Below, piece after piece: positions 1 to 32,497 of a DNA stretch of 32,497 nucleotides. A program made the position numbers and the translations under genes. Within the stretch, counting starts at the first letter, position 1. Each line of letters begins with the position of its first letter. The notes under the pieces are model-generated. The model saw only the letters and a program-made list of their open reading frames with translations. It was not told the origin of the DNA and did not search any database. This stretch comes from a virus: IMG/VR virus record IMGVR_UViG_3300026521_000448, positions 1 to 32,497 of that record. One strand, written 5' to 3'.

Positions 1-347
1 TACCTAATATGATATTAGATTCAGCAAAAGAATATCAGTGGTTTAGTGGTGATGAAAGAGAAATCGAAGATATTAAAGAATTTGATGGCGGTATGTTTAA
101 AGAATATGCTAATGGAAAAACTGAAAATGAAAATTATATTTTACAAGAAGAAGAATCTCACGGTGGATATGAAGGAGCCGGTGAGGAAATGTGGGTTGTT
201 TATTCGTTAACATCAAAAGTAGATAATTCAAAAATTTATTTTAGATTAAATGGCTGGTATAATTCATGGGACTCAGACGAATGGGAAAAAGATTTTGATA
301 TTGTTATACCTAAAAAAGTTATAAAAATTGAATGGAGTAATGCTTAA
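1..347 (+). CDS. Hypothetical protein, possibly 5'-partial
   Basis: I do not recognise this protein. The first ATG is at 9 and gives 112 residues, but no in-frame stop lies between it and the window edge and no ribosome binding site is visible, so the gene may begin outside the window. The product is acidic and rich in Trp and Tyr, with a C-terminal stretch of alternating hydrophobic and charged residues that suggests a small beta-rich soluble protein. The stop overlaps the ATG of the next gene (TAATG), which points to translational coupling in a (+) operon. Confidence 0.6.
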   Translation, partial: PNMILDSAKEYQWFSGDEREIEDIKEFDGGMFKEYANGKTENENYILQEEESHGGYEGAGEEMWVVYSLTSKVDNSKIYFRLNGWYNSWDSDEWEKDFDIVIPKKVIKIEWSNA

Positions 348-604
348 TGTTAAAAAATATTAAAAAAGAAGATATTAAAAAAGGTGTTACAGAAACATCT
401 AAAGTAATTGTTGAAGAAGGTGTTGAAACAGTAAAATCTGGTATTTTCTCGATAGTAAATGGTATTATAATTAAAATAGTTATGGGTGTTACTTTAATTG
501 TTTTAATTACTGCTGGCGGTTGTGTAGGTACAAATATAGCCATAGATAAAATGACAAGTTCAACAAGTTCAGTAAAAACAGAAAAAGTTAAGAAAACAGA
601 ATAA
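347..604 (+). CDS. Small single-pass membrane protein
   Basis: The 85-residue product has a charged amphipathic N-terminal half, one hydrophobic segment at about residues 38-62, and a short Ser/Thr/Lys-rich tail. A Cys follows a small-residue stretch (TAGGC), but it lies at the end of an internal membrane segment, so it is not a convincing lipobox. The start codon overlaps the upstream stop. It is the last gene before an early-type promoter at 615-637. Function is unknown; a host-envelope role is only a guess. Confidence 0.6.
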   Translation: MLKNIKKEDIKKGVTETSKVIVEEGVETVKSGIFSIVNGIIIKIVMGVTLIVLITAGGCVGTNIAIDKMTSSTSSVKTEKVKKTE

Positions 605-614
605 TTTAATGTTC

Positions 615-637
615 GTTTAATATTAATATGTTATAAT
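615..637 (+). promoter_or_regulatory. Early/middle-type promoter before the RNA ligase gene
   Basis: GTTTAAT begins at 615 and TATAAT lies at 632-637, preceded by TG (extended -10) and followed by TATATTA. The same layout with nearly the same bases occurs at 15659-15682 and 18999-19022. No normal -35 box is present at 17-base spacing. Confidence 0.7.
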
Positions 638-668
638 TATATTAAGAAAACAAATAAAGGAAAGAAAG

Positions 669-1778
669 ATGAAGAGATTTATTAATATGGGTAGCATCCC
701 AGGTTTTAGAGAAGTTGTTAAAAATTTACAACATCAAGTTAGATATGATGGTTTAGATGAAGATGGGAATGCTGTTTATACTGACAGAAAAATGCCTACA
801 ATTAGAGTTCAAGCGACAGAAAAAATTCACGGAACTAATGCAGCAGTTTGTTTTTCAAGACCAGATGGATTTTGGGTACAATCAAGAAAAAATATTATTA
901 CACCAGAAAAAGATAATGCAGCTTGTGCATTTGCAGCAACAGCAAATCAAGATGCTTGGTTAGAAATTATTTATGCTTTAGCAGACGAATACAATATTGA
1001 TGTTGATAAAGAAATCATCACAGTTTACTTTGAGTGGTGTGGTGGTAATATTCAAAAGAATGCTTGTGTTTCTGGTTTAGATAAAATGGCAGTTATTTTT
1101 AAATACTTTAAAGTTTCTCCAATTGAACCTCAAACAGGTGATGATGGTAAAGAAGTTGCAGCAAGATGGTTAGAAACTAAAACAACTCAAGGTTCAATGG
1201 GCACAGTTTGGGAAAGTAATCCAAGTAAAAATATTTTTAATGTGACAGATTTTCCTTCTGTAGGATTAGAAATCGATTTTAACGAACCACAAATGGCTGT
1301 TAATGAAATGATTAAATTAACAGAAGAAGTTGAAGATAATTCAGGTATCGCTAAAGCTTTTAACGTACCAGATAATATCGGTGAAGGTTGGGTATGGACT
1401 TTTGTCTTAGATGGAAATAGATTCATTTGGAAAACAAAAGGTGAAAAACATGCTGGAAAATCTAAAGTAAAAGTATTAAAACCTGTAGATGAAGCAAAAG
1501 AAAAAATTAAAATCGATTTTGTTAATAATGTTGCTTGCCAAGCGTTCAGATTAGACCAAATGTTCACAGAAGTAAAAAATTCTGAATACAATGGTGATGT
1601 TATGAAAATGTCAATGAGAGATATTGGTATTTACTTAAGATTAATTCATAAAGATATTATTAAAGAACACTCTGATGAATTAATGGAAAAAGGTTTAGAA
1701 CCTAAAGCAATTAATGGAATGGTTAGTAAAGTTGCTAAAGACTACTTCATTAATAGACTTAATGAAGAGCAAATGTAA
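669..1778 (+). CDS. RNA ligase, T4 Rnl2 family
   Basis: This 369-residue protein carries the nucleotidyltransferase motifs of Rnl2-type RNA ligases, which seal 3'-OH/5'-phosphate breaks in RNA through a lysyl-AMP intermediate. Motif I is EKIHGTN with the predicted adenylated lysine K52. Motif III is VYFEWCG (119-125), followed by GNIQKN, which matches the GIQKN of T4 Rnl2. Motif IIIa is FKYF (144-147), motif IV EGWVW (239-243) and motif V WKTKG (254-258). About 100 further residues form a helical C-terminal domain, as in the family. It is the first gene after an early-type promoter and has a good AAAGGAAAG binding site. In T4-like phages such ligases repair host-cleaved tRNA or other RNA; that role is inferred here. 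Confidence 0.88.
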   Translation: MKRFINMGSIPGFREVVKNLQHQVRYDGLDEDGNAVYTDRKMPTIRVQATEKIHGTNAAVCFSRPDGFWVQSRKNIITPEKDNAACAFAATANQDAWLEIIYALADEYNIDVDKEIITVYFEWCGGNIQKNACVSGLDKMAVIFKYFKVSPIEPQTGDDGKEVAARWLETKTTQGSMGTVWESNPSKNIFNVTDFPSVGLEIDFNEPQMAVNEMIKLTEEVEDNSGIAKAFNVPDNIGEGWVWTFVLDGNRFIWKTKGEKHAGKSKVKVLKPVDEAKEKIKIDFVNNVACQAFRLDQMFTEVKNSEYNGDVMKMSMRDIGIYLRLIHKDIIKEHSDELMEKGLEPKAINGMVSKVAKDYFINRLNEEQM

Positions 1779-2008
1779 TGAATACAGATATTAAATTTTC
1801 AGATTTACCAAGAAAATTCCAGGATTATATTGATACTCGTTTAGATGCTGGTATGCAAAGAGAAATGTATGGTTCTGGGTTATGGTGGGAACAAAACTTA
1901 AACGATGATATTTCAGTTGAGAGTAATCTTAAAGAAACATTAGAAAAATTCAATATAGACACAGAAGATGATTTTCCTTATGTTGAATTTAGAATTATAG
2001 AAGGATAA
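1778..2008 (+). CDS. Hypothetical small acidic protein
   Basis: Unrecognised 76-residue protein, acidic and with no membrane segment. Its start codon overlaps the ligase stop (TAATG), so it is probably translated by coupling with the ligase and belongs to the same operon. No catalytic motif is visible. Confidence 0.6.
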   Translation: MNTDIKFSDLPRKFQDYIDTRLDAGMQREMYGSGLWWEQNLNDDISVESNLKETLEKFNIDTEDDFPYVEFRIIEG

Positions 2009-2012
2009 AATT

Positions 2013-2201
2013 ATGGGTTGTGTAGAAAATTTTTGGAATGAATTAGCAATAACACAAATGGCAGGAGGGGTTGCTCCTTCTGTTAAAACAGATACAATGC
2101 AGAAATCATTAAAAGGCGATAAAGAAGCGTCAGAAAAAATTAAATCAGAAATAGATGTTAATAAAGCATTCTGGAACGGTATTAAAAGTAGAGGTTGTTG
2201 A
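2013..2201 (+). CDS. Hypothetical small protein
   Basis: Unrecognised 62-residue protein that starts four bases after the previous stop. A purine-rich stretch (AGAAGGATAAA) over the preceding stop serves as binding site. It has Cys near both ends (MGC at the start, RGC at the stop) and a Lys/Glu-rich middle. Placement in a gapless co-directional run supports it as a real gene. Confidence 0.5.
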   Translation: MGCVENFWNELAITQMAGGVAPSVKTDTMQKSLKGDKEASEKIKSEIDVNKAFWNGIKSRGC

Positions 2202-2202
2202 T

Positions 2203-2421
2203 ATGCAAGTAGAAAGTATTATATGTGATGGTTGTGGAAAAGAATTAATTGTAAATGATATGTATCCTCATAAATTTTGTTTAGAATTAAGTGTTATTGA
2301 TACACAAAGAAACACAAGTGGTATGAAATATTGTGTTCAACAATATCCACCTTTTGAAAGTAAAAAACATTTTTGTGATAAAAGATGCTTAAGTGATTGG
2401 ATTAATAAAGGTAATGAATAA
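2203..2421 (+). CDS. Small putative zinc-binding protein
   Basis: I chose the ATG at 2203, which overlaps the previous stop and follows AGAGG, over an earlier in-frame ATG at 2155 that would lie deep inside the upstream gene. The 72-residue product has Cys pairs that could bind zinc: CDGC near the N-terminus, isolated Cys in the middle, and CDKRC near the C-terminus followed by LSDW. This looks like a zinc-ribbon or treble-clef protein. The partner (RNA, DNA or protein) cannot be told from the sequence. Confidence 0.6.
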   Translation: MQVESIICDGCGKELIVNDMYPHKFCLELSVIDTQRNTSGMKYCVQQYPPFESKKHFCDKRCLSDWINKGNE

Positions 2422-2854
2422 TAAGTTAGATATTAAGGAATTGATATTTTTTGAAGATGTTAATATTTCTTATGATTTTGTTTGGGACCATTTTTATCAT
2501 ACTTTAAAATATTACAAAAGAGGAAAAGATTTTGTTCATTCATTAAATTCATTTATGTTTTATGGTTTTATTTGGGGGAGAGATAAATTTGGTAACACAG
2601 TAATATTAAATTATTCAAATGGTGGTACTATTCATAGTGGGGTTATTTTTCCATTTGAACTTATTCAAAGCATTGTTAATAAATATGTAGAATATTGGGA
2701 ATATGAAGAATACAGAAAAAATCCAGTAATCCATAATATAGATAATTTACCAGATAGAGCAATGAAATTAATTCAAGAAACGGGTGAATGGGAATTAGAG
2801 AAAAATTTACCAAAGATTTTAGAAATGTGTAGAAATACAAAAAAGTATATTTAA
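2414..2854 (+). CDS. Hypothetical protein
   Basis: Unrecognised protein of 146 residues if started at the ATG at 2414, which overlaps the previous gene by 8 bases and follows AAAGG. An upstream ATG at 2393 would overlap more and has no binding site. The product is rich in aromatic residues (Phe, Tyr, Trp) with an acidic-helical C-terminal half, and has no clear membrane span or signal peptide. Confidence 0.6.
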   Translation: MNNKLDIKELIFFEDVNISYDFVWDHFYHTLKYYKRGKDFVHSLNSFMFYGFIWGRDKFGNTVILNYSNGGTIHSGVIFPFELIQSIVNKYVEYWEYEEYRKNPVIHNIDNLPDRAMKLIQETGEWELEKNLPKILEMCRNTKKYI

Positions 2855-2874
2855 AAGAAAGAAGGAAATAAGTA

Positions 2875-3414
2875 ATGGGTTTAGAAATAGTAGGAACATT
2901 TTTTGCAGGTTTAATTTGGTGGGAAATAGTAATTTTCTTAGGTTTAATAATTGGTTTGGGAGCTTCTCTTTATAATGAAACAGCTTTAGGATTTTTTATA
3001 GCATTTGGTATTTTTTCATTTATTAATTGGAGTGGCACAGGATCATTATGGGCAACAATAACATTAAGCGGTTTACTTTATTACGGTTTAATTTTTATTG
3101 CTATTGGTATTGGTTGGAGTCTTTTTAAATGGAAATTATTAGTTCAAAGAGAAATAGAGGACGGGAAAAGACGTAATTTTTCAAAGGAAGAGATTAAAAA
3201 ATACATTAATAAGAAAAAAGATTATGATACAATTAGCTATTGGATTCTTTTATGGCCATTTAGTGCTTTTGGATATTTTGTAAATGACTTTATTTATGAT
3301 ACAATGAAAAAACTTATTGATAAAATTTATACTTTATATGATAGAATTACTGACAGATTATTGGGTGATTATCAAGAACCAGGAAATAAGTATAATAATG
3401 TAGATAATTATTAA
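2875..3414 (+). CDS. Multi-pass membrane protein
   Basis: This 179-residue protein has about four hydrophobic segments (roughly residues 5-30, 36-55, 60-85 and 118-138). A charged Lys/Glu-rich loop lies between the third and fourth, and a polar C-terminal tail follows. A strong AAGAAGGAAA site precedes the ATG. It resembles no family I know. In early phage blocks such proteins often modify the host membrane or exclude other phages, but nothing here shows which. Confidence 0.65.
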   Translation: MGLEIVGTFFAGLIWWEIVIFLGLIIGLGASLYNETALGFFIAFGIFSFINWSGTGSLWATITLSGLLYYGLIFIAIGIGWSLFKWKLLVQREIEDGKRRNFSKEEIKKYINKKKDYDTISYWILLWPFSAFGYFVNDFIYDTMKKLIDKIYTLYDRITDRLLGDYQEPGNKYNNVDNY

Positions 3415-3422
3415 GGGAAAAA

Positions 3423-3782
3423 ATGTATTTATTAGTTTACGATTCTTTACCTCACTTTATAGTAGATACTACTGACGTTTATTATATTATAAATTGTGAA
3501 GTAATTTTTAAAGATAGAGATTATAGTATAATTAAATATAAAGGTGAAGAATATGAAGTTGATAATAAATACATAAATGAAGATTATGATTTGCTTTTAT
3601 ATTATGCAATGAAAAGAAGAAATTTCCAATATGTAGGAAGTTCAACTACCAGATGGATATTTGAAAATATTTATTCTAAAGGAATTGATAAAGAATATTT
3701 AGATAATCTTGAATTTAACAAATATTCTATATATTTTGGTTTAATATTAGAAGAACTAATATATCCTGAGAGATTTATTTAA
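3423..3782 (+). CDS. Hypothetical protein
   Basis: Unrecognised 119-residue protein, rich in Tyr and Asp. The first half looks beta-rich and the rest helical. AAGGGAAAA precedes the ATG. The C-terminus reads YPERFI, close to the YPEYFI end of the protein at 18643-18993; the two are otherwise not obviously alike. Confidence 0.6.
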   Translation: MYLLVYDSLPHFIVDTTDVYYIINCEVIFKDRDYSIIKYKGEEYEVDNKYINEDYDLLLYYAMKRRNFQYVGSSTTRWIFENIYSKGIDKEYLDNLEFNKYSIYFGLILEELIYPERFI

Positions 3783-3804
3783 AATAAAATTAAAAAGGGA
3801 AAAA

Positions 3805-4083
3805 ATGAAAAATATTATATTATTTGTTTTTATTTTAATAATTTCTTTTGCTTCTTTGCAAGCGGAAATTATAGAAGAAAATAAAGGTGATAAAGATAAA
3901 TATATTCTTGTTTATGAATGTTTTGCTTATAATAAAAACTTATCCTATACGGGTATAGGAATATCTGAAAGTTTCAAAGAAGCAAAAGAAATTGCAGTAA
4001 ATGACTGTTTAACAGGTGAATGTTGGGTTTATGCATGCAATAAAACCTATGGGATATATTCAAAAGAAAAGAAGGAAAAATAA
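3805..4083 (+). CDS. Small exported protein with signal peptide
   Basis: The 92-residue product begins with a clear signal peptide: Lys2, a hydrophobic core, then a likely cleavage after LQA (about residue 20). The mature part is about 70 residues with four Cys, enough for two disulfide bonds, and has a GIGISESFKEAKEIA segment that recalls the DUF4189-type fold of small periplasmic proteins. AAAAAGGGAAAAA serves as binding site. It probably acts in the host periplasm, but its target is unknown. Confidence 0.6.
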   Translation: MKNIILFVFILIISFASLQAEIIEENKGDKDKYILVYECFAYNKNLSYTGIGISESFKEAKEIAVNDCLTGECWVYACNKTYGIYSKEKKEK

Positions 4084-4466
4084 TGAGTAAAAGTTTATAT
4101 TTTATATATGGATCACTCAAGAAAGATATGAATAATCATCATATCTTAGAAAAAATGAATGCTGAATTTATTTCTCCAGTTGAAACAACAATAGAATATC
4201 CTATGTTTAAGAGTGGTGATCCTTTCCCATATCTCCAAGATGATCCTGGTTTTGGTAAAATAGTTCAAGGTGAACTATGGGAAATTGATGATAAACATAA
4301 AGATAGATTAGACCAGTTTGAGGGTGTTCCAAGTCTCTATGTAAATGGAAAGATTGATGTTGAATGTGAGAATAATGTTTATCTTGATGTAAATGTTTAT
4401 TTTAAAGCACAAAAAATACCAGAAAAATATTTTGAAGTAATGACTTTTTTCGATGAATGGGAATAA
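4083..4466 (+). CDS. GGACT/AIG2-like gamma-glutamylamine cyclotransferase
   Basis: The 127-residue protein fits the gamma-glutamylcyclotransferase-like fold. It has YGSL at 9-12 in the usual N-terminal position, then GELWEID (63-69), then LDQFEGVPSLY (76-86). The Glu in that last motif (E80) matches the catalytic Glu of GGACT/AIG2 proteins. Family members turn gamma-glutamyl amines or peptides into 5-oxoproline and a free amine. The start overlaps the stop of the exported protein upstream (TAATG). Why a phage carries it is unclear; change of host glutathione or of a gamma-glutamyl modification is possible. Confidence 0.75.
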   Translation: MSKSLYFIYGSLKKDMNNHHILEKMNAEFISPVETTIEYPMFKSGDPFPYLQDDPGFGKIVQGELWEIDDKHKDRLDQFEGVPSLYVNGKIDVECENNVYLDVNVYFKAQKIPEKYFEVMTFFDEWE

Positions 4467-4468
4467 AG

Positions 4469-4490
4469 TTAAGTAAATTCAAGATATAAT
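4469..4490 (+). promoter_or_regulatory. Early/middle-type promoter, TTAAGTA variant
   Basis: TTAAGTA (4469-4475), nine bases, then TATAAT (4485-4490) with AGA just before it. The same arrangement, including AGATATAATT, occurs before the helicase gene at 30931-30952. It lies in the only sizeable gap (90 bases) within the first 6.6 kb after 669. Confidence 0.6.
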
Positions 4491-4556
4491 TATAAAATAA
4501 GAAGACCGAAAATGTCAAAAAACTAAATAAAAAGAATAAAAGAATAAAGGAAAGAA

Positions 4557-5015
4557 ATGAATTTAGAAAAATTAAATGAAATGGCAAACGGTTTTGAAGA
4601 AATGATTCAAGTAATAGAAAATGGTGAAATGAGTATAAATGATTTAAAAGAAATTTTAAATGATTTTGACAATCAGGTAGATTCAATGTTGCCAATGTTA
4701 GAAGCATTTGCATCTGGTGTAGATATAGAAGGAATTTCTGAAATTCAAAAAATTGCAATTAAAGCTAGTATTGATAAAGAGATACTTGATTTTAATTATA
4801 AAGAACAGAAAAAAGCAATTGTAACCATGTTGAAAATGGTTGATGCAATGGACAAACGATTAAATGAAAATATTTTTCTTGATTTTTTTATTAAAACAAT
4901 AAATAAGTTAGAACCAACTATTTCACTAATTCATCCTGAAGCTGGTAAAGCAATGAAAAAAGGTGTAAAGAAATTCAAAAAAATCAAAGAACAAACAGAA
5001 AGCACAGAAGGATAA
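4557..5015 (+). CDS. Hypothetical helical protein
   Basis: Unrecognised 152-residue protein, mostly helical by composition and rich in Met, Leu, Glu and Lys, with a basic C-terminal end. It is the first gene after the promoter at 4469-4490 and has a good AAAGGAAAG site. No known domain is evident. A scaffolding or regulatory role would be a guess. Confidence 0.6.
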   Translation: MNLEKLNEMANGFEEMIQVIENGEMSINDLKEILNDFDNQVDSMLPMLEAFASGVDIEGISEIQKIAIKASIDKEILDFNYKEQKKAIVTMLKMVDAMDKRLNENIFLDFFIKTINKLEPTISLIHPEAGKAMKKGVKKFKKIKEQTESTEG

Positions 5016-5018
5016 AAT

Positions 5019-5453
5019 ATGGTATTAATTAGACACAAACAAGATAAAACAATAAATTTAGAAAATGTTTCTAACATTTTCATTGATGAAAATAATGGCA
5101 CAGGAAAAGTAATTTTTAATATGAATTACAGTGTTAAAATTTTTGGTGATAAATTTACACCAGATTATGTTTATTGGGAGTTTAATTCTGAAGATGATTT
5201 AGATTATATTAAAAGAACATTTTTACCAAAAGTTGAAAATTGGATACAGCCAATAGAAGATGGACAGAGATATATTAATCCAAAATGTGTATCAAGTATA
5301 GGATATGATAGTAATAAAAATAGAGTTATTTTTAATCTGAATTATAATGTTACTCATCCAAAAGATAAAAATAAATTGACATCAGATTTTGTATTTTTTA
5401 ATTTTACAAATAGAGAAAATTACACAAAATTTATTCAAGAAATGGGAGTATAA
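5019..5453 (+). CDS. Hypothetical protein with two tandem homologous domains
   Basis: The 144 residues hold two related halves of about 65 residues. Each starts with an IN-x-x-x-V-S segment, continues with KVIFNMNYSV or RVIFNLNYNV, then a D(Y/F)V(Y/F)(W/F)xFN(S/R) stretch and an aromatic helix. This indicates an internal duplication of a small beta-rich domain. The family is unknown to me. It follows the previous gene by three bases and is probably co-transcribed. Confidence 0.65.
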   Translation: MVLIRHKQDKTINLENVSNIFIDENNGTGKVIFNMNYSVKIFGDKFTPDYVYWEFNSEDDLDYIKRTFLPKVENWIQPIEDGQRYINPKCVSSIGYDSNKNRVIFNLNYNVTHPKDKNKLTSDFVFFNFTNRENYTKFIQEMGV

Positions 5454-5455
5454 AA

Positions 5456-5875
5456 ATGGAAGAATTAGATGCAATATTAAATGGTGTTGATGTGACAATA
5501 CCTGAAACAGAAACAGTAGTTACTAAATCAGAGACAACTGTTATTACAACACAGAAACAATCACAAGAAGCTCAAGAAAAATTTCTTATTAATAGAGATG
5601 AAGAAGAAACAAAACTAACATTAGAATATGCTAGAAGAATGATAGCACTTGAACAACAAATAAAAGAGATTAAAGATGATATGGCTGCATTAAAAACAGA
5701 ATATAAAGATGATGGAGTTGCTGTTAATAAAGTAAATAAAGCGATTAAAAATATTAAAATGGCAATGAAATTAAATGATTTAGATGCTACTGAAATTGAA
5801 ATGATTGAAACAGTACTTAGTGCTGATGTAGATATTCAAACAGAAATAGCTCAGTTGGTACAAAAGGCTAACTAA
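5456..5875 (+). CDS. Coiled-coil protein, possibly GapR/DUF2312-like
   Basis: This 139-residue acidic protein has a Thr/Glu-rich N-terminal third, then a long helix from about residue 58. The stretch LEQQIKEIKDDMAALKTEY followed by a basic KAIKNIK segment has the layout of GapR/DUF2312 proteins (long coiled coil plus short basic helices), which bind overtwisted AT-rich DNA. The match is by eye and partial, so it stays tentative. The start follows the previous stop directly. Confidence 0.6.
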   Translation: MEELDAILNGVDVTIPETETVVTKSETTVITTQKQSQEAQEKFLINRDEEETKLTLEYARRMIALEQQIKEIKDDMAALKTEYKDDGVAVNKVNKAIKNIKMAMKLNDLDATEIEMIETVLSADVDIQTEIAQLVQKAN

Positions 5876-5879
5876 TATT

Positions 5880-6167
5880 ATGCACTTAAAAATTGGTGAT
5901 GAAGTTTTTGTACAAGTATTTTCACTCTTTGATATAAGAAAAGTGAAAATACTTGGTGAAACAAATAACTTTTATAAATTTAAAGTACCCGAAAATGATA
6001 AATTAATTAAAAGAGGTAAGAAGAAATTTAATAAAAGTAAATCCATAATTTTAGAAAATAATTATAAATTATTGATAAGTACATTAAAAGCCTGGCAAAC
6101 TACACCAGAAGAAATTATGGAAGCAATGAAAATGATTCAAAGAGAATATCCGGAGATACTTATATGA
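5880..6167 (+). CDS. Hypothetical small basic protein
   Basis: The 95-residue product begins with a possible SH3-like strand pattern (IGDEVFVQV, then VKILGETNNFYKFKV), then a Lys-rich stretch and a C-terminal helix ending in YPEILI. No clear ribosome binding site precedes the ATG; coupling with the gene ending at 5875 is likely. The C-terminus overlaps the next start (ATATGATA). Confidence 0.55.
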   Translation: MHLKIGDEVFVQVFSLFDIRKVKILGETNNFYKFKVPENDKLIKRGKKKFNKSKSIILENNYKLLISTLKAWQTTPEEIMEAMKMIQREYPEILI

Positions 6168-6427
6168 TACTATATAGAAAAAATGAAAATTGGTCACATT
6201 ACAGTTCAAAATGTTTAATAGATAGCGATTTAGATAATAAAATAAATGATATGATAAATCATTTAAGTGCCAAATATTATATGAATGCTTCTGATACTGA
6301 TAATATAAATGAAAAAATTGATATAGTAGATATAAGTATTCGCAACAATGAAACATATCATTTCATTACTATATTTTATGCTATATTACCAAATAAACCA
6401 ATAGAAAATAAAAGGAAAGAAATATGA
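6164..6427 (+). CDS. Hypothetical small protein
   Basis: Unrecognised 87-residue protein rich in Asn, Asp and Ile. It overlaps the previous gene by four bases (ATGA) and the next by four. Its last codons (KRKEI then stop) double as the AAAGGAAAG binding site of the next gene, a compact arrangement typical of this block. Confidence 0.55.
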   Translation: MILYRKNENWSHYSSKCLIDSDLDNKINDMINHLSAKYYMNASDTDNINEKIDIVDISIRNNETYHFITIFYAILPNKPIENKRKEI

Positions 6428-6660
6428 GAATAAAAATTAAAGATGAAATGGATAAAATTAAAATTACATTTACTCATAGAGAATTGGTACTATTAAAAGA
6501 ATATTTGTTAAATCCAGATAAAAGTTTAACAAATACAAATGAAATCAATGATATGTTATTTGATAGAGATGAAATAACTGCAGTATGGGAACCTAGAGAA
6601 ACAGTATATGAAATGGGTGTAAAAATAGCTGATAAATTAGATAAAATAAATGTTTATTAG
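6424..6660 (+). CDS. Hypothetical small protein
   Basis: Unrecognised 78-residue protein with alternating Lys and Glu/Asp, and no membrane segment. The ATG overlaps the upstream stop and is served by AAAGGAAAG inside the previous gene. No motif was recognised. Confidence 0.55.
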   Translation: MRIKIKDEMDKIKITFTHRELVLLKEYLLNPDKSLTNTNEINDMLFDRDEITAVWEPRETVYEMGVKIADKLDKINVY

Positions 6661-6690
6661 AATACTAAAGAATATTAAAGAAGGAGAAAT

Positions 6691-7467
6691 ATGAAATATA
6701 ATCCATATAGTGTAAGTAAGTTTGGAAGTTTTGAACACTGTAATAAAAAGTTTAAATTACATTACATCGATAAAATTAAAATAGATGGAGAACCCGTATT
6801 GGCATTATATAGAGGTTCATTTGCACATGAAATTCTTGAACATAATTGGGATTTTGATTTAGAACCAAAATTAAATCATGTTTTTACACAAGAAGAAGCA
6901 GATAAAGTAATACAAATACTTAAAGATTTTAGAAAAACTAAACTTGGTACTAGTATAGAAAAACTAATAAATCATCCAGATTCTGTTAAGGAACAAGATT
7001 TCGCTTTTAATAATAAGTTAGAATTAGTTGGTTTCTGGGATAAAAATGCGTGGATGCGTGGAAGTGCTGACCTTTATAATATTAAATTGCCTCAACCACT
7101 TATAGTTGATTATAAAACAGGAAAAGACAAAAGTGAAGACCCAGATTTTGGAGTAGAACAAGGAATGATGTATGCTATATATATGTTTATTAAGTTCCCA
7201 GAGCTAATGAGTGTAAAAGCAGTCTTTGTATTTATTGAACACGGTACTAAAAAAGAGATTTATTATTCTCGTAGTGAATTTAATTCATATATTAAGTTGT
7301 TTTATGATAAAACAAAAAATTTAGAAAAGACTGAAATTTTTAAAGAAAATGTTTCAGCCCTTTGTGAATATTGTGACTATCACAACACGTCTTATTGTAC
7401 CTCTTTTAAAGAGAATGAAGAAAAATCAAAATCTCTAATGAGTACTAAAGTCTCATTAGATTTTTGA
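6691..7467 (+). CDS. Cas4/RecB-like PD-(D/E)XK nuclease with Fe-S cluster ligands
   Basis: This 258-residue protein has the RecB/Cas4 nuclease layout. An N-terminal SVSKFGSFEHC carries C17. GSFAHE carries the conserved H46. D127 lies in RGSADLY, and the core is VDYKTGK (139-145, with D140 and K142), followed by Q157 in VEQGMMYA. The C-terminal ALCEYCDYHNTSYC carries C225, C228 and C236. One N-terminal and three C-terminal Cys form the 4Fe-4S arrangement of Cas4 and AddB. Cas4-like genes are known in Campylobacter T4-like phages. Here no cas1 or CRISPR array is near, so recombination or DNA processing is also possible. The binding site is AAGGAG. Confidence 0.85.
   Translation: MKYNPYSVSKFGSFEHCNKKFKLHYIDKIKIDGEPVLALYRGSFAHEILEHNWDFDLEPKLNHVFTQEEADKVIQILKDFRKTKLGTSIEKLINHPDSVKEQDFAFNNKLELVGFWDKNAWMRGSADLYNIKLPQPLIVDYKTGKDKSEDPDFGVEQGMMYAIYMFIKFPELMSVKAVFVFIEHGTKKEIYYSRSEFNSYIKLFYDKTKNLEKTEIFKENVSALCEYCDYHNTSYCTSFKENEEKSKSLMSTKVSLDF
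7435..7465 (+). terminator. Intrinsic terminator overlapping the end of the Cas4-like gene
   Basis: CTAATGAG (7435-7442) pairs with CTCATTAG (7452-7459) across a nine-base loop and is followed by ATTTTT. The stem lies in the last codons of the gene, just before a convergent (-) gene. Confidence 0.65.
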
Positions 7468-7932
7468 TTATAAATCTACTATTTCAAATTTAAAAGAATT
7501 AGTAGTATCTCTTTTTTTCATTGCACTTAATAATGATTTTTCAGATTTAAAAATATTGTATCCTCTTTTACTTTGCATTGGTTTAAGTGCTAATGGCAAT
7601 TTTCTATAATCTTCTATACTAACAACTATATCATCTTGTGTTTGTCTGAATTTTAATTCAAAAGTTTTTTCGCCTTTAATAATTAATTTTCCAGTATAAT
7701 CATTTTTTGCTTCGTTTATTTTATTTTGTATGTTATCTATATAAAACAGATGCGATGCAACTTTTAACTCATCTTTATTATCCATCTTTTCCATAGCTTT
7801 TTTAGCATTCTTTGAACTAGCATAAACTTTTTTATCAGCTAGTTCAAATGTTTTAATATTATAAATAACTGACTTTTCATCTTGAGTAGATTTTTTTCTA
7901 CCTTCATTTATATATTCTTTAAATGTTTTCAT
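7468..7932 (-). CDS. Capsid-targeted internal protein (CTS type), function unknown
   Basis: The 154-residue basic protein starts MKTFKEYINE, very close to the capsid-targeting sequence of T4 internal proteins IPI-IPIII (MKTYQEFIAE), and ends that segment with INE, an (I/L)-x-E site of the type cut by the gp21 prohead protease. The rest is Lys-rich and beta/alpha mixed, with no known domain. A T4 late box (TATAAATA on this strand) lies 20 bases upstream of the ATG, as expected for a virion protein. It is therefore probably packed into the prohead and matured there. What it does after ejection is unknown. Confidence 0.7.
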   Translation of the reverse strand: MKTFKEYINEGRKKSTQDEKSVIYNIKTFELADKKVYASSKNAKKAMEKMDNKDELKVASHLFYIDNIQNKINEAKNDYTGKLIIKGEKTFELKFRQTQDDIVVSIEDYRKLPLALKPMQSKRGYNIFKSEKSLLSAMKKRDTTNSFKFEIVDL

Positions 7933-7951
7933 TCTATTCTCCTTTTTATGT

Positions 7952-7959
7952 TATTTATA
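7952..7959 (-). promoter_or_regulatory. T4-type late promoter box
   Basis: Exact TATAAATA on the (-) strand in the 29-base gap between the PhoH gene and the capsid-targeted gene, with AGGAG following before the ATG. Confidence 0.75.
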
Positions 7960-7961
7960 TT

Positions 7962-9374
7962 TTAATCCTTTGAAAATACCCTCTCAGCAAACTGTGTAAT
8001 TGGTCCTCTAAGAACTTTTCTTAATTCTACACCAAATAAATTAATTTCTTCATGATATTCTTTTGTAGCTTTTAATAATGTACTTAAACCGTTGGTATGT
8101 TTAGTTATATATTGATTATCTATCTGTCTATTACTTCCAAGAACAACTATTTTACAAGTGCTATCAATTCTACTCATAACTAATTGTAATGTACTGTTAC
8201 TCATATTTTGAGCTTCATCAACAATTACTACTGCATTTGATAAAGTTCTTCCTCTCATACCACCTACCCACATTGTTTCTATTTGAAATCTATCAACTAA
8301 ATCTTGTACTTTTTCTGATATTTTTTCTTCTGTAATAATTTCACCTTTACCAGGTTTATTTTCTTTACTATGATTTAACATTTTTGCTGCTATATAAGCC
8401 AAAGTATCAAATAATGGGAAATTATAAATTTCAAATTTTTCTTCATTTCCACTAAGATAACCTACATCTTCACCTTTAGCCAAACTTTCTATAGAGTTTC
8501 TAATATAAACAATTCGTTGGAAATCCTTTCTTTTTATTAGTTCAAAAGCAGCACTTATTGCTAATAATGTTTTTCCTGAACCTGCTTTAGCTTCGGCTAC
8601 TATTATATTATAATAATTATCTAATAATGAGTGGCTAAAAAATAACTGTTCAGTATTCATAGGGTTTACATTTTGTTTTCTTAATTCTTTTTCGTCTAAT
8701 AATTCAATATTACTATTTTTTATTACTGCTAATTGTTTTCTACCATCTTTTTCAAAAACATAACTAAAATTATCTTCTTTATGATCCTGGTTATATATAT
8801 GAATATTATTTCCATTTTCCAACTCAACACCATTATCATTTAAGTCTATTTCTTTTATAAATTCGTATTCATCATCGTTCCCGCCTAAGTTCATTGCTTC
8901 TGTTGGAATACCTAATGAAATTGCTCTAGTTCTAGCCATTACATCTAAAGAAATAAATTTAATTTCTTTATCTTGTTCTATTTGATTAGATTTATTAACA
9001 TTTATAAAATCATTTGTTATTTCTAATATTTTTCTATCATTAAGGATACTTAATGAAATTTTAGAATCCTCTGTGTTATATTTTTCTTTTGAAATAATAT
9101 ATATAGTGCATTTTTCAACATTTGTTTCAATTATTGTTAAATCTTCGATTTTTCGATTGTTTTTTATTTCAGCATCGTATAACATTCTCCCAAATTGTCT
9201 AGCCTGAAAATTTATTTCATCAAATCCGCTTTTTTTAGAATCAATTTCATCTAAAACCGTTTCAGGAAGAACTATTAAATTTTTCCCCTCTTCTGATAAT
9301 GTCATTAAATTATAAGCATTATCTAAAATAATATTCGTATCAAGTACAAATACTTTTTCAAATTGGTTTATCAT
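7962..9374 (-). CDS. PIN-PhoH family ATPase/ribonuclease
   Basis: This 470-residue protein joins two domains. The N-terminal PIN nuclease domain shows VFVLDTN (8-14) with metal-binding D12 and further acidic residues to about 155. The C-terminal PhoH ATPase domain has Walker A AKAGSGKT (262-269), Walker B VVIVDEAQ (382-389) and the GSNRQID sensor segment (413-419). PIN-PhoH (PhoH2-type) proteins are described as RNA helicase-ribonucleases, and PhoH genes are common in T4-like phages. A late box lies 27 bases upstream on this strand. The length is normal for the fused form, and all key ATPase residues are present. Confidence 0.9.
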   Translation of the reverse strand: MINQFEKVFVLDTNIILDNAYNLMTLSEEGKNLIVLPETVLDEIDSKKSGFDEINFQARQFGRMLYDAEIKNNRKIEDLTIIETNVEKCTIYIISKEKYNTEDSKISLSILNDRKILEITNDFINVNKSNQIEQDKEIKFISLDVMARTRAISLGIPTEAMNLGGNDDEYEFIKEIDLNDNGVELENGNNIHIYNQDHKEDNFSYVFEKDGRKQLAVIKNSNIELLDEKELRKQNVNPMNTEQLFFSHSLLDNYYNIIVAEAKAGSGKTLLAISAAFELIKRKDFQRIVYIRNSIESLAKGEDVGYLSGNEEKFEIYNFPLFDTLAYIAAKMLNHSKENKPGKGEIITEEKISEKVQDLVDRFQIETMWVGGMRGRTLSNAVVIVDEAQNMSNSTLQLVMSRIDSTCKIVVLGSNRQIDNQYITKHTNGLSTLLKATKEYHEEINLFGVELRKVLRGPITQFAERVFSKD

Positions 9375-9394
9375 TTTTTATCCTTATGTTAAGT

Positions 9395-9414
9395 TATAAA
9401 TATTTATATAAATA
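9395..9414 (+). promoter_or_regulatory. Two overlapping (+) late promoter boxes
   Basis: Exact TATAAATA occurs at 9395-9402 and again at 9407-9414 on the (+) strand. The second is 23 bases before the ATG of the 9438 gene, which also has a GGGGGGG stretch as binding site. Confidence 0.7.
9401..9408 (-). promoter_or_regulatory. T4-type late promoter box for the PhoH gene
   Basis: TATAAATA on the (-) strand, sharing bases with both (+) boxes in the same gap. Divergent late transcription therefore starts from one short sequence. Confidence 0.7.
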
Positions 9415-9437
9415 ATATAAAAAATTGGGGGGGTTCA

Positions 9438-9785
9438 ATGAAATCTTTTAAACAAATTGCTGAAGAATATCAAGATGAAATTATTGAAGGCGCAAAACTT
9501 AAGAAAATGAAAAAATGGGTTCCTGATGAAAAAGGAAAATTAAAAAGAGTACTTAAAAAATATTGTGTAGATTCAGATGGCCAAAAAGCACCTGGATATA
9601 AAATACAAGGTACAAAATGTGAAAAAATGGCACCATCAGAAATAAAAACTAAACAAAAAGCATCTAAGAAAACAATAAAGACAAAACAAAAACATACTTC
9701 AAAAAATAATAGAAGAGCAGAAAAAATTCTTAAACAAAAAGTTGCAAAAGGACTTATTGATCCAGCAACGATAGAAGTTAAATAA
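9438..9785 (+). CDS. Basic capsid-targeted internal protein
   Basis: The 115 residues begin MKSFKQIAEE, a capsid-targeting-type N-terminus, with a possible I-x-E cut at IIE (15-18 region). The remainder is extremely basic (many Lys, few acids in the second half), with two Cys-containing loops and a KASKKTIKTKQK segment, as expected of a DNA-bound protein inside the head. The upstream late box and the unusual poly-G binding site before the ATG support late expression. The overlap with the next gene is TAATG. Function after ejection is unknown. Confidence 0.7.
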   Translation: MKSFKQIAEEYQDEIIEGAKLKKMKKWVPDEKGKLKRVLKKYCVDSDGQKAPGYKIQGTKCEKMAPSEIKTKQKASKKTIKTKQKHTSKNNRRAEKILKQKVAKGLIDPATIEVK

Positions 9786-10108
9786 TGAGCACAGTAGCAG
9801 GTGACGTAGGTTCTGGAACAGGAATAGAGCCTATGCAAAGATACGGACAACAAAAAGGTGAAGTTCAAAAGAGAAAAAAACCATATAAGAAAATGAAAAC
9901 ATTCGTAGAATTTATAAGTGAAACTTATATAAATAATAAATATAAGATTGGTGATTTTATAAAAGTAGAAGGTCATAACTTTTCAGAAATTACCGGTTTT
10001 CAAGTAAATAAAGAATTTTGGCTTTATGTTGGTAAAGATATAGAAAAAGGTAATCTTACATATATCAAAGAAGAAGATATAATTGAAGTTAAGGAGAATA
10101 TAAAATGA
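9785..10108 (+). CDS. Capsid-targeted small protein with SH3-like tail
   Basis: The start at 9785 overlaps the previous stop and gives 107 residues. The first 36 residues are Gly- and Lys-rich (VAGDVGSGTG, then RKKPYKK). The targeting motif MKTFVEFISE follows at residue 37, with an ATG at 9893. Either the 36-residue leader is a separate coupled piece or the protein starts at 9893. After the ISE site comes a beta-rich segment (YKIGDFIKVEG, then EFWLYVGKDI) that looks like a small SH3/KOW barrel. It overlaps the next gene by four bases (ATGA). The function is not known. Confidence 0.6.
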   Translation: MSTVAGDVGSGTGIEPMQRYGQQKGEVQKRKKPYKKMKTFVEFISETYINNKYKIGDFIKVEGHNFSEITGFQVNKEFWLYVGKDIEKGNLTYIKEEDIIEVKENIK

Positions 10109-10689
10109 AGTCATTTAGAGATTTTGCAAAATTGCAAGAAGCAACGAATATAAAATTAAAACAGTCTTACATGAAATTATCTGGTAGTGACGAAGGAACT
10201 ATTGTAGATTTAGATAAAGATTATGTATATTATTCAACAAAGAAAGGTGAGAAAAAAATAAAGAAAAATATATTTAAAAGTCAATATATTATGAATGAAT
10301 CACCAGTAGGTTCAGTAGGTAGAACAAAAGATAGTGAAGCATTGGCACATATTGAAAGTTCTGATTTAGCAAAAAAATTTAGAAAAATAGTAAAAGAATT
10401 AGGTGGAAAAAACGTAGCAAGACAACTACTTGCAGGTATGAATCAAAAAGGTGAAAAAGTTACTACAGTGACAGAAGGCAAAATGCCTAAAACAATGAGT
10501 CCACAAAAATTTTTAAGAGATCTTGGTTATAAGATAAAAAAAGAAAATTTTGAAAAATATTCTTTTGATTTAGAATTTTTTAATGAAAAAGACTCAAAAG
10601 AAGCTTATGAAGATCTTTGTGATGAAGGATTTTTAGAATTATATAATATAACAAGAGTTGGAAAAGTAATAGCTTTCGAGGATAAATAA
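10105..10689 (+). CDS. Capsid-targeted internal protein, function unknown
   Basis: This 194-residue protein starts MKSFRDFAKLQE, a capsid-targeting-type N-terminus ending in LQE, which fits the (L/I)-x-E maturation site. A beta-rich segment follows (TIVDLDKDYVYYSTKKGEKKI), like the SH3-like parts of the neighbouring small proteins. Then come two helical regions and a C-terminal acidic domain. AAGGAG lies upstream, inside the previous gene. I know no homologue; late expression from 9395-9414 and the N-terminus argue for packaging in the head. Confidence 0.7.
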   Translation: MKSFRDFAKLQEATNIKLKQSYMKLSGSDEGTIVDLDKDYVYYSTKKGEKKIKKNIFKSQYIMNESPVGSVGRTKDSEALAHIESSDLAKKFRKIVKELGGKNVARQLLAGMNQKGEKVTTVTEGKMPKTMSPQKFLRDLGYKIKKENFEKYSFDLEFFNEKDSKEAYEDLCDEGFLELYNITRVGKVIAFEDK

Positions 10690-10690
10690 A

Positions 10691-10888
10691 ATGTTAAAAT
10701 TTAGTGAATATATAAATGAAAAAAATAATATAAAATTTAAGATAGGCAATGAATATAAAGGTATGGTCTTACAAAAATTCATAAAAAAAGTCGACGATTT
10801 TGAAGTATGGAAAACTGATAAAAAGTCAGAAGTAGCTATAAATATTAATGATAATTATTTGGATATGAATGTTATAAAAAGAAAATAA
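10691..10888 (+). CDS. Minimal capsid-targeted protein (65 residues)
   Basis: The product begins MLKFSEYINE, with the same targeting motif and INE cut site, followed by only about 55 residues that look like one small beta-barrel (FKIGNEYKGMV, then FEVWKTDKK). It resembles the second half of the 9785 protein, so the two may be distant paralogues. It is the last gene of this (+) late block and converges on the gp4-like gene, leaving only three bases between stops. Confidence 0.65.
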   Translation: MLKFSEYINEKNNIKFKIGNEYKGMVLQKFIKKVDDFEVWKTDKKSEVAININDNYLDMNVIKRK

Positions 10889-10891
10889 GAA

Positions 10892-11368
10892 TTATTTATT
10901 AAATAACTCTTTTTCAGTAATGATTTTGAATTTCCAACCTTTTTCTTTACATAATTTTTCAGCAGCTTCCCATTTTGCTTGATTGATAGCAAAAGTTTCA
11001 ATTGCTTTTATATAAGCTTGTTGAGCTTTTTGTGGATTTTTAGCATTTTTTCTAGGTGGTTTTGGTGGTTGTGTTTCTTTTTTTGGTTTTATTTCAATAA
11101 GCCATATAGTACCATCTTTTGTTTCCATCATTGCATCCATATAATATTTTGAGACTTTTCCTGTTACAGGATTATTATATGGAATAACCATACCTTCACT
11201 ATTTGCTTTAGTAATATTATCATTAAAATCCATAAATTGAAAAAATTTTAATTCCCACGAACTTCTATACTTTATTCCAGGTTCTTTCATATCAAAACTT
11301 TCTGTAATTATCCATTTATTTTGATTGATGGGTATATATGTTCCTTGTTTTGTTTTACCATAAGCCAT
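10892..11368 (-). CDS. 4: Head-completion nuclease, T4 gp4-like
   Basis: The 158-residue protein matches the T4 gp4 head-completion family in length and motifs. YRSSWELKFFQFMD (34-47) carries E39, and VIPYNNP and KYYMD follow with D78. IWLIEIKPK ends the core with E92 and K94. The E...D...ExK pattern is that of a PD-(D/E)XK nuclease. A Lys/Pro-rich linker and a C-terminal helix complete it. In T4, gp4 acts with gp2 on packaged heads before tail joining. It is the last gene of the (-) late operon from 14070, 11 bases after the homing endonuclease gene. Confidence 0.85.
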   Translation of the reverse strand: MAYGKTKQGTYIPINQNKWIITESFDMKEPGIKYRSSWELKFFQFMDFNDNITKANSEGMVIPYNNPVTGKVSKYYMDAMMETKDGTIWLIEIKPKKETQPPKPPRKNAKNPQKAQQAYIKAIETFAINQAKWEAAEKLCKEKGWKFKIITEKELFNK

Positions 11369-11379
11369 TATTATTCCTT

Positions 11380-12270
11380 TTATTTTAACATATCTTCCAA
11401 TTTTTCTTTTAATACATCGGACAAATCCTCATATTTATATGCAGAAAAACCTTTAAATTTTTTGTATTCATAGGTATCTTTCAATCGTTTTAAATTTCCA
11501 GCATCTAAATTAGTATATATTTTTTTACCACGATTGGTATATGATTTTCGTAAAGCATTCATTGGGTATTTATTATTATTACAGTATTTAACAAAACTAG
11601 TTTTAATTATATCAAAAATATTTTCATTATTGTCTATAATTATAATCATATTTACTCTTTTATCATTTTTAAAATTAGAAACATAATTATTTTTCTTTTT
11701 TGTTTCCCACGATTTATATGCTATATTTTGGGCTATTGTTTTCCCGTTTTTTTCTTTTTTCTGTTTAGTGATTTTACTTTTTAAACCTACTTCTTGATAT
11801 TTTGTTAATCCACTTTCTTGAATAGTTGACATTGTTCTTTTGGCTGTTATACTTCTCTTCAAAATATGTTCTTTTGAATGATATTGTTTTAGTCCCGCAG
11901 TAGTAAAACCCCAAGGTAGTTGATTGCTTTTATTCCAAAAATTATTATGTTCTTTAACATTAAAATATTGATGCAAAAACGATTCATATATTATCATATC
12001 ACCAGCATTATCAAAGACTTTTATTATTTTTAATTTATAATTATCTCTTTTTTCTGATATTATATTATATTTACTTGATGTTTTATATTCCCAAAAGTCT
12101 TCAATTATATTTTCTTTTTTCGATATTCTTGATCCATAGTAATGTTCTTCATTTGTTCTAGTTAGATCTGTTATTCTATATACATAATATTTTCTACCGT
12201 CTGGTTTAAATGTCAATTTAGAACTTCTGCAATCTTGTAAAACTTCCTTTTTATATATACTATAATTCAT
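11380..12270 (-). CDS. GIY-YIG homing endonuclease (free-standing)
   Basis: This 296-residue protein has the GIY-YIG nuclease layout: KYYVYRITD (27-35) as the GIY part, HYYGSR (43-48) as the YIG part with the following Arg, a conserved Glu in YESFLHQYF (E96) and Asn in FWNKS. Residues from about 120 form a Lys-rich DNA-binding region with a GLKQYHSKEHILKRS segment like NUMOD3 repeats. It sits between the CheY-like gene and the gp4-like gene with its own late box at 12298-12305, typical of an invading free-standing homing gene. It would cut intron-less or homing-gene-free relatives and so spread. Confidence 0.82.
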   Translation of the reverse strand: MNYSIYKKEVLQDCRSSKLTFKPDGRKYYVYRITDLTRTNEEHYYGSRISKKENIIEDFWEYKTSSKYNIISEKRDNYKLKIIKVFDNAGDMIIYESFLHQYFNVKEHNNFWNKSNQLPWGFTTAGLKQYHSKEHILKRSITAKRTMSTIQESGLTKYQEVGLKSKITKQKKEKNGKTIAQNIAYKSWETKKKNNYVSNFKNDKRVNMIIIIDNNENIFDIIKTSFVKYCNNNKYPMNALRKSYTNRGKKIYTNLDAGNLKRLKDTYEYKKFKGFSAYKYEDLSDVLKEKLEDMLK

Positions 12271-12297
12271 ATTACATTCCTTTTTATATTATATAAT

Positions 12298-12305
12298 TAT
12301 TTATA
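12298..12305 (-). promoter_or_regulatory. T4-type late promoter box of the homing gene
   Basis: Exact TATAAATA on the (-) strand, just past the CheY gene stop and 27 bases before the homing endonuclease ATG. The mobile gene therefore does not depend only on read-through. Confidence 0.7.
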
Positions 12306-12306
12306 C

Positions 12307-12678
12307 CTATTTAAAAATTGACTCTAATTTTAATGTAAGAGTTTTAGCATCAAAAGGTTTAGTTATATATGAATTAACACCAGCTTTAAGAGCTTTTATT
12401 ACTTCACCTTTACCACCTTCTGTTGTAATCATAATAATTGGAATTTCTTTGTTGATTTGTCTAATGTTTTTTACAAGTGTAAGACCGTCCATTACGGGCA
12501 TATTCCAATCTGTAAGAACAACATTAAATTCTTCTTTTTTAAATAAATCTAATGCTTGTTGACCATCTTCGGCTGTTTTAGAATATTCTACTCCAATTTG
12601 TTTAACAACATTTCCTATAATTCTTAACATTGTTTTACTATCATCAACGATAAGAACTTTTAAATTTAATATATTCAT
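12307..12678 (-). CDS. cheY-like: CheY-like single-domain response regulator
   Basis: The 123-residue protein is a complete receiver domain with no output domain. All active-site residues are present at CheY-like positions: D12 and D13 (VDDS), phospho-acceptor D57 in LTDWNMP, T85/T86 in MITTEGG, Y104, and K107 in TKPF. The WNMPVMDG, EIPIIMITTEGGK and ALKAGVNSYI stretches are those of chemotaxis CheY, and to my memory are close to the Campylobacterota form. CheY-P normally binds FliM in the flagellar switch. This copy lies in a late operon, with AGGAAG before the ATG, and has no capsid-targeting N-terminus. It could alter host motility late in infection or sequester phosphate from CheA; both are inferences. 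Confidence 0.93.
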   Translation of the reverse strand: MNILNLKVLIVDDSKTMLRIIGNVVKQIGVEYSKTAEDGQQALDLFKKEEFNVVLTDWNMPVMDGLTLVKNIRQINKEIPIIMITTEGGKGEVIKALKAGVNSYITKPFDAKTLTLKLESIFK

Positions 12679-12690
12679 TTTATCTTCCTA

Positions 12691-13458
12691 TTATCTTCCT
12701 AAAATTTCTATTTCTTTAGCTGACATATAACCATCAACATTTATATCAGCTAATTCTTGTATTCTATCCCAAATTTCTTCATCATCTTCAGGATCACCAA
12801 TAATATATAATTTTTTAATCCTATAATTATGTAAAAGTATTTCATTATTGTCAAAACCACTCATAACATAATTTTTTGAAATTGAGTCTTTTATTTCTTG
12901 TAATAATGTTTTTGTTATTATTTTCTTAGACTCATCTATATAAAATTTAATAAATTCAGCTTTTTGTTTTCCATCAAATTTTGAAACCAAAGATTCAATT
13001 TCATATCTGTCATTTAAACCATATTTTTTAACAATGGCTGTTTTCATAGGAACTGTAAATTTATTGTTTACAACATAATCTTTATCTTTTAACGGTTGTA
13101 ACCATCTGTGTCCATTTCTATCTAAAACAGACTCAAAATCTTGTTCTGCTGAAAAACTTGAATATCCTTCTAATTCAAAAATAACATCAGCATCTTCAAT
13201 GGCTCCTTTACTTATTCCTGTAGAACCTTTTGTAAAAGTTGCTAAATCTATTTTTTTATTTTGTAATTTCTGCACTTTTTCTATTGAGAAGAGACCAGTA
13301 ACATGATAAGCTTTTGGAATAAATATTTCAAAATCTTTTAATATGCTAGGTGTTAAAGGCATAAAACCAAGTTTCATCAATTCCCATTCTTTCTGTCCTT
13401 TTTTTGCTATATAGTTTCTTTTTTCATTTATAAAATCTTTAAATTTTATTATTTCCAT
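12691..13458 (-). CDS. Capsid-targeted protein, possible ADP-ribosyltransferase-like effector
   Basis: The 255-residue protein starts MEIIKFKDFINEK, which contains the targeting motif KFKDFINE with an INE cut site. After it comes AYHVTGLFSIEKVQKLQNKK (50-69), then ATFTKGSTG, a DVIFELEG strand (91-98), and AEQDFESVLDRNGHRWL (about 104-120). A YHxT strand followed by a helix and a second Ser/Thr-rich strand is how several ADP-ribosyltransferase-fold proteins begin, and T4 Alt is a head-packaged enzyme of that fold. The catalytic residues cannot be fixed by eye, so the enzyme call is weak. The targeting call is stronger. It is in the late operon directly upstream of the CheY gene. Confidence 0.65.
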   Translation of the reverse strand: MEIIKFKDFINEKRNYIAKKGQKEWELMKLGFMPLTPSILKDFEIFIPKAYHVTGLFSIEKVQKLQNKKIDLATFTKGSTGISKGAIEDADVIFELEGYSSFSAEQDFESVLDRNGHRWLQPLKDKDYVVNNKFTVPMKTAIVKKYGLNDRYEIESLVSKFDGKQKAEFIKFYIDESKKIITKTLLQEIKDSISKNYVMSGFDNNEILLHNYRIKKLYIIGDPEDDEEIWDRIQELADINVDGYMSAKEIEILGR

Positions 13459-14051
13459 TATTTTTTACCTCGTTTATTAAGTCTTGCTTGTGCAGTTTTT
13501 GCATCAATTTTCGCTTGTTTTTTCAATGCTTTTTTCTTTCTTTTATTTGCTTTATGAGATGCTATGGCTGCTTTCCATGCTGCATTAGCACTCATACCAA
13601 TAAAATGTTCACTTCTTAAATTTATTACTTTATAATATTGATAACTAGGAACAACAACACCCTTTGGTGAAATTCTTGAATTTATATAAAGTCTTACAAC
13701 AGGTCCTAAACCTTTAACTAACGCTTTAACAGTATTATAATTAACAGTTAAAGGTCTATTCTTTTTAATGTTGGCTTTATTTTGTTTCATAATACCATCC
13801 ATAATTTTTTCTCTTAATTTTGGCGGACACCAATTAAAATTAAGAGCTAAAGTATATTTTTTACTATGACCTAAAATTAAACCTAATGGCCTTTGATCAA
13901 ATGCTTGTGTTTTATCTTGAGCATCATAAACATACATTATTAATGCACCAGGATAAAAATCTTTTGATTTTAATTTACGAGGTTTATCTAATAATTTTTT
14001 AAAGGTATCATAGGCATCTTTTTCTGCTTGAGTAAGTTTTTTCTTGGCCAT
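13458..14051 (-). CDS. Conserved basic phage protein, first gene of late operon
   Basis: This 197-residue protein has the pattern of a family widespread in T4-like phages: PGALIMYVYDAQ, then RPLGLILGHSKKYTLALNFNW, then CPPKLREKIMDGI, and later a VRLYINSRIS segment. The C-terminal 40 residues are almost all Lys, Ala and Arg. I do not recall a firm function; it is probably virion-associated, and a T4 gene 2 or 53 position relative to gene 4 is possible but not shown by sequence. GGAGGAA precedes the ATG, with a late box 19 bases upstream. The stop overlaps the next start. Confidence 0.65.
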   Translation of the reverse strand: MAKKKLTQAEKDAYDTFKKLLDKPRKLKSKDFYPGALIMYVYDAQDKTQAFDQRPLGLILGHSKKYTLALNFNWCPPKLREKIMDGIMKQNKANIKKNRPLTVNYNTVKALVKGLGPVVRLYINSRISPKGVVVPSYQYYKVINLRSEHFIGMSANAAWKAAIASHKANKRKKKALKKQAKIDAKTAQARLNKRGKK

Positions 14052-14063
14052 AGTTCCTCCTTT

Positions 14064-14071
14064 TATAAATA
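14064..14071 (+). promoter_or_regulatory. T4-type late promoter box, divergent pair (+)
   Basis: TATAAATA reading toward the 14092 gene. With the (-) box it forms the perfect palindrome TTATAAATATTTATAA (14063-14078), so one 16-base site drives two opposite late units. Confidence 0.75.
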
Positions 14072-14077
14072 TTTATA
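14070..14077 (-). promoter_or_regulatory. T4-type late promoter box, divergent pair (-)
   Basis: TATAAATA on the (-) strand, 19 bases before the ATG of the 14051 gene. It heads the operon down to the gp4-like gene. Confidence 0.75.
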
Positions 14078-14091
14078 AAAGAGGAGAATCT

Positions 14092-14790
14092 ATGAGTTCT
14101 GTTTATATAACATTTGATTCATATTATGGCGTTGATGAATATAATTCATTTAAGACCGCTGCTAGAAATAATGGAATTGAATATGAAGAGTTTTTAAGAA
14201 TACGTCCACCTTATAAACGATTTTTAAAGATAAAAGATAAAAAAGACCTTCCATCTTTTATTAATTATGACTTTGCCACATCTTCTGACAAACGTTGGCT
14301 TGTATCAACAGTTAAAGCGGTTCAACCAAATGAAGAATATTTATTAAGAAGAAGAGATGGAAAAGATATTTCATATTGGAATTATATTTTACCAAAACCT
14401 TTATTAGACGCAACAAAAGAAAAGTATATGATGGTTTTTAGAGCATCAAGCACTGCTGAAATAAGAACAATAAGCAAACAATTAGGTGATCATAAAATAT
14501 ATAAATGGGGAAAATCAAAATTAAAAAAATATAATATTTATTATACTTTCACACCATATATAAGAGGATTAGTTTACGCTAGTAATCAACTAATGGAATT
14601 TGGTGAAGAGTCAAAATCTTCTGTCGCACAAGTAAGAGAAAGTAAAATACCTGATGTTAAAGGTGATATTGAATATTATTTAAACCATTTTGTTTTAATT
14701 AAAGAAAAATTAGAAGATAAAACACTTGAAGCAGAATATTGGGAAAATGGTAATATACATCCATTAAAAAGAGAAACTTTTATCGTTTAA
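14092..14790 (+). CDS. Hypothetical late protein
   Basis: Unrecognised 232-residue protein. I chose the ATG at 14092 because GAGGAG lies just before it and the late box lies at 14064-14071. An earlier in-frame ATG at 14044 would put the promoter inside the coding region and overlap the divergent gene. The product is basic, rich in Tyr and Lys, with no targeting motif or membrane segment. It appears to be a soluble two-domain alpha/beta protein. Late expression suggests a virion or assembly role. Confidence 0.65.
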   Translation: MSSVYITFDSYYGVDEYNSFKTAARNNGIEYEEFLRIRPPYKRFLKIKDKKDLPSFINYDFATSSDKRWLVSTVKAVQPNEEYLLRRRDGKDISYWNYILPKPLLDATKEKYMMVFRASSTAEIRTISKQLGDHKIYKWGKSKLKKYNIYYTFTPYIRGLVYASNQLMEFGEESKSSVAQVRESKIPDVKGDIEYYLNHFVLIKEKLEDKTLEAEYWENGNIHPLKRETFIV

Positions 14791-14811
14791 TTTATATTAT
14801 TGTGCATTTTT

Positions 14812-14842
14812 AAGCTTCATTTAATTATTTTTGTGATATAAT
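14812..14842 (+). promoter_or_regulatory. Early/middle-type promoter, AAGCTT form
   Basis: AAGCTTCATTTAAT starts at 14812, followed by eleven bases ending in TGTGA and TATAAT at 14837-14842. It matches the sites at 15653 and 18992. Confidence 0.68.
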
Positions 14843-14872
14843 TATAAGAAGCAAAAGAGAAGGATAGAAAGA

Positions 14873-15643
14873 ATGGAAAACATTAAGAAATGTATAAGTA
14901 AGAAAGTAGTTATTGGTTCTATTATAGCAGCATCTGTAGTCTTGGGTGGTGGTGCTGTTCTAGGATCTAAATATTTAAACAAATCTCAAAAAGAATTTAA
15001 AGTATTAAAAACGAAATTACATAAAAGAGAAACAAATCTCGTAAATATTCATGCTGAAAATGAAAAGTTAAAGAAAGATATATTATCTCTAAAAACAAAA
15101 ATTAAAGATTTGAATTCTTGGAAAGATAAAAAATCATTTGTAATTATCAATAGAGGGTTATTAGAAGCTAATCTTAAACTTTATACAAAATTATCTCCAA
15201 GTATTCAAAAAATAATAATTGATAATGTTATCGAAACAGCTAATAAGTATAATATTAATCCTATCATCTTATATAGTTTATTACACGTTGAAAGCACAAT
15301 GAGGTTCCATATCGAACACGCAAAAGTTCTTATTAGAATTAATAATAAGAAAAAATATGTACGAGCGGTAGGTCTTGGAGGAATTGTTTGGGAATGGTGG
15401 GGAGATGCACTTAAAAAAGAAGGTATCGCACAAACTCGTTCAGATTTATTTTTACCAGGTGCTAATATAAAAGCAGTGGGATATGTTCTTAATGAAATGT
15501 ATAAAAAACCTATTCTTAAAGGTTGTAAATCAAAAGATGAAAGTATGTTAAGAAGATTCTTCGGAGGAAACTTCAAAAATTACAGTGATAAAATTGATGC
15601 AAAAGTAATGTCAATAGTTAAGCCTAATCTTTATAGATATTAG
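14873..15643 (+). CDS. Membrane-anchored lytic transglycosylase-like protein
   Basis: The 256 residues hold an N-terminal membrane segment (about 12-33, rich in Gly and Ala, possibly a signal anchor), a coiled coil (about 40-85) and a C-terminal domain like SLT transglycosylases. YNINPIILYSLLHVEST places a likely catalytic Glu at E140. AVGLGGI (165-171) occupies the usual AxGLMQ position, and a later LNEMYKK helix and FFGGN loop follow. Such enzymes cut the glycan strands of peptidoglycan. A signal anchor would fit a SAR-type endolysin, but the upstream promoter is early-type, so a role in entry or superinfection block is also possible. No holin is recognised beside it. Confidence 0.72.
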   Translation: MENIKKCISKKVVIGSIIAASVVLGGGAVLGSKYLNKSQKEFKVLKTKLHKRETNLVNIHAENEKLKKDILSLKTKIKDLNSWKDKKSFVIINRGLLEANLKLYTKLSPSIQKIIIDNVIETANKYNINPIILYSLLHVESTMRFHIEHAKVLIRINNKKKYVRAVGLGGIVWEWWGDALKKEGIAQTRSDLFLPGANIKAVGYVLNEMYKKPILKGCKSKDESMLRRFFGGNFKNYSDKIDAKVMSIVKPNLYRY

Positions 15644-15647
15644 GTTT
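15623..15647 (+). terminator. Weak hairpin at the end of the transglycosylase-like gene
   Basis: CCTAAT (15623-15628) can pair with ATTAGG (15639-15644), with CT/AG extending the stem, followed by TTTAATTT. It overlaps the stop codon. The short T-run makes it a weak terminator. Confidence 0.35.
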
Positions 15648-15652
15648 AATTT

Positions 15653-15682
15653 AAGCTTAGTTTAATGTTAATATGTTATAAT
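15653..15682 (+). promoter_or_regulatory. Early/middle-type promoter, AAGCTT form
   Basis: AAGCTTAGTTTAAT starts at 15653, then ten bases ending ATATGT and TATAAT at 15677-15682, followed by TATATTAG. It is nearly identical to the site before the RNA ligase gene. Confidence 0.7.
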
Positions 15683-15713
15683 TATATTAGCAAAACAAAT
15701 AAAGGTTGCAAAA

Positions 15714-15902
15714 ATGGCAAAAACAAATAACAAAGAAGCTGAAGTAAATTTAAAAGAAACACCAAGGTTATATATACAAACACCTCAAGGTGAAATAGCT
15801 GTTCATTTAACTGCTTCAGGAGAGTTAAGATTTTCAACAGATGGTAACTTTGCGATTTTACCAAATGGGTCGAACGCATTCAATTTAGAAATTAGAAATT
15901 AA
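15714..15902 (+). CDS. Hypothetical small protein
   Basis: Unrecognised 62-residue protein, first gene after the promoter at 15653-15682. It begins with a Lys/Asn/Glu-rich segment, and the rest is a likely beta sheet with alternating hydrophobic residues (LYIQTPQGEIAVHL, LRFSTDGNFAIL). AAAGG lies before the ATG but a little far (12 bases). Confidence 0.55.
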   Translation: MAKTNNKEAEVNLKETPRLYIQTPQGEIAVHLTASGELRFSTDGNFAILPNGSNAFNLEIRN

Positions 15903-15911
15903 GGAAATACA

Positions 15912-16169
15912 ATGACGTCAATGGATAAAAAAATAAATGAGTTAAATGCAAAATTAGGTAGAAAAACAGGTGTAGATTTTAAAGGTTCTGCAATCCAAAT
16001 TAGTAAGGATTTATATCAAAATAAACCTGCTTTTGCAGGAACAGTAGCAGGTTTAGGAGCTTTTGTGTTTACATCAGCAGGTTTTATATTAGCACCATTA
16101 TTTGGTGTAGGAGTTGCTTATGGTTATTCTAAAGCAGAAAATATTTTAAATGAATTAAAGGCTGCATGA
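15912..16169 (+). CDS. Small membrane protein, Gly/Ala-rich
   Basis: The 85 residues start with an amphipathic, charged part, then a Gly/Ala/Phe-rich hydrophobic hairpin at about residues 38-70 that could form one or two membrane spans, and a charged end. The TGA stop is embedded in the start of the next gene (ATGATG). This could be a pore-forming or holin-like protein by layout, but its early-type promoter does not support that. Function is unknown. Confidence 0.55.
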   Translation: MTSMDKKINELNAKLGRKTGVDFKGSAIQISKDLYQNKPAFAGTVAGLGAFVFTSAGFILAPLFGVGVAYGYSKAENILNELKAA

Positions 16170-16378
16170 TGAAAAGTTTAACAAAAGTATTAATAGTTCT
16201 AATTGTAGCAGGATTATTTGCTGGTTGTCAATTAGAAGAAGGTGATAGTTTAACTGGTGGAGTTCAAGTTTACTGTGATAAAGAAAAAGGTGTAGAATAT
16301 CTTTTCGCGAAAGATGGTTATTCTGGTGGATTATCTTTGAGATATAATTCAGATGGGTTTGTTTCAAAATGCCGATAA
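16166..16378 (+). CDS. Small lipoprotein
   Basis: The 70-residue product has a lipoprotein signal: basic N-terminus, hydrophobic core and lipobox LFAGC with the lipidated Cys at 21 (or 20 if the second ATG at 16169 is used). The mature part is about 50 residues with two more Cys and a beta-rich composition. It is coupled to the upstream gene through ATGATG. Phage lipoproteins of this size often block superinfection or act in lysis as outer spanins; no inner spanin partner is obvious. Confidence 0.65.
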   Translation: MMKSLTKVLIVLIVAGLFAGCQLEEGDSLTGGVQVYCDKEKGVEYLFAKDGYSGGLSLRYNSDGFVSKCR

Positions 16379-16578
16379 ATGAAGAACAAAGAGAACTTTT
16401 TGAAAGAGAAGTATATTCATTAAATCAAGAAGGAGATGGATATTATTTCACTGGATATACAAGTTCTGATTATATGCCAGATGAAAAATCAAAAGAACTT
16501 TTTAAAAATGCGTTGAATGCTATTGAAGCATTTAGAAAATATATTGAAGAACAATCTGAAAATTCAGAAGAAAAATAA
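16369..16578 (+). CDS. Hypothetical small acidic protein
   Basis: Unrecognised 69-residue acidic protein that overlaps the lipoprotein gene by ten bases. The second half is a likely helix (SKELFKNALNAIEAFRKY). No strong binding site is visible, so coupling with the upstream gene is likely. Confidence 0.5.
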   Translation: MPINEEQRELFEREVYSLNQEGDGYYFTGYTSSDYMPDEKSKELFKNALNAIEAFRKYIEEQSENSEEK

Positions 16579-16588
16579 GGAAAGAAAA

Positions 16589-17152
16589 ATGAGTAAGACA
16601 ACAAAAATAATTTTAGGTGTAGTATTAAGTTTTATGTTAATAATTGGTGGAGCAGTTGGGTATGTAGTATCAGCAAAGTTCACAGCAGAAAAATATGAGC
16701 AGGCAATTTATGCACAAGATGAAAGTATGCAAAATACTTGGTCAATGGTAGAGCAGCAACTAAAGTTAAGCGGTGTAACTGTTAAAAACTATGGTGAAAC
16801 ATTTATTAAATCTTTAGAAGCAAATGCTAAAAGATATGAAAATGATAAAGGTGCTATGATGAAATTTGTTAGAGAAGCAAGAAGTCAAATGTCACCAGAT
16901 TTACATAAAACACTTATGAAAACTATTGAGAAAGTTTATGCTAAAAAAGAAGCAAGACAATTAAGTAAAATCTCAGTAACACAAGAATACAGAACATACT
17001 TAAAAACAACCTTAAAAGGTACAGTAGCAAGTGGATTTTTCAGCTATCCAACAGCAAAAGCAACAAAAATTATGGATAGAATAATCTCAACCAAAGGTAC
17101 TAAGAAAACTTGGGAACAAGGAGAAGATGAAACACCGGAACTTTTTAAATAG
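16589..17152 (+). CDS. LemA-like membrane-anchored protein
   Basis: I chose the ATG at 16589, after AAGGAAAG, over an upstream in-frame ATG at 16517 that would overlap the preceding gene. The 187-residue product has one N-terminal membrane segment (about 7-29) and then a long helical domain with the LemA pattern: a run of small residues and Glu, then DESMQNTWSMVEQQLKL followed by a VKNYGETF helix. LemA-family proteins have an N-terminal span and an external helical bundle, and their role is not well defined. The 390-residue membrane protein at 19571, 2.4 kb downstream, could be a partner. Confidence 0.6.
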   Translation: MSKTTKIILGVVLSFMLIIGGAVGYVVSAKFTAEKYEQAIYAQDESMQNTWSMVEQQLKLSGVTVKNYGETFIKSLEANAKRYENDKGAMMKFVREARSQMSPDLHKTLMKTIEKVYAKKEARQLSKISVTQEYRTYLKTTLKGTVASGFFSYPTAKATKIMDRIISTKGTKKTWEQGEDETPELFK

Positions 17153-17160
17153 AAGTTCCG
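17136..17160 (+). promoter_or_regulatory. RNA hairpin spanning a stop codon and abutting a start
   Basis: CGGAACTT (17136-17143) pairs perfectly with AAGTTCCG (17153-17160). The loop holds the LemA-like stop, and the stem ends one base before the next ATG, which has no binding site. It could couple translation of the two genes. It lacks a T-run, so it is not a terminator. Confidence 0.45.
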
Positions 17161-17161
17161 A

Positions 17162-17488
17162 ATGGAAGAAAAATTAAAAAAATTAAAAAATTCTGAAAGA
17201 GCTGAGCTTAAAGATGATGTTATTAATTTTAAATATTATAATAGTAAAAATGAGCTAATGGAAGATTCTTGTAAGTTAGAAAAAATTACTTCATTTTATA
17301 TTAAAAAACTCGAAGCAATATCAACAAGTAAATATACTCATCAAAAAGATATAAAGAAAACAGCAAAACAAATTTTAAAAATACTCGAGGAAAAAGTTCC
17401 GGAATATTTTTTATCTCTTGCTTTTATAAATATATGTATATATATTTTAAAGGGAGGATTATTTTTTGGAACAGGTATCATTATCTAA
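17162..17488 (+). CDS. Hypothetical protein, 3' end probably altered by a homing gene insertion
   Basis: The 108-residue product has a charged helical part (about 1-83, ending KVPEYF). It then has a hydrophobic tail with no relation to it, encoded in the same bases as the late box and binding site of the next gene. The KVPEYF segment resembles the YPEYFI ends of other small proteins here, so the original gene probably stopped there before the homing element arrived. The first 83 codons look like a genuine early gene. Function unknown. Confidence 0.5.
   Translation: MEEKLKKLKNSERAELKDDVINFKYYNSKNELMEDSCKLEKITSFYIKKLEAISTSKYTHQKDIKKTAKQILKILEEKVPEYFLSLAFINICIYILKGGLFFGTGIII
17425..17432 (+). 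promoter_or_regulatory. T4-type late promoter box inside the early block
   Basis: Exact TATAAATA 34 bases before the homing endonuclease start, inside the 3' part of the previous gene. It is the only late box found in the 14.8-21.4 kb early region. Confidence 0.6.
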
Positions 17489-18431
17489 ACAAGAGAAATG
17501 TTTATTAAAATTTAAAGAAGTTCATGGTGATAGATACGATTATAGTAAAGTTAATTATGTTAAAAATAATGAAAAGGTTACTATAATTTGCAAGAAGCAT
17601 GGTGACTTCTTGCAAATTCCAAATTCTCATAAAAATGGTAGGGGGTGTCCTAAATGTGCTTTAAAAATTAGGAAGAGAGGAGCCTGCTTTACAACTGAAG
17701 AGATTGTTAATGAATTTAAAGAAATTCATGGAGATAGATACGATTATAGTAAAGTAGAATATAAGTCTTACAAAAATAAAGTAACTATAATATGTAAAGA
17801 ACATGGTGAATTTTTACAAAGTCCTAGTAGCCATAAATCTGGTCAGGGGTGTCCAAAATGTGCTTTAGAAAATAAAGTAAGTCAAGAACATATAATAGAA
17901 AAATTTAAAGAAATTCATGGAGATAGATACGATTATAGTAAAGTAGAATATAAGTCTTACAAAAATAAAGTAACTATAATATGTAAAGAACATGGAGAAT
18001 TTCAACAAACGGTGAGGAATCATATACAAGGAAATAATTGCCCAAAATGTAGAAAATATCATTCTTACTATAGAGACAGAAACTATTATAAAGGAAAAGA
18101 AACAATATTTTACTATCTATATTTCCCTGAATATGATTTATATAAACCAGGACTTACTGTATCTTCAGTAGAAAATAGATATATAAGAGATAAAGGACTT
18201 AAATATGAAATACTATATGAAGAAGTATTTAAAGATGGAGTGGATGCTTGGGATAAAGAACAAGAATTACTAGATAATACAATGGAATATAAGTATTTTG
18301 GAGATAAAATACTAGAAAGTGGGAATACGGAATTAAGAACAAAGGATATTATATGTTATATAAAGGTGAAAAAAAAGTTAAAATATTATTTTTCAATATT
18401 AGAGACGCTGAGCAATTACATGAAATTATAA
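17466..18431 (+). CDS. Homing endonuclease: three DUF723-like zinc repeats plus GIY-YIG-like nuclease
   Basis: The start is a TTG at 17466, eight bases after AGGGAGG; no ATG fits. The 321 residues hold three repeats of about 63 residues, each with HGDRYDYSKV, an IIC-K-x-HG pair and a closing GCPKCA or NCPKCR, so each can bind zinc. From about 210 follows a GIY-YIG-like nuclease: FYYLYFPEYDLYKPGLT, an Arg in ENRY, a Glu in KEQELL and GNTEL near the end. The last 26 residues overlap the next gene and look like read-through of foreign frame. Repeats two and three share a 94-base perfect copy. Its own late box supports it as a mobile insertion. Confidence 0.8.
   Translation: MEQVSLSKQEKCLLKFKEVHGDRYDYSKVNYVKNNEKVTIICKKHGDFLQIPNSHKNGRGCPKCALKIRKRGACFTTEEIVNEFKEIHGDRYDYSKVEYKSYKNKVTIICKEHGEFLQSPSSHKSGQGCPKCALENKVSQEHIIEKFKEIHGDRYDYSKVEYKSYKNKVTIICKEHGEFQQTVRNHIQGNNCPKCRKYHSYYRDRNYYKGKETIFYYLYFPEYDLYKPGLTVSSVENRYIRDKGLKYEILYEEVFKDGVDAWDKEQELLDNTMEYKYFGDKILESGNTELRTKDIICYIKVKKKLKYYFSILETLSNYMKL
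17713..17806 (+). repeat. 94-base perfect direct repeat, copy 1
   Basis: Bases 17713-17806 are identical to 17902-17995, with a period of 189 bases (63 codons). Both lie in the zinc-repeat part of the homing endonuclease gene. No silent changes separate the copies, so duplication or gene conversion was recent. Confidence 0.9.
17902..17995 (+). repeat. 94-base perfect direct repeat, copy 2
   Basis: Second copy of the 17713-17806 sequence. The first zinc repeat of the same gene (from about 17510) is related but clearly diverged. Confidence 0.9.
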
Positions 18432-18640
18432 TCGAAGAAAAGATCTTAAGAAATCTTAATTCTGTTGATTTTGATTTAGTACACAATGATAAAACACACG
18501 AAATAAATTTATTAGAAATAGATTTGATAAATAATAATGGTGTAAGAATTTATAGCACTAGTTCTGATATGGAGTGGAGTAAAGTTGTAAAAGTATTATA
18601 TAATGTGCAACCTATAAAAATTCAGAAAAAAGAAATTTAA
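18353..18640 (+). CDS. Hypothetical protein overlapping the homing gene
   Basis: Unrecognised 95-residue protein. AAAGGA lies seven bases before the ATG, so the start is credible although it lies 79 bases inside the 3' end of the homing endonuclease frame. This is the reverse of the usual short overlaps here and suggests that the homing gene was inserted just upstream and reads into this gene. The product is acidic, alpha/beta, with no motif known to me. Confidence 0.55.
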   Translation: MLYKGEKKVKILFFNIRDAEQLHEIIIEEKILRNLNSVDFDLVHNDKTHEINLLEIDLINNNGVRIYSTSSDMEWSKVVKVLYNVQPIKIQKKEI

Positions 18641-18642
18641 AA

Positions 18643-18993
18643 ATGCTTGAATACAGACGAGAAATGTATGATGAAGTTGAGCAAAAATTCTTAATACAAG
18701 GGAAAAAATATAGTGTTTATGTAAATGGCATAAATGAAATAAATGAACTTATTAGGTATCTTAAATATGATTTTGTAACACATCAATCAAGAAAAATTTC
18801 GAATAACCAACAGATTCAAGATACTGAATTTGTTGTAAGTTGTAATAATAAATTATCACTTGTTGCTGATTATCCTACTGATAGAATGTTAGGATTTTTT
18901 AATACTTTTGAAGAAAATAAAAAAGAAGCACTTCCTCTTTTCGTTTTTATTGATAAGAATGCTCCCGTGAAATATCCAGAATATTTTATTTAA
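18643..18993 (+). CDS. Hypothetical protein
   Basis: Unrecognised 116-residue protein that follows the previous stop by two bases; the binding site (AGAAAAAAGAAA) is weak. It has a charged N-terminal helix and a mixed C-terminal half that ends KYPEYFI. The stop overlaps the start of the conserved AAGCTT promoter element at 18992. Confidence 0.55.
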   Translation: MLEYRREMYDEVEQKFLIQGKKYSVYVNGINEINELIRYLKYDFVTHQSRKISNNQQIQDTEFVVSCNNKLSLVADYPTDRMLGFFNTFEENKKEALPLFVFIDKNAPVKYPEYFI

Positions 18994-19022
18994 GCTTCGT
19001 TTAATGTTTACTGTGCTATAAT
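18992..19022 (+). promoter_or_regulatory. Early/middle-type promoter, AAGCTT form
   Basis: AAGCTTCGTTTAAT starts at 18992, then eleven bases ending TGTGC and TATAAT at 19017-19022, followed by TATATTAAG. The first bases overlap the preceding stop codon. Confidence 0.7.
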
Positions 19023-19054
19023 TATATTAAGAAAACAAAGAGAAGGAAAGAAAA

Positions 19055-19369
19055 ATGAAAACACAAATAACACAAAGAACGTATACAACAGAAGAAATTG
19101 AAGTTATGGAATATAATTTACAGATGATGAAACAAGAACAATCAAAAATTACTTTATCAGATTTAACTCAAGAAGATTTTATTGAGTTACAAGAATTATA
19201 TGATATGATAGTTGGTACATTTGTAAATGCAACAGAAGGTAAAGATTATGATGGTGTTATTTTTCCAGAATTAAAAGATTTAACTGAAGAAGAATTAAAA
19301 AGTATTTTAAGAACTTTAGAAAATGCAGCAACTGGTTTAGTTATAATTGCCAAAAGTAGAAGAGTTTAA
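19055..19369 (+). CDS. Hypothetical helical protein
   Basis: Unrecognised 104-residue acidic protein, first in the operon from 18992-19022 with a strong AGAAGGAAAG site. It is helical by composition, with repeated Leu/Glu-rich segments (DLTQEDFIELQELYDM, DLTEEELKSILRTLEN), which suggests a small helical bundle. No membrane segment. Confidence 0.6.
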   Translation: MKTQITQRTYTTEEIEVMEYNLQMMKQEQSKITLSDLTQEDFIELQELYDMIVGTFVNATEGKDYDGVIFPELKDLTEEELKSILRTLENAATGLVIIAKSRRV

Positions 19370-19370
19370 T

Positions 19371-19571
19371 ATGGAATTTGGTTATTTTACAGGAATGATA
19401 ATTAGTTTTATTTTAGGATATGTTTATGTTTATTACATAAGAAAAGACTATGAAACCGAAGAAGCTGCTTCAATTTTAATAGTTATAACAGCATTTTCTT
19501 GGTTAGGTGTTGCAATGACAACAATAGGAACAACAACAGTAATTGTTAATTATTTTAATAAGGAAAAATAA
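19371..19571 (+). CDS. Small two-span membrane protein
   Basis: I chose the ATG at 19371, right after the previous stop and behind AGAAGAG, over an in-frame ATG at 19347 inside the previous gene. The 66 residues have two hydrophobic segments (about 4-23 and 32-58) joined by a short charged loop (RKDYETEE). Its stop overlaps the start of the large membrane protein, so the two are likely made together. Confidence 0.6.
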   Translation: MEFGYFTGMIISFILGYVYVYYIRKDYETEEAASILIVITAFSWLGVAMTTIGTTTVIVNYFNKEK

Positions 19572-20743
19572 TGTTATTTGATATTATTATTGCAAATTTT
19601 GGATTTTGGGTTAATTTAAGTATTCCAATTATTATAGCTTTGTATTTAGTTCTTACAAATAGAGAATATATTTGGAAAGAATTCGGAATCCAGACAGCAG
19701 CAACATTGGCTTATGTAAGTATTGTATTTTTTGCAGCATTTTCATTTAGTACAGAAATTTGGGATACAAATTATTATAATGGAAAAATTAAATCAAGTAC
19801 ATATTATGAAGAATGGACAGAACTAGTTCATTATACAGAAAGTTATCCTTGTGGAACTTCAAAACATCCTAGAACTTGTACAAGACAAAAAACAAGAAGA
19901 GATTATCACAGTCCATATTATCAAATTGAAACAGATTTAGGTGAAACAATTTCTATTAGAAGAGGTGATTATTTAAAAACAGCAAGAGAATTTGGTTCAA
20001 AAGAAATATATCTTCATAGAAGTGGTCAAGTTTCATTCGGTGATGGTAACAAATTTGTATCATATCCAAATAAAGATATAGCAACAGCAGTAGGACATAG
20101 TTATGAAAATGTAGTTGCAGCAGCTAAAGGTAATGTTATCCATTTGAAAGTACCTAAAGAAAATATAGAACAACTTGTTAAAATCGGAAAATTAAGAGAA
20201 TATCCATCACTTTATAAAGGTATCTATGGTGAAACCAAATTAAATAGAATTATTGATACAACTGGGAGAGTAAATACAAACAAATTATTAAAAGAGTTAA
20301 ATGAAATATCAATAAGAGTGGGAAAATCGAAACAAGCAAATCCAATAATTTATATTGTAGATGCAAGTAAATATGATAGAAGTTTTAAAGATGCTTTATC
20401 ACAATATTGGAATATGGGTAAGAAAAATGATGTTACTTTGGTATTAGGAATTGATGATAAAAATATTATTAAATGGTCCGACGTTATTTGTTTTACTAAT
20501 AATACAGATTTTATAGTAGATATGCAAAGTCTCGACGGTTTATTCTTAGATAATGTTTTAACCACAGAATTTGAAAAATTAATAACTACAGAATATGTAA
20601 GAAAACCAATGGCTGAATTTGCATATTTAAAAGAAAATATAACACTTGATTGGGTTTGGCAATTATTAATTCTTCTAGGAAATATAGTTATAAGTGGATT
20701 TATTACATATAAATTCCTTAATAATTGGGAAAGGAAAAGATAA
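19571..20743 (+). CDS. Membrane protein with external domain, possibly TPM-like
   Basis: The 390-residue protein has two N-terminal spans (about 8-28 and 40-60) and one C-terminal span (about 361-381). Between them lies a large domain of about 300 residues with one Cys pair (C94, C103). Residues 257-300 (NPIIYIVDASKYD, then YWNMGKKNDVTLVLGID) have the strand-helix-strand and W-x-x-GK layout of TPM domains, which often occur near LemA proteins in bacteria. That link to the LemA-like gene at 16589 makes the idea attractive, but the match is by eye. It belongs to the (+) early operon from 18992. Confidence 0.6.
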   Translation: MLFDIIIANFGFWVNLSIPIIIALYLVLTNREYIWKEFGIQTAATLAYVSIVFFAAFSFSTEIWDTNYYNGKIKSSTYYEEWTELVHYTESYPCGTSKHPRTCTRQKTRRDYHSPYYQIETDLGETISIRRGDYLKTAREFGSKEIYLHRSGQVSFGDGNKFVSYPNKDIATAVGHSYENVVAAAKGNVIHLKVPKENIEQLVKIGKLREYPSLYKGIYGETKLNRIIDTTGRVNTNKLLKELNEISIRVGKSKQANPIIYIVDASKYDRSFKDALSQYWNMGKKNDVTLVLGIDDKNIIKWSDVICFTNNTDFIVDMQSLDGLFLDNVLTTEFEKLITTEYVRKPMAEFAYLKENITLDWVWQLLILLGNIVISGFITYKFLNNWERKR

Positions 20744-20955
20744 TGTATAAAATACCAGCACAAGTGATTAGAAATATATTAGTTTGGGGTAAAGATCATA
20801 GTTATAAATATGATACATTTATAAAAACTATTAGAAAGAAAGATTTAATTAAATTTTATTCTTTTTATAAATGCAATAATAAAGAATTAGAAAATGGAAC
20901 TAAAGATTTTATATTTAAACAAATTGAAAAATGTTTTAACTCACGGCGTTCTTAA
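20743..20955 (+). CDS. Hypothetical small basic protein
   Basis: The ATG at 20743 overlaps the previous stop and follows GGAAAGGAAAAG; an in-frame ATG at 20725 is less likely. The 70-residue product is strongly basic with two Cys and is mostly helical. The stop overlaps the next start (TAATG). No known domain. Confidence 0.55.
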   Translation: MYKIPAQVIRNILVWGKDHSYKYDTFIKTIRKKDLIKFYSFYKCNNKELENGTKDFIFKQIEKCFNSRRS

Positions 20956-21143
20956 TGGAAAATGGAGAAATAAGATTAGTAACAAGATTTTTTATCTTTC
21001 CTTGTACTTTATTTGGAAGTAAAAAATGGGGTTTACAAAAGGTATATCAACAGTTTGAAAAAACTTATGTAAATCATGAAGATGCTGATTTTCAGTGTTG
21101 GTTTAATTATTGTTGGGAAGACCAACCGGAGGAATTGATTTGA
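20955..21143 (+). CDS. Hypothetical small protein
   Basis: Unrecognised 62-residue protein rich in aromatic residues (Phe, Trp, Tyr), with a CWFNYCW segment near the end. It is coupled to the upstream gene. Its last codons contain the GGAGG binding site of the next gene. Confidence 0.5.
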   Translation: MENGEIRLVTRFFIFPCTLFGSKKWGLQKVYQQFEKTYVNHEDADFQCWFNYCWEDQPEELI

Positions 21144-21370
21144 AACAAAACAAAATAATTAAAATAGTTGAAGACGGTTTAGGACATTGGCCATTAGACT
21201 CAACCGACGCTATGAATAAATTAACAGATTTAGTTCAAGAATATCAAAAAAATTATGATGATGTAAGAGTAATTAATATCCAAAGGGGCAAAGAAAGTTT
21301 TAATGATCGTAGAAGATATGACTATATTGTTTTTATTGAATTGATAAAATATACCAAGAAAGAAATTTAA
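21140..21370 (+). CDS. Hypothetical small protein with TTG start
   Basis: I place the start at a TTG at 21140 because GGAGG lies at 21128-21132 with seven bases between; the TTG overlaps the preceding TGA. A further upstream TTG (21110) has no binding site. The 76-residue product is charged, with a helical middle (DAMNKLTDLVQEYQKNYDD) and a final beta strand. It is the last gene before the convergent capsid module. Confidence 0.55.
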   Translation: MKQNKIIKIVEDGLGHWPLDSTDAMNKLTDLVQEYQKNYDDVRVINIQRGKESFNDRRRYDYIVFIELIKYTKKEI

Positions 21371-21382
21371 AATAGATATAAA

Positions 21383-21412
21383 AAAAGCTAGTGAAATTAA
21401 TCACTAGCTTTT
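21383..21412. terminator. Bidirectional terminator between early block and capsid gene
   Basis: AAAAGCTAGTG (21383-21393) pairs with CACTAGCTTTT (21402-21412) across eight bases, with A and T runs outside the stem. It can stop transcription from both the (+) operon and the major capsid gene on (-). Confidence 0.8.
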
Positions 21413-21441
21413 AAATTTTCAATTAAGAAATAATCCTAAGA

Positions 21442-22806
21442 TTATTTACTTAAAAGAGAGTCTGAAAAATCAACTGCGAATGTTCTTGCATAAAGACCTT
21501 GAGTCTCTTTGCTATTCATTGGATTTTCTTTGATACCATATCTTGTATTTAAGATGATACCTGGTTGACCACTTTCTGGGTGAACAACTCTTGTGAATGA
21601 AACTGGTACATAAGGAGCATAGTAACCGATAGCATCTCTTCTATCAGAACCTTTGTAAAGAACAGTAACATAATCGTGAGAAGCAAAAGCATCCATAACA
21701 ACTTTCATTTTATTGAATGTTCCAATAACACCAACACCAACTGCTGTAGCATCTACAGATGTAGAATTTTCAATAGCTTTGAAACCTTTAAGTTGTTCTA
21801 AAACAGTAGCAACTTTTGGAGATACAAGTAAAATATTACCAGCTCCTCTTCTTGTAAGTCTAGCAATTTCTCTTGATTCATTAGCAATTTTAAGTTGTAA
21901 GTGAGCCATACCTTCTAATTCAAATCTAGCAGATCCAGAAGCATCTGTACCACCAATTTTAAAGTCACCTGCTGGAGCGGCCCATTCGTTAACTTTATCA
22001 ACAATTTCTCTATCTAATTCATTTTGAATTTCAACAGCCATAATGTTCATTAATTCTTCATCAGCGTTAAGACCATGCATTGCTTTTAAATCTTGATACA
22101 TTTCAACAGTATATTCTGCTTTAAGTTTTCTAGATTCAACACCAATTTGTGTTTGAACAATTTCAAATCCAACTTCAGCCATATCATAACCAAGTAACTC
22201 AGCTTCTGATGTAGGTAAAGAACCTGTATAACCTTTTAAGATTTTTCTAAATGTTAACTCATTAGAGTAAGTAGTAACAATAGTACCAATTTCGTTAGCA
22301 TCAGCAGTATTATCTGTTAATGTAGCTGTTGCAGAACCAATTTTAGCATCAATTAAGAAAAAGTTATCTTCAACATAAATTACAGTAGCTTCGTTAGAAC
22401 CAACTTTAACAACATCACCTTTAACTGGAGCAGTACCAGTAACAGTAACTTCAATTATTTGACCACCAGCAACTGGAGAAATTCTTCCACCTGTTCTATC
22501 ATCATAATTAGCACCCATACCTGTGTATCTGAACGCAAGTGAGTAAATAAATCCTGTAGGACTTGTAAGTGGTTGAACACCAACTAATTCATTAGCAATT
22601 AATGCTGGTTGAATTCTTCTTGCTAAAGGCATAAAGATTGGAGTAAATTGAGCAACATCTGATGCAACAGTTCCCTCTGACATTAATCTTGCTTCTTCTT
22701 GTGCTTGATTTTCAAGTAAAAGAGCAACATTTGGTTTTTCGCTAGCTTTAATAGCTGGCATTTTTGTAGATTCTAATAAATCTTCATATTTTTCAGTTAA
22801 TAACAT
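21442..22806 (-). CDS. 23: Major capsid protein, T4 gp23-like
   Basis: The 454-residue protein carries the gp23 signature FTPIFMPLARRIQPALIANE followed by LVGVQPLTSPTG near residues 54-86, and the TRRGAGN, YKGSDRRDAIGYYAPYVPV and SGQPGIILNTRYG stretches of the family further on. Residues 115-175 form a beta-rich insertion (VTVTGTAPVKGDVVKVGSNE). The N-terminal 45 residues are charged and helical, as in the propeptide of gp23, with LLE at 30-32 as one possible protease site. HK97 fold; it forms the hexameric shell. A late box lies 30 bases upstream. Confidence 0.93.
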   Translation of the reverse strand: MLLTEKYEDLLESTKMPAIKASEKPNVALLLENQAQEEARLMSEGTVASDVAQFTPIFMPLARRIQPALIANELVGVQPLTSPTGFIYSLAFRYTGMGANYDDRTGGRISPVAGGQIIEVTVTGTAPVKGDVVKVGSNEATVIYVEDNFFLIDAKIGSATATLTDNTADANEIGTIVTTYSNELTFRKILKGYTGSLPTSEAELLGYDMAEVGFEIVQTQIGVESRKLKAEYTVEMYQDLKAMHGLNADEELMNIMAVEIQNELDREIVDKVNEWAAPAGDFKIGGTDASGSARFELEGMAHLQLKIANESREIARLTRRGAGNILLVSPKVATVLEQLKGFKAIENSTSVDATAVGVGVIGTFNKMKVVMDAFASHDYVTVLYKGSDRRDAIGYYAPYVPVSFTRVVHPESGQPGIILNTRYGIKENPMNSKETQGLYARTFAVDFSDSLLSK

Positions 22807-22835
22807 GATTATATTCTCCTATTTTGTATTTTAAT

Positions 22836-22843
22836 TATTTATA
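22836..22843 (-). promoter_or_regulatory. T4-type late promoter box of the major capsid gene
   Basis: TATAAATA on the (-) strand between the scaffold and capsid genes, followed by AGGAGAA before the ATG. It allows extra capsid protein mRNA beyond the polycistronic message. Confidence 0.75.
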
Positions 22844-22861
22844 TTTTTTATATATACTATA

Positions 22862-23551
22862 TTAGATTAAGTGACTAGCTTTAGGCACATACTTAGTAGT
22901 TGTACTTTCAGTAATTACTTCTTCTTTTTTAGCTTCTTGAGCTTTTTCAGCTACAACTTTTTCACCTTTAACAGACTCAACTAATGTGTCCATTTTTTCA
23001 ATGAAATCTACCGGTGCAGACGCATCAAATTCAACAACTTTTGCAAGTTTAAGGAATTTATCTTTTTGAACAGCTGTCATATCTTCAGCAGATTCTTTTA
23101 CAAGACCTGTTTTTAATAATTCAGCATTTTTTTCTTTAAGTTCCATATTTTCTGCCATCAATCTATCAGCTAATGCTGATGCACTTTCATCTACTTCTTC
23201 TTCGATTTCTTCTTTTGCTTCTGCAATTTGTGCAATTTCTACACCTGTTGCAATCATTAAAGAATTAAATCCTTCAAGAACAGCGTCATATTTCTCAGTT
23301 TTTACTGATTCATCAATTGCAAATGTATTATCTTCTACAAATTGCTCAACAACTTTTTCTAAATAAGCATCTAAAGTTTCTTCTAATTCTGCTTTCATTT
23401 CAGTCATTTGAGTCATCATGTATTCTTCATATTCAGCTTCTTTGCTTTCTGCTAATTTAACAGCTTCAGCAAGAACTGCTTTATCAAAAGATTCAGATAA
23501 TTCAGTTTTAATTTCTTCAGCAATGTCTAAGCTTTCTAAAATTTGTTTCAT
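22862..23551 (-). CDS. 22: Prohead scaffold core protein, T4 gp22-like
   Basis: The 229-residue acidic, Glu/Ala/Lys-rich helical protein sits between the protease and capsid genes as gp22 does in T4. It has many (L/I)-x-E sites (LSE, LAE, LAE, IAE in the first 50 residues), where the gp21 protease would degrade the core during maturation. Long coiled-coil stretches span about 15-90 and 120-150. T4 gp22 is 269 residues, so the length fits. GGGAGAA precedes the ATG. Confidence 0.88.
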   Translation of the reverse strand: MKQILESLDIAEEIKTELSESFDKAVLAEAVKLAESKEAEYEEYMMTQMTEMKAELEETLDAYLEKVVEQFVEDNTFAIDESVKTEKYDAVLEGFNSLMIATGVEIAQIAEAKEEIEEEVDESASALADRLMAENMELKEKNAELLKTGLVKESAEDMTAVQKDKFLKLAKVVEFDASAPVDFIEKMDTLVESVKGEKVVAEKAQEAKKEEVITESTTTKYVPKASHLI

Positions 23552-23571
23552 TTTGTTTCTCCCTATGTTTT

Positions 23572-23593
23572 TAATTTTTATCGATAAAAATTA
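23572..23593. repeat. 22-base perfect palindrome centred on ATCGAT
   Basis: Perfect inverted repeat of 22 bases around ATCGAT in the scaffold gene leader. A second, 20-base palindrome with the same centre lies 44 bases away at 23617-23636. It could be a protein site or an RNA hairpin with UCGA loop. Confidence 0.75.
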
Positions 23594-23616
23594 TAGTTTT
23601 CAATGACTTTTCGGTC

Positions 23617-23636
23617 AAAATTTATCGATAAATTTT
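23617..23636. repeat. 20-base perfect palindrome AAAATTTATCGATAAATTTT
   Basis: Second ATCGAT-centred palindrome in the 117-base gap between the protease and scaffold genes. Between the two lies a further small inverted pair, TGAC(6)GTCA, at 23604-23617. Confidence 0.75.
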
Positions 23637-23660
23637 ATATATAGTATCTAATACTGATAT

Positions 23661-23668
23661 TATTTATA
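23661..23668 (-). promoter_or_regulatory. T4-type late promoter box of the scaffold gene
   Basis: TATAAATA on the (-) strand immediately after the protease gene stop. It is 109 bases before the scaffold ATG, so the mRNA would have a leader of about 100 bases that includes both palindromes. Confidence 0.65.
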
Positions 23669-24793
23669 TTATATATTCTTCAACGCTTCTATCAATAGTT
23701 TTGCTGAATCACTATCTAGTTTTTTACTATCTTTTGTTTCATTTTCATTTACTGGATTTTCAAGATAATCACTAATATCTGAAACTAATTTTTCAGTTTT
23801 TTCATTGATATAACTTTCAATTCCACTTAATGTTTCTTCTTTATCTTTAAGTATACTTTCATTCATTTCACTAAATGCTTTGCTCATATATTCAGCCATA
23901 CCTTCAATAATTTCTTTTTTTGCTTCTGCTACAGCTTCATTGATTTTTTCTTGTATTGGACAAGGTTCATTATTTTCTTTTGCTTCTGTCATAATATTAT
24001 TCTCAGATAGCAACTTTTGTGTTTCTGGATTAGAAGCATCAACTTTTTTGCCTTTTACAATAACCATATCTGTATAAGGTTTTTCACCTTTCTTTTGATA
24101 TAATTTTTGTCCTGCCATAGAACTTGCTAATTCATAACCTAATTCTTTAAGTTTTTTATCTATTTCTTTTGAACTCATTGATTCTGTCATAATAGAACAA
24201 GCTTCACCAATACAACCATTTTCGTCTATAGTAAATTCTTTATCAAGCATTATACCATTTTCAAATTTATAACCTTCTACCATACCGTTTAACATTGCAT
24301 TATAATCACTTGGCATATCAACAGCATCATAAGTAATCAATTTAAAATCTTCTACAACACCTGTAGCAGAAACTTTACCAACTCCTCTTGAACTAACACC
24401 AATTTTAACACCTTCTTTTATAAGGCCTTTTAATTTGTTTGTCGCTTCTGTATTGTCATTAAGAATCTTTGCTTTTCCAACAACATTTCCACTAGAATCC
24501 ATTTTTAATTCAACAATTCTCATAACTGCTTTAATTGGATCAACTGTACTTCTTGGTGGATGTTGCCATTCTCCTAAAGTATTTACTGATTTTTCTCTTA
24601 TTTCTTTTTGATATTTTGCAACTTCTCTTTCCCAGATACTTCTTGAATAAACTCTTCCGTTTCTATTCTTTGCTTCTGGAGTTGAAAAAATACCAGAAAT
24701 ATAATAATTTCTTTCCGTATTACCTGTACTTTCATTTAATGTTTCTTCAATAGAACCATCAAGTAAAAGTGGGTCTTCCATAATTAATTTCAT
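23669..24793 (-). CDS. 21: Prohead core protease, T4 gp21-like, with long C-terminal extension
   Basis: Residues 1 to about 190 match the T4-type prohead protease, a serine protease of the herpesvirus-assemblin fold. NRNGRVYS (43-50), GEWQHP with likely catalytic H78, GVSSRG with likely catalytic S134 or S135, and TYDAVDMPSDYNA with acidic residues at 156 and 159 are present. T4 gp21 is 212 residues, but this protein is 374. The extra part has a hinge with four Cys-containing segments and then a coiled coil (about 280-345), like a scaffold protein. It would be an enzyme fused to core material and self-destroyed on maturation. GGAGGAAA precedes the ATG. Confidence 0.88.
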   Translation of the reverse strand: MKLIMEDPLLLDGSIEETLNESTGNTERNYYISGIFSTPEAKNRNGRVYSRSIWEREVAKYQKEIREKSVNTLGEWQHPPRSTVDPIKAVMRIVELKMDSSGNVVGKAKILNDNTEATNKLKGLIKEGVKIGVSSRGVGKVSATGVVEDFKLITYDAVDMPSDYNAMLNGMVEGYKFENGIMLDKEFTIDENGCIGEACSIMTESMSSKEIDKKLKELGYELASSMAGQKLYQKKGEKPYTDMVIVKGKKVDASNPETQKLLSENNIMTEAKENNEPCPIQEKINEAVAEAKKEIIEGMAEYMSKAFSEMNESILKDKEETLSGIESYINEKTEKLVSDISDYLENPVNENETKDSKKLDSDSAKLLIEALKNI

Positions 24794-24819
24794 GAATTTT
24801 CCTCCTAATATTTGTAAGT

Positions 24820-24849
24820 CTTGAACTTATTATTATTTATAAGTTCAAG
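24820..24849 (-). promoter_or_regulatory. Hairpin enclosing the late promoter of the protease gene
   Basis: CTTGAACTTAT (24820-24830) pairs with ATAAGTTCAAG (24839-24849) around eight bases. The late box at 24834-24841 lies in the loop and one arm. No T-run follows on either strand, so it is a poor terminator. Confidence 0.5.
24834..24841 (-). promoter_or_regulatory. T4-type late promoter box of the protease gene
   Basis: Exact TATAAATA on the (-) strand, 40 bases before the protease ATG and inside the inverted repeat 24820-24849. Confidence 0.7.
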
Positions 24850-24855
24850 TGTAAA

Positions 24856-25116
24856 TTATTCTTCTGATTGAGTTGGAGGTGTATTATCAGTATTATCAGT
24901 ATTATCAGTAGGTTCTGATTTTTGTGTATTATTATCAGTAGGTTCTGATTTAGAAATTTTTGCAAATGTATCTTTCATTGATTGCATCTTTCTTAATTCA
25001 TCACCTTTTGCTTTTATAGTTGGATTATTTCGTAATTTATCCTCTAAACTTGTTTTAACTTTTTTACTAAATTCTGAGAATTTTTTATTCTCAGCAGCTG
25101 AAATTGCTTCTTTCAT
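24856..25116 (-). CDS. Small prohead core protein, gp67/gp68 position
   Basis: The 86 residues lie between the portal and protease genes, where T4 has the small core proteins 67 and 68. The first half is a charged helix that begins MKEAISAAENKKFSEFSKKVK, which is like the N-terminal part of gp67-type proteins. The second half is a low-complexity tail with the repeated unit KSEPTDN and Thr-Asp-Asn triplets, encoded by tandem repeats. Sequence identity with T4 proteins cannot be claimed; the call rests on position, size and composition. Confidence 0.6.
   Translation of the reverse strand: MKEAISAAENKKFSEFSKKVKTSLEDKLRNNPTIKAKGDELRKMQSMKDTFAKISKSEPTDNNTQKSEPTDNTDNTDNTPPTQSEE
24882..24951. repeat. 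Tandem repeats in the small core protein gene
   Basis: TATTATCAG occurs three times head to tail (24882-24908), and a 21-base unit at 24901-24921 is repeated exactly at 24931-24951. They encode the Thr/Asp/Asn-rich tail. Likely slippage-prone and variable in length. Confidence 0.8.
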
Positions 25117-25144
25117 GTTTATCCTTTATTGTTTTAATTATAAT

Positions 25145-25152
25145 TATTTATA
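25145..25152 (-). promoter_or_regulatory. T4-type late promoter box of the small core gene
   Basis: TATAAATA on the (-) strand, 28 bases before the ATG at 25116 and just past the portal gene stop. Confidence 0.7.
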
Positions 25153-25170
25153 TATACTATATTTCAAATC

Positions 25171-26706
25171 CTACCAAGAATTGTCATCGTCATCGTCATC
25201 GTCACTACTAGCATAAAATCTAGCATATAATGGGTCTTTTTGTTCTTTTTCTATTTGTTCTGCCATTTCTTGAATTTCTTCATCACTGAACTTAAATATT
25301 TTTTTAAATACATATTCATAACTAAAATATTTACCAATTAGTTCTTCAATATCATTAAATTGACTTAATGATTCTGAAAGATTATCTCTTTCCATTTTTT
25401 TGAAAAATTGATTTTCAGCAACAAATTTTATTCTCATTTCAGGTAATAATTCTTCCCATTCATCTTCAGTTGCTATACCTTTTGCTACTACTTGTCTTTT
25501 AAGTAATTCATAAAATAATTCTAGGAATTGGTTTCTTAATCTTGAAATAAAATTAAAGAATTTTAATTCTTCTCTATTAATTGAAGTCGTATCAAAATCA
25601 AATTCTCCTTCAGCTGGACCTTCATCGTTAATCCTATTTGTAGGAACTTTAAGTGTAGTATATAATTTTCTTTTAAAATAAAGAACATCACCTAATTCAC
25701 CAAGGTTACCTGTTTCGTCAATAGTATCAACGGTTGTACCTTTTTCTCCACCTCTATTTGGAAACCAATAATCTTCGGTAAGTGAAGAAACATGTTGTTG
25801 ATTTGAAATAGTACCTGTCTGTAAATCATAGAATTTTTTATATTTGAATTTTGCTTGATTTTTTTTCATTACTTCTTCGGCTTTTTTATTGTTAAGATTT
25901 GAAACATCAACATTAAAAACCCTTCTTGAAACTGATCTTGTAAATCTCATTGGAATAAGCATATCCTCAAGAGTACTTAATTGATTAGCCGGTTTAATAG
26001 CTGTATGTAAATTACTTAATATTAGATTATCATTATATATACCAGAATCAATTCTTATAACTTCTTCTCTATCAAAATATCTTTCTTTTTTGTCATCTTG
26101 AGTTACAAACTGATTTTGTGTATATGATAAATCAACATATTCCCATCTATTTTTTGTGTAATTAAAACTCAATCCAAATGGAGTTAAAACATTTAATTTT
26201 TTTATTCCTCCACCTAAATCTAAATCATCATAAGCACAATGGACATTTAATTGACCATCTATATAAAATGTTAAAAACATAGAATATATATTTTTTTGTA
26301 ATTTTATTTTATTTGTTATTTCTTTTAATTCTTCAACAAATTTATCTTTAACTTCTTGAGGTATATCTTTTCCAAAATCCATAGCAATTATATCATCAAC
26401 ACCAGGACTAAAAATTGATTCATCAACTATTTCGTTAACAGCATCAGAAACTTCAGCAGATGCAGCAATTCGTCTATACGTTTTAATTAAATCATTTTGC
26501 ATTTGTGTCTGTTTTTGTTTTTTAGATCCTTGTCCAGAATACATACTTGTATCACCAGTATCAAGAAAACCAACAGGAATAATGTCTTCAAGACTATGTT
26601 CTATTTGTTCAGGTGATGGTATACTTGAAAGATTTTCAGGTTCATCAGGTAACGCTAAAAAAGGTTTTTCTAACATTTCCATTAATAAATTTTTATTTTT
26701 TGCCAT
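25171..26706 (-). CDS. 20: Portal protein, T4 gp20-like
   Basis: The 511-residue protein has the length (T4 gp20 is 524) and conserved pieces of the T4-type portal: YRRIAASAEVSDAVNEIVDE (77-96), GRLHVHCAYDD-like region (DGQLNVHCAYDD), EDMLIPMRFTRSVSRRVF, NRGGEKGTTVDTI and PTNRINDE. Portals form the 12-subunit ring at one vertex, start prohead assembly and serve as the DNA channel. The C-terminus ends in seven Asp (SDDDDDDDN), encoded by GAC/GAT repeats. It is first in the capsid cluster with its own late box. Confidence 0.93.
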   Translation of the reverse strand: MAKNKNLLMEMLEKPFLALPDEPENLSSIPSPEQIEHSLEDIIPVGFLDTGDTSMYSGQGSKKQKQTQMQNDLIKTYRRIAASAEVSDAVNEIVDESIFSPGVDDIIAMDFGKDIPQEVKDKFVEELKEITNKIKLQKNIYSMFLTFYIDGQLNVHCAYDDLDLGGGIKKLNVLTPFGLSFNYTKNRWEYVDLSYTQNQFVTQDDKKERYFDREEVIRIDSGIYNDNLILSNLHTAIKPANQLSTLEDMLIPMRFTRSVSRRVFNVDVSNLNNKKAEEVMKKNQAKFKYKKFYDLQTGTISNQQHVSSLTEDYWFPNRGGEKGTTVDTIDETGNLGELGDVLYFKRKLYTTLKVPTNRINDEGPAEGEFDFDTTSINREELKFFNFISRLRNQFLELFYELLKRQVVAKGIATEDEWEELLPEMRIKFVAENQFFKKMERDNLSESLSQFNDIEELIGKYFSYEYVFKKIFKFSDEEIQEMAEQIEKEQKDPLYARFYASSDDDDDDDNSW

Positions 26707-26724
26707 TTGTGTACCTTTATATTT

Positions 26725-26732
26725 TATAAATA
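26725..26732 (+). promoter_or_regulatory. T4-type late promoter box, divergent pair (+)
   Basis: TATAAATA reading toward the 26765 gene, sharing its last bases with the (-) box; together they form the palindrome TATAAATATTTATA. Confidence 0.7.
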
Positions 26733-26738
26733 TTTATA
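26731..26738 (-). promoter_or_regulatory. T4-type late promoter box of the portal gene
   Basis: TATAAATA on the (-) strand, 24 bases before the portal ATG. Same palindromic layout as at 14063-14078. Confidence 0.75.
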
Positions 26739-26764
26739 CATATAAAAACTAAAGGAGTCCACAA

Positions 26765-27088
26765 ATGGCAAAAATTATAGAAAATAAAGATATATTCTTT
26801 AATGGTATGAATATTCAATTAATAAAAGGTAATGAGTTAGATGATAAAAGTCCTATCGTTGTTAAATTTCCAGAATTATTTGAAGTTGTTGAGGTTAAAA
26901 AACCTAAAAAAATTAAAAAGGTAGAAAAAGTAGAAGAGCCTGTTGAAAAGAAAGAAGAACCAAAAGAGGAACTTTTAATTGAAGAACCGGTTGCAGCTTT
27001 AGAAGTTGAAATTGAAGAAAAAGTTGAAGAAAAAATTGAAGAAGTACAAGAAGAAGTAAAACCAAAAAGAAGAAGATCAAGAAAATAA
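26765..27088 (+). CDS. Small late protein with charged low-complexity tail
   Basis: The 107 residues have a beta-rich first part (about 1-50, with NIQLIKGNELDDKSPIVVKF) and then a Lys/Glu/Val-rich tail of heptad-like repeats that ends RRRSRK. AAGGAG lies before the ATG and a late box at 26725-26732. It is alone between the divergent portal promoter and a strong terminator. A head or tail accessory protein is likely from its timing; no family is recognised. Confidence 0.65.
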   Translation: MAKIIENKDIFFNGMNIQLIKGNELDDKSPIVVKFPELFEVVEVKKPKKIKKVEKVEEPVEKKEEPKEELLIEEPVAALEVEIEEKVEEKIEEVQEEVKPKRRRSRK

Positions 27089-27106
27089 TTTAATTTAACT
27101 TAAAAT

Positions 27107-27150
27107 AAAAAACCCCAGTTTATCTAATTTCTGATAAACTGGGGTTTTTT
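27107..27150. terminator. Strong bidirectional terminator
   Basis: An 18-base stem: AAAAAA-CCCCAGTTTATC (27107-27124) pairs with GATAAACTGGGG-TTTTTT (27133-27150) across eight bases. It ends the 26765 gene on (+) and also backs up the sheath gene on (-). Confidence 0.92.
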
Positions 27151-27170
27151 TATGCCAAATTTTTGGCATA
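27151..27170. terminator. Second hairpin in the terminator cluster
   Basis: TATGCCAA pairs with TTGGCATA across TTTT-rich bases, with a T-run before and an A-run after it, so it can act on either strand. Confidence 0.6.
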
Positions 27171-27194
27171 AAAAAAGGAAAACCGAAGTTTTCC
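27170..27194 (-). terminator. Intrinsic terminator of the sheath gene
   Basis: On the (-) strand GGAAAAC-TTCG-GTTTTCC (27194 to 27177), with the stable UUCG loop, is followed by seven T. It starts 20 bases after the sheath stop codon. Confidence 0.88.
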
Positions 27195-27214
27195 TTAATT
27201 TCTAAAATTTTTGA

Positions 27215-29524
27215 TTAAACAAATATCTCACTAAACTCAACGCCAGTGCCCACGGCTATAAAATTTAGTGTAATAAACTCTGCAACTCTAGTTGGTTTAA
27301 CAGCAATATCACAAACAAATTGATTTGCATCAATAACTTGTGGAGTATTGTTAGTTTCGTCACATCTAATATAGAAGTCATAAACACCTCTACCAGCTTT
27401 AACACTTTCTAAGAAAGGTTTAATTGTTCCAACAAATCTGTTTCTTGTAAATGAATCATTGAATTCAAATAAGTAATATTTAGCCATTCTTGAGATTGCT
27501 CTCTCTAATGTATTAAATAATCCTCTAACATTGATTCTATCAAATGCACTTGGTTTACTTTGAAGAGTTTTTTGACCCCATACAATAGCGTTACCTTGAC
27601 CTGGGAAAGAAACAACAGGATTAATCTTATTTTTGTATAAGAAATCTCTTTGTCCTAAATTAGGATTAAAAGCAATTTTTTGAGCATTTTTAATTTGACC
27701 TCTATCAAGACCAGCACTTGCCCACCATGTATTTAATGAAGTATTTGTATCAGCTCTAAGACCAGCAACATCACCAGCAACAGATACCCATCTCATTTTA
27801 TCATTGAATTTATCATATTGTTGTTTATAGTTACCAAAAAAAGCATTATATGAGTTAGCAGTATTACCACTATTTAATTCACCAGTTTGTGCATCTTTAA
27901 TAAGATTTTCAACAATTTTAGCAGATGGTAAACCAACTACGTCTTCAAATTTAGCACCAATAAAACAAATACAGTCAGCTCTGTCTGATGCTAATCCACC
28001 AGCTTGAGTTCTTGCAGCTTCATTTGCAATAACAATATCAATATCAACTTCTTCTTTATTACCAAAAATAGTATTATCAGAAACATTTCCATAAGCAAAT
28101 TCAATATCACCAGCATTAACATAACCGTCTCCACCATTTGAAGTATAAAGAACTTTATTAACTGCAGGAGTAATAACTGTACCATCAAGTGCTAATTCAG
28201 CAGCTGTATATAATCTTGAATCAGGCATATCAACAATAGCAGTATTATCTTTAACATAAACTAAAGAGTCATATTTATTAAGAACATCTTCAATATAGTT
28301 AGATTTATTTCTATAATCTTTTGAACCCGGAATTAAAGAAACTATGTAAGCTCCAGTAATTTTTTTATCTTTTCTAATTACTATTGCAATTTCTTTTTTA
28401 GATTCTAATGGTTTGCTTTCAAAAAAGTCATTTAAAACAAGTCCATTAAATACATTTTGTGTACCACTTGCGAAATCTGCTTCTCTACCTATTGCAATTT
28501 CAATACCGTTCATAGCAGCACCAGAACTTTTAGCAATAAATTTAAGTTTTGAATTTCCAGTAACTGGAATACTCATTTCTTGAACTTCATAATCATCTTC
28601 ATTAGCAACGTGAATTGCTTCTGGTTTTAATTCGTAAGCAGTTTTAGCAGTTGCACCATCTTTTGGAGCTGTAACTAAAGCATTTTGTGCAGCATATTTA
28701 ACTAATACAGGAGCACCAACAACAGCACCACTAATAACATTTCCTTCTGGATCAATAGCAGTAAAGTCAACAGTTTGTCCATTAACATCAGCAAATACTA
28801 ACTCATAAGATTCACCTTCAACATTTTCTGTTACAGTAGCAACAGTCATATCACCAGCAACAACAACATTTTCCATAGCAACACCAGCAACAGAAGCAGT
28901 AACTGTAATAACAGCACCATCAACAGAAACATTAGTAGCATTTGTATCTACATTTTCTATTAAAGAACCTAATTCATGAGCAATTTCTTCAACAGTATTA
29001 TCAGCAGTTGCAGAATATGTAACTTCTTGACCTCTATTTTTTACTGTATAATCAACTTCAGCAGCAGCATTAACAGTAATTGTGTCTACTTGTTTAACAG
29101 CTTCAACAGGAGCTTCTATTTCAGTAACAGTATACTCATTTTCTTGATTTTCATCAAATTTAACTACTGAACCAACTTGGATAAAATATGGAGCATTTTT
29201 AACTTCAACTTTTCCTAATTCATTAACAGCATATACTTCATTTCCTGAAGCTTTATATGTACCATTTGCATCAACAGCTCTTGATACTAATAACTTATTA
29301 GCATATTGTAAAAAGTTATAACATTGGAACCAATCATTATAATTTGCATTAGTTGGACCACCATAATATTGGATTAATTCTTCTCCATTTGTGATTAATA
29401 AAAATTTATCACTTGGACCTTTTGTAAAAACTCCCGCAAAACATGCAGTAGCATTTCCTAACATAGGAACTACGATTGATAAATCAATCTCATTTACTTC
29501 AACACCTGGACTCATCATTGCCAT
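27215..29524 (-). CDS. 18: Tail sheath protein, T4 gp18-like
   Basis: This 769-residue protein forms the contractile tail sheath. The N-terminus SPGVEVNEIDLS followed by FAGVFTKGPSD, and the C-terminal part with NPVVSFPGQGNAIVWGQKTL, NVRGLFNTLERAI and FVCDIAVKPTRVAEFITLNF, are diagnostic of phage sheath proteins. T4 gp18 is 659 residues. Here about 90 residues at roughly 145-235 (DTITVNAAAEVDYTV, then a VTYSATADNTVEEIAHEL helix and ITVTASVAG) form an extra surface domain of a type common in phage tail proteins. The late box lies 185 bases upstream, leaving a long structured leader. GGAGAA is the binding site. Confidence 0.93.
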   Translation of the reverse strand: MAMMSPGVEVNEIDLSIVVPMLGNATACFAGVFTKGPSDKFLLITNGEELIQYYGGPTNANYNDWFQCYNFLQYANKLLVSRAVDANGTYKASGNEVYAVNELGKVEVKNAPYFIQVGSVVKFDENQENEYTVTEIEAPVEAVKQVDTITVNAAAEVDYTVKNRGQEVTYSATADNTVEEIAHELGSLIENVDTNATNVSVDGAVITVTASVAGVAMENVVVAGDMTVATVTENVEGESYELVFADVNGQTVDFTAIDPEGNVISGAVVGAPVLVKYAAQNALVTAPKDGATAKTAYELKPEAIHVANEDDYEVQEMSIPVTGNSKLKFIAKSSGAAMNGIEIAIGREADFASGTQNVFNGLVLNDFFESKPLESKKEIAIVIRKDKKITGAYIVSLIPGSKDYRNKSNYIEDVLNKYDSLVYVKDNTAIVDMPDSRLYTAAELALDGTVITPAVNKVLYTSNGGDGYVNAGDIEFAYGNVSDNTIFGNKEEVDIDIVIANEAARTQAGGLASDRADCICFIGAKFEDVVGLPSAKIVENLIKDAQTGELNSGNTANSYNAFFGNYKQQYDKFNDKMRWVSVAGDVAGLRADTNTSLNTWWASAGLDRGQIKNAQKIAFNPNLGQRDFLYKNKINPVVSFPGQGNAIVWGQKTLQSKPSAFDRINVRGLFNTLERAISRMAKYYLFEFNDSFTRNRFVGTIKPFLESVKAGRGVYDFYIRCDETNNTPQVIDANQFVCDIAVKPTRVAEFITLNFIAVGTGVEFSEIFV

Positions 29525-29553
29525 TTGTATTCTCCTTTACCTTTTATAAGGCT

Positions 29554-29657
29554 GTATATTAAAAAGTATGATAGCAACAAGAACTAAAATTTTTAATTCA
29601 GTAATATACACCTGAACCTGGGAGACCCAAAATCCTCAGATAATGGTTAGCCAGGTT
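29554..29657 (-). ncRNA. Structured leader of the sheath mRNA (possible regulatory RNA)
   Basis: Two strong stems lie in the untranslated leader: AACCTGG/CCAGGTT (29615-29621 with 29651-29657), extended by ACC/GGT inside, and GTATATTA/TAATATAC (29554-29561 with 29602-29609). The first stem is much richer in G and C than the rest of the window. No reading frame or tRNA fits. It could control sheath translation, or be a separate RNA. Confidence 0.5.
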
Positions 29658-29708
29658 ATTTTAATTCCGAAAAATATATATAATATTCCTCTATACTTTC
29701 ACCTACTT

Positions 29709-29716
29709 TATTTATA
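29709..29716 (-). promoter_or_regulatory. T4-type late promoter box of the sheath gene
   Basis: TATAAATA on the (-) strand, 184 bases before the sheath ATG, and no closer copy is present. It predicts a leader of about 175 bases. Confidence 0.65.
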
Positions 29717-29731
29717 TTTTTGAAATTAAAA

Positions 29732-29739
29732 TATAAATA
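29732..29739 (+). promoter_or_regulatory. T4-type late promoter box of the 29774 gene
   Basis: TATAAATA on the (+) strand, 34 bases before the ATG at 29774. Confidence 0.7.
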
Positions 29740-29773
29740 ATATTATGAATCCAATTAAAAATAAGGAAATTAA

Positions 29774-30181
29774 ATGATAAAATATATAACAATATTAAAT
29801 GAAAAATCTATAGTTCTAAATCTTATGGGAAGAGAAAAAGAATTTATAAACGGACAAGAAGTTACTGAAGATGCTTATACAAATGCTTATCCTCAATATT
29901 TCAAAAAAATTGGTGAAATGAAAGGATATGGTAGTTATTTAGCAACACCAGTCTTTATACCAGATCCAATTATAGAATTTGTTCAAAAAGAAGATAAAAG
30001 AAAAAAGATAAAAAACAATAAAAAAACAGAAATTTCTAATTTATCAAAACAAGATACAAGTGAATTAGTTGATGAAATAGAGGATTTAATTGAAGAGAAA
30101 TACGATATTGATATTACTGAAGAAGATAAAGATTTAATTGAAGATTTAATTGAAGATGTTAAAATAGAAACAGAAGAATAG
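29774..30181 (+). CDS. Small late protein with acidic tail
   Basis: The 135 residues have a compact first part (ILNEKSIVLNLMGREKEFING) with a pattern like small head or tail proteins, then a Lys-rich linker and a strongly acidic C-terminal tail (DLIEDLIEDVKIETEE). It shares this layout, a small beta domain plus charged tail, with the 26765 protein but not clear identity. AAGGAAA precedes the ATG. It shares an operon with the neck protein gene. Confidence 0.6.
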   Translation: MIKYITILNEKSIVLNLMGREKEFINGQEVTEDAYTNAYPQYFKKIGEMKGYGSYLATPVFIPDPIIEFVQKEDKRKKIKNNKKTEISNLSKQDTSELVDEIEDLIEEKYDIDITEEDKDLIEDLIEDVKIETEE

Positions 30182-30191
30182 GAGATTAAAA

Positions 30192-30926
30192 ATGGCAAGA
30201 AAAAGAATTGATACTGAAGAAAAACTTAGAGAATATATAAAACGTAAATTAGGTGCACCCCAATTGCGTATAGAAATAACAGAAGACCAGTTAAATGATT
30301 GTATCTATCAAGCCATAGAAAAATTCGCATATTATGCTTATGACGGAACTCAAGAAGCAACGTTATTGGTTGAACTCGAAAAAGGTAAATTTGATTATCA
30401 ACTGCCTTATAGAACACAAGCAGTTACCGGTCTTAAAGCAAGTTCAACATATTCTACTTTTATCAATATACCTGCAGGATATACATTAGCAATGAATCCA
30501 ATATCAATGAATTTACAAGATAACGTTAGTAATATTGATATTCAAGCAATGACTAGTAGAATGGCTAAAATGAGTACATTACGAGCACTTTTTGATGTAG
30601 ATCCAAATTGGGATTTTAATACTCATAATAGTATTTTGAGTTTTTTTGAACAACCAGTTAGTTCTGTAATGGTTTTAGAATTAGCAATGGATTATGAGCC
30701 TGCAGAAGTTGATGGAATTTATGATAATCATATTGTAAAACAATATGCAGAAGGTTTAGCTTGGATTCAATGGTCAAGCATTATGGGTAAATACGAAGGT
30801 GCAGCACTAGTAAATGGTGCTAGTATCAATTATGGCGATATGCAATCTAAAGGTGAAGCAATGGTAGAAAAAGCTCAAGAAGAGATGATGGACTTGATGG
30901 AACCACTTGGAGTTGATGTTTGTTAA
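30192..30926 (+). CDS. 13: Neck protein, T4 gp13-like
   Basis: The 244-residue protein matches gp13 of T4-like phages at the N-terminus. A short basic start is followed by LREYIKRKLGAPQLRIEITE, then QLNDCIYQAIEKFAYYAYDG, which is the conserved helix plus aromatic/acidic pair of the family. A second helical region near the end (IVKQYAEGLAWIQWSSIMGKY) also fits. T4 gp13 is 309 residues, so this form is shorter. It would close the filled head and receive the tail. GGAGATT precedes the ATG, ten bases after the previous stop. Confidence 0.78.
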   Translation: MARKRIDTEEKLREYIKRKLGAPQLRIEITEDQLNDCIYQAIEKFAYYAYDGTQEATLLVELEKGKFDYQLPYRTQAVTGLKASSTYSTFINIPAGYTLAMNPISMNLQDNVSNIDIQAMTSRMAKMSTLRALFDVDPNWDFNTHNSILSFFEQPVSSVMVLELAMDYEPAEVDGIYDNHIVKQYAEGLAWIQWSSIMGKYEGAALVNGASINYGDMQSKGEAMVEKAQEEMMDLMEPLGVDVC

Positions 30927-30930
30927 GAAA

Positions 30931-30952
30931 TTAAGTATTTTTTAGATATAAT
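30931..30952 (+). promoter_or_regulatory. Early/middle-type promoter of the helicase gene, TTAAGTA variant
   Basis: TTAAGTA (30931-30937), nine bases, TATAAT (30947-30952) with AGA before it. It matches the site at 4469-4490 and sets the helicase apart from the late gene upstream. Confidence 0.62.
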
Positions 30953-30985
30953 TTTTTAAAGATTGCAAGACTTGAAGGAAATTAT

Positions 30986-32335
30986 ATGGCATTAACAAAA
31001 CAACAAGAAGAAGTTTATGAAGGTATTATAGAAGACCTTCAAGAAGTAAAAAATGGTGATATTTTTAGTGAACACAGCTGGGTATCGCTTAAAGGTGCGG
31101 CTGGTGTTGGTAAAACATTTTTAAATAAATCAATTGTTCAAACATTATTAAAAATGAATTTTAGTATAGCAGTTGTTGCTCCAACACATCAAGCTACTAA
31201 AGTAATTAGAAATACAATAGGAATACAACACAAAAAATTAAAGTTTTCTTCACTACATTCATTTCTTGGTTTAAAACCGGGTCCAATCAATGCTGAAACA
31301 GGTGAAAGAAAATTTGTTAAGACAGAAAAAAAATATTTATCAGGAATGGCAAAAGAAAAATTTGATATTTGTATATTAGATGAATCTTCAATGGTTTCAA
31401 GAGAATTATTTAAGTTTCTAAAAGATGAAATGTATCAAACAAATAGAATACAATCATTTTTATTTGTTGGAGATGAATTTCAATTATTACCTGTAGGAGA
31501 AAATTCTGGAAAACATAGTATATATAATAATCCATCAATAAATCATTATAATTTAACAGAACTTATAAGAAATTCAGATATGGAAATCATAAATTTTGTA
31601 ACCACTATTAGAAATATGATAGAACAAAATGCTACAAAATTTGAACTATTTAATTATCTTGTAAATGAACGAGACAGAGGTTCACATAATAAAATAAAAT
31701 TTTATAAAACAAAAAAAGAATTTATCAGTGAATTTATAAAAGAAGATAGATTGGGAAAAGACGATGATTGTATAGCAACTTTTACAAATAAAAATGTTGA
31801 TTTATATAATGAAAAAATTAGAAATTATTATACAAAAGATGAAGATGGTATAGTACCAGAAATTCATCCAGATGATTTATTTGTTGTTCAAGAAAGTACT
31901 CAAGAAGATTTAAGTTTTGGACAAAATGCTTTTGTAAATTCAGAAATACTTAGTCTTAAACAAAGTTTATTTCAAGAATTTGATTTTAAAGGAAAAATTT
32001 TCAAGGGCTATAAATGTAAAACAGATGATGATAGACAATTTAATATGCTTGCTAAAGAATCAGAAATGGAATATGAACATGCTTGCGCACTTCTAAAAGC
32101 AAATGCTATTAAAACAAAAAATAGAGAAAATTGGAAAATGTATTATGATTTACTTGGTTTATTTTTAAGTGTAAGACCACAATTTGCAAGTACAACACAT
32201 AAGTTACAAGGCTCCTCAGTGAGAAATATTTATGTTGATCTATCCGACTTAGGATATGTAGAAGATGATGACTTGCTTCGTTTGATGTATGTAGCATGTA
32301 CTAGAGCAAAAGAGAACATTCATATTTTATTATAA
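30986..32335 (+). CDS. dda: Dda-like SF1 DNA helicase
   Basis: The 449 residues agree with T4 Dda (439 residues) in length and SF1 helicase motifs. Motif I is GAAGVGKT (37-44), Ia is VVAPTHQATKV (63-73) and II is ILDESSM (130-136) with DESS. Motif III is FVGDEFQLLPV (160-170), then a LTELIRN segment follows, and a C-terminal TTHKLQGSSVRNIYVDL (motif V) and YVACTRAKENIHIL (motif VI). Dda unwinds DNA 5' to 3' at origins and forks and clears proteins. GAAGGAAA precedes the ATG. The early-type promoter at 30931-30952 fits a replication gene. Confidence 0.92.
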   Translation: MALTKQQEEVYEGIIEDLQEVKNGDIFSEHSWVSLKGAAGVGKTFLNKSIVQTLLKMNFSIAVVAPTHQATKVIRNTIGIQHKKLKFSSLHSFLGLKPGPINAETGERKFVKTEKKYLSGMAKEKFDICILDESSMVSRELFKFLKDEMYQTNRIQSFLFVGDEFQLLPVGENSGKHSIYNNPSINHYNLTELIRNSDMEIINFVTTIRNMIEQNATKFELFNYLVNERDRGSHNKIKFYKTKKEFISEFIKEDRLGKDDDCIATFTNKNVDLYNEKIRNYYTKDEDGIVPEIHPDDLFVVQESTQEDLSFGQNAFVNSEILSLKQSLFQEFDFKGKIFKGYKCKTDDDRQFNMLAKESEMEYEHACALLKANAIKTKNRENWKMYYDLLGLFLSVRPQFASTTHKLQGSSVRNIYVDLSDLGYVEDDDLLRLMYVACTRAKENIHILL

Positions 32336-32345
32336 GGGAATAATT

Positions 32346-32497
32346 ATGAAAAATTTAAAAAAATATATTTACTTTGCACCAGAAGTAATTCATAATGGAA
32401 TAATAACACCAACTATTTTTAATTCTGCAAAAGAAGTAATTGAAATAAGTTCTAATTTTGGAAATTATGAAACTTATTACGGTGGACAAAAAATTCA
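32346..32497 (+). CDS. Hypothetical protein, 3'-partial
   Basis: The frame starts with an ATG at 32346 behind AAGGGAAT and is open to the window end, giving 50 residues (MKNLKKYIYFAPEVIHNG...). Asn and Ile are common and no motif is recognisable in the visible part. It is probably in the same operon as the helicase. Confidence 0.55.
   Translation, partial: MKNLKKYIYFAPEVIHNGIITPTIFNSAKEVIEISSNFGNYETYYGGQKI

Follow-up and report, generated by a model that had tools for sequence, protein, structure and literature searches.

A motor-class CheY in a phage late operon and FliM-like peptides in other phages: possible viral control of host swimming

In bacteria, the protein CheY sets the direction of flagellar rotation. 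Flagella also serve as phage receptors. What, then, is an apparently complete CheY doing among the virion genes of a phage? The gene lies in a stretch of 32,497 nucleotides, hereafter the window (positions 1–32,497 of IMG/VR record IMGVR_UViG_3300026521_000448). This 32.5-kb fragment carries a T4-like late region. Our analysis of the gene, its phage kin and phage proteins resembling its motor target suggests that phages may seize control of host swimming. In the literature searched, we found no description of a virus that directly controls the rotation switch.

The late operon and its receiver

The window encodes a gp20-type portal and a gp23 major capsid protein (Table 1). Gene order and sequence suggest that gp22-, gp21- and gp18-like genes are also present. 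By comparison of gp23 and gp20, the closest cultured relatives (about 43–45%) are Vibrio phage Va1-like and Campylobacter phages. The phage is T4-like, with Arcobacter-type bacteria as its probable host. The T4-type late promoter sequence TATAAATA occurs 18–63 nt upstream of the majority of minus-strand late genes, including gp23, gp20, gp21 and gp4. For gp20, gp21, gp23 and a small gene between gp20 and gp21, the distance is 24–40 nt. There are 21 copies in the window compared to 11.7 expected, a count reached in 1 of 100 shuffles.

The operon of interest runs from TATAAATA through a DNA end protector and a putative capsid-targeted gene to cheY, its final gene. A first-pass annotation had placed cheY under a late promoter, and this element is indeed found ahead of the first gene. 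Thus, the window cheY has both marks of a T4-like late gene, a TATAAATA promoter and co-directional virion genes. The upstream gene stops 12 nt before the cheY start codon. Both neighbours of cheY lie where the annotation put them. Their labels, "capsid-targeted" and "homing", are best kept provisional because neither gene matches a family in Pfam or PHROG; the first label derives from an N-terminus recognised by eye. A homologue of the putative capsid-targeted gene sits immediately upstream of cheY in two related contigs, L004 and L005. The putative homing gene is missing from the corresponding slot in L005 and L105 and hence is probably an insertion. Beyond it, the next conserved late gene (80% in L002 and L005, 60% in L105) is of the gp4 type and bounds the cheY slot on the right.

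Table 1. Locations of features in the window and of FliM-like phage proteins in other records (handle before the colon)
Feature	Location	Strand	Remarks
cheY (123 aa), one receiver domain only, motor class	12307..12678	-	ATG at 12678, stop at 12307; D12 D13 D57 W58 T85 K90 Y104 K107 K117
Shine-Dalgarno sequence of cheY, strong	12684..12689	-	AGGAAG
T4-type late promoter of cheY operon	14070..14077	-	TATAAATA; 18 nt ahead of gene 13458-14051
Second late promoter sequence, directly past cheY	12298..12305	-	TATAAATA; 27 nt ahead of next gene
T4 gp2-type DNA end protector, late operon gene 1	13458..14051	-	PHROG 429, 4.4e-30
255-aa late gene, capsid-targeting-like N-terminus	12691..13458	-	MEIIKFKDFINEKR; motif by eye, targeting function putative
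Putative homing-type gene	11380..12270	-	slot without this gene in L005 and L105
gp4-type head closure/completion protein, TnsA-like nuclease fold	10892..11368	-	PHROG 218, 3.8e-45; Pfam PF08722, 9e-19
gp23 major capsid protein	21442..22806	-	7.7e-96
74-aa protein starting with the FliM N-terminal CheY-binding peptide	L105:9533-9757	-	start MADILSQEEINTLLD (MADILSQEEINTLLDVCVDEDD...); same contig as a phage cheY
NCTC12673 gp149	L158:2501-2887		start MA(M/Q)ILSQEEIDALL, near-exact FliM N-terminus; ~1.2 kb from gp4 head completion gene
CP220 gp071	L159:2501-2866		start MA(M/Q)ILSQEEIDALL, near-exact FliM N-terminus

The annotation described a complete receiver with no output domain, and this description holds. 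Pfam Response_reg spans residues 8–118 of 123 (3.6e-31) and is the sole domain. All residues for phosphorylation are kept (D12, D13, D57, T85, T86, Y104 and K107). The FliM-binding signature is also intact (W58, K90, K117 and T85/Y104). In E. coli numbering, this signature comprises W58, K91/92, K119 and T-Y coupling, and the motor CheYs are F3, F14 and CheYz (PMC9321776). From W58, K91, K119 and the Y106-T coupling, the same paper argues that CheYz alone among five Arcobacter CheYs binds FliM. An AlphaFold model of the window protein has the CheY fold (pLDDT 94). The top Foldseek matches are V. cholerae CheY3, E. coli CheY with the FliM peptide (1u8t, 1f4v), CheY in the CW-state C ring (8wiw) and H. 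pylori CheY. In NCBIfam, the top model is the chemotaxis CheY equivalog, with 111.9 bits for the window protein and 116.8 bits for a real Arcobacteraceae CheY. Both scores are below the 189-bit cut-off; as even a real CheY falls short, this threshold suits only nearer relatives of the E. coli CheY. By fold, residues and signature, the window protein reads as an intact motor-class CheY, predicted to be phosphorylated and to bind FliM.

Phage CheYs and their cellular relatives

Two scans of IMG/VR identified eleven more contigs with a CheY 50–60% identical to that of the window. With the window included, twelve phage contigs representing several lineages carry the gene. In the T4-like kin (L002, L004, L005 and L105) cheY occupies the same slot, either adjoining the DNA end protector or separated from it by the putative capsid-targeted gene. 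It precedes the gp4 gene wherever the contig extends that far. In other lineages cheY lies elsewhere. These comprise L003 (172 kb, with gp23), L010, which has a phage-type DNA polymerase, L106, which has a terminase, and L006 to L009, which encode a phage RNA polymerase beta subunit. In L006, L008 and L009, the gene is found between the RNA polymerase beta subunit gene and nuclease or lysis-type genes; a holin and an endolysin were identified in L008. For close pairs of phage cheY genes dN/dS is 0.11–0.31, indicative of purifying selection. Kept, moved and reused across phage lineages, cheY therefore has the character of cargo under selection. Matches to the window CheY in INPHARED were all below 45% identity and were not counted as phage CheYs. 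The best of these (Listeria LM and Salmonella S.Kent) are unannotated records resembling mixed, metagenome-like material. L011 and L109 encode other receivers (29–36%) and were left out of the family.

Most phage CheYs preserve the motor signature. W58 is replaced by H in L005 and by I in L007 and L010, and the loop Lys is Arg in L105. At FliM-contact positions, assigned after the E. coli complex and with buried positions not separated, mean identity among phage CheYs is 0.80 compared to 0.55 for random positions (0.2% of random sets reach 0.80). The interfaces of CheY for CheA P2, CheZ and FliM overlap. Hence, conservation of this surface is no proof of FliM binding.

The nearest cellular relatives are Campylobacterota CheYs, with up to 64% identity (Arcobacteraceae). 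In the three nearest neighbourhoods checked (L012, L013 and L018), inspection by eye placed cheY among flagellar genes. In L012 the adjoining gene encodes CheZ, as confirmed with an HMM. This setting fits the CheYz described in PMC9321776. In all three neighbourhoods, CheZ begins with a FliM-like motif, MSMSQEEIEALMSG (L012:3379-4206 in the first), so CheZ may share a CheY-docking peptide. One genome with an Arcobacter-type cheY, L028, is titled Helicobacter pylori PMSS1; the title looks wrong.

The annotation had proposed phylogeny as a check. The window protein belongs with chemotaxis CheYs rather than with transcription-factor receivers. In a tree with cellular rows drawn from a search using the window CheY as query, it falls among CheYs of Campylobacterota, nearest Arcobacteraceae. 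Its exact place is loose. Nine phage CheYs form one clade in two trees (96/93 and 96/91). The window CheY sits outside this clade, on the Arcobacteraceae side (91/85, second tree) and on a long branch. We do not regard separate capture of the window CheY as demonstrated, since an AU test did not reject a single phage clade (p 0.31). For backbone genes it is L105 that lies outside the window group; for CheY it is the window instead. The conflict reflects either gene replacement in a shared slot or fast evolution.

FliM-like peptides at the start of phage proteins

Binding of CheY to the FliM peptide, with its EIDAL motif, is established (PMC6946799). The FliM N-terminus reads MADILSQEEIDALLEVV in Helicobacter and MAEFLSQDEIDALLDIA in Arcobacteraceae; residues 1–20 are MADILSQEEIDALLEVVD for the Helicobacter type and MAEFLSQDEIDALLDIAE for the Arcobacter type. 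A protein starting with this peptide is encoded by L105, which also carries a phage cheY. In pattern scans of IMG/VR, small ORFs that open with the peptide turned up in four further environmental phages (L122, L127, L128 and L121). In total, six start-anchored matches were obtained, of which L129 (MADLLSQDEIDEIRD) is a weaker one, while a permuted pattern of equal composition gave none. Near-exact copies also begin two proteins of cultured Campylobacter phages, NCTC12673 gp149 and CP220 gp071. A tblastn search with the NCTC12673 protein returned 44 records, all of them Campylobacter phages, and the protein was "hypothetical" wherever annotation was listed.

A ribosome site precedes all seven mimics checked. 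Among their first 14 residues, 11–13 equal those of Helicobacter FliM. The rest of the proteins are mutually unrelated, except for two Campylobacter families (36%), and no credible family was found for them in Pfam or NCBIfam. Such a pattern, one short binding motif carried by unrelated scaffolds, is as expected of mimicry. We infer that these phage proteins bind CheY. Among nine cheY phage records and the window, searched alongside a reversed-motif control, only L105 reaches a 10/10 mimic match. The window contig, a 32-kb fragment, contains no FliM mimic, and the same is true of most cheY phages examined.

Several further matches were seen. Internal LSQ/FTQ-EEIDALL matches, in lysozyme, integrase and methylase proteins and in L123 and L152, were rejected as chance. 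A conserved small phage protein of the window (5456-5875, + strand) starts MEELDAILNGVD; it faintly resembles FliM EIDALLNG, the LSQ part is absent and the likeness is probably chance. Neighbouring ORFs of another phage (L134:4454-4918 and 4965-5840) both have FliM-like starts, MRDILSQDEIDALLNG and the TTG-initiated LSNVLSQEEVTALLN. The sequence MSDGSLSQDEIDALLAGV in L141 is also FliM-like. In many Campylobacter phages (H45, H47-H52, H55, H58-H62, H72-H74; L154, L157) the ORF match splits into two pieces. Here, the frame is apparently broken past an intact FliM-like peptide, by phase variation, truncation or sequencing error.

Possible roles and comparison with known systems

We consider it moderately likely that the window cheY is a captured Campylobacterota motor CheY, produced late in infection so that the host's own control of flagellar switching is overridden. 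Briefly, cheY would be transcribed with virion genes from the late promoter, as the operon's sequence indicates. With its CheY fold and Asp57 kept, the product could be phosphorylated by host CheA. The conserved signature suggests that the active form would bind the host FliM N-terminal LSQDEIDALL via the alpha4-beta5-alpha5 face. Surplus motor-class CheY, at a dose not set by the host, might then swamp sensory control and fix or shift rotation bias. The FliM-peptide mimics of kin and Campylobacter phages would keep CheY-P off the motor, acting on the same node from the other side. As speculation, dying cells uncoupled from chemotaxis could release progeny away from, or among, fresh hosts. The FliM-like protein in the kin phage L105 is an independent pointer to the CheY–FliM node. 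Against override, some phage CheYs lack W58 and most cheY phages examined have no mimic. Furthermore, a motility switch that acts late has little time to matter.

The main rival to override has the phage CheY acting as a phosphate sink or decoy. The protein would drain phosphoryl groups from host CheA, starving the host CheY, or bind CheZ, and the motor would not be turned. The same conserved residues would serve, and the FliM-N mimics of other phages fit sequestration better than activation. The pairing of CheY with a soluble FliM-N protein in L105 strengthens the case, as phospho-CheY would be trapped in a soluble complex; sink and mimic may be combined in that phage. However, most phage CheYs retain the signature although a pure sink could do without an intact surface for FliM; CheA and CheZ, in turn, use the same face. 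Overall, we judge a sink acting in place of the motor to be unlikely. The window CheY may turn the motor, compete for CheA phosphate, or do both.

Alternatively, the receiver could act as partner or regulator of another protein, encoded by phage or host, for example during late transcription or in assembling virions, and its chemotaxis origin would then be irrelevant. Its place in a virion-gene operon would suit such a role, and unrelated receivers of unknown use occur in other phages (PHROG 731 and others; Alteromonas V22 ORF30). We find this improbable given the intact motor signature and the FliM-N mimic in a kin phage. In addition, the position of cheY varies between lineages, with RNA polymerase, holin and endolysin genes nearby in L008 and a terminase in L106, as expected if the gene were cargo and not a structural partner. 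A functionless host gene, picked up by accident or through misassembly, is favoured only by the close resemblance of cheY to host genes. That explanation is largely refuted by synteny and dN/dS, the gene being in the same slot of several independent contigs with dN/dS far below 1. The phage-like base composition (26.6% G+C for cheY, 27.1% for the phage) and the shared late operon also count against it, and we regard it as very improbable indeed.

Returning to override, phage motor CheYs and FliM-peptide mimics together suggest that the CheY–FliM node is targeted from both sides. We give an even chance to a two-sided attack of Campylobacterota phages on the flagellar switch. Some phages would use a motor CheY and others copies of the FliM peptide on unrelated scaffolds, with both in L105 at least. 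In the window phage, an Arcobacter-type copy fitting the host FliM may have replaced the CheY of the shared slot. If true, viruses would here be seen for the first time to hijack chemotaxis output itself, and the hijack would already be present but unnoticed in well-studied Campylobacter jejuni phages. With motor CheYs in several lineages and mimics in cultured Campylobacter phages, whether a phage steers its dying host is testable in existing phage–host pairs. The analysis also suggests functions for the hypothetical proteins NCTC12673 gp149 and CP220 gp071.

Our literature search, with most subscription papers outside its coverage, found no report of a motor CheY or of FliM mimicry in phages. 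The annotation's caution that similar phage genes might already be reported was justified, since "CheY-like" genes have been named in Alteromonas phages V22 (ORF30) and A5 (gp11) (PMC7289586, PMC10579305). Like the window CheY, these are phage-encoded single receiver domains. V22 ORF30 shares 25% identity with the window CheY over the alignment, no kinship beyond that of any receiver. It has 149 aa with a C-terminal tail, lacks W58 and the TTEGGK loop, has Ser for the switch Thr and lies in a tail-fibre module. Without the motor signature, V22 ORF30 is not a motor-class CheY.

Among cellular systems, CheY1 of Sinorhizobium is a phosphate sink that takes phosphoryl groups from CheA. It has in common with the window protein that an extra CheY could compete for CheA phosphate; it differs in being cellular and in not needing to bind the motor. 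The phage mimics differ from cellular FliM in being stand-alone proteins of 74–143 aa without the FliM middle or C-terminal domains. The closest parallel to the window CheY is the Campylobacterota motor CheY (F3-CheY of H. pylori and C. jejuni; Arcobacter CheYz). Both are single receivers with the catalytic residues, the TTEGGK loop and the W58/K/K117/T85-Y104 signature. In contrast to the cellular genes checked, which lie in flagellar loci, the window gene sits in a phage late virion operon, and its product is on a long branch. What is possibly new is a motor-class phage CheY and, with the switch-mimic pattern, a new kind of host takeover.
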